64,000 bases of DNA, taken from positions 4,627,001-4,691,000 of the forward strand of contig NC_134662.1 in the NCBI RefSeq assembly GCF_030463565.1, in the 5' to 3' direction. How positions within the stretch are numbered: position 1 is the first letter of the stretch; every line of letters begins with the position of its first letter. The stretch is from Pelecanus crispus. Lineage: Eukaryota > Chordata > Aves > Pelecaniformes > Pelecanidae. The translations under genes and the position numbers were made by a program. Shown here piece after piece: positions 1 through 64,000 of this stretch. The notes under the pieces are model-generated. The model ran no database searches, was not told the origin of the DNA, and saw only the letters and a list, made by a program, of their open reading frames with translations.

Positions 1-3000
1 GCGAAGCCCAGTGCTTCCCACCGCTGCCTCTTTAAGGAGCGTTTCTCCATCCTGGGATGGCTCCTCAGCCGAGCTCCTCGCCACGCTCTCCCAGTTATTG
101 TCCCACGCCATAGAAATCTGGAGGTCTTAAGGGGGGGAAGAAAAAAAAAAAGGAAAAATTGCTGCACTCAGGAAAAAATTCAATAGCTCATTCAGCTGTT
201 AAGCTACTGATGCAGGAAGTGTAAAAGAAAAATGGAGCCTGCTTTGTTCTGCCCAGACAAGGAGTAAATGCCATTGCCCTAACAGCCTTTTTCTGTTCCA
301 AAAAAGCATGAGGTCATCTTCAAAAGCAGTAACCACCGAGCGGGTTTACACTGGGTTACCAGTCTCAGGCTCCCCCTTCATCCCCCCTCTTTCCTGGCAC
401 CAGCCCGGCTCGGGGCTCGGCGCGGGATCACTCCGGCGAGGTGCATGTTGCTCCGCTCCCGTGCCGGGGCTGCCGGCGGGCGCCTGGCCCCGGTGCCGGG
501 CCTCAGCGGAGGGGCTGCAGGCTTTCTCCTGGGAGGGAGCTGCTCCGTAAAGTGGGCCCTTGGCCGCTCGCTCTCCGAGCAGGGCAGGCCGTGTGCTGGG
601 GGGGCTCGCCTCTCCAGCCAGGGTCGGATGCCCGCGGGCTGCCGGGCGAGGCTGCTGATCCAGCGTCGCCCGCGATCGCGTGGGAGACGGTTTTATGCAC
701 CTCTGTGGCTCCAGAGTTGGTGCCGTCTCGGTGGCGCGGGACGTTTCACCCTCCAGCAAAACGTAGGCATGCTGGGCTGCAGTGAAACGCTGCTGGAGGT
801 TGGGCTGCTCTTTAAAAACATGCTTTGGTTAAGGCTGAGATCCAGGAGCGCGTCCTCCTACCCCGACCATCTCCCCGCATCCCTGCATCAGCACAGCGTA
901 CCCCGGTGCCTCGTCCCACCGGCCCCGCCATGGCAGGACGGCTGAAGATGATGCTCTGGCCAGCCCGGCTGCGGTGGGCTCTCCCGGCACATTCCATCGG
1001 GCAGCTCAAGCACAGGGACATCCATAAGCACCAATTCCATGGGGTATTTTTTCTCAGGGACAGGGGAAGACAAAAGAAGCATAACTCCAGCAGTTACTCA
1101 GATGTTCGCTTGTTTATTTAGCCTGCTAGGAGTGGCTGCTTCCAGCTATGAGAAGTATGGGAAGAATTCAGAAACTAGAGGGATCAGTGCATATTTCTTT
1201 CCTGGCGTAATACTTCCTGCCATTCGGCTGGAGAGGCTGCGGGTGGGAGCGTGCAGGTGGCACCGATTGCATAAAAGAGAAAGGGTTTTGTGCCGAGTCA
1301 ATGATTAACAGTTTTGGGTGTCAGTCTTGCAGCACAGCGCCGTACATCTCGCAGGGTGCAGACCAGAGGCATGCTAAGGCAAGCCCGGTTTCTCGGCACG
1401 CCGCGATGCCGAGGGTGGCAGTTTCATCCTCGTGACCTGGATCCTGTTGTAACGTTTTGGTGCGACACCGAGGGCAGGGTGAGAGGAAGGGTCCCTCCGT
1501 GCACCTCGCGGGACGGAGCAAGGTGCCGAGCCCCATCCCGCAGCGACCTCGCTCAGCGCCACGGGGCTCCGTGATCCCTCGACTCCGAGCGGAGCCGGGA
1601 AGCGCCGCCGGGGCAGGGTTGGGAAATGGATGAAAGGGCTGAGCGGGCAAAGCCCTGCTCGGAGCCAGACCAAGATGCTTGATGGAGGAGGCGTCTGCTT
1701 CAACACGGAGCTTGTGCTGAGTCACGGCTCGTCAGAGCCAGCGCTGCTGTCACCGCTGTTGCTGCACACTTCTGACTCAAGAGCTGCTCTGGTTTTGGTT
1801 GGTTTTTTTCCCCGCTAAAGTAGCCCAAATCGTTACCTTTGCAGTCTACCTGGTAAATGAAGAATTAGCTTATGCAAAAGAAAAGCTGTGTGAGAAGCGG
1901 AGGTGCCTACTCCGTAGTCATAAGTCAGTCTTGCTTTGACGTCAGGGCTGTGCAGAACAGATGCTCGGTACTGAAAGTGCAAAACGGAGTAAATGTCCTT
2001 TTCGTGCTTGCCTCAATGGAAACATTGGAGTGCTGATAGTAACACGCTGCCTGAAGCACCCTGCTTTGTAAACACTGAAAAACCGTTTTTTGCTGAAGGT
2101 ATATATGAAGAATGAACACAGGAAATCTGCTTTTGTAACACTTACTATGATCCTTTAAATTCTTTTGTTTAATGATGGAAACCTGATCTAGAAGAGGGCA
2201 TTTGTGGTTGTTCTTGAGTCAAACACTGAGCTGATGCAGGACACAGTTATGAGCATCCCGACTTGCTTTCGGTTCATAATATGCAAACCAGTTTAAAACA
2301 GCAAATCCCGATAGTTCCAGGATTTATCTGAGCTTAACTGTTGGGACTCTTGTCCTCCAGTGCTTTTCCTAAAATAGGCAGAAGTGCTCACGGGGTGTTT
2401 GTGCTACGGCCAAATCATAACTCGGGACTTGTTTGCTTCGTTCTTGAGTCTGCTCTGTCCCTCGCCTGCACTCCTGGCTCCCTGTTTACTTGCTGCAAGG
2501 TTTCATAACCCTGCCTCGCTTGCTGGCGTTGACCTTGAACCACCACTGGGTAATAGATCATTGCCCGTGCTCTGCTGTTCTCTTAATTTTTATTAATTTT
2601 CAGTGTTTAACTTTACTGCAGCAGTATTTTTCATACGCCGTCCTACAACCACATAGATGTGAAATCTTGCTGCAGCCTGAGCCCTGTTAATGCCTCCGCA
2701 GTCTGGGATCTGCAGCCGCCTGCCAGAGGAACGGGGATGGCAGCCCGGAGAGTTGCAAGACCGTCTGATGACTTCAGCCCTCCTGGAATTGCTTACAGGA
2801 CAGTGTGAAAAATGCACGCCAAGTTAACATCGCGTTAACGCAATAGGAGTCGTTTCCGAAAATTGGGTTGTCCTCTCTGGGCAGCGCTGCCCTTCGCAGG
2901 AATGCTGCTGGGGAGAAGTGGAAGACGGATTAGCCGGGAGGGCAGAAGGTGCTCTGGCAAAGATGCGGGAAGATTTATTTCCTGCTGAACAATGTCCATT

Positions 3001-5029
3001 CGTGACTCAGCGAAAGGCAAGCAGTGGTGTCGTTCTGCAGAGTCATGAGTAGATACTGGGAAACGAAGTCTGCCCTGGCCAGGCACCGGGCAGGGGCGGG
3101 AGGAGGTCGGTTGTGGCCAAACACCGAAGGCTTCGCCCGCCTTGCAGGAAGGAAGCCTGGCTGTACGGATTATTCCTCTGCAGTCAGATGACAGAGCGGA
3201 GGCAGGAGGATGTGCACGAGACTTGGGTGTCCTGACTGTCCTGTGCTTCCTCCCCAGGCCCAGCTGCAGATGTTGCCTCCCCATCCTTTTCCATATGCTG
3301 ATTTCTTTAAAACATAAAGATTGGAGAAGGGACGAGGTAGCTGTGTCCTGCGTGCCATCCTGATTTGCATCACACATACTTTACTCCGCGTGCTTCTGTG
3401 TGGCTTTTTTCCAAATACCTTTACCTCACAAGTTATTTACACACCCGTATAAGTCTGCTGAATGACATCTTTAAAGTTTATTTTGGCTTTTAAAAAACCC
3501 CATGGATGCCCTTCGTGTGCTATGCAGCAACCTACTGGATCTTTTGTATTGATGGTTTCCAGCTGCTAATGACGTGCTTAGTTAATTATTCACCCAGGTA
3601 ACAGAAGCTGGTTTTAAACTCCCACTGGGCAGAGCAGTCCTGGAGCGTGGCCGGCGATTGTGGCCAGGTTACCTGACCCATGCAGGTCCCGCTGCGGCTC
3701 TGCGGAGCCTGGGACCACGCGGCTGCGGTGCCGGTGCTGACCCAACCTGTGCCAAGAGCCGACCCGACCCGGCTCGGCAGGTTTGCACCGGGAGCCGCTG
3801 AGGAGCCTTAGGGATGCACGGGACAGGCAGCTGCCGCCGGCTGCAGCTGGAGGAGGATTTTGCATCCAGCAAAACTCCCCTTGACCTTTCTGAGAGCTCG
3901 GCTGCTGAAATTTGTAATTGGGAATTTAAAACACTGCAAGAGGAACTGTGCCATCAGCACGACGTGCAGGGAGCCGCCCGCTCGGTTCCCCCGAGGGAGC
4001 CCTGTGCTGTCGCTGCTGGGCGACAGCGGCTGAGGAGGAAGTAGAAGCTGCTGCTGCAGATTTTGTTGCTCTGAAACTGCTAACCCTGTGCTCGGTGGCG
4101 ATTGATGCTGCTCTTTACACTTGGCAGAGGCAAAGCGCGTTGCTGCCGTAGGCAAAGCGGGGTCTCGCCGGGTGCCAGACGGTGGTGGTGAGCTGGAGAG
4201 CGGTTGTCAGCACAGGGGCAGGGGAGGGCAGGTGCCTGCCTGCTTTGATGCTGCGGTGACCCAAGTAAAAGCACCATTTCTGATTTGCAAGCGTTGCTTT
4301 TGCTTTGCAAAGACTCCATCAAACTGGGCTACAGGGAGAGCAGGGAGTAAAACTTCTCCCCCTTGCCAAGGACTTTTAAGACGGTTTGGTAATTCCTGCC
4401 TCGCAGCAGGACTCTCTCCATGCTGTACTTAGTAAAATGCCTCCTTCCTTCAGCCAGGCTGCTGTCCCCCGAGCAGCGGGATGCTGCGGGGACAGGGACA
4501 CGAGCCGTGCATCTCCCAGCGCTGCGGCAGAAGCAGAAGTTTCCTTAAGTAACTCGCCCTCGCCTGATTCATCAGCCTTGTTCCATAAACAGGAAGCTGG
4601 GAAAGTACAAGCAGGTGATCTTGCATTGCTGCAAACATAAATTATATCTGATTGCTTGTATTTTTTTTCCTCCAGCTGCCTGCTAACTCTTTATCCAGGT
4701 GAAGGATTGTTCTGTCAATGAGAAGTGAACTGTTTGCAGTGGGGAGGTCTTTCAAGGTCACGGTACAGATTTAGAAAGAGCTTGGCTTAGGGCTCTTCCC
4801 TGGTCCTAATGCTGCCTGCGCTGTTCTGGAGACAACTGCTCTCACCGTAGCAGGTGCTGTTAGCGGGGATTTCGTTGGAGACGCAGATGATCAGAAGATG
4901 GCCACAAGTAGCTGCGTGTGCGCTAGCTGCCTAACGGGCAAAACTTTCCTGCTTTTTCCAGGGATTAATGACATGAAAATTGTCAGCAGCACTAATGCAG
5001 CTGATGTCCAGCTCTTGCTCAGCCTGCAT

Positions 5030-5265
5030 AGGGAATCAGAATCACGGAGTGCTTTGGGTGGGAAGGGACCTTTAGAGCTCACCCAGCCCAGCCCCTGCAG
5101 TGCCAGGGACAGCTTTAACCAGAGCAGGGTGCTCAGAGCCCCGTCCAACCTGGCCTGGGATGTTTCCAGGGATGGGGCCTCCACCGCCTCTGGGCAACCT
5201 GTGCCAGTGCTTCACCACCCTAATTGTAAAAAAATTCTTCCTTATATCCAGTGTAATCACAGCAG
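5030..5265 (-). repeat. CR1 LINE 3' fragment, minus orientation
   Basis: The plus strand reads as the reverse complement of a bird CR1 tail. It begins with words of the type AATCAGAATCACGG, then GGGAAGGGACCTTTAGAGCTC, CTCAGAGCCCCGTCCAACC, GGGATGGGGCCTCCACC and GGGCAACCTGTGCCAGTG, ending near TTCTTCCTTATATCC. These are the standard order of landmarks in chicken-type CR1 elements. Only about 230 bp of the 3' end is present, so it is a dead 5'-truncated copy with many differences from the consensus as I remember it. Confidence 0.85.
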
Positions 5266-5289
5266 GGTTGAACACAAACTGCTGTTTTG

Positions 5290-5525
5290 AAATCCCAAAG
5301 AACTTGGAGGGCTGGGGTGTATGTTGATCTTAGAGGTCCTTTCCAATCTTAGTGATTCCTAGTTTTTACTTTCATTATAAATGATCCAGCCACCAAGCCA
5401 GGAAACATGAAAGTGCTACTCTTCCTTTAATTGGTTTAGTGGTGGACTTGGTAGTGTTAGGTTAATGGTTGGACTGGATGCTCTTAAAGGTCTTTTCCAA
5501 CCTAAACGATTCTATGATTCTATGT
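5290..5525 (+). repeat. Composite CR1 tail (two CR1 3' ends in series)
   Basis: Two CR1-type 3' ends follow each other on the plus strand. The first ends near TTCCAATCTTAGTGATTCC (5342-5359). A roughly 80-bp A/T-rich linker follows, and the second ends with CCAACCTAAACGATTCTATGATTCTATG words at about 5498-5525, the CR1-typical terminal repeats. The same composite, including the linker, recurs at 53555-53780 within FCHO1, so the composite itself is a dispersed repeat and not a one-off nesting. Confidence 0.75.
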
Positions 5526-8012
5526 AGCACTTGATGCTGAAGGAGCAAGCTGTCTCCCAAGATAAAGCGTTCCCACCTGGAGGTGCTGCTTTTTCATGGA
5601 TAAAGAGACCAGAGTGGAGCGTACCCTGTGCCACGACAGGAAGGCTGGGACAAGCACCCGTCCGCCGTGCCGTGAGGTGGCTCATTGCATGTGGTTTGGC
5701 ATCCTGATGTGGGGCTTTGGGTGCCGGTCGAGCTCCTTGTAGGACTCTGGACCCTTTGGTTAAAGACATGGTGCCGTCTCACCGAGGCCCGAGTCTGAGC
5801 TCAGGTGTGGCACCAGCGTTGCTAGCACGAGGACATCCTGCTTTGCTGCAAACCAGCCGAGTCTCTCTCTTGCAGCATCGTGGCTTAGGAAATTGGGGCA
5901 GGAGAGGAGGATCCTTCCCCGGGGACCAGCCTGCTTCCTTCTCCCAGTTTCTGCAGCACCAGACTTTATTACGACAGTGTGGCTTCCCATGTTGTCCTGA
6001 CTAACGTCTTCCAGGACTCAAGAGGCGGAGATTTCCGAATCACCCTGCTAATTCAGGGAATCGGCTCATGGCAGAGTTGGCAACGCTGGCTGAAGCACCG
6101 TTTGTTTTCTCCCACAGCATTCGGTGTTGCAAACGAAGCTGAGTGCCGTTCGGGGACTGAGAAGTTCAGCACACGTTGCATGCTGCTGCCAAGCAAAATA
6201 ATCCCCGAGAGTACCGTCGTGGTCTGGAATAAACTCCCTTAATGTCTAAACATAGGCGAGACAGCTCGAGTCTGCTAGGAGTTTAGATGGGGCAGACACT
6301 CCCCCCTTTCTTCCCCCCAGTAAAGGCAGCAGTTCAGCGTCTGCTTTGAAGCTGCCGGTGCTGGGGAGAAGACTGAAGGAGTCTCTAATTAAAGCTAGCA
6401 CAGAAGGGCTGCAGTGGGCGGCTGGCTGGGGCGCTGGGAGCGCCGCTGGTATCTGACCCTGTGTTTGCTTTGGCTCCTTCCTCCTCCCAGCATCATCTGA
6501 TGGTTTGTCAGGCGGCGGGAGGTGGGAGGTGGTACTTGCTGCAGCCCTCTCCCCCTGTTCCCCGCCGTTATTGAATGGTCAGGGGCTGAGTCACTGCCGG
6601 GCAGGGCAAGGAAGTGACTTTTCCTGACACTTCTGCAGCAGCCCCGCAGAGATGATCGTAAAGAAACGATCTGAAAACGGTGTCTGGCCAAGGCAGTCCG
6701 GCTTGGCCGGCGTGGCCAGAGCTGCCCTCCGCCGTGCTTCAGCCCTGGCTGCTGCCCCACGGCTCTGGCCTGCGTGACGGTGATGGATTATGTTGGTCTC
6801 ACAGACAAACTTCTTCAGTCGCTGCTTTTAAATTTCGAGGAAGGTTGTTTAACCGCCCGCGTTCTCCCTGCCGGGGCACCCGGCTGCAGCGTGGCGGTCG
6901 CAGGGACACGGCCCCACGTGCAGGTTGCACCCGGCCGGGTGACAGGTACATTAAAGCCCCGCGATCAGCGCAGCTGGCCATGGGTGCAGAGTTTGGCAGC
7001 TGGACGGGTTCGCGAGACCATCAGAGACCAGACGCTTGGTGCACGGAAAGGAGTTGTGCTTCAGCAAAGCTCCAGTCCTGCTCAGCTCTGGCTCTGGCTC
7101 TGGCTCGCCCTGTGGTGCTCTCCTCATTTCCACGTTCAGCTGGGCCCTTTTTTTGCACCATTTTTGCAGAAGGTTCATTTGAGACGTGAGCTATCGGTGC
7201 CTCTCGTGCTTTCATATCCCCCCGTGTCTGTGCCCGTGCCTCGCTACCTGTCCCCTGCTTCCATCCACTGCTTTGGCATCTGAGAAACCTCTGCCCCTCT
7301 GAGCCCTGACTTGCCACCTACCACCCAGCCTGGCAGCATCTGTCGCTCTTACTTTCTTACTCTACTTTTTTCAGGGACATCGATTTGCAAAACGATGGAT
7401 AAATAGCATAGGTCTGAGGTTGTACAGTATCGAGCATTTCTAGTTGCTGCTTGGAGCCTTGTGCAGAGAAAATCCTGCCACAGGACAAAGGCGGCGGTGC
7501 AACGAGCAGATGAAAAGTGAGGGTGAACATCCAGGAGCTGTGGGTGGTCACAGTCGAGCAGTGTCCCCGTCCACCTTTCCCCTGCCTGGCTCGCTGCGAG
7601 CGGTGCATGGCAGGTTACATGGGCTGGAAAATTTCTGTTCGCTTTTCCAGTTGGTCAGCTGAATGCATCTGGCAGGACTTTCTGCAGAAAAAGTTTCATT
7701 TTTCCCCTCTCGTCGGCAAGTTTCTGTTTAGTTTTTTAATCAAAAAAAAAAAAGCCTGAAGAGAGTGCAGCAAGAGTGCTGTTTAAAGGAAAGGAGAACT
7801 TGAGGCAAAATCAGGAAACGTTAAGTTTGTGTCATCAGTTTAGAATTCGTGGAAGCCATTCGCACGTGGCTGTAGATGAGGATGCGGTGCACAACCCTTT
7901 TTGAGATGGTGCATGGTGGCGCAGTCGCTTCGTGCACGATGCCAACCCCCCTCTCCCCCCTCCTTGTTTTGCAGTATTCTCACGTGCTGGGGCCTGGAGC
8001 CGATGGCAGATA

Positions 8013-11000
8013 ATGTCAACAACTAACAACATAGCGCAGGCCCGGAAGCTGGTGGAGCAGCTCCGCATCGAAGCCGGCATCGAGAGGATCAAGGTGAGCG
8101 CAGGAGCTGGAGCAGCGCGACACGTGCCACGGCTGGGGTGGGCAGGGACGGAGCGGGAAGGGTCCCTGGGCAAGCGCTTTGGGTTTTCCCCGAGCATGTG
8201 CATGCTGCTGCGATGTCTCCGGCTCAGATACTGCAGCATCTCTAGATGAGACCCCTTCCTACGGGCACTGCTCGTACATGGAGGTAAGGTCGCAGCCTGG
8301 GCAGCTTCTCCCAGGTGTTAGAGGTGAGCGCACGATCCGAGGGCAGACCAGCCGCTGGAGTAAGTTCCTGGAGCTCAGCTGGGCACACGCAACCTGTGAA
8401 GGCACTGAAGCTGCAGGGGCCAGACCCAGCAAAGCTCTGCCAGGCATGCCCACGTGCATTCTGGTCTTGTTGCCCCATTTTTTTGCAGGATGGCTCCACT
8501 GTCCGTATGCCGTTTCTCTCAGAAAGTCGCTGCCTGCACAGTTATTTCTCAGCTGCTGCATTCTCGCAAATGAAAAAGGATGGCGGCACGCCTTCACTCT
8601 GGTTTGAGGCACGTTTATGGTCGAACTAGGGAAGGTTAATTTTGTGCTGCAGTTGTCCAGGATAGCAAACCGGAGTCTATTCTCAGCCGTGTGCTGGCTC
8701 ACCAGCAATCTGCTGGGGCAGCAAAGGAGCCCCAGAAATAAAGCTCCCTTTGGCACTGGGGGGTTGGAGCAGCTAACATGCAGCCACAGCGTCCCCCGAG
8801 AGAGTCAGGGACTGGGTCCTCCAGGAGCTTTCACTCTATTCTGGGAACCAGCTCAGTGATTGTGGTACCCAGGCTCGTTCGGCCACGTGAGCTCTGGAGA
8901 GCACTCTTTACTGGAGACAAATATTAGTGCGTGGGCGGCAAGTCCTGGCTGTGAGCAGGAAACCCCAGGGAACTCTCTGAATTTATACCTCTTAAGCCAC
9001 GGGAGGAACCGCACTCGTCAGCCGGCTCTGCAGCCCTGCTGCCCGCATCTGGGCTTTGCCAGCCTTGGTCGGGTGGGTCGGGCAGGCTGTGGTCGGGCTG
9101 CTCCGCTGCCCATCCCTCCGAGAAACTCCCCAGGAGCAGGGGAAGGAGGGGAGAGACAAGATCTGTTCGTGGAAAGTCACTTGTCAGTAAGCCACGCAAA
9201 GGAAAGCCCCGTGCACGGTGATGAAAAGGATAGTGAAACTGAAATACTGTGAAACGCATAGGTGTTAAACCCACCTGATAAGTTTTTAATTTAGTTTCCT
9301 GGTCAAAGAACGTTTTCTTTGACTTTCAGTCCCTGCTACTTCTGCAGCAGCAAATCCTCCGTCATCTCCAGTTTTGATGTGCAGGAGCTGCTGCTGCTTT
9401 GAATAGCTTTTTTTTTTTTTTTTTTTGAAAGCCATGAGGTTTTGTAGCTGTTTTTAGGGCCACCACTTTCCAGATTCCAGTGATGCACCCATCAGCGAGG
9501 CCATTTTAGGGAAGACAAAATAAATTACAGGTCTTCCCCTGGCACAGCCATTGCTGACTCTCCTAAGAATTACCATGTTGTAGCTCCAGGATCCCAAACG
9601 GTGCATGCCGAGGAGGAAGGAGGGTGTGTGTATACTTACAGACCTTTGTAGCTGTGACTATCTTAAATGCTTTGCTGGGAAAGAACAACAGTGGTGGGAC
9701 CACAACATGCTGCTATTTAGGCTGAGTGGAGAAGACGTGCTGTCTGGACGAGCTTTCAGTCATGCCCTGATCCACAAACCCAGCTCTCAGGCGAGCGTGC
9801 CAAGCCAGCCAGCTCCTAAGCACGGTGTCAGATGAGTCCTCGCTCCTCCTCTCCCTGCCTCGCAGCTGAGGTCGGCGGGACGCGCGTTTGCCTGCGGATA
9901 AATGAGCTGATACGCTTCTGAGATGAGGGGAACGGGCTGCCCTGCCAGCTGTTGGCGAAGCTGTGGCAGCGGCGAGAGCGGCAGCGTGAGGAATGCCCTC
10001 CGATCCCTCCCCACGAGGCCTGACGGAGCACCCAAGGCTGCAGTCGGATCACGGCCGTGCCACCACGCTATGATTTTCCTCCTCCCCAGCCCGAGCCGCC
10101 CGTACATCTGCTAGAGAAGGGCCAGGCCTTTGTAGCGACGGCGTCTGGCTCGTCCTTCCCTTCCTTCACACGGTTGAAACTTTAAGAGGAGCGCAGAAGT
10201 TTCCAGGCCACTTGCTCTCATAGCACATTCAGCCACGCTCCCAGCAAACTCATCCCTTTCCCTTTTCTTTGCTCTGAGATTAGGAGTAGTTACTGTCTTA
10301 TGCGAGTGGTAGGTTTAAGGTAGAGCCTTGACCTTGCCTCTGCAGGGCGGTTCCGCTGTCGGATCCCAATGTACATGATAAGTACGTTTAAGCACAGGCG
10401 AGCAGCAGTTGGTGTTCATTAGAAGTGTTCGTTACTGGTTAGGACTTTAATACTTAATATTGCAATGGTACCTCGAGACTCCCACAAAAGTCTGATGCAA
10501 TCTCTGGACCTGCCTTTCCCGGAGACGCAAAAAAAGGAGGAGGAAGCCCACGCCGTGGTGTGGAAGCACAGATCAAGTGGTTTGCCCAGAGCTGCAGAGA
10601 ACTGGGGTTTTGTCACAAGTGCTGTTTCTCCTCCTCGCTGCGTGCGCTCAGTTGCTGCCGAAAGGTTTAATCATGACGGCGCGCAACTGCGCATTCCTGC
10701 TCCGCAGGCGGCAGCGGCCGCCGCGCTGCCCGTGTGCCGCAGCATCCTCGGCGAGGCTGCGGAGCGCGATGAGAGCGGCAGAGCCGGAGCTGGGGGAGCG
10801 GGGAGGCGCGTGTGGGTCCCCCCAAATCACGGCTCAGTTCGGCCGAGAGGGGTGAATCGCCCCGGTGCCGAGCAGCCACGGAGATCCCGGGAAGGGAACC
10901 GCTGCCGTAAGGCTCTGCAGCTACAACAGGTCACATCTGGGCCTTCCAGATGTGCTGCGGTTGCGTCTATGTTTTGGCTTTGCCTTATGTTCAACCAGCT

Positions 11001-11722
11001 ATTAAGTTAATTAAAAAAAAAGGGGTTGCTCGTGGTCTCCAAAGCTGCTGGTCCCTCCCTGCCTGTCTCTCCCCGTGCCTCCCGCCCTCCTCGCTGCCGG
11101 ACGGCGCAGCCACGTTGCTCGCCCACCACCGCGGTCCCCTCTCTGCCGGGCCGCCCTGGGCTCTCGGTTCCCAGAAGATGTTTTTGAACTAAAATAAGCA
11201 GAGCCTTAAGTAATAGTTTCTAACGGTTTCAAAACCTCCATTTTTAACATCAGAGGATGGCCGCTCTCAGGCGGGCTTTTTTCTCTTTTATCCCAAAGCC
11301 CTTAAAAATGAGGACAATAGTATCTTCTTTTAAATCTCTTGCTCTCGGCTGGGAGTGTTTTTCCCATACTCATCGCTTTATTTATGTCAGACCTTACAAA
11401 CTCCTTTTTTCCCCCCCATGTCCATTTCCCCTTTTCATTTGTCACCATCTCCATAACGTTTCTGTTATGAAATCCTAAACGTTGGCTCTCTTCCTTCCCG
11501 CGGAGCCTGGGAAGTGGTCGGTGGTGCCGCGTGGGCTGAGCTCTGCATCTTCACCTGAACGTTCTCGCTAACCTGCTGCTTTCTTGCAACATTTAGGTCT
11601 CGAAAGCATCTTCGGAGCTAATGAATTACTGCGAGCAACATGCCAGGAACGACCCGCTGCTGGTTGGAGTGCCCGCTTCGGAGAATCCTTTTAAGGACAA
11701 AAAGCCTTGTATCATCCTATAG
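8013..11722 (+). CDS. GNG7: GNG7, G protein gamma-7 subunit (two coding exons)
   Basis: Coding exons are 8013-8093 (inside an exon whose acceptor is at 7974/7975) and 11597-11722, joined in phase 0 with good GTGAGC and TTTAG sites. The 68-residue product begins [17 protein letters not shown] and contains [16 protein letters not shown] and [14 protein letters not shown], nearly identical to mammalian gamma-7. It would form a short helix that coils with G-beta, and it ends in a CIIL CaaX box; the final leucine predicts geranylgeranylation and attachment to the inner face of the plasma membrane. In mammals this subunit pairs with G-olf in striatal neurons; that role is inferred here. The next gene, GADD45B, is also its neighbour on human 19p13.3, which supports orthology. 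The 5' non-coding exon(s) were not found. Confidence 0.97.
8094..11596 (+). other. GNG7 intron between the two coding exons
   Basis: This 3.5-kb intron shows no coding potential I can support. It contains a T-run near 9406-9426 and a CpG-dense patch at about 10670-10920 (many CG steps, GCGGCCGC-like words) that could be an internal CpG island or alternative promoter. No interspersed element was recognised. Confidence 0.7.
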
Positions 11723-14700
11723 CTTTCCTCGCTCCGGCGCGTGCGATCTCTCAGGCAGGGCACCGTTCTCCATCAACTGAAACCAAGCTACAAACTTCAA
11801 CTGCACCGAGGGGTAAACACTAAATGTTGGATTCAAATAGAACTTAAATCTCAAAAAAAAAAAAAAAAAAAAAAATTTGCAAGTCATTTAGGGAAGGGTG
11901 TCTGCTCCTGGGCCGGTGCCGCACTGAGAGGGGTCAAAATTTAAAAACAGAAAAAAAAAAACAGGGTTGGGGGGTGGGGGGAGTATTTTTAATTTGGAAT
12001 TGGTACCAAGGTGGTGCAGGCAGTGGGGTTTCTTATTGCATTTGCCAGTGGGATGCAAGACCCAAGTAGCGGGACCTCGACGGTAGAAGCTTTCAACAAA
12101 GCTCTTAGTGGGTCTGATCCAATTGGTTTCAATTAGCGCATCGTTCCGAGAATTTGCTGTTTCTTGAGAGGGAACAAGGGAGAAGAGTCCCGGTGGGGAC
12201 CTATTTTGTAGAAAACTAGTACAAAAAAAAAAAAACCAACCAACCCACCCCAACCAAAACACGGCTTGAAAAATTGCTGTTGCAAATGGTTAAACGGAGG
12301 CTGGGAGGAGGAGGATGGAGGCCGGGGGGATTCCTCCCAGCGCCGCATGGCTCCGCTCAGACGAGGGGGTGGCACCGCGGGGAAACGCTCTCTGGTGCCA
12401 GATCCATCGGCCGAGAGGGTTTCCGTGAGCGGCGTTAGGAAGCCCGAGGCATGGGAGAGGCCGGGCTCGAGCCCCTCTGTCTGCTTCTGGGTTTTCTCTG
12501 TGCTGTTACCACTGTTTCTCCCAAACGGGACTGTACCGGGGGGCGGGGGGCGGGAAAGGGGCTTTCTGTTGTGCAGTATCACATGAGAAATCTTTTAAAA
12601 TTGGCTTTTTGGAGAGTCTCGGTCCAAAACACTAGAATTGGCAGATTTACTAGCACTTCCCATCTCCCTTTTTCTCACTGAGAGCGGCAAGTGGAATTCG
12701 TTCCGCTAAGCCCAGTTCATTTGGGGAGATGAGGGTAAGGCTGTAGAAGAAATAGTTCAGTTCCCATCCCTTGAAAAATCTTGAAACGCGATTTAAACAG
12801 GGAGCGCTTCGTTCACCGCCGTTCAAACGCACGCGCCGCAGAGGCGGGGATAACCCGGGCGCGGAGCAGCCCGCGAGGAAGAGGGGGACAATGCAGGCGA
12901 GCCTTCCTCCCGCTGCCCGCCACAGAGCCCCGGCGGAGCGATGGCAGCGACGGAGCCCGGCGGCTCCGTGCCAGGGCAGGCGGATGCTCGGGAGAAAGAT
13001 CAGAGCTCAGGGACGTCCCGCCGCATCTCCCCGCGTCGCCGGAGCTGCCGCCCCGGGTGTGCTGGGTGCCCTGCGGCCATCTGAGCCGCGGCGGCGCTCG
13101 CCAGCTTCCAGCTCTGCCGGGGAGAGGACGGGTCCCATGCGTTGGGTTTAAATGACCGAGTCTGCGTCCGCAGGGCAGAGCCCGGGGCTCGGCGGCTCCT
13201 CGGGGGCACAGCGACCGCTCCCCGCCGTAGGCAGAGGCACGGTTCCCTAACCAGCACGCCGGTACCCGTTCCCAGTTATCCTGAACACAGGCACGCCGTG
13301 CTGGTATCTGAATACAAGCGGTGCTGAGTTTCGGTTTTGGGAAGAGAAGGAAAAAAAAAAAAAAAATAAAAACCACACCTGATGTGAAGGTCCTGGGAAT
13401 TTTCCCATTCCCCCAATGCTTTGGATTTGGTTTGAAATGCCACGATCTCCCGCTGGGATGGAAACCACCGACGGCCGAGCCCTTCATGGGACAGGGAGCG
13501 CTTCCCGCGGCCGCCGGCAGCCCCGGGGAGAGGGAGGCTGGAGGAGACCCTCGGGTTCGGCTTTTCGGGGAAACCGCTGAACCGCGCTCGCGCTTTCTGT
13601 TTCGGTTCGGTTGGAGGGAGGAAAACCTCGCAGCTGCTACTGGGTGCTGCGTGCGCTTAGGCTGGCCGGCGTTGCTGGGCCGGGCAGGGCGCTGGGGAGG
13701 CTTTGCTGGCCGCTTTTTGGAGGAGGATGGTGTGCCCGGGGCTGTCGCTGGCTCCCAAGGCACAGGGAGCTGCGCCGGGCAATGCCGGAGGCCGGCTCGA
13801 AGGCAGGGAGAGGAGCAGAGCCTGCGGCCACGTGGCTAGTAGCCGGGGGAAGCAGGTTGGCATCTTCCAGGAGGAAGGGCAGCGTCGGAGAGTCTTCCTC
13901 CCGCGATGCAGGGGTGGGCTGCGGGGCTGAGCGCGGCCGGCCCCTCTCCAGCGCCGACCGGCCACGCCGCCGGCTCGGCAGTGCCGGCAGAGGCTGTGGT
14001 TAGCAGAAATGCTCCGTTTCCACTTGGTTGCAGGTATCTCGCCATCGCTTTTTTTAAGTACGTGATCACTTGCCTTTTTAAACGAAGTTGGGGAGAAAAA
14101 AAAAAAAAAAACAAAGCCAAACGCCACATTTTTAACACTAACGCAAACTGCAGCACCTCCTGTGTACGTCTTGCAGCTGCTTTCCCCGGCGTCTTTCGCT
14201 GAACTGGGCGTTTTACACCTCCCATCTCCCCCCCGGCACTGTGTCGCGGGCTCCTGTCCTGGCACCGACCTTGTGCCGGGTTTGCAGGTGACCCCGGCGA
14301 TTTCACCCCGGCCCGATGTGAGCGTTGGGGGAGGTGGAGCAGAGGGAAGTGGATTTTTTATGTCCCTCTGCGGTCGGGCGTGTCCCCAGCCCCTGCTCGC
14401 ACCCCGGCCTGGCACCACGCTGAGCATCGTCCGTCCGCTGAGGGCGGCAGCCCCGGCACGGCCGCAGGCAATGCCTTTTTGTTGGTTTTGGTTTTGTTGT
14501 TTTGGTTTTTTTTTTTTTTTTTAAAAAAAAATCTTTCATCCAACATAACTTCAAGCTCTCGAACGCCGCATCTGTAGCGGGAAGCGAGCACTGTCCTGAG
14601 GTGCGCCTGGGTTTTGCCACAGCAGGGCTTTCTCTTCTCCACGAGGGAATTTCCTCTGTCCTTAATCTAGTACAGTTCCAGCCTTATTTTTCTACTCCAG

Positions 14701-15195
14701 ATTGCTGATTCTTCCTCTATGTTAGAGACCAGTGCATGGTGCTATAGCCGGTGACCCAGGCAAGCGCCCGAGCTGCAGGGCAGCCAGAAAAACCTGCGCT
14801 CTGCGTGGCAGCGAGCGAGCGGCCGAGGTTACCGGAGGCTCGAGACCCGGGCGGGGGCTGCGTCCCCCGGCCCCGCCATCGGCTCGTGCTGCCGAGGGGG
14901 CTCCCGAGCGCTCCCCACACCCCAACACCCCTACCCGGCTGGGTGCCAGCCCCGCTCCGCGCCCTGCCCTTCCCATCCCCCGGGATCGCGATGGGGGCGG
15001 CTCAGACCCGCGGTGCCGTGGCTCGCTGCGGGATGCTCTGCCGGCGAACGCCGCGGGATGATGCTTTGCCGGCAAAGCCGCCAAGCGGGCGCACCACGGT
15101 CCGGCAAATCGGGGCTGGGTCTGCCTCCCCGCTCGTCCTTCTACTCACGGGGGCCACGCTCATCCCCGGTGTCTCGCCCGAGTTGTGCCGCCACG

Positions 15196-15511
15196 CCGGC
15201 GGTGGGATGGCCGGCGGTGGGATGGCTGGCAGTAGGATGGCCAGCGGTGGGATGGCTGGCGGTGGGATGGCTGGCGGTGGGTGGGATGGCCGGCGGTGGG
15301 ATGACCGGCAGTGGGATGGCCGGCGGTGGGATTGACGGCGGTGGGATGGCCGGCAGTGGGATTGCCAGCGGTGGGATGGCCGGCGGTGGGTGGGATGGCC
15401 GGAGCTGGGATGGCCGGCGGTGGGATGGCCGGCGGTGGGATGGCCGGAGCTGGGATGGCCAGCGGTGGGATGGCCGGCAGTGGGATGGCCGGCGGTGGGA
15501 TGGCCGGCAAG
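15196..15511 (+). repeat. 15-bp minisatellite, about 20 copies
   Basis: The unit is GGTGGGATGGCCGGC with variants GGCTGGC, CCAGC, AGTGGG and GCTGGG. Two copies carry an extra GGTG. Because 15 is divisible by three the array keeps several frames open, for example a Gly-Met-Ala-Gly repeat on the plus strand and Pro-Ala-Ile-Pro on the minus strand. These are by-products of the repeat, not genes. Confidence 0.95.
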
Positions 15512-16507
15512 GGCCGAGGCGGCAGGTTTAGGTTCAGCGTGCGGCCGGAGCCGGGAGAAGGGGGCGAGGGAGCGTCTGTTTGGGGTCCCCTGGTAGCCTG
15601 GGGACAGAGCTGGGGGCTCCCGGCACGGGGATGGCGCTGGGCCGGCGGCAGCGGGGTCCTGCCGGGAGCCGAGCGGGGCGGGCAGGGGCCTGCCGGCGGG
15701 TGCTGGTATCTCTCAGTGGGTGACTTGTTAGGTGGAAAAATCCTCGACCTTTTATTTTAATTTTTTTTTTTTTTTTTTGGTTTGGTTTAATTTTTTTCCT
15801 CGTCCGAGTAAATCAGTGATCATACTGTAGATGTTTTTGTATAGCATAAATATAAGTGCAAATTACAGTAGTTGCTTGTACTTTGTTAGTGCATTTGCCA
15901 AAAAAAAAAAAAAAAGAAAAAAAGAAAAAAAAGGTTAAAAAAAAAAAAAAAGGACACTTTTCAGGACTTTTTAAGTGCTCCAGATCGCAAAGGGGGAGCG
16001 GGGAGCCGGGGCCTCCCGTGTGCCGCTGACAGGCATGGGGCAGGCGGTGCCAGCAGCCCTGGCTCCACAAAGGCCTTTTTTTGGACGTAAACACATGCCC
16101 AAATCCGTCTGGCGTTTCTTTTTAGCATGTGGTGAAGCCGTTGCCAAAAATAGAAAGGAGAGAGACTTGCAAAAGAAAAAGGGAGAAAGGAAACGTTGCT
16201 TCTATTTAATTTTTTTGGTCCGTTTGCCTTGTCCTCCCCTCCCTGTCTCCGGGACCGTCCCGGCGGCACAGCCGGAGCCGGGAGACGCCCGGGCACCCGC
16301 ATGGCACCCGGATGGCACCCGCTGAGCCGGCAAGGTCCGGTGGCCCGGTGCAGGTGCCGGTGCTGGTGCCGGAGCCGAGCAGATCCCCCTTCCTCCAAGT
16401 ACTTAAAAAGTCAACTTTATTTAACAAAGTAAAAATAATGCATTTACTTCATTGAACAGAAGCCACGCGTCTGATACTTCGCGCTCTTAATTTTTTTCTC
16501 TCTGGTC

Positions 16508-16568
<61 letters not shown>
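16508..16568. repeat. (ATT)n microsatellite, about 20 copies
   Basis: An uninterrupted ATT trinucleotide run of roughly 60 bp lies within the A/T-rich segment that I read as the end of the GNG7 3'UTR. Confidence 0.97.
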
Positions 16569-16772
16569 TGCCAAACTCTGATCTTGTTGCCAAACGCAAA
16601 TCAAGGTTTGTAAAGACTGTACTTAGGAAGTAATCGGTGTCTGTAACGTAGGCTCCTCATAACGTCTGCATTTTTGGATCTCTGATTTTTATTTCTGGTG
16701 TGCCATAGACCAATTTCTTGCACAGTGTTTAATATTTTGTGGAATTGTTGTTACGAAGTGAATTGATAACAC

Positions 16773-16778
16773 AATAAA
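16773..16778 (+). terminator. GNG7: Candidate GNG7 polyadenylation signal AATAAA
   Basis: AATAAA is followed by AAGGCTCAC and then an abrupt return to GC-rich DNA. It sits at the end of a 1-kb A/T-rich stretch on the strand of GNG7. Assignment to GNG7 is inference. Confidence 0.45.
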
Positions 16779-17680
16779 AAGGCTCACTTTTCATTTTGCC
16801 AGATCTCCCGCCCAGCTTGTCCTGCGTCTGCTGCAGGGGGGACGCCCGCTTCCCCGGCGCGCTGGGTGCTCGGGTGGGCTCGGTGCGGGGGGCACGGCAG
16901 CCCCCCCGGCCGCTCACCCTTCCGGAAAGAGCCGGGCTGCGGGAGGGGAAATCCTCGGAGCCGGGACTGACCCTTCCTGCTGCTTTCTCCGGAGCTGGGC
17001 TCAGCGAAGAGCCCCTCGGCCCCTTCCTCGGGGCATTCGGCCACCTCCGCCTCTTGCCTAGGGGTGCCCGGGCGGGTGGGCTGGGGCCGTCGCCCCCGGG
17101 GGCTGCACAGGATCCCCTGGCTCTCCCTCTCCGACCCCCCCCCTGGGGATCGCAGCCCCTCGGGGACCCCCGTCTCCCACCCTTGGGGCTGCTCCCACCA
17201 CCCCGCTGCTCCCCTGCTCTGCCCTGCCCCGGCAGCTCCGCAGCCGAACCTTTGGCATCACTCGCTTCCCAGGAAGCAGCAGGGCCCTCCCGTTCCACGA
17301 AGCCACGGCAAAGCAAAACTGCGAGCGGCGTTCCTTCCCTTTTCAGAGAAAAGGAAGGCACCTCCGCCCTCCCTGGCAGCGGCCCCGGCTTCCCCGCTCG
17401 GCTTCCCAGCAGCTCCCACCCAAAGCAGCACCGGGGACCGGGGCCGGAGCTGGCCGGCGGCAGCGTGCACCGCGGGAGCTGCTTTCCTGGAAGGCAGCGG
17501 CCTCCACGCCGGCGGCCTTGGAGAGGGGCTTGGAGCAGCTCCTGCCCTCCCGGCCCGGCAGGAATGCGCCGCTGCTGCTGCGGCGTACGGGCAGTCTGGA
17601 GCCAGGCTTCCTCCGCGTGCCTGGAATAGCTGGGATTTTTCAGTGTCTGACCCAAAACGCCAAGCTGGGAAGGGCGGCAG

Positions 17681-18352
17681 GGGGACAGGCAGTGGGACAG
17701 ACAGCTGGACAGGCACAGGCAGCGGGACAGGCAGCGGGACAGGCAGAGGGACAGACAGCTGGACAGGCACAGGCAGCAGGACAGGCAGCAGAACAGACAG
17801 CAGGACAAGCAGCAGGACAGACAGCGGGACAGGCAGCTGGACAGGCACAGGCAGCAGGACAGGCAGCAGGACAGACAGCAGGACAGGCAGCAGGACAGGC
17901 AGCAGAACAGACAGCAGGACAAGCAGCGGGACAGGCAGCGGGACAGGCGGCAGGACAGCTGGACAGGCATCTGGACAGGCATCTGGACAGGTGGTGGGAC
18001 AGGCAGCAGGACAGGCAGCAGGACAGCTGGACAGGCAGCAGGACAGGCATCTGGACAGGCAGCGGGACAGGCAGCAGGACAGCAGGACAGGCAGCAGGAC
18101 AGCTGGACAGGCAGCAGGACAGGCATCTGGACAGGCGGCGGGACAGGCGGTGGGACAGGTGGTGGGACAGGCAGTGGGACAGGTGGTGGGACAGGCAGCG
18201 GGACAGGTGGCGGGACAGGTGGCGGGACAGGCGGCAGGACAGGCAGCGGCACAGGCAGCAGGACAGGCAGCGGGACAGGCAGCGGGGCAGGCAGCAGGAC
18301 AGGCAGCGGGACAGGCAGCGGGACAGGCAGCGGGGCAGGCAGCAGGCAGCCC
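17681..18352. repeat. 12-bp minisatellite (GGGACAGGCAGC)n, about 55 copies
   Basis: The unit GG(G/A)ACAGGCAG(C/T) repeats for about 670 bp, with longer variants that insert TGGACAGGCATCT and GGTGGTGGGACA. A 12-bp period keeps all six frames largely open, explaining the Cys-Leu-Ser and Pro-Val-Leu repeat reading frames of 280-617 residues on both strands. Confidence 0.95.
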
Positions 18353-18948
18353 TGCTGTAAACCACCCACCCAGCTCTGCCGGACGCTGCGGCCGAGGGGG
18401 ACGCACGGGTGATGCCCGGCTGCACGGCCGGGTGTCGGGAGCCTGGCGCTGACCCGAGGGGTGTGCCAGGGTGTGCCAGGGTGTGCCAGGGCGTGCCGGG
18501 GGGTACCGGGCAGTGGAGGGAGGCGAAGGCACATCTGTGCCCGGGCAGCCGCAGGGGAGCAGAGGGGACGCGGTTTCCCCACGAATCTCTGGCCAACAAC
18601 AGCTCGGGGAGACGTGGCCTCGCTGGAGCTGCCGGCACCGTCCCCTCCCGCAGCCGGAGGTCCCGTGCCGGTGCCCCACGGCCGCGTGGGGACGAGCAGA
18701 GCTGCACCGGGGTCCCCGCACCCACCATTTCACAGATGCTCAAACACCCCCAAATTCACTTAAAACCCAGGGACGTCTCGGGGAGGCCGGGAGCTGCTCC
18801 CACCTTCCTGGGAACGCGCTTCAAAGCAAACCCGCCCGGCGCTGGAGCCTGGCAGCACATGAAAGGCCGCCGGACCCTCCTGCCGGCGTGGAGCCGCGGG
18901 CTCCGGCACAGGCTGGGGATGGCTGGTGGCACAGAGCTGGGAGCGCGG

Positions 18949-19014
18949 CTAAAAATAACCCGCTCTCCTTCGCAGGGCTATTTTTAGCTTCTCTGCAGCT
19001 ATAATTATCTGCCC
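18949..19014. promoter_or_regulatory. Candidate enhancer core: two MEF2-like sites and a TAATTATC site
   Basis: CTAAAAATAA (18949-18958) and CTATTTTTAG (18978-18987, a perfect fit to the MEF2 consensus CTAWWWWTAG) lie 29 bp apart. They are followed by TAATTATCTGCCC (19002-19014). They form an island of A/T words inside DNA that is otherwise overwhelmingly G/C, which is why I flag it. Function is inference. Confidence 0.35.
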
Positions 19015-20924
19015 TTGGCGTCGGGGCCGGGGAAGCTGCTGGCACCGCGGGCCGGGGCTGCGGGGACATGAGCGGGGTGGCCCCGTGGACGGACGCGGGT
19101 CCCACCAGGGCTTGGCACCGGGGTGGGGGCATCACCGCAGCGGAGCCCCCAACCCCGGCGCGGCCCCGGCTCCATCCCACCATCCCTGGGGATCCCCGCG
19201 AGGGAGAGCCCTGCTCCGACCGCAGGGATGAGGGGGCTCGGGGCCACCTGCGCCCCACGGTGGGGAATCCCTCCGTGTCCCCCCGGCCTCCACCTCCCAC
19301 CCGCGCTGCGGTGGGGGATCCCAGGCCGTTCCTCTCCCCGGCGTGACGCGGGGGCACCGGGACACCCGCGACGCACTGGGACCGCGACCATGACGCCACG
19401 GGCGGCTTCCTGCTCCGGCATCCGGCCCCCACACGCCATGACACGGGCCCTCGCCCCATGGCAGGAGGGGAGCGGGGCACAGCGCGGGGACCCCCCCCAG
19501 CCCATCAGTCACCGGGGACCACGCCGGCTCCGTGCCTCAGTTTCCCCACCTGCAGCACGGCCCCTCGCCGGCTGTTTTGTTTCCAGCCGGAGCTCGGGAT
19601 GGGGCGAGGTGCCAGAGAGGGTCCCGGGGGTTGGGGTGGGCGACGTCCCGTCCCCGTCCCCTGGCAGAGGGATTCACAGCCCCGTCCCCGGGGGCTCCGC
19701 GATGTCTCCCCTGGGGTGGGTGCGGGGGCGTCCGGGGCCAGAGCGCGGGGCCGGGGCCAGGCCCGCCGCCAGCAGCCACCCGGACCAGACTCATAAATCA
19801 GCAGCTGGGGCCTCCCCAACGCGCCGGGCTCAGGCGGAGCAGGATCCGGCCCGGCCCTGTCTGGCCGCAGCCATCCCAGAGCCAGGAAGGGGCTCGGTGT
19901 GGGCCCCTCTGTGCCCCCCATCTGAGCCCCCCGGCACGCATCCGTGCACACGCGCGTGCACACGCGCAGCCCCCCGCTGCTCCTGTGCATGGCTGTGCGG
20001 GGGCCCGGTGAGCCGGGACCCCCAAATGTGCCCCCCAGGGGGGGTCGCATCCGGGCTCCCCACGGTCAGCGGGGACCCCACGCACCCGCTGCACCCACAG
20101 ACACGCGGCCGCTCCCCCTCCTCTGCCAGGAACCGCTCCCACCGGCGCTGCCGGGACAGGGGGATGCGGATCCAGCCCCCCGCTTGGCACCAACGCCAGC
20201 CCCGCCGGGGCCAGGGGTCGGCCATTTCCCGTGGAAACCGGGGGCACGTGCCGGGATGGAAAAGTACCGGCCGGCTTCAGGCGCATCCCCGAGCCGCCGC
20301 GGTGCTCACACGGGGCACACGCGTGTGGGTGCCGTGTGCCTGCGGGCAGGCGTGTGCGTGTGTGCGCGCACACGCGTGTGTGTTTTTTGCTTGCAGGATC
20401 TGTGACAGCCGGGCTCATGGGGAGGCACGGCCTCGCTCGGGGTGCGCGCCCAGCACCCATCCTGCATGCCCGGGCTGGATGCGGCCCCGCTGCAGGCCTC
20501 CAAGGTCTAATTATCGCCCAGGGTTTAATTATCGCCCGGTGCTAACGCTCCCAGCGTCGGGCCGGCCCTGGCCCCGCGCCGCCGGCACCTTGTGCCGGGG
20601 AAAAGGTGCGTGGCTGCGGAGGCCCCGCCACGGCAACGCCGGGGGGGGCCGCGGTGGGGATGCCGGTGGCCACAGTGGAGATGCCGGTGGCCACGGTGGA
20701 GATGCCGGTGGCCACGGTGATAACGGGGATACTGGGGGTCACGATGGCAGGGAAGGCCACGGCTTTCACCGGCCAAACCGAACAAAAGCCCAGGACCACC
20801 GTTCCCAGCCCCTGGGCCCCACTTTCCTGGCGTCCCTCGCCGCGGTGCGGCGGCGCTGGCAGGGTGCCAGGGCGGGGGTCCGGCCATACATACGTGTCCC
20901 CGCCGGCGCTGAATCAGGGGCCAC

Positions 20925-20963
20925 CGCCCCCCCCCCCCCCCCCCCAAAAAAAAAAAAAAAAAA
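20925..20963. repeat. Poly-C run joined to poly-A run
   Basis: About 20 C residues (after CCGCC) are directly followed by about 19 A residues. This is a low-complexity homopolymer junction with no gene assignment, and a likely site of sequencing length error. Confidence 0.9.
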
Positions 20964-21179
20964 GACCCCGCCGCCGCCCTCGGTGTCTGGTCCGGGTGGA
21001 AAGTTCGGCTCAGCGCCCAGCCGGGATCCCCGCCGCCCCCGCGCCTGGACGGGGCCGCGGTGAGTCAGGCCGGCCCGGGGACACCGCGGTTTGGGGGGGG
21101 CCGGGGGGGCCGGGGAGCCCTGGCCAGGGGCTGCGGGGGGGTGGGAGGAAGCTGTGGATACACAGGGAGGGGGTCCCGT

Positions 21180-21395
21180 TGCCCCCCTCTGTCTGGGGGG
21201 TCCCTGGGGGGTTCCTGGGGTCCATGGGGGCTCCCTGGGGGGTTCCTGGGGTCCATGGGGGGTTCCTGGGGGGTCCCTGGGGGATTCCTGGGGTCCATGG
21301 GGGGTTCCTGGGGGGTCCCTGGGGGGTTCCTGGGGTCCATGGGGGGTTCCTGGTGTCCATGGGGGGGTCTGGGGCAGCGCTGGGGGATGTGGGGG
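21180..21395 (+). repeat. G-rich tandem repeat, unit about 42 bp, about 5 copies
   Basis: Alternating blocks of GGGGGGTTCCTGGGGTCCAT and GGGGGGTCCCTGG repeat with small length changes. The G runs on the plus strand could form quadruplexes. No coding role is credible. Confidence 0.85.
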
Positions 21396-24359
21396 GGCAT
21401 GGGGGTTCCGGGGCAGTGCGGGGGGTCCTCTCCTGCCTGTGACCCACTGCAGGATCAGGCCCCTGGGGTGCAACACGCTGGCGCCTGGGGGGGCCCCAGG
21501 GGATCCCTATGTCCATGGGAGGGGGGGGCAGGGGCAATGTGGGGGGGCGGGTGGCATGTGTGTGCATGTGTGTGCGTGCGTGATCCGGCACACGTGTGGG
21601 CGGGCCCATGTGTGCTCCGGGGTGGGCTGCGGTTGGGGCTGCACCGTGGGTGTCCTGCCGGGGCGGGGTGGGGGGTGCCGGGGGGGTGCTGGGTGCTGGG
21701 GGGGTGCAGGGTGCCCGGGGGGGTGCTGGGTGCTGGGGGGGGTGCAGGGTGCCCGGGGGGGGGTGCGGGGTGCCGTGGGGCTGGCTGCGCGCTGCTGGGG
21801 GGCTGCAGGGAGGGTCTGGGGGGGCCCCAGGGACCACCACCCCATCCCACCCCCTCCCCGCCACCCCGGGGCCGTGACTCAGCCGGGCCTGACGCACTCA
21901 TCACACGGGTGGCTGCACCGCGCGTCCTCCCCGGTGACACCGGGGGCAGGAATGGTGGCACCGATGCCGGGCCGGGGTCACCGGGCCCTCGTGACCTGCT
22001 GCTTCACCAGTGAAATGAGTTTCGGGGGGGCTCAGCCTGCCCCCCGGCCCTTTCCCTCATGGTTTTCCCAGGGTGCTGTGGGGTCCAACACCGATGGGTG
22101 CCCCCGAGCGGGTGCTGCCCAGGCTGTGCCGTGCCGTGCCAGGCTGTGCCATGCCGTGCCGTGCCCCTTGCCAGCAGCCTGGAGGCACAGGGTAAGCTGC
22201 AGCCGTGCCCCTCGCTGCTGCCCCCGGCCTCACCCCGAGCACCCCACGCTGTTCCCCACCGGGGATGCACAAGTGGGGGGGGTCTTTGTCCACCCCCCCC
22301 AAAAACCTCCCCCCCTCTGGAGCCAGACTCAGGGCTCAGGCTCTCGCTTTCCCAAATCGCACTGTGGAAGGGGCAGCTCGGCCCTGCTGCAGATGGGGAA
22401 ACTGAGGCACGGGAGGATGGCGCTGCCAGGAACGCTGTCAGGTGAGGAAGGCTCCGGGCTGTGACTCACCCCACAGCCCCACAGCTTCCCACAGTGCTGC
22501 TGTCCCCCCCACGTCCCCTCCTGCCCCCGCTGAACCGGCCCCATGGCCCCCGGCTCCGAGCTGAGACCTGCCAGCTCGTTGCAGGCGTGGCCAGGCAGAG
22601 CCGGTGGGCCAGGCTGGGTGGTCCTTTGCCATGTGCCCCCCCCGCGGCTGCAGGGTGGGTGGGGGGGTTGTGGTTTGGGGCACCCAGCCCAGCCCTTGCA
22701 CACAGCTGGGGGGGGTTTCACCCCCCCACTGAGGCCCTGCCCGGTCCCATGGGACCCCCAGGCTGCATCAGGGGCACCCACCCTGGGGATGGGGACAGCC
22801 CCCCCGGCGTCAGCCTGCGATGCTGCGGGTGGGTGAGGGCTGGGACGTGTTCCCCGCTACCTCAGCCGGGGCTGCCGCGCGCCCCACCGTGCCTCAGTTT
22901 CCCCCTGCAAGTCAAAGCCCGCCGGGAGGGCGCAGGGCACGTCCCCAAGATGTCTGGCACCCTGGCACGGCCGCCGCGTCCCCAGCCAGATGGCACAGTC
23001 ACCACGTCCCAGGCGGGTGGGATCGCCACCCCGGCTCCGTGCCCGCGGCCTGGTGCTGGCCGTGGGGTCTGGCGCAGAGCCCGGCCCTCGGCAGGTCCCC
23101 GCGCCCCGGCGGGACGGGGTGTCCCCGGCCACGTGGCTGGGCCACGACAGAACCGGGACCGTCACCGTCACCATGGCCTGGCACTGGTGCCACACAGCGT
23201 GGTGCCCGGAGACGTCACATGTGCATGCGTGTGTGCACATGCGTGTGAACCAGGGCGGGGGCGAGCTCAGGTCAGGGCCTGCTCCGACGCGCCGATGCCA
23301 GCACGCTCGCAGCGGGGCTGGCAGCTCCCGCGCTGCACCAGGCCCCGGCACGCACACGCGTGTGCACGCACACACACATGCACATACACACACATGCACG
23401 CCCTTGTGCCCAGGCAGGGGCCTCCTGCCCCGAGGAGGGGATCTGGGGACACCCCCCCGCTGCCCGCAGAGGGGGGACCCTGCACCCCGCCGTGCTGGGA
23501 CGGTGACACGGGGATGGTGACACGGGGACGGTCACACGGGGACGGCGGCCGCCGCACCCACACGTCACTGTCTCAGTTTCCCCTGAACCTTCTGGGCTTC
23601 ATCATCCCACTCTGCGTGTCCCCAGATCCAGGCACCCACTTTGGGGGGTGGGATGGGGGTGTCTGTGGGAGAAGAACCCAGGAACCCATCTTGGGGGTGG
23701 GGGTCCTTTAAGAGCACAGGTGCCTGCAGTTTGCAGGGGGCAGGTGTAGGGGTCCCAGCTCTGACCCCCTGCCCCAGCTGCAGGAGGAAGGGGTTGCTTG
23801 GAGCAGCCCCCCCCCAGACCACCGGTACCTGCAGCGCCGAGCACCGGGTGAGTCCCGGGTGGGTGGGCGGGCAGGCAGGGGGGGATTCCTGGCCCCAGTG
23901 GGGCTCTGCCCACGGGCGGTCGCGGTTCCCACGGCCGGGAAGCCGGAGGGAGCTGCGGTTTCTGCGGGTGGGGGATCCCCAACCCCCGGCTCAGCCCCCA
24001 CCCGCCGCGGGGGCCGTGCCTCAGTTTCCCACAGAGCCCAGCACCGTGCGTGGGGTCCCCGCCGCGGGGGTTTCTCAGGGACAGACCCTTTTTCAGAGAA
24101 GCGGCGGCGGGGGGGGCCCAGTTCTTCCCCAGGCAGCGTGGGGGGCCCACGCGTGGGTGGGAAATGCCCCAGCCCTGCACCGAGGCCCCCCCTGCCCGCA
24201 GAGCCCTGGGAGGGGGGTGGGGAGCGGGGCCGGTGCCAAGCGCAGCTGGGGGGGCCCCGGGGCCCCACCCCAAAACCCGGCCGGGAGCGGCTGATCCCGC
24301 TCCCCGTGGGAACGGCTCCAGCAGAGCAGAGGAAGGCAGACACCCGTGACTTTAGACTT

Positions 24360-24365
24360 TTTATT
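24360..24365 (-). terminator. GADD45B: GADD45B polyadenylation signal
   Basis: TTTATT on the plus strand is AATAAA on the minus strand, about 590 bp beyond the GADD45B stop codon. It is the last good signal before the G/C-rich intergenic DNA. Confidence 0.75.
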
Positions 24366-24955
24366 GCAAATAATTTTTTTTTTTTTTCCTTAAATCAGTA
24401 TAAGAATAGACTCTGGAATAGATTCAGATCAGGGTCTCCAAGTGGCTTGAGTGCAAAAAAAACCGACACGGGTGTTGCAAGTCCGTCACCGCAGACGATA
24501 ATTTATCCCTTGGAAAAAAAAGCAGTTTGTTTGCGAAAAAAATTCGTCCCTCTGCAGTCCTCGCCTCCGTCGAAGTCACAAATGCCAAAACCAAAACCAG
24601 ACCAGCCTCCATCTCCTCCCCGCGCTCCGCAGCACCCGTCCCCGGGGCTCCTTGGCACGGTCCCACGGTCCCCGCGGCCAAGCGCAACTCCTCGGCACGG
24701 CTCCGGTGCGCTCCGGCCAGCGTCCCACCGGGCTGCCGGCACGGCACGGCCGCAGCTCGCCTCCTTCCCATGCCCACCAGTGCGGCCGCGCTCCTCCTTT
24801 CTCCTCTCCGGTTAAAAAGAAAAATAAAATCGGTGGGTGTTTGGGTTCGTGTTTTTTAACTGGCCGTTTCTCCTTCCTTTTCCTGCCGTTTTAATATTTT
24901 TTTTGTTTCCTCCACCTCCTTCAGGTACATGAGCCGGGCGTCGGCGCAGGCCGGC

Positions 24956-25997
24956 TCAGCGTTCCTGCAGGGCGACGTACGGCACCCACTGGTTCCGGTC
25001 GCGGCTCTCGGCGCAGTAACTGGCCACCTCTGCCAACCCTTGGCTCTTCCAGGAATCCGTGTGCGGGTTCTGAGGAGCAGAAGCACGAGGTTAGTGCCAT
25101 CGTTGCCCCAACACGTGGCCCTGAGTGTGTGTGTGTCCCCCCACCCCACCTCCCTCCATCCTTGGCGCGGCGCCTGGCGTGAATCACCGGGCCGCCGGTG
25201 CGTGGCCGTGCATCACCGTCCCGCTCACCGTGACTAAGAGGCAGTGGAGGTCGCGGGGCTCGGCGCCCGGTTCGGGCTCGCCCAGGATGGCGGCCAAGCG
25301 CTGCATGCCCGAAACGCGCAGGATGTGGATGTCGTTGTCGCAGCAAAAGGCCTGGATGAGGGTGAAGTGGATCTGCAGGGCGATGTCACCTTCGTCCTCC
25401 TCATCGGTGGCCAGCAGGCACAGCACCACGCTGTCGGGGTCCCTGTGGGCGCACGTGGCGTTAGCAGGGGACGTGCACCCCAAAATCGGCTCTGGATGGT
25501 GCAAGTCCCCACCCCGGCGCTGTCCCACCCGCGGGGCACCGAAACCCGGGTCACCGGGGCCACCTCCCTGCATGCAGGGAAGGGATGGGGGACAGAGCCC
25601 CCCCAGCACCGGGGCTGCTCCAGGCGGCCCCCCCACCCTGCACAACCCCCTTGGGAAGAGCCAGCTCCGCATGACACCCCCCCCCATGCAAACTGCGCTG
25701 GTGCTGCCTGGCCCCCCACCCCTGCACCCCCGCACAGACACCCCAAATACTCACACGTTCATGAGCTTGGCGGACTCGTAGACCCCCACCGTGAGCCGGT
25801 CCTGCCGCTGCGCTGCCACCAGCACCCGCTCCACCGCCTCGCTCACCGCCTGCATCCTACGGGTGACACACGACAGAGCCGGTGAGCAGCGGCGGCGACA
25901 ACGACGGACCCTCCCCCGGGCTCCCCCCCCACCCCAGCCCCGGGGGCCGCCGCACTTACTTGCTGCTATCGCAAGGCACCAGCTCCTCCAGGGTCAT
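24956..25997 (-). CDS. GADD45B: GADD45B, growth-arrest and DNA-damage-inducible protein beta
   Basis: Four coding exons on the minus strand: 25960-25997, 25755-25856, 25229-25442 and 24956-25069. All phases agree and give 155 residues (human about 160). The product starts [15 protein letters not shown] and includes [66 protein letters not shown] and [12 protein letters not shown], all hallmarks of GADD45 beta. It is a small acidic nuclear/cytoplasmic protein of the L7Ae-like fold. Family members bind and activate MTK1/MEKK4 (p38/JNK arm), and GADD45B also restrains MKK7; the acidic loop after ATDEED is the likely partner surface. It is regulated from a TATA promoter with two CCAAT boxes. The neighbour GNG7 matches human 19p13.3. 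Confidence 0.97.
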
Positions 25998-26180
25998 GGT
26001 GCAATTTTGTAATCCGGGGCGGGCGCCCAGAGGCCGCGGGCTCCGCGGGGGGAAGGCAAATCCCAAGAGCGATAATCCCGAGAGTGGCGGCGGTGCTGTC
26101 GCGGTGCTGTCGCGGTGCTCGCTCCCTCCAGCCGCTGCTGCAGCGCGATCGCTCTGAGCTGTCCCCACGCCCGGCGCCGC

Positions 26181-26188
26181 CTTTTATA
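26181..26188 (-). promoter_or_regulatory. GADD45B: TATA box of GADD45B
   Basis: The minus strand reads TATAAAAG, about 185 bp upstream of the GADD45B start codon, with transcription expected to start near 26155. A strong TATA box fits an immediate-early stress gene. Confidence 0.85.
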
Positions 26189-26235
26189 GCCTCCCGCTGA
26201 GGGGCGGGGCGTCGCGCGGCGCCCCCGCTTCGCCC

Positions 26236-26282
26236 ATTGGCTGGCCCGGCACAAAGCCACGGGCGGGCGCCGCGGGGATTGG
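26236..26282 (-). promoter_or_regulatory. GADD45B: Two CCAAT boxes upstream of GADD45B
   Basis: ATTGG at 26236-26240 and at 26278-26282 are CCAAT on the minus strand, 48 and 90 bp upstream of the TATA box. The spacing of four helical turns suits paired NF-Y binding. Confidence 0.7.
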
Positions 26283-26397
26283 ACGCCGCCGGCGGGGCCC
26301 ACGTGGGGATGGGCCCGGGGGGGGGGGGGAGCGGGGAAACCCCCGCCCCGAAACTGCCCCCCCCCCGCCCCGGGCCGTGCGGGGACCGGGAGCGGCT

Positions 26398-27350
26398 CCG
26401 GGGGTCGATCCCTGCTCCGGGGGTCGGTCCCTGCACCGGGGGTCGGTGGCTGCACCAGGGGGGTCGGTCCCTGCACCGGTCCCTGCACCGGGGGGGTCGG
26501 TGGCTGCACCGGGGGGTCGGTCCCTGCACCGGTCCCTGCACCGGGGGGGGTCGGTCCCTGCACCGGGGGCAGCACCGGGGGGGTCGGTCCCTGCACCGGT
26601 CCCTGCACCGGGGGGGTCGGTCCCTGCACCGGGGGCTGCACGGGGGGTCGGTGCCTGAAGCGGAGGCTGCACCGGGGGGGGTCGGTCCCTGTACCGGGGG
26701 GTCGGTCCCTGCACCGGGGGTCGGTCCCTGCACCGGAGGCGGCACCGGGGGTCGGTCCCTGCACCGGGGGGCTGCACCGGGGGGTCGGTGCCTGAAGCGG
26801 AGGCTGCACCGGGGGGGGTCGGTCCCTGCACCGGGGGGTCGGTCCCTGCACCGGGGGCAGCACCGGGGGTCGGTCCCTGCACCGGGGGGCTGCACCGGGG
26901 GGTCGGTCGCTGCTCCGGGGCTCGGTCCCTGCACCGGGGGCAGCACCGGGGGGGTCGGCCCCTGCACTGGGGGCAGCACCGGGGGTCGGTCCCTGCACCG
27001 GGGGTCGGTCCCTGCACCGGGGGCGACACCGGGGGTGTCGGTGGCTGCACCGGGGGTCGGTCGCTGCACCGGGGGCGACACCGGGGGTCGGTGCCTGGAG
27101 CGGAGGCTGCACCGGGGGGGTCGGTCCCTGCACTGGGGGGGGTCAGTCCCGGCACCGGGGGTCGGTCCCTGCGCTGGGGGCAGTACCGGGGGTCGGTCAC
27201 TGCACCGGAGGCGGCACCGGGGGGTCGGTCCCTGCACCGGAGGCGGCACCGGGGGGGTCGGTCCCTGCACCGGGGGTCGGTCCCTGCACCGGGGGGCTGC
27301 ACCGGGGGGGTCGGTCCCTGCACCGGGGGTCGCTCCGTGCACCGGGGGGA
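26398..27350. repeat. About 20-bp minisatellite between GADD45B and the SMN-like gene
   Basis: Unit about TCGGTCCCTGCACCGGGGG with G-run length changes and inserts (GCTGCACC, GGCAGCACC, GTCGGTGCCTGAAGCGG), roughly 45 copies over 950 bp. It begins only about 200 bp upstream of the GADD45B TATA box. All frames stay open on both strands, giving spurious 390-490-residue frames. Confidence 0.95.
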
Positions 27351-28084
27351 GGCAATTCGTGCATCGGGGCGCGGAGGAGGCTGGGTCCGTGCACCGGGAC
27401 TGGTAACGGGGCGGGGGGGGGGGGGGAGGTCGGTGCACTCAAAGCGGGGGACGCGGGGACACGCGCCGGGAGCTCCGTGAGGCGGGGCCGGGCCGGGCCC
27501 CGGGGCTGGGCGGGCGGCGGCTGCCACCTACCGGGAACGGGCGGTCCGGGCTGGCCCCGCGCCCTCGCCCCGGGCCGTGCCGCTCTCCCGGCCGCGCACG
27601 CCCACACCGCCCACCCACGGTGCTGCCCCCCCCCCCCCCCCACGCGTGGACACCGCGGATTTGCACCGGGGGGGGGTGGTGTGTGCATGTGTGTCCCCCT
27701 CGGTCGCTCCGTCGCGGTCCCCGGGTCCCGCTGCGGCGGGGCCGGACCGGTGGCTGTCCCCGGGGCCGTGGGGACGCCCACCCCCTGCGCCCGCCGTGCC
27801 TCAGTTTCCCCCAGCCGTGGGTCCCGCCTGCCCGCGGCCCCTGGCACCGCGCTGGCACCGTGCGCGTGTCCCCACCGTCCCCTGCACCCCCCGCGTGTCC
27901 CCGTTCCCGTCCCCCCCCCCCCGCGGCCCCTCCGCGGCCCCGCGCCGCCGAGCACCGCCGCAACTCGTTGCACCTGTGGCCGCGCTCCCCCGTCTCGCAC
28001 ACCTCCCACCAGCAGGGGGGGCAGAGGCAGCGGCGGCGCTCTGCCCGCCCTCTCGCTCTCCCCCCCCGCCGCTCGCGCTGCCCT
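27351..28084. other. Intergenic GC-rich DNA upstream of the SMN-like gene
   Basis: No gene is seen. It is a C/G-rich, CpG-dense stretch containing homopolymeric C and G runs and one copy of the recurring word GTGCCTCAGTTTCCCC (27796-27811). It probably forms the upstream part of the CpG-island promoter of the SMN-like gene. Confidence 0.6.
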
Positions 28085-28151
28085 CTGGGTAATGTAGTCG
28101 CAGCACGCCCCGCCCCTTCCGCGCCGCGGGGGCGGGGACTACATTACCCAG
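28085..28151. promoter_or_regulatory. Inverted pair of ACTACATTACCCAG sites at the SMN-like promoter
   Basis: CTGGGTAATGTAGTC (28085-28099) and its exact reverse complement (28137-28151) flank a 37-bp spacer containing a GC box. Each arm resembles the ZNF143/THAP11 element ACTACAATTCCCAG. The pair ends about 95 bp upstream of the proposed start codon, and a CACGTG E-box lies at 28208-28213. Confidence 0.6.
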
Positions 28152-28246
28152 GCGGCACCGCGCGGGGGGGGAGGCGGGGCCGGGGAGCTGTGGGCGGGGA
28201 GCGGGGCCACGTGCGGGCGCGGGGGTGGTGCCGCCCGCGCCGGGCC

Positions 28247-29728
28247 ATGGCCGAGAGAACCCCGGGGCCGCGGGTGGGCAGGGGGCGGGGGGCACCGGGC
28301 TGGGCGAGCTGAGAGTGAGCTACAGCGGGGCTGGGGGCGACCGGAGCGGGACCGGAGCGGGGCTGGGGGCGACCGGACCGGGGCTGGGGGCGATGGGATC
28401 GGGACTGGGACCGGACTGGGCTGGGGGCGACCGGACCGTGGCTGGGGGCGACGGGACCGGGACTGGGACCGGACCGGGCTGGGGGCGACCGGACCGGGGC
28501 TGGGGCCGTCAAACCGGGACCGGACCGGGGCTGGGGGCGACCGGACTGGGGCTGGGGGCCATCAAACCGGGACCGGACCGGGGCTGGAGGGTCTGGACTA
28601 GCCGGGGTCGGGGGGGACTGGACCAGCAGCGGGAGGGGGTCTCGGCACCCCGGTCCAGCCGGTGTCCGGGACGGGCCGGGATGCTCCGCGGGTACCGGTG
28701 CCCCCGTCCCGCTCCGTGACGCCACCGTTGCTGCTCACAGGGTCCCGACCGCGCCGGCCCCGACGCGGGGGTCCCCCCCGTAGCGGGGTGCCCGTCCTCA
28801 GGGAAGGCGGCGATGCCAGGGGCTGCCCCGCTCCGCTCCCCCCGCACCGCCGTCCCCCGGGATGCTCCGGGCGAGGGGTCGGACGGTGACTCCGCGACCC
28901 CCACCTCGAGCGTGACCCCCAGCGAGGAGGAGGAAGAGGAAGGCCACCAGGTGAGCGAGCCATGTCCCCAAACCCCGTGGGATGTGGGGGGCCGCGATGT
29001 CCCCCCGTGACCCCACCGGCTGTCCCCGCAGTGGAGGGTGGGCGATGCCTGCAGCACGGCCTGGGAGGGGGACGGGCTGCTGTACCCTGCCCGGCTGCGA
29101 GCGCTGGACCCCGCCGCCGGCACGTGTCTGGTGGAGTTCGACGGCTACGGCAACACCGAGGAGCGGGCGCTAGCCGATCTCCTGCCCCCCCGCCCCGGGC
29201 CCTGGGGGGGCAGCGACACCCCGGGGGGCGAGGGTCCCCACGCAGAGCCCCGCCGGCCCAGCACCCCCTCGTCGTGGGAGCTGCCCCCGGGTGCGAGGAG
29301 GAGGAAGGGCGAGCGGGCACCCCGCGTCCCCCACCCCCCCGAGGTGAGCGCCTGCCATCCCCCTGGCTTTTGGGGCACCCCACGCCCCCCTCCCCCCATC
29401 TCTCCCTAAGGGGCTGGGGGTGCTCCTGGCAGGTGATGCCCCCGCCGTGGCCCCCAGTCTCGCTGCACGCTGTGTGGGAGGAAGAGGAGGAGGAGGAGGA
29501 CGCCTTGGCAGCCATGCTGATGGCCTGGTACATGAGCGGGTACCACACCGGCTTCTACGTGGTACGGCAGGGTGCGAGGGGCGAATGGGGTGGGTGGGGG
29601 GAAGGAGCAGGCCCCCCCCCATGACCCCCCGCTCCTCTGTGCCCCAGGGCCTCCGGGAAGGCCGGGCGGATGCTGCTGAGCCCCCCCCGAGGCCGGGCCG
29701 CCGGCAGAAGCAGCCGCCACGCAGCTAG
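28247..29728 (+). CDS. SMN-like protein: Tudor domain plus YG box (SMN paralogue)
   Basis: The model has exons 28247-28273, 28741-28950, 29032-29343, 29433-29561 and 29648-29728, all phase 0, giving 252 residues. Residues 80-132 are a Tudor domain (WRVGDACSTAW, YPARL, VEFDGYGNTEE); the cage residues equivalent to human SMN W102, Y109 and Y130 and the N132/E134 positions are present, with Y127 replaced by Phe. Residues 206-226 are a YG box (MAWYMSGYHTGFYV), followed by GLREGR. The splice points before WRVGD and before GLREGR match SMN exons 3 and 7, and a further intron follows the stop as in SMN exon 8. SMN's Gemin2-binding segment (SDDSDIWDD) and its lysine-rich stretch are not visible; a Glu run (SEEEEEEGHQ) precedes the Tudor domain instead. 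Family role: binding symmetric dimethyl-arginine tails and self-association in snRNP assembly. Exon 1 is tentative; the rest is firm. Confidence 0.85.
28330..28605 (+). repeat. Minisatellite in intron 1 of the SMN-like gene
   Basis: Units built from GGGGCTGGGGGCGACCGGAC and GGGACCGGACCG, about 30 bp each, repeat for roughly 275 bp between the proposed exon 1 and exon 2. It is strongly G-biased on the transcribed sense strand. Confidence 0.85.
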
Positions 29729-30006
29729 GAGGGCAGGTGGGTTTGGGGGTGCTCCGGGGCCGGGACCCCCCTCTCCACGCTCCCCATCAGGGCCCCGCTC
29801 TCCCATCACCACCCTGCTGGGGGGGGGACACACGGGGGACCTGGGAGGGCTGTGGGACACGAAGGGACCCCGTAGGGATGCTGTGGGGTTGGGGGAACCC
29901 ATGGGGACGTGGGGGGACTTGGTGTGGCTGTGGGACGCGGGGACGGGGGGGCTGGGATACCCCATCGCCCCTTCCCTGCCGCTCACCCATGTCTGCTCTC
30001 CTCCAG

Positions 30007-30240
30007 CTGGATCCGTCCCCCCACGCCGTGCCGGAGCGGCAGCTGTCGGGCAGCGCCGCGTTCCCGCTCTGCCCTTGCTTGCGGAGGGTGCTGCGCCCAC
30101 CCCGGGGGTCCCAGCTGCAGGGCTGGGGGCAGCAGTCTTCCTCCACCCCGGCCGGCTCTGTATCAGAGCCCCGGCTGGGGGGGGCTGCAGTCCCCACTCT
30201 GTGTCCCCCCCCCCATCCCCTCCTTTGGAATAAAGCTGTT
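30007..30240 (+). other. 3'UTR exon and polyadenylation signal of the SMN-like gene
   Basis: The stop-containing exon ends at 29736 (GGGCAG followed by GTGGGT), and an acceptor CTCTCCTCCAG precedes 30007. The terminal exon carries AATAAA at 30229-30234. An intron placed just after the stop codon is the same arrangement as exons 7 and 8 of mammalian SMN, which strengthens the homology call. Confidence 0.7.
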
Positions 30241-30659
30241 TGCGAGACGCCTGCGCCAGCCTGCCTGCGCCATCCCCAGAGGCACCCTCGGCTCTGCCAG
30301 CGCCACGCCGGGACCAGCCGCGCCGCCGCCGTGTTTGCTCAGGGAATTGGCAGAGTGGCCTCTGCCTCGCCGCGGGGGCTCAGCCCCGGGGCGGGGATGG
30401 GGGGTCTGCACCCGCCAGCTCTCGGGCTGCTCCGGCTGGACGTGGCACTGACGTACGTCCCGCCGGCTCGGGGCACCGGTGTCCCAGGGGATGCATCTCC
30501 TGCAGACGTCTCCTGCAGACGTGTGCGTCCCCCCTGTCCGGCTTGATGTCAGCGGCGAGGTTCGGGGGGACACACGCGCACCCGTCTGCGGTGTCCCCGT
30601 CTGCGTCAGCGGGTGTTTGCCCACGCCGGTGACCCTCCGTGGGCCGTGGCGGAGCGGGG
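30241..30659 (+). promoter_or_regulatory. CART2 upstream region with CRE-like sites
   Basis: This 420-bp gap between two genes has no coding content. It holds TGACGTAC inside ACGTACGT (30449-30456) and TGATGTCA (30544-30551), each close to the cAMP response element TGACGTCA. Mammalian CARTPT is known to respond to cAMP/CREB through a CRE; that link for this gene is inference. Confidence 0.45.
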
Positions 30660-30665
30660 TATAAA
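30660..30665 (+). promoter_or_regulatory. TATA box of CART2
   Basis: TATAAAG lies 57-62 bp upstream of the CART2 start codon, preceded by a G-rich segment. The start site is expected near 30690. Confidence 0.85.
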
Positions 30666-30721
30666 GCCAGCTGAGCCGGGCGCATCCGTGAGCATCCAGG
30701 GACGCATCCGACGCCGGGAGC

Positions 30722-31784
30722 ATGGAAAGCGCCTGGCTCTGCCTGCTCTGCCTGGCCGGCTCCGGCTTCGTCCTCCTGGGCACCGCGGAGCCGGCGCTGG
30801 GGCTCCAGCCGGCCCAGAGCCTGCCTGGGCAGAGCCGGGAGGAGACGGAGCTGGTAAGGGGCGGGGGGAACGCTGTCTGCGGGGGCTGGGGCTGCCAGCA
30901 CCCCCTCTGCAGCTCTGGGGCACCCCAGGGTGCTCCTGCTCCCGCTGCCCTGCTTTGGGGGCTGGTTCTGGCTGTGCTGGGGTGTCCCCAGCTTGTTGGG
31001 GGGGGACCCTGAGACCTCGCCACTGGTTTTCTGTCACTGCTCTTGGGCACTCAGAGGGTCCTTGCAGCGCCCAGTGGGAATTTGCAGCTTTTTACCTGTT
31101 TTTTCCCTCCCCATCCTGCCCCGAGGGGCTGCTCCGGCTCGGGGCAGTGAGGGGAGATGCTGCGCTGGGTGGGAGCGGGCGGTGGGTGCCGGGGAGCGGA
31201 CACGGGGCTGCACTCTGGGAGGTGGGATGCACCCCAAGCCCCCCCCCCCAATCCTGCCACAGCCCCGATTCCCCTCCAGCAGCAACCGAGCCAGGCAGGG
31301 GGGGTCCAGAGCAGTGGTTACACCCCAGGGTGCAACCTGTGGGGATGGGTGCTGCTTGGAGACGGGATGGGATGCAGCACTGGCATTGTGGGGGGCTCAG
31401 GGTGACGCGGTGCTGTCTGCGGCAGGTCGAGGCGCTGCAGGAGGTGCTGGAGAAGCTGGGGAGCAGGGAGCTGCCGGCGGTGGAGAAAAGGCTGAGCTGG
31501 GTGCCCTTGGTACGGCCAGGCTGGGGGGGTGGAGGGCACCCAGCCCTGGGTGCTTGGGGCGGGGGCTAAACCCTGCAGCCAGCACCGGAGCGAGACCCTT
31601 TGGGTGCCGCAGGGGTCCAGCCCCGGGGGGTGGCCGGGCTGGCTGAGCCCCAGGGCTGACGGACACCGTCCCGCAGTGCGAGCCCGGGGAGCCATGTGCG
31701 GTGCGGAAGGGGGCACGCATCGGGAAGCTCTGCAGCTGCCCCCGCGGCACCGCCTGCAACTTGTTCGTCCTCAAGTGCTCCTAA
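30722..31784 (+). CDS. CART2: CART2, cocaine- and amphetamine-regulated transcript-like prepropeptide
   Basis: Three exons, 30722-30853, 31426-31509 and 31677-31784, all phase 0, encode 107 residues (human CARTPT 116). A hydrophobic signal peptide ([18 protein letters not shown]) is followed by a short pro-region, [17 protein letters not shown] (matching IEALQEVLKKLKSKRVP of human CART), a dibasic EKR convertase site, and the cystine-knot peptide [19 protein letters not shown]... with all six cysteines of [17 protein letters not shown] is identical to the human peptide. The product should be a secreted anorexigenic-type neuropeptide. The three-exon structure equals CARTPT. It lies between the SMN-like gene and MAP1S, as CARTPT lies between SMN1 and MAP1B, so I call it the second CART gene and not the CARTPT orthologue. 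Polyadenylation signal ATTAAA is at 32028-32033. Confidence 0.93.
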
Positions 31785-32027
31785 GGGACCGGGGACATCG
31801 GGGACATCATCGGGGACGCTGCCACCCGCTGGGATGCTGCTGGCCCAGGCTGTGCCCCATGCAGTGGAGGGGGAGCCGTGGGCCCCCAGCCCCTTCCATG
31901 CACCGGGACACGCTCCTGCTCTCCCCCGGCTGCAGCCATCGAGTGCCTGGATGTGCCTGCACGGCACCCCAGCACCCTTGGGTGCCCTGGCCCGGGGGGG
32001 CTGCGGGGTCTCTCGGGCCAGGGCCAA

Positions 32028-32033
32028 ATTAAA
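32028..32033 (+). terminator. CART2 polyadenylation signal ATTAAA
   Basis: ATTAAA in the context CCAAATTAAATGACTTGG lies 244 bp after the stop codon. No AATAAA was noticed nearby. Confidence 0.7.
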
Positions 32034-33166
32034 TGACTTGGATTCATGCCTGCTGCCTGCTCTTTGGGGGATTCTGGGGTGCCAGCACCCTTCTGCTGCT
32101 GGCCCCGGGCTGGGCACAGTGCTGGGGTGCTGGGTCCCATCCTGCTGCGGGTCTGAGGCTGGGTGGGCTGCACGGTGGGGGAGCGGGGGCTGCTGGGGTG
32201 GGCTGGGGGCTGGGCCCGGGGGGCTCCTGTGGTCACAGCACAGGTTCTTCCCGATCCACTGGAGCCTGACGGGTGGAGAGGCCGAGGGCAGGGGGATGTG
32301 AGGGGGCTGCACAGCCCGGCCCAGCCCCATCCTGCTCCATCACGCATCACCCAGGCCCTGCACTGCATTGCACTGCACAGCCCAGGCTGGCCCGCGGCCG
32401 CTCGGTCCCGCAGTGCACTGCGTTCACTGCACAGCCCCTGCGCTGCACCCCGCTGCACTGCGCTACCTGTGCGCGGCACGGCATCGTGCTGCACGGCATC
32501 GCCCCATCCCTGCACTGCATCGCACTGCATTATACGCCCCCAGCTCTGCATCGCGCTGCATCTCACTGTGTTGCACGCCCCCAGCCCTGCATCGCACTGC
32601 ATTGCACACCCCCAGCTCTCCATTGCACTGCATCGCCTGCCCCCAGCTCTGCATTGCACTGCACAGCCCCCTCCCCATGCTGCCTCCCATCACTGCATCA
32701 CCCTGCAATGCACTGCATTGCACTGCATCGCCTGCCCCCAGCTCTGCATCGCACTGCGTCGCCTGCCCCCAGCTCTGCATTGCACTGCACAGCCCCCTCC
32801 CCATGCTGCCTCCCATCACTGCATCACCCTGCAATGCCCACCCCCAGCTCCGCGCTGGCCTGCGCACCCCTTGCCTTGCCTTGCCTTGCCTTGCCTTGCC
32901 TTGCCCTGCACTGCACTGCACTGCACTGCACTGCACTGCACTGCACTGCACTGCACTGCACTGCACTGCACTGTCGGGCCCCATCGCCGGCGGCCCCGCC
33001 CTGCCATTGCCCCTTTAAGGCCTCCCCGCCCGCCGCCGCTCCTCCCTGCCCTTTCCCCGCCGCCACCTCCCATTGGCCGACGGTGACATCAGTGGGCGTG
33101 GCCCGGCGGGCGGTGACGCTGCGGGGGCGGGGCCTGGCCCGGCGCGGCGGGCGGGGGGCGCCGAAG
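32034..33166. other. CART2-MAP1S intergenic region and MAP1S promoter
   Basis: No gene is seen. From about 32340 to 32970 the DNA is built of CTGCA/GCACT pentamer words (separate entry). From 33000 it becomes a CpG-dense promoter for MAP1S with an inverted CCAAT box (ATTGG, 33072-33076), the CRE-like TGACATCA (33084-33091) and GGGCGG boxes, but no TATA box. Confidence 0.65.
32340..32970. repeat. Degenerate pentamer repeat ending in pure (CCTTG)n and (CACTG)n
   Basis: The whole 630 bp is made of words such as CTGCATTGCACTGCATCG. It ends with about six CCTTG and about fourteen CACTG units (roughly 32875-32970). A block of about 75 bp beginning CGCCTGCCCCCAGCTCTGC is duplicated about 125 bp apart (near 32636 and 32760). 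The resulting open frames on both strands are repeat translation. Confidence 0.9.
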
Positions 33167-36100
33167 ATGGCGGCGGCGGCGGCGGCGGCGGCGCGGGCCG
33201 CGGGGGCTGCGGAGGCCGCGGGCCGGGCGGCGGCGGCGGTTCCGGTTCCTCCTCCCGGCCCCGCCGCGGGGCCGCGCCGCTACTCGCTGCTGGCCATCGT
33301 GGGCGGCGGCTGCCACCGGCCCGGCCTGCTGGCCGCCGCGCTGCAGCAGCTGGAGCGAGGTGAGCCCGCGGCTCCCGGGGCGGCGGGCGGCCGCCGTGGG
33401 CCCGGCGCTGGCCCGGGGCGGGCCCGCGGGGCCTGGCCCTTCCCCCGCGCATGATGCTCCGGGCTCTGCCCCGAGCTCCCCCCCCCAGCCCCGAATCTGC
33501 CCGCCCGGAGCTACCCCGGGCTCTGTCCCCCCCGGCCCCGCACCCCCGGGCTCTGCGCCCCCCGGGGGCCTCCCGGCCCGCCCCCTCCTGCCCCCGGTCT
33601 CCAGGATCGGGACCCCCAAGCTCTGCTCCATCCCCAGCCCCCAGGCATCCGCCCCCTCTCCTGCCCCCCAGGGTCGGCAGGATCTGCCCCCCTAAAGCCC
33701 CAGGATCTGCCCCCCAGTGTCGGCAGGATCTGCCCCTGTAAGCCCCCAGATCTGCCCCAGGGTCCCCAGGATCTGCCCCCCTAAACCCCCAGATCTGCCC
33801 CCTCTCCTGCCCCAGGGTCCCCAGGATCTGCCCCCCTAAACCGCCAGGATCTGCCCCCCTAAACCCCCAGATCTTCCCCCTCTCCTGCCCCAGGGACCCT
33901 AGGATCTGCCCCCCCTAAACCCCCAGGATCTGCCCCCCTAAACCCCCAGATCTGCCCCTTCTCCTGCCCCAGGGTCCCCAGGATCTGCCCTCCCTAAACC
34001 CCCAGGATCTGCCTCCCTAAACCCCCAGGATCTGCCCCCCTAAACTCCCAGATCTGCCCCCTCTCCTGCCCCAGGGTCCCCAGGATCTGCCCCCCTAAAC
34101 CCCCAGGATCTGCCCCCCTAAACTCCCAGATCTGCCCCCTCTCCTGCCCCAGGGTCCCCAGGATCTGCCCCCCCTAAACCCCCAGGATCTGCCCCTCTAA
34201 ACCCCCAGATCTGCCCCTTCTCCTGCCGCACACTCTCAGGATCTGCCCCCCCAACTGCTGCTCCCCCTCCCTGTCCCTGCCCTCCGGGACCTGCCCCCCA
34301 CCCCCCAGGCCTTGGGGTCTCCCCCCTCTCCCCCTGGGCTCTGTCCCCACGCTGTGGGGCTGCGGGTGGGCCCCTGCGACCTGTCCCCTCCCCTTGTCAC
34401 CACCTGGGACCTTGCCCCATGCAGCTGCGGGGGCCAGATGCTGGGTGGGGGGGGGATGCTGGGCTCACCCGGGGGGGCTGTGCTGCAGGGACCCCCCTCA
34501 GCCCCTGCTCCCAGCCCTCTCTGAGCTGTGGCCAGAGCTGGGGGGTGTGTCAGGCCACGGCATCGGAGCACCCCTGCGCTGGAGCAGGTCCCCCCAAATC
34601 ATGGGGACACACACACGTGTTGCCAGGACTGCCCTGTCGTCCCCCCCCATCTTGGGACCCAGCACCCTGCGAGGGCAGGACCAAACCCCGCTGGCCCCAA
34701 GCAGTGAAACCGCCCCAAAAACGGCCCCAGCCCTCGCCCGGCGCCTTGTGCAAAATTTGTGCAACCCCCCCGTGGCCACCCCACGCCGAGGCCCGGCTGT
34801 CTTACGCCATCGCGCGCCCGTTTGCTGGACCGTTAGCGGGGAGTGGTTGCGGCCACGCTGGTCGGAGGCCGCGGTGAGGGGCTGGCTGCCCCCCACGAAT
34901 CTTCCTGTGGGGACCTGAAGGGGTTGTGGGTGTTTTGGGGCTGCGCCTTGGAGTTCCTGACGCTGCTCTGGGAGCCGGGAGCACCCGCAGCGGTGCCGAC
35001 AGTAGCACTGCGCGCGCCGAATCCTCCGGCACCGTTAATTCCTTTAATTGCCGCCTTTGAAGAGGTGCCGGCAAGGTGCACCCGTCGCCTCGAGGGCTGG
35101 GGTTTTGGGTTGGCAGAGCTGGCGCTGCCGTGAGTCACCGCGCAAGGTGCGTGCTGCCGGGCAGCCAGTCGATGCGCCGGCTTCGTGCCGGGGTCCGGCT
35201 GGGGTTGGGGACCCGCTGGGGTGTCCCTAAAGCCAGCGGGCTGGCATGGCTGTGTCTTAGGGTGAGGTAGGAGGGAGGACCAGGGTGGATGTGGTGGGGG
35301 GACAGTGCCCACCATGCTGCTTTTTGCATAAACCGGTGCCACGTGCGTGCTGCGGTGCAGGGGCACGGTGCCAGTGGGTGCTAACAGGGCTGACACCCCG
35401 CCCTCGCCCAAATTTTTGTGCATCCCCCCCCCCCCACCCCATGCTTCCAAAGGAATCCGCTCCTGGGACATCGACCTCTCGTCCTGCAATCTGGATGAGC
35501 AGCTGAAGCTTTTTGTGTCCCGTCACTCGGCCACTTTTTCCAGCATCGTGAAAGGTAAAAAAAAGGGGACACCCCCCCCCCCCCCCAGTGGTGTTTAATT
35601 AGTGGGGTGTGGGAAACCCCCCAAAACTGGCCGGGGGGGCGGCGGGGAAGGGGGACGGTGGGGAGGGACTCGCACGTCTGTGCGAGTCCCTCCCCACCGT
35701 CCCCCTTCCCCGCCGCCCCCCCGGCCGTTGTGGGAACAGACTTTGCCTTGTGACCCCCCCACAGCCAAACCTCGTGATCCCCCACACGAGAAACCGCTTC
35801 CTTCGCCCATCCCGGGGCGGGATGCGATTTCCCATGGAAAGAAGGGAAAAGAGAAAAACGGAGTCAGGAATACTGGGGCCGCTCTGGTGCCTCTTCCCCA
35901 CCGTGTCCCCTTGTCACGCCAGTGGGTCACCCCCTGGCAGAGGGGGAGGTGGTCGGGTCTCCCGTGGGTTTTTGCAGCCCCGAAAGCCCACTGGGAGCAC
36001 CCAGGGCTTCCCACGGTGCTCGGGGGGGGGGACAGGAGGGGCTCCCCCAACCTGTCCCCTCCCGCTTTCCTCCCCTCCCCGTGGCAGGAAGGACGCGGGA

Positions 36101-39100
36101 AACGTGTCCTTCGGCTCAGCGGATCCGCTGGCCCCCATGGTGTCCGGGAGCGGGACGATGGCTGTCCCTTTTCCGTGGGGGAAGTGCGCAGGCGTTGGCC
36201 CTGCTGCCGTGTTCCCGCCCTATCCCATCCCCACGGGATGAAGCCAAAGTGGGGGTGCAGCCCCATCGTTTTGGGGAGAGTGGGTGTCAGCCCTCGCTCC
36301 CCACAGGTCAGCGGACCCTCCACCACCGGGGAGATGTGCTGGAGACCCTGGTGCTGCTCAATCCTTCTGACAAGTCCCTGTGCGATGAGGTGAGCCAGGG
36401 GGAGACTGAGGGACACGGCTGTGGCCCCTTCGGAGCCGCTGGCAGGGGGATGCCGCGGGATGGAGCCCGGTGGGATCCTCACGTCCCCTCTGTCCTCCTG
36501 TCCCCTCCGTCCTCAGCTGCGAAACCTCATCACGGACGTGTCGCAGCACAAGCTGCTGGTGTTTGCGGGGCCCTGCGTGGAGGAGACGGGGGAGCTGATG
36601 CTGCAGACAGGCTGCTTCTCCCTGCGGGACTTCATACAGATCTTCACGGATAAAGAGGTGCGGTGCCGGGGAGGGGAGCTCGGCTGGGGGGACCCCCGGG
36701 GAGGAGCTGTCTGCTCCCCGCTCAGCTCCCAGGCCTGGCTGCTGTTGCGCGGGGGGGCCGTGGGCCGGCGCTGCCGGAGCGACTGTCTGCTCACGTTCTC
36801 CGGCGTCTCGGCGGGGAGCCGGGCATGGCGGCGGCGCGAGCGGGAGGCTGGCTCAGCCGTCTGCTCCGCAGGCAGCCGCGCAGCCTCCGCCGCCGGCACG
36901 TCCCTCCTGCCGCAGGGCTGGGGAAGGGGCAGCGGGGCTGGGGGGGCGCGATCGGCTGCATCCTGGTCCTGAGCCGCAGCCGGGGGTGGGGGTGAATGGG
37001 CGACTGGCCCCCCGCCGGGCATCGAGCCGGCAGCCGGCACCGGGTGCGGGGAGCGGGATGGGGCTGTGGGAGCCCCCGGGAAGTGGGTGCTCTTGTGCTT
37101 GCCGAGGGAGGGGGGGCTGGAGGGAGGAGGGAGGGCGACGCCTGAGCTGCCGCATCTCTGGCCCTGAGCGCCTCATCCTGCCTGAAGCTCTGGCTGTCCC
37201 CGTCCCCTCGCAGGTAGGGGAGATCCTGAGCTCCGCGGACCCCTCGGCCAAGGCCAGGCTGACCATCAGCTGCCCCGACTTCGGGGAGTGGAGGGACTCG
37301 GGCTTGGATCATCACAACCTTCAGGACTTCATCGAGCTGCGCTACAACCCGGGCTGCATCCTGCCGGAGATGGAGGGGCTGGAGGAGTTCATGGAATACC
37401 TCTCGGAGTCGCTGGAGCCCCAGTCCCCCTTTGACCTCCTCGAGCCCCCCACCATGGTCGGCTTCCTCAAGCTCTCCAAGCCCTGCTGCTATATCTTCCC
37501 GGGCGGGAGAGGGGATTCGGCTTTCTTTGCCGTCAACGGCTTCAACGTCCTGGTCAACGGAGGCTCCAACCCCAAGTCATCCTTCTGGAAGCTGGTCCGG
37601 CACCTGGACCGCATCGACTCCATCCTGGTGACGCATGCGGGCACAGACAGCCTGCCTGGCGTCAACAGCCTGCTGCAAAGGAAGCTGGCCGAGCTGGAGG
37701 AGGATCCGTCCCAGGGCTCGCAGGGCAACGGGGACTGGGCGAAGAACCTCATCTCCCCGGAGCTGGGCGTCGTCTTCCTCAATGCCTCCGAGAAGCTGAA
37801 GGACATTGAGGGTAACTCCCGGGTGCTGAAGAGCTGCGACGAGGCTGCCCTGACCCTGCACTACCTGGAGAAGCTGGGCATCCGTCCCAACCCGCTGGCC
37901 CGGGACAGCGGACCCCGTGCTGAGCCCACCGTCCTCTTCCAGAAGATGGGAGTAGGCCGGTTGGACATGTACGTCCTGAACCCTGTGAAAGGCACCAAGG
38001 AGCTGGAGTTTCTCCTGCAGCAATGGTCAGGCAACAGCTACCCCAAGGAGCAGGACTTGCCCTTGCAGTGCCTGACCTCCGTCTGCGCCCTGCTCGTCTG
38101 GCACCCCGTCAGCCCCTCCGAGAAGATCATCCGGGTCCTCTTCCCCGGCTGCACCCCCCAGGGCCGCATCCTGGAGGGGTTGGAGAAGGTGAAGCACCTG
38201 GAGTTCCTCAAGCAGCCCGTGGTCACCAAGAATGATTTGAAGGGACCACTGCCGTCCCAACCTGAGAAGCCGCTCAAGCAGAGGAGGGCGGAGAGCAAGG
38301 AAAGCCTGAAGTCGTCTTCCAAGCTCAGCTTGGTGGACACCGGGGCACCAGTGTCGAAGGAGAAGGCTCTGAAGGTGGAGAGGAAGGAGGTGAAGGCAGG
38401 GACCAAGGAGAAGCCAAAATCCCTGGGGGAGACTGCTAGAGCGGGGTCGGAAGAGGAGAAAGCCAAGGATGCTCGAGCCAAGCTGGACTCTTCGATAGAG
38501 AAGCTGAAGGTGGATGCAAAGCCGAAGGTGAGCAAGGAGAAAACAGTGCCCAAGAAGGAGCCTGTCCCCCGGAAAGAAGAGAAGAAGCCGCCGAAGAAGG
38601 ATGAGGGGGCCGAGGCGAAGGGGGAGGCCAAGAAGGAGGTGAAGGTGCTGAAGAAGGACGTGAAGGCTGAGACGTTGCGGAAGGACGCGAAGGAGAGCAA
38701 GGCAGAGGCCAAGGCTCCTGCCAAGACCCCGGCCCGGAAAACGCCAGTCCCGGAGACCCGCAAACCCCTGGCCAAGGCCGGCAGCATCAAGAAACCCCCA
38801 CTCAAGAAGGAGCCGGAGAAGCCCAAGGCCAAAGCCCCCCGGGAGGCAGGCGGCAAGAAGGAGCCAGGGACATCGGACTGCTCCAAGTCCTCCTCCCCCG
38901 AGGACATGCTGCCAGAGGCCGAGCGGGGCCGGGGGGCTGCCTCGCCGGGGGCCGGCGGGAGGAGGAGGAAGGAGGAATCGACGGATGAAGGCATCACCAC
39001 GGCTGAGAGCGAGCTGGAGCCCTCGCCGCTGGAGAACGGGGGGGCCGGGAGGCCGGCGGGAGCAGGGGACTCATCCTGCCTGGAGAACGGCTTGGAGGAC

Positions 39101-41091
39101 CCCGACAGCCCCCAGCGTTTCCGCTACCTGGAGAGCAGCCCTTTGCGAGCCGTCTGCCCTCCCTCGCCCCTGGCCAAGACTCCCAAAAGCGACCGCAGCG
39201 TCAACTTCGACCTGACGCCCACCGGGATGCTCAACCACGGCCCGGAGGGCGGTGAGGACGCCTGCGGCAGCTCCGAGGAGAAAACCCTGGAGATGATGTC
39301 TCCGGCCAGCTCGGGGCCGGCCAGCGCCGGGCACACTCCCTTCCACCAGTCACCAGTGGACGATGGCACGGAGGAGCCGGGTGCCGGTGCCAACCGGCAG
39401 CCCAACCCTTGGCCGCCGGCCGGGGGCAAAGCCTCGCAGGACGGCTCCGGCTCCTCGCAGGAGAAGCAGGCGGGCTGCCTCTCCCTCAGCCCCTTCAAGG
39501 ACGATGTCCCTGACGTGTCCCCCACCATCACCACCCCCTCGCTGCCGGCCGAGGTGGGTTCCCCACACTCCACCGAGGTGGACGAGTCGCTCTCGGTCTC
39601 CTTCGAGCAGGTGCTGCCACCCGTCAGCGAGTCCCCACCGGAGGAGGGCAGGCGGTCCCGGGGGACCGGGGGGACGCCGGAACCGGAGGCCACCAAGGGC
39701 GGGTTGTCGCTGCCGCTGCGGCCGTGCCACCACCCGCCGCGGGTCGACGGTGACTCGGTGCCGCGGCCCGACCGCCGCTCTGACTCGCCCCATGATGTGG
39801 ACCTCTGCTTGGTGTCACCCTGCGAGTTTGAGCATCCCAAATCGGAGCGGTCGCCCTCGGCCGCCGCCAGCCCCCGGGAGCTGTCAGACAGCGACCCGTC
39901 GCAGGAGCTGGTGCAGCACCGGGGCCGGCCCCGCCAGCCGGCGGGCGAGACACCCCCCACCTCCGTCAGTGAGTCGCTGCCCACCCTCTCCGACTCCGAC
40001 GTCCCTCCGGCCACCGAGGACTGCCCCTCCATCCTGGCCGACGGTCTGGAGTCGGACGAGGACTCGGAGCAGCCCACCCGCGGCGTGGCCAGGGCCCGCG
40101 ACCCGCTGCCGGCCCCCATGAAGGACCCCTGCCCCATCCCCGCCCAGCCCGGCATCTGCATGGTGGACCCCGAGGCGCTGCTGGCCGAGCAGACCCGCGC
40201 TGGGAAGAAGGAGCCCCCCGGCAAGGTGAAGAGGACCCCGTCCCGCGTGGGCTCGGCACCCGCTGCCCCGAGGGCCGAGCCCCCCCGGCATCCCGCCGTG
40301 GCCCCCAAAGCCAGGGGCCCCACCAGCTCAGCCCGTGACGCTGGGGACAAGGCCAGGCTGGCCCCCGGGGACAAGAAGGGCCCCTCCGGCGGGGACGCCC
40401 GCACCCCAGGGACCACCCGCGGCGCTGGAGCCCGGCCGCTGGCGGGAGCTGGCAGGGCATCACCGGCAGGTATGGGGCGGGGCGGGGGGACACGTGGGTG
40501 CTGCCGGCTCCGGCATCCCTGTGCCGGAGCAGCTCAGAGGCACCCCTGGTGCCGTGCGGTGGGGTGGGGGGGTTTGGGGGCTGCCGCTCACAGCTCCCGT
40601 ACCCCGGTCTTGGCAGGCATGCGGGCTGCGGTCCCCCCGGGCCCCCCCGTCTACGTGGACCTGGCGTACCTGCCCGGCTCCTGGAGCGCCCGGACGGTGG
40701 ACGAGGAGTTTTTCCGGCGCATCCGTTCCCTCTGCTACGTGGTCAGCGGTGACGACCACCTGAAGGAGGGCGTCCTGCGGTCCCTCCTCGACGCCCTGCT
40801 CGCCGGCAAGCACCAGTGGGGCACCGACATCCAGGTGAGCCCCCCTGGGTACCTGGAGCGGTGGGATCAGCCCCCTCCGGTGCTGGGGAGGGGGGGTCGC
40901 GGCGCGGTGACGCGGTGCGGTGGGTGTCTCCACAGGTGACCTTGATCCCCACCTTTGACTCGCTGGTGATGCACGAGTGGTATCAGGAGACCCACGACCG
41001 GCAGCAGGAGCTGGGCATCACGGTGCTGGGCAGCAACAGCACCGTGGCCATGCAGGATGAGACCTTCCCCGCCTGCAAGGTGGAGTTCTGA
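33167..41091 (+). CDS. MAP1S: MAP1S, microtubule-associated protein 1S
   Basis: Seven coding exons: 33167-33359, 35453-35554, 36307-36389, 36517-36657, 37214-40469, 40617-40834 and 40936-41091; phases agree and give 1382 residues, longer than the roughly 1060 of human MAP1S. After an Ala-rich N-terminus come [44 protein letters not shown], the MAP1 core [20 protein letters not shown] and [20 protein letters not shown], a Lys/Glu-rich tract at about residues 525-730, the conserved [17 protein letters not shown] and [18 protein letters not shown] motifs, and the light-chain C-terminus ending [11 protein letters not shown]. Members bind microtubules and actin and are cleaved into heavy and light chains; MAP1S also links to LC3 and mitochondria. 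Its position next to FCHO1 matches human 19p13.11. The Lys/Glu tract is more like MAP1A/B than human MAP1S. Confidence 0.96.
33660..34245 (+). repeat. Minisatellite in MAP1S intron 1
   Basis: About 23-bp units of the type CCCAGGATCTGCCCCCCTAAA alternate with CCCAGATCTGCCCC plus TCTCCTGCCCCAGGGTC, forming a higher-order unit of about 80 bp. It starts shortly after exon 1 of MAP1S, inside the 2.1-kb first intron. The rest of that intron (34246-35452) is GC-rich with no feature I can support. Confidence 0.9.
35629..35726. repeat. Perfect 47-bp inverted repeat (hairpin) in MAP1S intron 2
   Basis: Arm 1 is 35629-35675, the loop is GTCT (35676-35679) and arm 2 is 35680-35726. Every base of the two arms pairs. 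The apex reads CTCGCAC-GTCT-GTGCGAG. It lies 75 bp downstream of MAP1S exon 2. Confidence 0.97.
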
Positions 41092-42623
41092 GGGTGGGGG
41101 GGCAGCGGCGTGAGCTTCATCCCCACCCTCCTCCTCCATGAGCCCCCCCTTCTCCCTCCCCTCCGCACGCGGTGACTCGGGGCTGCGCCAGCCCCTGGCC
41201 ACCGTGGCTCAGAGGGGAGGGAGGGTGAGGGGGGTCTGCTGGGGGGGGGAGATGGGGTCACCCCCCCACCCCCCAGGACTGGCAGGGGCTCCCCGGGGAC
41301 CCTGAGCCCACAGCACCCACACGCCGCACCCTCACACGCCGCGTGGTTCCCGCATGCCCACGCCGGAGCCGTGCACTCCTCGCCCTGCACCCACCGCCGT
41401 CCCGGGGATGGGGGGGGGGGTTAGGGACCATCTGGGGACAGGGTGACCCTGCTTTTGGGGGCAGGATCCATGTCCCCCCCCCCATCCAGCGGCGGTGCTG
41501 AGCCGTTTCCCGGCGGGCAGCGAGCCCCGGCCGTACTCGATTTAACAGGGTAAATTTTGTTGTTTGCTGTTTCTACCCCCTCCCTGGACAAGCCACTACT
41601 GTGTGTCCCCCCCCGGTACCACAGCCCCGGCCCTCGGGGGGGGGGGCCAGGGCTCCTTCCTGGGGGGCTCTGGGCTGGGACGACCTCGGCTGCCCCGGGG
41701 GGGTCCCATCCCCATGGGGGGTTCCCGTCCCCGTGGGGCAGTGCCGGGGCTCGGGGGGGGGGCTGCAGCGGCTGCTCCTCCGGCACTACAGCCACGGGCT
41801 TTGTCCCCAGCACTGTCCCCTGCCCCGGGCACGGCCGGACCCCGTGGCCACCAAGAGCGGTTGTATGTGTGTGTGTCCCCCATCACGTGCAGCAGCTGCG
41901 GGGGGGGTTCCTCTCTGCCGAGCTGAGACCTGGCAGCTCGCTGCACCCATGGCTCTTCCCTCCCTGGCAGTAGGGGCCCGATCCTGCGCCGCGGCTGCGG
42001 GAAAGGTTTGGGGGGGTGGAGGTGGGGAAGGCAGCTCCCCCTCCATCCATCCCCAAGCCCTCGCAGTGCTGGAAGGCTGTTAAGAAACCAAAATGGCATG
42101 TGCAATTTTTAGGGGGTTCTGCGAGCGGAGAGCAGGGGGGGCCAGGCTGGGAGGCGGGGGGGGGGCAGGATCTGGGCCCCCCCCATCCCCGGCTGGGGCA
42201 AACACTAACCCGTTTTGTAGGAGGCTCCTCGCTGGCTTTTTTTTTTTTTTTTTTTGTAATGACTTTTTAAGAAAAAAGAAAGGAGAGAAAAAAAAGAAAA
42301 CAAAAAAAGTAAAAACTGAACAAACCAAACCTGTTGCGGCGGGAGGTTATTTATCTGCAGCCCCCCCCCCCCACCCCAGGCTGGCGGCCGCGGGGGCTTT
42401 TCCCTTGGGATTGTGTCATCCTACGTGTTCGGGGAGGGGGGGACTGAATGTTTCACCTTTAGTGCTTTATATATTTTTTCTTAGCTGGAAGCTGGTTTGG
42501 AGGTTGGCGGGTTGGGGGGCTGTGACCCCCCCCAACCCCGCCGGCCCCTTGCCCACGGACGCCGGCACGCTCCCTGTCTTGCACGCCACGTTCCCGTTTG
42601 GCAAATGTCTTGAAAAAACGAGC

Positions 42624-42629
42624 ATTAAA
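42624..42629 (+). terminator. MAP1S: Candidate MAP1S polyadenylation signal ATTAAA
   Basis: ATTAAA lies about 1.5 kb beyond the MAP1S stop, after an A/T-enriched stretch with T and A runs (42240-42480). I saw no AATAAA in between. The intervening 41092-42623 is read as the MAP1S 3'UTR. Confidence 0.5.
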
Positions 42630-42639
42630 GAGAGGATAG

Positions 42640-44420
42640 CGCCCGGCTGCTCCCTGCTCCTGTCTTTGGGGGGGGTGTGGGTGGGTTTGGGGGGTCCCCC
42701 CGGTCCTTGTGGGTGGGGTGGGGGGGGCAGGCTGGGTGCTCCTCTGGGGTCCTGGGGTGCTGCAGGGCAGTTTGTGGGTGCTGGGGGTGGGCTGGGGGCT
42801 GGGGGGGGTGGTGAAGGCTGGGGTGGGCTCGGCCCTGGGGTGTGCGGGGTGTGCTGGGGCCGCATCCTGCGGTGGGAAAAGGGCTGGGGGGGGTCCAGGG
42901 CATCACCCCCGGGGTGGGGGGGGGGGTGGAGAGGAGCTGGGGGCTGCGGGGCTGGCGCGGCAGCGCGGCTGAGGATGGATGTGGGGTTGCCATGACAACC
43001 GCATCCCCAGCCCCGCCGCCCCCGGCCCGCCGAGGAGGGGGCCGCCGCGCGCTGCCCCCGCAGCCTTGGCACGGGGAGGGGTCCTGGGGGGGGTGGGAGC
43101 CTCCTTGGGGAGGGGTCCCATGTCCCTGTGCCACGGCTGCGGGGCTGAGCCCCCACCCTGTGCTCAGCCCAAGCCTGGCAGGACCAGGGAACCGAAATCC
43201 CCCCAGCTACCCCCAAACCCCCCTCACCCACCCCCACCCCCCCCCAGCCAAGCCCAAAACCTCCCCATCCCCAAAATCTCTCCGTCCCCAAAACCTCCCC
43301 GTCCCCAGGACCTTGCCAGGCCCTTTGCTCCGGCGGCAGGGCCAGGGCAGCATATTGGGGAGGGGGCTCCTTGGGCGCTGCCGGGGGTCTTGGCTCGCCG
43401 GGAGGCCGGTTGTGACCTCCAGTGCCGGGGCTGGGGGGGCCGGGGCTGTTCCCAGCGCTGCCGCCGCCACCGTCCCTTCGAGCCCCCTGCTCTGGCACCG
43501 CAGGACGAGGCTTTTTGCCGGCGCGGTGAAGGGTCCCGCTTGGCTTTGGGCTGGGTGAGCCCAAGGGGCCTGTGGCCATGGCGGGGGGGGCTTGGCAGCG
43601 CCTCACCGGGGTCACCGGCGGCTTCTCCGGCATCGCTGCCCCGTAGGCGGCTGCCGACGCGCCCGGGGATGCCGCGGGGTCGCGGAGGTGCCCGTGAGAG
43701 CGGTGGTGGTACCGGCAGCGGCCTGATCCCCATGGAACCTTTGATCCCCATGGACCCCTCGGTCCCCATGGACCCCTTGGTCCCCATGGACCTTTCGGTC
43801 CCCAGGCACCCCTCTGTCCCCAGCACCGGGGCTGTTGCGGTGGCAGCGGCCGGCTCGGCCTGGCACAGCCGCACCGGGCCGGTGTGGACGGGACAACGGG
43901 CAGTGTAGCCAAAACCTCTGCGTGACGCACCGGCCCCGGCCGTCCCAGCTCTGCCGCCGGTGGCTGCGGCACCCCGGGCCGGTGTGGGGCCGGGTCCCCA
44001 TCTCAGGGGGGGATTTTTGTGGTTGACTCCCAGGCAAAAGCTCCCCCCTGGGTCCCCACCCTCTGGGCATCCTCCGCCACCCGGCCGTGCCCGCTCCCCG
44101 CCCCGCAGCTGCGCCGCGGCCGCCCCGGTGTCAGCCGGAGCCGGGGCATGAGCTCAGCGGGGTGCGAGGCACCGGCTGGCACCGGCGGGGGTGGCTGCAC
44201 CGGGGGCTGCACCGGGGGCGCGGTTGCAGCCGGCGGGGTCTGCTGCGGGGGGTCGTGGTGGGGGATGCGGTTGCACCCTTAGCACCGGGACTGGCAGCCC
44301 CGGGACGGGTGGCAGCCCCCCGGGGTGGTGGGAGCCCCGCGGCCAGGGTAGCGGAGCGGGCGGCTCTGGGCGCGCCCCGCATCGCCCCCCGCATCTCCCC
44401 CTCCCGGCTGCGGGGCGGCG
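42640..44420. other. MAP1S-FCHO1 intergenic region
   Basis: No gene is seen; frames of up to 500 residues are G/C composition noise. A short tandem repeat around 43735-43825 has about five units of roughly 18 bp based on TCCCCATGGACCCCTCGG. The rest is G-rich DNA with many homopolymer runs. Confidence 0.65.
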
Positions 44421-44432
44421 GCCGCTTTAAAT

Positions 44433-44534
44433 ATGCAAATCACCCCCCTCCCCGCGCGCGGCCCGGCGGCGGTCCGGCCAATGAGAAGCGGCGACCGCTG
44501 GCTGCGGTAACCGCTGCCGGGCGCGGCGACCAAT
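44433..44534 (+). promoter_or_regulatory. FCHO1: FCHO1 promoter: octamer and two CCAAT boxes
   Basis: ATGCAAAT (44433-44440) is a perfect OCT1/OCT2 octamer, preceded by TTTAAAT. CCAAT boxes follow at 44478-44482 and 44530-44534. All sit in a CpG island directly before the non-coding first exon, whose donor is at 44674/44675 (GCAG followed by GTGAGT). Confidence 0.6.
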
Positions 44535-45828
44535 AGGAAGGCGGCGCGGCGGGAGGGGGCGTGGCCCCCGCCTACCCCCGCCCCCGGCGCGGTCCCGGCC
44601 CGGAGCGCGCGGCCCGGAGCGGGCGCGGGGCGGCGGCGGAGCGGAGCGGGGCGGGGGCGGCGGCGGCCCCGCAGGTGAGTGCGGCCCCGCCGGGCCCGGG
44701 TCCCGCGGCCGCCCGGTCCCGCCCGCGGGTGGGGAGCAGGGACCAACCCCCGGGCCGCCTACGGGAGCGGGGTGCAGCCGCCCCCGGCCCCGCCGTGCAG
44801 CCCCCGCCGCTCCCGCGCGGTGCGGGGGCGCAGCCCCCCCCCCTCCTCGCCGCTGCAGCATCCCCCTCCCCGGGGCTGGGGTGCAGCCCCGCGCCCCCCC
44901 CGCCTCGGTGAGACCCCCCCCCCGCTGTGCGTGGCTCCAGCTGCGGCGCACCCCGCCTCGGGGGACCGGGGCAGCCCCCGGTGCCCCCTCCTCAATAGAA
45001 GCTCCCCCTCCCCCGGTGCATGGGTGCAGCCCCCCCCTCCCCTCCCCAAAACGCCGCTCCCGGTGCTGCGGGCAGCCCCACCGCGACCCCCCCGCTGCAG
45101 GTGCAGGGCTCGGCTCTTTCCCCTCTATTTTTTTTTTTTTGGGGGGGGGGGGGTATCTGCACCCCTGTGCACGCCCTGACACCCCCCGCGGTGCTTCTCC
45201 CTCCAACGCACCCGCTGCCCGTGGCGGTGGGTGCCCCCCACCCTCACCCCCCACCCTCACCGAGCATCCCCTGGCCCGGGCAGGTGCAGCCGTTCCCCAA
45301 ACCGGGTGGGATTCGGACCCCCCCCCGGCACCCCTCGGGGGGCCACCCGTGTCCCCCGCACCCCACGTCGGTGAAGGTCACCGCTGCAGGTGGCCAGGGC
45401 CGCCGGGCTGGGGGTCCCGGGGGGGGGGGGGGGTCCCGGGGTGACCCTGCTGCAGGCCGGTGGGATGCTGCAAACCCCCCCCCCGCCCCCGTGCCCCCCG
45501 TCCCGCTCGGGGACACGGTGGCCGCTGCCACCTCCGGGGACTTTGGCCGGCGGCGATGGGGCGATGGCTTCGCCGCGGCTGTGGCCTCTGGTGACCGGCG
45601 GCGGGTCGGGGTCTGGCCAGGCCCTGAGCCCCCCCCCGGTGCCCCCCCCCAGCCCCATTTCCCCCCCAGCCTAGCTGGGGGAAGCTGGGGAGGCCGCGCT
45701 GAGCCCGCCCCGCTCGTGACACAGGTGGCTCAGCCTGTGCAGAGGCACTGCCGGATCCGGGGGGGGGCCGGGAGCGGGGTTTGGGGGGCTGCAGTATGCC
45801 CTAACCCCTCTTTCTCTCTCCCCCCCAG

Positions 45829-45885
45829 ACCCCCGGCGCACCGAGGATGATCGGGGGGGCCCCACGAGCCCCCCAGCAGCCCAGG
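45829..45885 (+). other. FCHO1: FCHO1 5'UTR exon with a short upstream ORF
   Basis: An acceptor (CCCCCCAG) and donor (GTAAGT) define this exon. It contains an ATG at 45847. Spliced to the next exon (starting 46509), that ATG gives a 17-codon reading frame (MIGGAPRAPQQPRGAGS) that stops at 46523, just ahead of the main FCHO1 start at 46562. Confidence 0.55.
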
Positions 45886-46561
45886 GTAAGTGGGGCCCCC
45901 CCCTGCCCCGTCACGCCAGCCCCTGGCCATGCACGATTTTTTAGTTTCCTGTTTTTCTCTGGTGTGTGATGGGGAGCGGGGCCGGGGGGGGCACAGCCTG
46001 GGGGTCCCCCCTGCCGAGAGCCGGGGGGCTGCTCCGGCAGGTGACCCCCGGCACGGCTGGGTGCGTTTGGGGTTCAGGGCAGGGGAGGGCCTGGATGCCT
46101 GGGTCCCCCAATCTGGGGGGGAAAGGGGCTCCCCCGGGCATGCAGGGGGCTGGTGCGTGTGGGGGTGTTTTTGGGGGGCTGCCGGCACGGCTGGGTGTGG
46201 GAGCAGCAGCCGCCGCCGCCGCGCAGCAGCCGCTCATTTATTATTTAGCTGCGTATCTGGTGTCGGGCCCAAGCGCTGCCCCGCCGGCCCCCCCACGCCG
46301 GACCCTGGCAGCCCCCCGTGTGCCGCACACCGTGGGGAGGGGGCCGCGGCGGTGGCGGCGGGCACGGGGGAGCCTGCGGTTTCCATGGCCACGGGGCTGC
46401 GCGGCCGCTTTCTTGGCAAAACCGATAAATACCGGTGGGTGTGGTGCGGGGGGGGGGGTCCCCAGCGAGCCCCCCGCCGTCCCTGGTAAGGACTGGTTGT
46501 GTCCGCAGGGCGCCGGGAGCTGAGCTGGGGGTCCCCGCGCCGCCGTCCCCCCCCCTCCAAG

Positions 46562-49500
46562 ATGTCCTACTTCAGCGAGCACTTCTGGGTAAGCCTGGAC
46601 CCCCACCCATGGGTGACCCCCACCCTCTGGGGCTCGCTGCGGGGGAGCCCCCAGCCCTCGGAGGTGGCGGGGGGGGGGGGGGTGTGTGTTCATCACCGCC
46701 GGTAATTTTGCAAGGCCCAAACGCTTTCGTTAACGCTGCAAATTAATTGCTGAGGGAAGCGGGGGAGCGATGGGTGCGGGTGGCCTGCGGGGGCCCCCGG
46801 TCGCGGTGCTGTCCCCGTCCCGGCACCGCGGGGGGAAGTTGGCAGCGCCGCGGGGACGCGAAGCGTGGCTGCTGCTTCCTGGTTCGTCTCTGCCAGGGCC
46901 TGGCAGCTGCCTGCATCTTCCCCTTCCCTCTGCCTCAGTTTCCCCAGGTGGGGTTCGTGCTGCTGGGGGCGGGGGGGTGGGAGGGAAGCCACCCCCACGT
47001 GCTGGGCGGGAGCTGGCAGCACCCGAAGCAGCACCCAAAATAGCACCCGGCGTCAGGGCTCAGCCCACCCCTTCCTGCCCCGCGCACCCCGGGGAACCCC
47101 GGCGTCCCAGCCCCGCCACCCCCCGGGCTCCGGCCAGCACCACCCCTGGCACGGGTGGGGGGCTCCGCACCCCCCTGTGCACCCAGGGTGGGCGTCCGGG
47201 CCACCGTACCCCGTTTGGGGCATTCCCACCCCAAATGACACTTTGTGCTGTGCCGGCTGGTGCTCCTGGCGTCCTGGGGGGGGCCGGGTGGGGGTCCCTG
47301 GGTGCCCACGGGGTGCTGGGTGGGTTTTGGGGGCTGAGGGTGGTCCCCTGCCAGGGCGAGAAGAACCACGGCTTCGACGTGCTCTACCACAACATGAAGC
47401 ACGGGCAGATCTCCACCAAGGAGCTGGCCGACTTCGTCCGTGAGAGGTACCGGGGAGCGGGGGGCAACCGAGGGGGTCCCTTGGCATTGCTGGTCTGCGT
47501 CCCCAGCACCCGCTCCCCGCTGTCCCCAGGGCTGCCATCGAGGAGAACTACGCCAAGGCCATGGTGAAGCTGTCTAAGATGGCCACCAACGGCACCCAGC
47601 TGGGGTAAGTGGGGGTCTGGGGGGTCCGGAGCACCCTGAGCTGGGGGTGGGGGGAGCCCACTGATCCCTGCCCGTGCTCCCCCCAGGACTTTTGCGCCGC
47701 TCTGGGAGGTTTTCCGCATCTCCTCGGACAAGCTGGCCCTGTGCCACCTGGAGCTGATGAAGAAGCTGCACGACCTCATCAAGGAGATCTCGCGCTACGG
47801 CGAGGAGCAAGGCCGGGTACACAAGAAGGTACAGCATCCCCCCCCCCAACCCCTCCAGCCCCGTCCTCCCCCACCGTACCCCAAACCCCCCTGCCCACCC
47901 CACTCTGTGTCCCCCAACAAGTCCAAGGAGGAGGTGTCGGGGACGCTGGAGGCCGTCCAGCTGCTGCATGGGGTGGCCCAGCTGCTGCCCAAATCCAAGG
48001 AGAGCTACCACAGCAAGTGCCAGGAGTACGAGCGGCTTCGCAAGGAGGGCACCAGCCAGAAGGAGATCGACAAGGTGAGACCCACGCGTCCCCCCTCGAT
48101 GGCCCCTGTCCCCCCCGATGGTCCCCGTCCCCCTCCGGCTCATGCCCATCGCTTGGTCCCGCAGGCAGAGCTCAAGTCCAAGAAGGCGGGCGAGGCGCTG
48201 CGGCGGGCGGTGGAGAAATACAACGCTGCCCGGGCCGACTTTGAGCAGAGGATGCTGGATTCGGCCGTGGTGGGCAGCGCCGGGGTGCGGGCAGGGCGGG
48301 CAGGAAGGGGTTGGCGTGGGCACAGCTCGGGCGCACGGGGCAGGCTGGTCCTTGGGGACGTGGCAGCCTGGCTGAGCCCCGTTCCCTGGGGATGCTGGCC
48401 CCGGGGGACACGGCACCCTGACGGAGCACGTCTTCCCGGGGACGTGCCACCCTGGCTGAGCCCCGTTCCTTGGCGATGCCGAGCCCTGGGGATCCCCCTC
48501 CTTGGGGATGTCGGCCCTTGGGGATGTGCCACCCTGGTTGAGCCCCCCCTCCTTGGGCGTGAGCCCCATTCCCTGGGGACACCAGTCCCTGGGGACGTGC
48601 CAAGCTGGCTGAGCCCACCTTCGTTTTGATGCCAGCCCCTAGAGCCATGCCACCCTGGCTGAGCCCCCCTCCTTGGGGACACGCTACCCTGCCTGAGCCC
48701 CGTTCCCTGGGGATGCTGGCCCCGGGGGACACGGCACCCTGGCTAAACCCCCGCCATCTGCCCCCTCAGCGCTTCCAGGAGGTGGAAGAAGCCCACCTAC
48801 GCCACATGAAGGGTCTCATCGGCTCCTACTCGCACTCCGTGGAGGACACCCACGTCCAGATCGGGCAGGTGAGTCCCAACAACCACGGGGACAACATCAA
48901 GCTGTCCCCCCTTTTATTCTGAATATGATGTCGTGTGTCCTCCCACCCCCCACCCCCCCCTTTTTTTTTTTTTTTTCTGTTTTCCCCAGGTGCACGAAGA
49001 ATTCAAGCAAAACGTGGAGAACATCGGCACCGAGATGCTGCTGCGGAGGTTTGCTGAGAGCAAGGGCACGGGGCGAGAGCGGCCAGGTGAGGTGTGGGCA
49101 GCATCGCGGTGGGCTCCCCCCCCAGTTTGCACGAGGGTGACGCTCCCCCTCCTCGCACGAGGAGCCCTCGTGCGAGGAGGGGGAGCGTCACCCTCGTGCG
49201 AGGATGGAGCCGCAATGCCGGGCTGATCCCGCTCTCGGTGACAGGAGCGTTGGATTTCGACGAGTACCGGCTGGCCCCAGCGCAGGAAGGCAAGTACGTC
49301 TGCATCCAGCAGCCCCATGCCGGGGATTTTGGGGGTGGAAGGGGGTCTGCTCACCCCTCTGCGCCCCCCTTCCAGGACCCAAAAGGAGCCGTAGCAAAGC
49401 TTTCCGTATCCCTGGCTTGAGCCGTAAGGAGAGGGATCGTGATGCTGTGTAAGATTCCCCCCCGCTCCCTGTGTCCCGCATCCCCGTATCCCTTCCTTGC

Positions 49501-52500
49501 TTCAGGATCTAACGCTACCCCTGTCATTCCCCAGGGAATCGCCGGATGCTGAGGTGGTGAGTATCCCAGTGCCAGCCCTGGCGTTGGTTTTTTTCCATAC
49601 TGGGAAGACTGGGGAGCAAGCGCCTCTCCGAGCATCTCCCCGCAGGGCTGCCCGGAGGTGGATGAGGACGGGTTCACCGTGCGCCCCGACATCGCCCGCA
49701 GTATCCTTGTGCTGGAGTGTGTGTGTGTGTGCGGGGGGGGTGATTTTTGGGGGGTCCAAGCGCGGGGTGTTCCCTTGACGCGGGGGCTCAGCCGAGGAGG
49801 AGAACCACGTCTGCTCCTCCAGCGACTCCGACTACGACGAGGACGAGCCCCGCAAGTTTTACGTCCACATCAAGCCGGTGCAACCCCGGGAGGCAGACGG
49901 CAGCGCCGAGGCCACCATGGAGCAGCTCAAGGCCACCGTGGGGAACCTCATCCTGCCCCCCAGCATTGGGGTGAGCCTTGAGGGGGGGGCTGTGGGGTCC
50001 CCAGGGACCGTGCCAGGGCCAGCTGACCCCCTTGTCCCCATTCTCTTGCAGGGCACCGTCAAGCGACAGTCGTCCCGTAAGTGCCACCCCGGGGGCTCGG
50101 CGTGGCCGTGGCTTGGGGGTCCCCCTGTCCCCGTCCCCCCTGTCCCCGTCCCCTAACGCTGCCTGTCCCTGTCCCTCTTTGCAGGGCACGTGGCACCTCT
50201 GACCCTAGGCCCAAGCGAAGCGGACCCCGAGGGGACGCTGGCGGCTGGTGAGGCTGCGGGGGGCATCCTGGGGATGTTGGGGGGGTGGTCCTGGGGGTGT
50301 GGGGTGCACTGGCTCTGCAACCCCCGGCATGTCCCCTCACCCCGCAGGTGACAGCGCAGGGACGGGGTGCCCGGCGGCGCAGGTGAACAGGTACGGGGCA
50401 GGGAGGGAGCGGGGGGCCGTGGGGTGGTGCACCCCACGCTGCCGCCCCTGAGACCCTTCCCCGGGGGTCCTGGGTGGGCACTGAGCCGCCTCCTCTGTCC
50501 CCGGTGCAGTGGCCCCGGGAAAGCCCCTGTGGATGCGGTGCCCCCCGCCGCTCTCTTCGGGCCCCCGCTGGAGTCGGCTTTTGAAGCGGAGGATTTCCCG
50601 GGTGAGGATTTGGGTGGTCAGGGAGGAGGGAATGGGATGGGGGACCCCGGCATCCAGGGTGCCGTGGGGCCCCCCCCCACCGCAGCGCTCCGACACGGGG
50701 GTCTCCCTGCAGCCCCCCGCGCCTACGTCCTCACCTCCTCCTCCTCCCCCTTCTCCTCATCCTCCCCGGAGAACGTGGAGGACTCGGGTTTGGACTCGCC
50801 CTCGCACCCCGCGCCTGGACCCTCCCCGGACTCGAGACCCTGGACCCCGCAGCCGGGAACGCCACAGAGCCCCCTCCCCAAGCGGGGCGGCCCGCCGGAC
50901 CCCCCGCCACTGCCGCCCCCCCCCGCCGCCCGGGACCCCGGTGCTTGGGTGCCGCGGCCCCGCAGCCCTGCCGGCCGCCTCCCGGAGCCCCCCGGCTTTG
51001 CCGTCTTCAGCGGCCCCGGGGCCGAGGGTCTCTGGGAGGACGTGGGGTCTGCGCCCCGGGGACGCAGCCGCTGCGCCAGCGGCCCGGCGCCCCGCGAAGC
51101 CCCCTCGCCCGACCCTTTTGGGGAGCCCCCGCCGTGGGTCAGACCCCGCAGCCCCGGTGGGGATCAGCCCCCGCTGCCCTGTCCTTCCTCCAACTCGGCC
51201 TCCTCCTCCTCCTCCTCCCCGGCCCCCCCGAGCGGGGGGGAGTCCTCCAGCCCCTCTCCGTGGACCTGCCAAGGGTCGGGGATGAGGCTGAGCGAGGGCG
51301 GCACACCGGTGGCTCCCCCACCGCAGCCTGAGCCGGGTGAGTGGCAGGGGTGCAGGAGCTGCCCCCCCTTACCCTTAATTCCACCCCCCCACCCCGCAGC
51401 TGGGCGCAGGGTCTCACCCAGCTCGGCTGAGAACGGGGCTGAGACCTGCCGAGCTCGTCGCACTGGTGAGACCCTGCTGGAGCCCACCCGGGGGTCTTGC
51501 CATGGCAGGTCTCTCTCCTCACCCCCCTATTTGTGCCCCCCCCCCCCCCAGATGCTCTCCCCACCCGGCCCAGTGCAGCCCCCCGGGAGGTCCCACTCAT
51601 GGCCCCCCCTCGCCGCTCCCGCACGAAGAGGCCGGCGGCCGGCCCGGCTGCGGGCAGCAACACCGACCTGGTGCGTGACCGGGCGAGGGGAACGGGGCCG
51701 GGCTGGGGACCCCCATGGTGGGGGCCAGACCTGGGGACCCCCCCCCCGCTGCCGACGCCGTTTTGCCTTGCAGTCGCGCTCGCTGAGCCCCTCACCCTCC
51801 TGGAGCTGCGGCCCCTCGCACTCGGCGCCCGCCAGCCTGGGCGAGCGGGGCTTCTTCGCCGTCTCCCAACCGGCGCTCGGTGGGTGCCGGGGGGCTGGGG
51901 GGGGGGGGGCGTGGGGTGGGGGTCCCATCTGGGCTCTGACCCCGTTTCCCTCCCCAGGGCTGTCGCGGGGTCCCAGCCCCGTGGTGCTGGGCTCGCAGGA
52001 CGCGCTCCCCGTGGCCACCGCCTTCACCGAGTACATCCACGCGTACTTCAAGGGGCGCGACGCCGACAGGTACGGGGGTTCGGGGGGGGTCAGGGTCCCC
52101 CCGCAGCTACTGCGTCCTGCTTGGGGCATCTGCTGACCCCGGCCTGTCCCCGGCAGCTGCCTGGTGAAGGTGACGGGGGAGCTCACCATGTCCTTCCCCG
52201 CCGGCATCGTCCGCGTCTTCAGCGGGAGCATGGCCCCCCCCGTGCTCAGCTTCCGCCTGCTCAACGCCGGCGCCATCGAGCAGTTTCTGCCCAACGCCGA
52301 GCTGCTCTACAGGTGCGGGGACGCGGTGGCACCGCGGCACCGGCTGCATGGCGATGCCTGGGCAGGCTGGCAGGCGGGGGATGCAGCGGTGGGGAGCTGG
52401 TATCGGGGTTCAGGGGGTGCCTGGGGGGGATGCAGGGACTTTGGGAGATGGTGGGTGCGGCGATGGGGAGCTGTACGTTGGGGTACGTGGGGTACCTGGT

Positions 52501-54670
52501 TTCCTGGGGACGCCTGGATGTCCTGGGAACCAGTAGATGCAGCGATGGGGAGCTGGATATTGGGGTACATGGGGTTCCCAGGGGGTCTGAGCATCCCGGG
52601 AGCTGGCGAGTGCAGTAACGGGGAGCTGCGTGTCGGGGTCCATGGGGTTCATAGAATCATAGAATTGTTTAGGTTGGAAAAGCCCTTTAAGATCATCCAG
52701 TCCAACCATTAACCTACACTACCAAGTCTACTCTAAGCCAGTCAAGGGTAGACCAGACTAAACCATGTCCCGAATGGTTCCTGGGGTTCCCAGGAGGCCT
52801 GAGCATCCTTGGGTGGGTGCAGCGATGGGGAGCTGACTATTGGGGTGCTGGCTTTCCTGGGGTACCCAGGAGCACCCTTGCCACTCTGACCCCCTCCCTG
52901 CAGCGACCCATCCCAGAGCGACCCCAGCACCAAGGATTTCTGGCTGAACATGGCAGCGCTGACCGGGCACCTGCAGAAGCAAGCGGAGCAGAGTCCGGCC
53001 GCCTCCTACTACAACGTGGCTCTGCTCAAGTACCAGGTGAGCCCCGGGCGGGGAGAGCGGCGACCCTCGGCTCCCCCACCCAGCTGTTTGGGGGTGGGAG
53101 GGTCTCGGTGCCCCCCTGAACCCTCCCTGATTTTCCTCACCCAGTTCTCACGGCTGGGCCCCGGCTCGGCGCCGCTGCGGCTGTGCGTATGCTGGGACTG
53201 CTCGCCGGGCGCCACGCGGGTCAGCGTCGAGTACGGCTACAACGCCGGCGCCCTGGCCCTGCCCGTGCCCCTCGCCAACGTCCACATCCTGCTGCCCGTG
53301 GACGAGCCCGTCGCCAACCTGCGGCTGCAGCCCGCAGCCAGCTGGTAAGGGCTGGGGAGGATGCAGGACCGGGGGTCCCAGACGCCTCCAGGGTGGGAGA
53401 GGGGAACCCTGGGCTGGGAAACGGGGTGCTGGTGGGGTGGGGAAGGCAGGAATGGGTTCAAAAAATGGGTCGACTGTTCAAAAAATGGGTAGAGCGTTCA
53501 AAAAAACGGGTAGATGTGGCACTTTGGGCCATGGTTCAGTGGGCACGGTGGTGTTGGGTTGGTGGTTGGGCTGATGATCTTAGAGATCCTTTCCAATCTT
53601 AATGATTCCTAGTTTTTACTTTCATTAAAAATAATCCAGTCACCCAACCAGCAAACATGAAATTATGACTCTGCCCTTAATTGGTTTAGTGGTGGGCTTG
53701 GCAGCGTTAGGTTACTGGTTGGGCTGGATGATCTTAAAGGGCTTTTCCAACCTAAACGATTCTGTGATTCCATGATGATGTGTCCCTTAGGGGTGGGAGC
53801 AGGGGGGATGGGGTGAAGGCAGGGGGGTGGTTTGGGGGTCTGGGGGCTTGGGGACATCATGCCCGTGTCCCGGCAGGAATCTGGAGGAGAAGAGGCTGCT
53901 CTGGAGGCTGCTGGACGTCCCCGGTGCCCCGGGGCAGGCAGGTGAGGCTGTGCCCGCGCCGCTCGGAGGGGACGGGGCAGGGGAGCAGAGTCTGGCCCTG
54001 GCCCCTGCAGACCTCCCCCCCTCTTTGCTGTCCCCCCCAGGCTGCGGCCGGCTCTCGGCCAGCTGGGAGCCCCTCTGCGGGCCCAGCAAGCCCAGCCCGG
54101 TGGCAGCCCAGTTCAGCAGCGAGGGCAGCACGCTGTCGGGCGTCGAGGTGGAGCTGGCGAGCGCCGGGTACCGCATGTCGCTGGTCAAGAAGAGGTTTGC
54201 TACAGGTACGGCTGGCGGGGCCCGGGGGGTGCGGGTCCTCTCCCCATCCCTGGGGTGCATGGGGTCCCTTGCTTAGGGTGCAGGGGGTCCCTCCGCTGCT
54301 CTCCAGGGTGCATGGGTTCCCTTCCCTAGGGTGCATGGGTTCCCTTCCCTAGGGTGCATGAGGTCCCTTCCCCAGGGTGGACAGGGTCCCTTCTCTGCTC
54401 CCCGGGGTGCACAGGGGTCCCTTCCCTGCTACCCATGGCCCTGGGTGCATGGGGTCCCCTCCCTACCACCCCAAGCTCCGTTCCCCCCTTGCTGGGCAAT
54501 GCCCCATGGCGATGCCCAGCCCAGGGAAGGTGCAGGTAGCCCAGTTCGGGGCCAGCATCGAGCCCTGGCCCCTCGGCGATGACCATCCTCACACCGGGCA
54601 CGTGCCCCCCATGCTCGCAGCCCCTCCTCACCGCCTTTCCTCCGCAGGGATCTACCTGGCGGGGTCCTGA
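46562..54670 (+). CDS. FCHO1: FCHO1, F-BAR and mu-homology domain protein
   Basis: Coding exons: 46562-46588, 47355-47446, 47530-47604, 47687-47828, 47922-48074, 48165-48269, 48770-48868, 48990-49086, 49245-49289, 49376-49448, 49535-49556, 49646-49700, 49792-49970, 50052-50076, 50185-50247, 50348-50390, 50510-50601, 50713-51336, 51400-51465, 51552-51670, 51774-51879, 51958-52069, 52157-52312, 52904-53036, 53145-53344, 53877-53941, 54041-54205, 54648-54670; phases all agree, 1051 residues (human about 889). Residues 1-263 form the F-BAR domain ([48 protein letters not shown]). Residues 264-770 are a Ser/Pro linker with the conserved [18 protein letters not shown] and [16 protein letters not shown]. 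Residues about 775-1051 are the mu-homology domain. The protein nucleates clathrin-coated pits by bending membrane, activating AP-2 and binding Eps15/intersectin. The 49289/49376 intron is GC-AG. The start matches the conserved MSYF.EHFWGEKNHGF. Confidence 0.96.
48350..48765 (+). repeat. Minisatellite in the FCHO1 intron 48270-48769
   Basis: Repeated words GGGGACGTGCCACCCTGGCT, GAGCCCCGTTCCTTGG and GGGGATGCTGGCCC recur about ten times with mixed spacing (about 45 bp). It fills most of the intron between the exons ending at 48269 and starting at 48770. Confidence 0.85.
49129..49199. repeat. Perfect 34-bp inverted repeat (hairpin) in an FCHO1 intron
   Basis: Arm 1 is 49129-49162, the loop is AGC (49163-49165) and arm 2 is 49166-49199; all 34 base pairs match. 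The apex contains CTCGCACGAGG. The intron is only 158 bp long, so the hairpin occupies nearly half of it, starting about 40 bp after the donor. Confidence 0.97.
52650..52775 (-). repeat. CR1 tail fragment in an FCHO1 intron, minus orientation
   Basis: The plus strand begins CATAGAATCATAGAATTG, then TTTAGGTTGGAAAAGCCC and ATCCAGTCCAACCATTAACC, the reverse complement of the CR1-type tail also seen at 5440-5525. It lies in the intron 52313-52903. Confidence 0.85.
53555..53780 (+). repeat. Second copy of the composite CR1 tail, in an FCHO1 intron
   Basis: It aligns along its length with 5325-5525: GATCTTAGAGATCCTTTCC, TTAATGATTCCTAGTTTTTA, the A/T-rich linker with ATCCAGTCACC and CAGCAAACATGAAA, GGTTTAGTGGTGGGCTTGG, and the ending CCAACCTAAACGATTCTG. 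It lies in the intron 53345-53876 in the same direction as the gene. Confidence 0.85.
54240..54480 (+). repeat. Tandem repeat in the last FCHO1 intron
   Basis: Units of about 24 bp (GGGTGCATGGGTTCCCTTCCC and variants with CCTAG or CTGCTCTCC spacers) repeat about nine times downstream of the exon ending at 54205. Confidence 0.85.
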
Positions 54671-54777
54671 GCCGCCTCGCACCGGACCCTCCAGGCCCCC
54701 CGGGCTTCCCCCTTGGTTGTGTGAACTTGAAACACTGGATGGAGGCTGGCCGGGGAGGGGGTGCCGCCGGGTGGGAA

Positions 54778-54836
54778 CCCCCCTCCTCCTCCTCCTCCTC
54801 CTCCTCCTCCTCTTCCTCCTCCTCCTCTCCCTCCGG
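54778..54836 (+). repeat. (TCC)n microsatellite in the FCHO1 3'UTR
   Basis: About 17 TCC triplets with a single TTC interruption. The tract lies about 110 bp past the stop codon and gives poly-Ser/poly-Pro frames that are not genes. Confidence 0.95.
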
Positions 54837-54934
54837 CTCCCCGCTCCATGGCTGTCACCCACGTCTCCTGCTGCCCGGCAGTCGGTCCCCTCTGCCCTCC
54901 CCTGTGCTGTGAAGGGAGCAGGAGCTGCTCTTTT

Positions 54935-54940
54935 ATTAAA
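54935..54940 (+). terminator. FCHO1: FCHO1 polyadenylation signal ATTAAA
   Basis: TTTTATTAAACATTTTATTTTC lies 265 bp after the stop codon and is followed by G/C-rich DNA. Confidence 0.75.
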
Positions 54941-54944
54941 CATT

Positions 54945-56084
54945 TTATTTTCTAATAACGGCCCCGCCGGCTCCCGCCTGTCTCCTGCTGCGATGCCCAT
55001 CCCCGGGGGCCCCCAGGCTTCTCCTTGGAAACGGGGCTCGGCTCTTGTGCCGCGGCTCCCCGCGGGCTCCGGTGTTGCTGGGCCGGGGGAAACTGAGGCA
55101 GGGAGCCGGCAGCGCTTTGCTGAAACGTTTCCTCCTGCCCGTGCGTGTTGCTGCCCCACCTGCGGCAAAGGGGTGGGTAGACAGACGGATGGGTGGGTGG
55201 ACGGGCAGCCTCACGGCACCGGGCAAAGGGGAGGATCCCCACTGGGGATAACTTTGCCACTGGGGCTGCAGTGCTTCCGGCACAGGGAGAGGTGCGGTGC
55301 GAGGATGGCCCCGAGCTGCCTCTGTGACAAGGTACCAGGGTGGGACACACGACGACTCGCCGGGGGTGTCGTGGCTCTTTGCAGTGCTCCTGGGCACCAG
55401 GACAGGGCACTCACCTCGGGCAAGGGCTGGCTGGATCCGTCCCCGGATGGCTGGGCTCTGCGCGGTGCCGGTGGGCAAGCGGCAGCCGGGGTCTTGCCAG
55501 GGTCCCCGTGCTGCCTGGGGGGCCCCTGTCCCGATGCTTCGTCTTTGAGGGTGAGGGCTGCTCGCAGCAAACCCGGGTGGGCTCCTTGCACCTGGGACCA
55601 CCCCGCCAACACCTTGCGATGCCTCGAGCTGGCGGTAACCCCTCTGCTGACCCCTCCATGCCAGCGGGTCCTGGGTGCTGCGCAGCCTTGCTGGCTATGC
55701 CCAGGTTTTTGGGGCTGCGCCCTGTGTTTGCTCTCCCAAAGGAGAATGTGCCCCATCCCGGAACCAGCGGTTTATTGCTCTCCTTGGGTCTCCCACCCAT
55801 TTCCCAGCACAGCCAGAGGGATTGGACTTTGCCCTGCACCCAAGGGTGCCCTGCCCAGCCCGGGCCCTCCCTGCATGGCAGCAAGCAGTTTGCTGGTTAC
55901 CTGTGGCCCAGTGTGACCGGCTGGTGTGGGGACATCTCCCCGCTCCCCTCCGTGTGCCGGGAGCTCTGTGCTCCGGCTGTGCAGGGAAGGATGCCGTGCC
56001 CCAGCCCAGGGCATCTCTCCGGGTGCGGATGCTCGGAGGCTGCGGGGATGACCAGTGCCGAATCCTGCTCCCTGTCTCTTGCAG
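54945..56084. other. FCHO1-B3GNT3 gap and B3GNT3 first intron
   Basis: No further gene is seen. The interval holds one reversed GTGCCTCAGTTTCCCC-type word (55086-55100) and the tentative B3GNT3 first coding exon (55305-55331). It has no interspersed repeat I recognise. Long plus-strand frames (54579-55916, 55340-56314) lack family resemblance. Confidence 0.55.
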
Positions 56085-57227
56085 AGCATTCCCCCGCGGT
56101 GCTACAGGCTGGAGCTGTGGGGTCTGGTCGCCGTGGGGGTCCTGGGGCTCTGCTTCCTGCTCTACCACGACAACTGGCTGCAGCCCAGCATGGCCCCCAA
56201 GCTCTACACCCCCCCCAGCCCCCGGGCAATCCCCACGCTCTCCATGCCCCAGGCTCTGCCCACCCCTACCCCGTGCGTGGCCAACGCCTCGGTGCACAAA
56301 ATTTCCGGCTTTGACAAATTGCCCGGCCACATTCAGGACTTCATGCGGTACCAGCACTGCCGGTTCTTCCCAGTGCTGCTCGGCGTCCCCAGCAAGTGCG
56401 GGGGGCCCGAGGGGTCCTCCAACATCTTCCTCCTCTTGGCCATCAAGTCATCACCAGCGAACTACGACCGGCGGGAAGTGATCCGCAAGACTTGGGGGCA
56501 GGAGAGGACCTTCGAAGGAGCCTTCATCCGCCGGGTCTTCCTCGTGGGGGTGGACCCCAACGCCCAGAATGCCAAGAAGCTCAACTGGCTGCTGCAGCTG
56601 GAGCAGCAGGAGCATCGGGACGTGCTGCAGTGGGACTTCAGGGACACCTTCTTCAACCTGACGCTGAAGCAGGTGCTTTTCCACGCCTGGATGGAGGAGC
56701 ACTGCCCCGGCGTCCACTTCATCTTCAACGGGGATGACGACGTCTTCGTCAACACGGACAACGTCGTCCGCTTTGCGATGGCCACCCAGGGCACCCAGGA
56801 GCAGCACCTCATGGTGGGGCATCTCTTCACTGGCAACAGGCCCATCCGAGCCCAGCACAGCAAGTATTTTATACCCACACAACTCATGGCCTCCGAGCGG
56901 TACCCGCCCTACTGCGGCGGCGGTGGGATTCTCATGTCTGGCTTCACCGCCCACGTCATCGCCCAGGAATCACGGGGCATCAGCATCTTCCCCATCGATG
57001 ACGTCTACCTGGGTATGTGCTTGGAGAAGGCAGGGCTCCCGCCCGCTTCCCATGCCGGCATCCGGACCATGGGCATATGGGTACCGGCCAACAGCAATCC
57101 CTTCGATCCCTGCTACTACCGGGAGCTGCTGCTGGTGCACCGCTTCCTGCCCTACGAGATGGTGGTGATGTGGCATGCCGTCCACGAGCCCCAGCTGCTC
57201 TGCGGCAAGAAGGTGAGCACCTTTTAG
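55305..57227 (+). CDS. B3GNT3: B3GNT3, beta-1,3-N-acetylglucosaminyltransferase 3
   Basis: The main exon is 56085-57227 (380 codons plus stop), after acceptor TCTCTTGCAG. A phase-0 partner exon 55305-55331 (MAPSCLCDK) is tentative and would give 389 residues (human about 372). The product is a type II Golgi membrane protein: short cytosolic tail, transmembrane helix LVAVGVLGLCFLLY, Pro-rich stem, then the GT31 catalytic domain with IKSSPANYDRREVIRKTWG, FLVGVDPNAQNAKKLN, LQWDFRDTFFNLTLKQ, the metal-binding NGDDDVFVNTDN, YPPYCGGGGILMSGF and IDDVYLGMCL. The enzyme adds GlcNAc in beta-1,3 linkage to galactose, extending core 1 O-glycans used for L-selectin ligands. Placement between FCHO1 and JAK3 equals human 19p13.11 and separates it from other B3GNTs. 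AATAAA follows at 57565. Confidence 0.9.
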
Positions 57228-57564
57228 GGTGGCCTCGGAGGACCAAGAGCCAGGGCGGGAAACGCCGGTGCGACCCAAGGGCTGCTCGGACTGCGGCTCT
57301 TCCCGGATCCCTGGTAGCTGCTGCTGCTCCTCAGCGCTGCCACGCTGCGAGGGAGGGTCCCTGGGGACCCTGGGGCTGACCCCCCTCCTCCACCGTGGTC
57401 CCGCTGGGAGGGCAGAGCGGGGTCTGCAACACCGGGCCCCGGCTCCCACCCTGGGGACTGCTGCCTGCCACCGCGTGCCCATCCTGCCCCTGGCCTGTTT
57501 CTTCCTGGTTTTACCCCAAATGTGCCCTTCTGTGGCCAGAGGAGCCCCGAGGCACTGGAGGGAC

Positions 57565-57570
57565 AATAAA
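57565..57570 (+). terminator. B3GNT3: B3GNT3 polyadenylation signal AATAAA
   Basis: GGACAATAAATGAACC lies 338 bp past the stop codon on the gene's strand. Confidence 0.85.
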
Positions 57571-57599
57571 TGAACCTGTGGTGTTAATGAGGACGTGGG

Positions 57600-58275
57600 G
57601 TCTGGAGCCTTCCTGGGGGACTGGGGTGCAGGGGGGATGGGGTTGGCTCAGGGTGGGAGTCAGGGGACCCCCTGGGGTGGGTGTTGACCCCCAGCAAGGG
57701 CCTGGTCCTGGGGATCCCTGTGCTGTCCCCAGCCCTGTGAGCAGGCTGGGGGGGACGGGCTGCGCTGCTGCCTGCAAGGTCGGTGATGACCCTCGGTGGA
57801 GGTGGCCCTGGCCCCGGGGGGATGCTCGGTCCCAGGAAGAGATGGTGCCGTGCCATGTGCCATGCCGTGTGCCGTGCCACAGGCACATGCCCAGCTCAGG
57901 GCCATGGGAGGGGGATGTGTGCAGTGGGACATGGCCGTGGCCGCTGCCTGCCTGAGCTTTGGGGTGCTGCGCCGCGGGCGCCATGCGGTGCTGGGTGCTG
58001 GCAGCCGGCACGGCAGAGCCAGCGCAGGGGCTGTATGGGCACACGAGCTCATCCGCACCCCTGTGGCCTCATGCGGGGGCACCTGCTGGGGCCACCCCCC
58101 CCCCCCCAGGAAAGCCTGTGGCGAGTGCCCAGCCCCGGACCCCCGTGCCGGGATGTCCCGTGGGGACCCTCACCCCTCCCCGCTCTCTTCCAGCCGACCT
58201 CCCCCAGCAGCTCCGCAGCGACCAGGCCCCTGCGTCCCCTCTCCCCGTGTGTCCCCTCTCGCCTCACCCCAGCCA
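57600..58275. other. B3GNT3-JAK3 convergent gap; expected INSL3 slot
   Basis: In human the gene between B3GNT3 and JAK3 is INSL3. Here only about 0.7 kb separates the two polyadenylation signals and no intact relaxin-family gene is visible. A weak relaxin B-chain-like string (ELIRTPVASCGGTCW, plus strand, 58045-58089) is discussed as a finding. The rest is GC-rich with GTGCC-type pentamer runs near 57845-57895. Confidence 0.6.
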
Positions 58276-58290
58276 GCAAATTTACCAAAC

Positions 58291-58296
58291 TTTATT
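58291..58296 (-). terminator. JAK3: JAK3 polyadenylation signal AATAAA
   Basis: TTTATT on the plus strand, AATAAA on the minus strand, lies 280 bp beyond the JAK3 stop codon. Confidence 0.8.
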
Positions 58297-58576
58297 GGAA
58301 ACCCATCAATTCCCACCACAGCGGGGGCAGCAACAGGCAGAAGGGGGGTAAACGATGAGCGGCATCGCGCGGGGGGCCTGCCTGCCGCAGGGAAGGGGGA
58401 AGTAGGACCACCCTGCATGGCGGGGATGATGGGGGCCACGTCCCCCCACGCCACTGCCCCTCCGCTGGCCCTGTGGCTGTAAAAGCATCTTGAAGCGTTG
58501 CCGTGGCCGTATGGCTGTCTGCCGCTGCCCGGTGCTGGGGAGGGAGGTGGGTGGCTGGGGTCCCAGCCAGGGTGGG

Positions 58577-63515
<4,939 letters not shown>

Positions 63516-63569
63516 TCAGCGCAGCCCCGGCCCGCGGGGCTGAGCCGGTGCCAGCCGGGGTGAACCGAC

Positions 63570-64000
63570 GCGGATGCGTGGGAGCCATGGGGCGTGGATG
63601 CATGGGGGCTATGGGGTGAGGATGCATGGGGGCTATGGGACATGGATACTTGGGAGCCATGGGGATGCATGGGGGCTATGGGACATGGATGCGTGGGAGC
63701 CATGGGGATGCACGGGGGCTATGGGACATGGATGCGTGGGAGCCATGGGGATGCACGGGGGCTATGGGACATGGATGCGTGGGAGCCATGGGGATGCACG
63801 GGGGCTATGGGACATGGATACTTGGGAGCCATGGGGATGCACGGGGGCTATGGGACACGGATGTGTGGGAGCCATGGGGATGCACGGGGGCTATGGGACA
63901 CGGATGTGTGGGAGCCATGGGGATGCACGGGGGCTATGGGACATGGATACTTGGGAGCCATGGGGATGCACGGGGGCTATGGGACACGGATGCGTGGGAG
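63570..64000. repeat. 43-bp minisatellite in a JAK3 intron, running off the window
   Basis: Plus-strand unit GGGAGCCATGGGGATGCACG plus GGGGCTATGGGACATGGATG plus CGT, at least eight copies. The last copies reach the window end, so its full length is unknown. Copies at the left edge are more divergent. Confidence 0.95.

Follow-up and report, generated by a model that had tools for sequence, protein, structure and literature searches.

We identified a gene related to SMN, whose loss underlies spinal muscular atrophy, on the forward strand of a 64,000-nucleotide stretch of the Pelecanus crispus genome. This whole stretch is here called the window (C20:4627001-4691000); it is part of a GC-rich contig of 7.4 Mb, the size of a microchromosome, in an assembly of 1.31 Gb and 310 contigs. 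The gene occupies positions 28247-30234, and the span assigned to it in a preliminary description of the window fits, since an ATG lies at its first position and an AATAAA at its end. Below, "window gene" denotes this SMN-like gene and "own SMN" the ordinary SMN gene of the same genome, located on contig C46. The features at the locus are the following.

25229..26012, minus strand: GADD45 gene, presumably of the GADD45B type; one exon matches Pfam Ribosomal_L7Ae/Gadd45 (2.7e-7).
28085..28151, no strand assigned: promoter-side inverted repeat with two perfect 15-bp arms (GACTACATTACCCAG) at 28085-28099 and 28137-28151.
28247..28273, plus strand: exon 1 of the window gene, MAERTPGPR, donor CGG/GTGGGC; the weakest part of the model.
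28741..28950, plus strand: exon 2, 70 amino acids, ending in the acidic run SEEEEEEGHQ.
29032..29343, plus strand: exon 3, a Tudor domain (first 53 amino acids) followed by a proline/arginine-rich linker.
29433..29561, plus strand: exon 4 (SMN exon 6), a short proline stretch, an acidic run and the YG box ALAAMLMAWYMSGYHTGFYV.
29648..29736, plus strand: exon 5 (SMN exon 7), GLREGRADAAE..., stop TAG at 29726-29728, then a 3' UTR intron.
30007..30234, plus strand: exon 6 (SMN exon 8 by position), 3' UTR with AATAAA at 30229-30234.
30722..31784, plus strand: CART2-type neuropeptide gene; three exons by eye, the last matching Pfam CART (6.4e-20).
36523..40939, plus strand: at least this part of a MAP1-family gene (Pfam MBL_MAP1B, 8.1e-90, and MAPB1_N), which we take to be MAP1S from its position and from general knowledge.
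47700..47834, plus strand: exon encoding a 45-amino-acid piece without a Pfam hit, which we take to be FCHO1-like.

The window gene encodes a predicted protein of 252 amino acids (26.8 kDa, pI 4.97) in five coding exons, followed by a 3' UTR exon. All five introns of the model begin with GT and end with AG, and these splice sites, together with five coding exons free of stops and frameshifts, give no sign of a pseudogene. The N-terminus could differ from the model because the GTGGGC donor of exon 1 is weak and intron 1 consists largely of tandem repeats. The counterpart of exon 1 in own SMN reads MSERVLFRRGTGQ. A minisatellite with 58-bp units occupies 28326-28587 within intron 1, and a GC-rich minisatellite of ~950 bp with units near 19-33 bp lies at 26398-27348, between the GADD45 gene and the window gene. 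These repeats may help to explain why the gene was overlooked.

The GC content is 0.72-0.80 across 28201-29800, and on the promoter side of the gene the observed/expected CpG ratio is 0.80-0.88 in 27601-28400. The inverted repeat falls in a CpG-rich stretch 95 bp 5' of the ATG, with its arms 37 bp apart; the 15-bp arms represent two exact matches, compared with a mean of 0.05 in shuffled sequences. The arms may resemble a ZNF143/Staf-type promoter element. A scan of the window for promoters and terminators, made with bacterial patterns, found nothing.

Exon 3 matches Pfam SMN_Tudor with an E-value of 8.9e-18 (64.6 bits, cut-off 22.7). Among solved Tudor domains its first 53 amino acids score best against SMN (1mhn, 9.3e-15), followed by SPF30 (6.7e-10) and TDRD3 (1.1e-5). 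Exon 4 matches Pfam SMN_YG-box (E 1e-11; 44.9 bits, cut-off 21.3), and the YG box together with the equivalent of exon 7 matches the human YG-box construct 4gli (E 1.6e-6). In the window a loose YG pattern has a single occurrence, and none of 100 single-base shuffles contains it. Chance similarity to SMN was ruled out by the Pfam, PDB and shuffle scores, and a homologue of SPF30/SMNDC1 or TDRD3 by the Tudor domain being nearer to SMN and by the presence of a YG box.

For individual Tudor residues we use what we take to be the human numbering and the positions that form the cage. The window Tudor domain keeps W92, W102, Y109, Y130, N132 and E134, and has F in place of Y127. The cage residues noted in the preliminary description are thus retained in the alignment at positions 102, 109 and 130, with Tyr127 changed to Phe. 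The cage of SPF30 is given in a passage of PMC10432564 as W83, Y90, F108 and Y111, and because SPF30 has F at the corresponding position, F at position 127 is compatible with dimethylarginine binding.

The YG box had also been described as intact, which agrees with the Pfam and 4gli matches and with the conservation of G271, G275 and G279. In addition to these three dimer glycines it keeps the dimer residues Y268 and Y272, as well as S270, H273, T274 and Y277, which make higher-order contacts (the roles of YG positions in dimers or higher-order assembly are as described in part of PMC8287954). The differences from own SMN are G261A, S262A, I265M, Y276F and L278V; position 266 is Ala in both. 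Y276F alters one of the three dimer tyrosines, and S262A, G261A and I265M alter the helix.

A complete ordinary SMN gene was found on the minus strand of C46, from 69674686 to 69670533. It has eight coding exons and encodes 273 amino acids (pI 8.17), with the Gemin2-binding exon, the basic exon 2b, a Tudor domain and a YG box. Its stop codon is followed by a GTAAGT donor, and the next exon beyond that donor was not located. A second SMN locus, for which the preliminary description had suggested looking, is therefore present, and the window gene is ruled out as the only SMN of the species. Protein searches of the genome identified at least two SMN-type Tudor exons (E <= 0.001; three candidates scored), at least two YG boxes (both of two candidates) and at least one Gemin2-binding exon (the single candidate, with its only match on C46). 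These counts are lower bounds because short queries catch only close relatives and only the best candidates were scored; the genome-wide Tudor search, confined to such relatives, did not return SPF30 or TDRD3. In a scan of viral contigs for relatives, 17 stretches matched a pattern and none was confirmed.

C46 (86.8 Mb) and C45 (22.2 Mb) share gene copies in the manner of Z and W chromosomes, with MAP1B-like, FCHO2-like and GADD45 genes present on both and aligned DNA pieces of the gene pairs 66-93% identical. We infer that C46 is Z-like and C45 W-like. The genome protein searches, which give lower bounds, yielded neither a Tudor nor a YG match of the SMN type on C45, and SMN may be present in a single dose in females.

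Comparison of intron positions supports common descent of the two genes. The preliminary description placed the introns of the window gene at the same places as those of SMN, and for four of the five this holds: one before the Tudor Trp, one before the YG exon and one after YG residue 278 (all in phase 0), while the fourth follows the stop codon. The claim does not extend to the SMN introns 2a/2b, 3/4 and 4/5, which have no counterpart in the window gene. The stretch from Tudor to YG box contains a single intron, compared with three in own SMN. For the intron after the stop, the window gene has its stop at 29726-29728 and a donor at 29737, and the own SMN side of the comparison is its donor alone. 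The kept introns rule out a retrocopy.

We also compared all 40 pairs of window-gene and own SMN exons by local score, with 300 shuffles for each pair. In five of the 40 the score was reached by nine or fewer shuffles. SMN exons 3, 6 and 7 paired with their counterparts in this way (0, 0 and 1 of 300 shuffles, each as one of the 40 pairs). The remaining two, exons 3 and 5 against the YG exon (3 and 7 of 300), look compositional. None of the pairs involving SMN exons 1, 2a, 2b and 4 reached this level among the 40, and the window gene has no recognisable exon 2b, exon 4/5 layout or five-proline run. SMN exons 4 and 5 also have local matches within the window (E 0.003-0.004); these fall in proline/glycine-rich sequence outside the gene and were taken as compositional. 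The Tudor domain, the YG box and the shared introns, all features of the sequence, indicate that the window gene is a member of the SMN family by descent.

Exon 2 of the window gene occupies the place of SMN exons 2a (Gemin2-binding) and 2b (basic), and has no Pfam match at E 0.1. The preliminary description had seen no Gemin2-binding segment, and a profile built from the human, bird and fly segments likewise detected none: across all six reading frames of the window it reached at most 4.0 bits, compared with 63.9 on own SMN and 4.0-9.7 on 20 single-base shuffles of the window. The profile found nothing in 25500-30300, and the best tblastn match of own SMN exon 2a to the window had an E-value of 1.2. 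The window sequence has zero N, which rules out an assembly gap hiding the exon. A hidden exon in intron 1 or upstream was not found in the six frames of the window.

The acidic character of the arm preceding the Tudor domain, claimed earlier to replace a basic run, is apparent in the last 25 amino acids before the domain, with no Lys or Arg and eight Asp or Glu, against 11 and none in own SMN. There is thus no basic stretch in these 25 residues of the window gene. Because neither a Gemin2-binding helix nor a basic region was detected, the window gene would not be a functional SMN of the kind that assembles snRNPs. It could still recruit Gemin2, or do the snRNP work of SMN, through an exon or contact that escaped detection. 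Exon prediction is poor in the largely GC-rich tandem repeats of intron 1, and exon 2 contains a loosely acidic-serine stretch, GEGSDGDSA. However, exon 2 matches SMN exon 2a no better than shuffles do (at least 10 of 300 reached the score), there is no signal of such an exon in 64 kb without N, and the one genomic match is on C46. We regard continued Gemin2 recruitment as improbable.

The neighbours of the window gene provide evidence of its origin. A second CART gene lies on C46 at 69.79 Mb, 118 kb from own SMN. Relatives of the GADD45 gene are found on C46 (49.31 Mb), C45 and C5, those of the MAP1-family gene on C46 (29.98 Mb), C45 and C7, and FCHO-like relatives on C46 (29.62 Mb, with the MAP1B-like gene 0.36 Mb away) and C45. 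All five families tested (SMN, CART, GADD45, MAP1 and FCHO-like) thus have a member on C46, which makes up 6.6% of the assembly. Since the families of the neighbours are also paired with C46, a block (whole-genome) duplication is indicated. Only CART lies close to SMN on C46; the other partners are 20-40 Mb away, and with its members scattered across 40 Mb the block has been broken up. Further MAP1 and GADD45 members are found off C46 and C45, on C7 and C5.

Three further observations concern the window around these neighbours. Between the CART and MAP1 genes, 32508-32973 contains tandem units of 126 bp and an array of the pentanucleotide TGCAC. A galactosyltransferase exon lies at 56499-56699 on the plus strand (Pfam 2.5e-9), and a kinase exon at 61278-61412 on the minus strand is JAK3-like by eye, with kinase matches below the curated cut-offs. 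The order of the galactosyltransferase and JAK3-like genes presumably matches human 19p13.11. On human 5q13, we assume, SMN1 has CARTPT and MAP1B in its vicinity, and we know of no such second SMN copy in mammals.

Whole-genome duplications early in vertebrate history best account for the paralogon. Two such duplications have been invoked for the CART genes, with the MAP1 genes alongside, in portions of a study of chicken CART, which also considers CART2 to be likely lost in mammals (PMC4436185). The CART2/CART1 pair of chicken offers a parallel to the window gene, with a like history of block duplication and CART beside MAP1; the word SMN does not occur in the main text of that study.

The Tudor domains are consistent with an old separation. 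Over 53 positions, human SMN and own SMN (bird SMN in these comparisons) share 41 identities, whereas the window domain shares 27 with human and 26 with bird SMN. Identities to SPF30 number 26 for human SMN, 28 for bird SMN and 22 for the window gene. SPF30/SMNDC1 resembles the window gene in its related Tudor domain and its W-Y-F-Y cage; however, the window domain is nearer to human SMN than to SPF30, and it is accompanied by a YG box, which SPF30 to our knowledge lacks. Among 1000 resamplings of a quartet of four sequences, 828 grouped human with bird SMN, 168 human SMN with the window gene and 4 bird SMN with the window gene, on only 53 sites and with a long window branch. Because of the few sites and the long branch, 828 of 1000 is not strong for a deep placement. 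The quartet, with neither fish nor amphibian among its four sequences, favours a split before the divergence of birds and mammals.

Taken with the equal distance of the window domain from both SMNs, this result makes a bird-specific duplication very unlikely. That the window gene is a recent duplicate of own SMN in the bird lineage could be entertained because just 53 Tudor sites are alignable and little usable synonymous signal is left. It is contradicted by the Tudor distances and the quartet, and the introns were kept and the neighbours duplicated too; its probability is negligible. The preliminary description had called the gene a separate paralogue, and the full SMN on another contig and the grouping of human with bird SMN bear this out.

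Codon changes are concentrated in third positions. In the Tudor domain 38 of 106 first and second positions differ, compared with 40 of 53 third positions (P 3.8e-6); in the YG box the figures are 6 of 44 and 12 of 22 (P 9e-4). The synonymous rate estimated by NG86 is saturated in all four comparisons, and YN00 gave a usable value for the YG box alone (dN 0.20, dS 0.94). Exon 7 is under little constraint, with 5 of 12 residues identical and a dN of 0.69. Had the copy escaped constraint shortly after such an ancient duplication, the Tudor domain and YG box would not show this excess of third-position changes. A dying gene, silenced recently or untranslated and still open in frame for lack of time, would be compatible with the repeats and the high GC content (28201-29800), with a divergence faster than that of own SMN (27 of 53 against 41 of 53 identities to human) and with the poor conservation of exon 7. 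This has a slim chance, as five coding exons are open, the introns are GT/AG, a polyA signal and a CpG-rich promoter side are present, and the third-position excess holds in both domains. Judged from its sequence, the window gene is very probably an ancient SMN ohnologue that is still coding and has no Gemin2-binding segment.

Compared with own SMN, the window gene has the same SMN-specific Tudor domain (26 of 53 identical), YG box, exon boundaries around both and intron after the stop. It differs in having no detectable Gemin2-binding exon and no basic exon 2b, an acidic run before the Tudor domain, three fewer introns and a pI of 4.97 rather than 8.17. Human SMN2 is likewise an extra gene of the SMN family; however, it is a near-identical copy of SMN1 (portions of PMC5694776 and PMC4969610), whereas the window gene is an old and divergent paralogue. 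According to a passage in PMC6603021, SMN sequences of reptiles were all still uncharacterised in 2019. Among the matches listed in a search of the open-licence literature, none describes a bird SMN paralogue or an SMN ohnologue, and an annotation in gene databases is possible.

The combination of retained and missing parts suggests how the protein might act. SMN paired with Gemin2 is considered the elementary building block of the SMN complex, and the YG box, which forms dimers and larger assemblies, has been linked to Gemin3 and Gemin8 as well; mutants of SMN able to mix with the wild type might act dominantly (all from passages of PMC8287954). Contact between the SMN Tudor domain and dimethylarginine causes condensation, as stated in part of PMC10432564. 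The window protein would read dimethylarginine through its W-Y-F-Y cage. Its YG helix, with the dimer glycines and higher-order contacts kept, would join SMN or other copies of the window protein. In a mixed oligomer its share would add methyl-arginine valency without the unit that builds the Sm core, because it would bring no Gemin2 and has an acidic rather than a basic arm. With the Tudor domain and YG box kept and the Gemin2 segment undetected, the protein may adjust how large SMN assemblies are, what they contain or where they are found, instead of building splicing particles itself; the preliminary description had likewise proposed a modulator or competitor of SMN oligomers. We assign a probability of about 0.6 to this explanation as a whole, a Gemin2-less ancient ohnologue that tunes SMN assemblies and does not assemble snRNPs.

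The chances that co-assembly with SMN is the main mode of action are roughly even. The chief rival is that the protein is an independent Tudor scaffold, which associates with itself through its own YG box, binds other methylated-arginine partners and stays apart from SMN in the cell. These partners might belong to nuclear bodies, to germ granules or to a single tissue, and the scaffold would differ from SMN by place, time or partner preference. The different N-terminus, the acidic arm, the altered linker and the missing five-proline run could shift partners and place, and G261A, S262A, I265M and Y276F could favour self-pairing. However, the YG box retains the core residues through which SMN pairs with itself, which makes mixing with SMN the simple expectation, and we consider the independent scaffold rather unlikely, albeit far from negligible.

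If the window protein does tune SMN assemblies, a broader proposal can be made tentatively. A second vertebrate SMN, derived from the two rounds of genome duplication and kept in birds and perhaps in other sauropsids, might serve specifically as a subunit without Gemin2 that determines how large SMN oligomers become and what they consist of, a reading that we consider less likely than not. If so, the subunit may matter more where own SMN appears to be Z-linked without a W copy, an arrangement by which the sexes would differ in SMN dose. An old paralogue that has kept the Tudor domain and YG box without the Gemin2 module would be a natural separation-of-function experiment. With it one could test which roles of SMN depend on Gemin2 and snRNP assembly, for which roles methyl-arginine reading and oligomerisation are enough, and whether SMN assemblies are subject to tuning by a natural protein.
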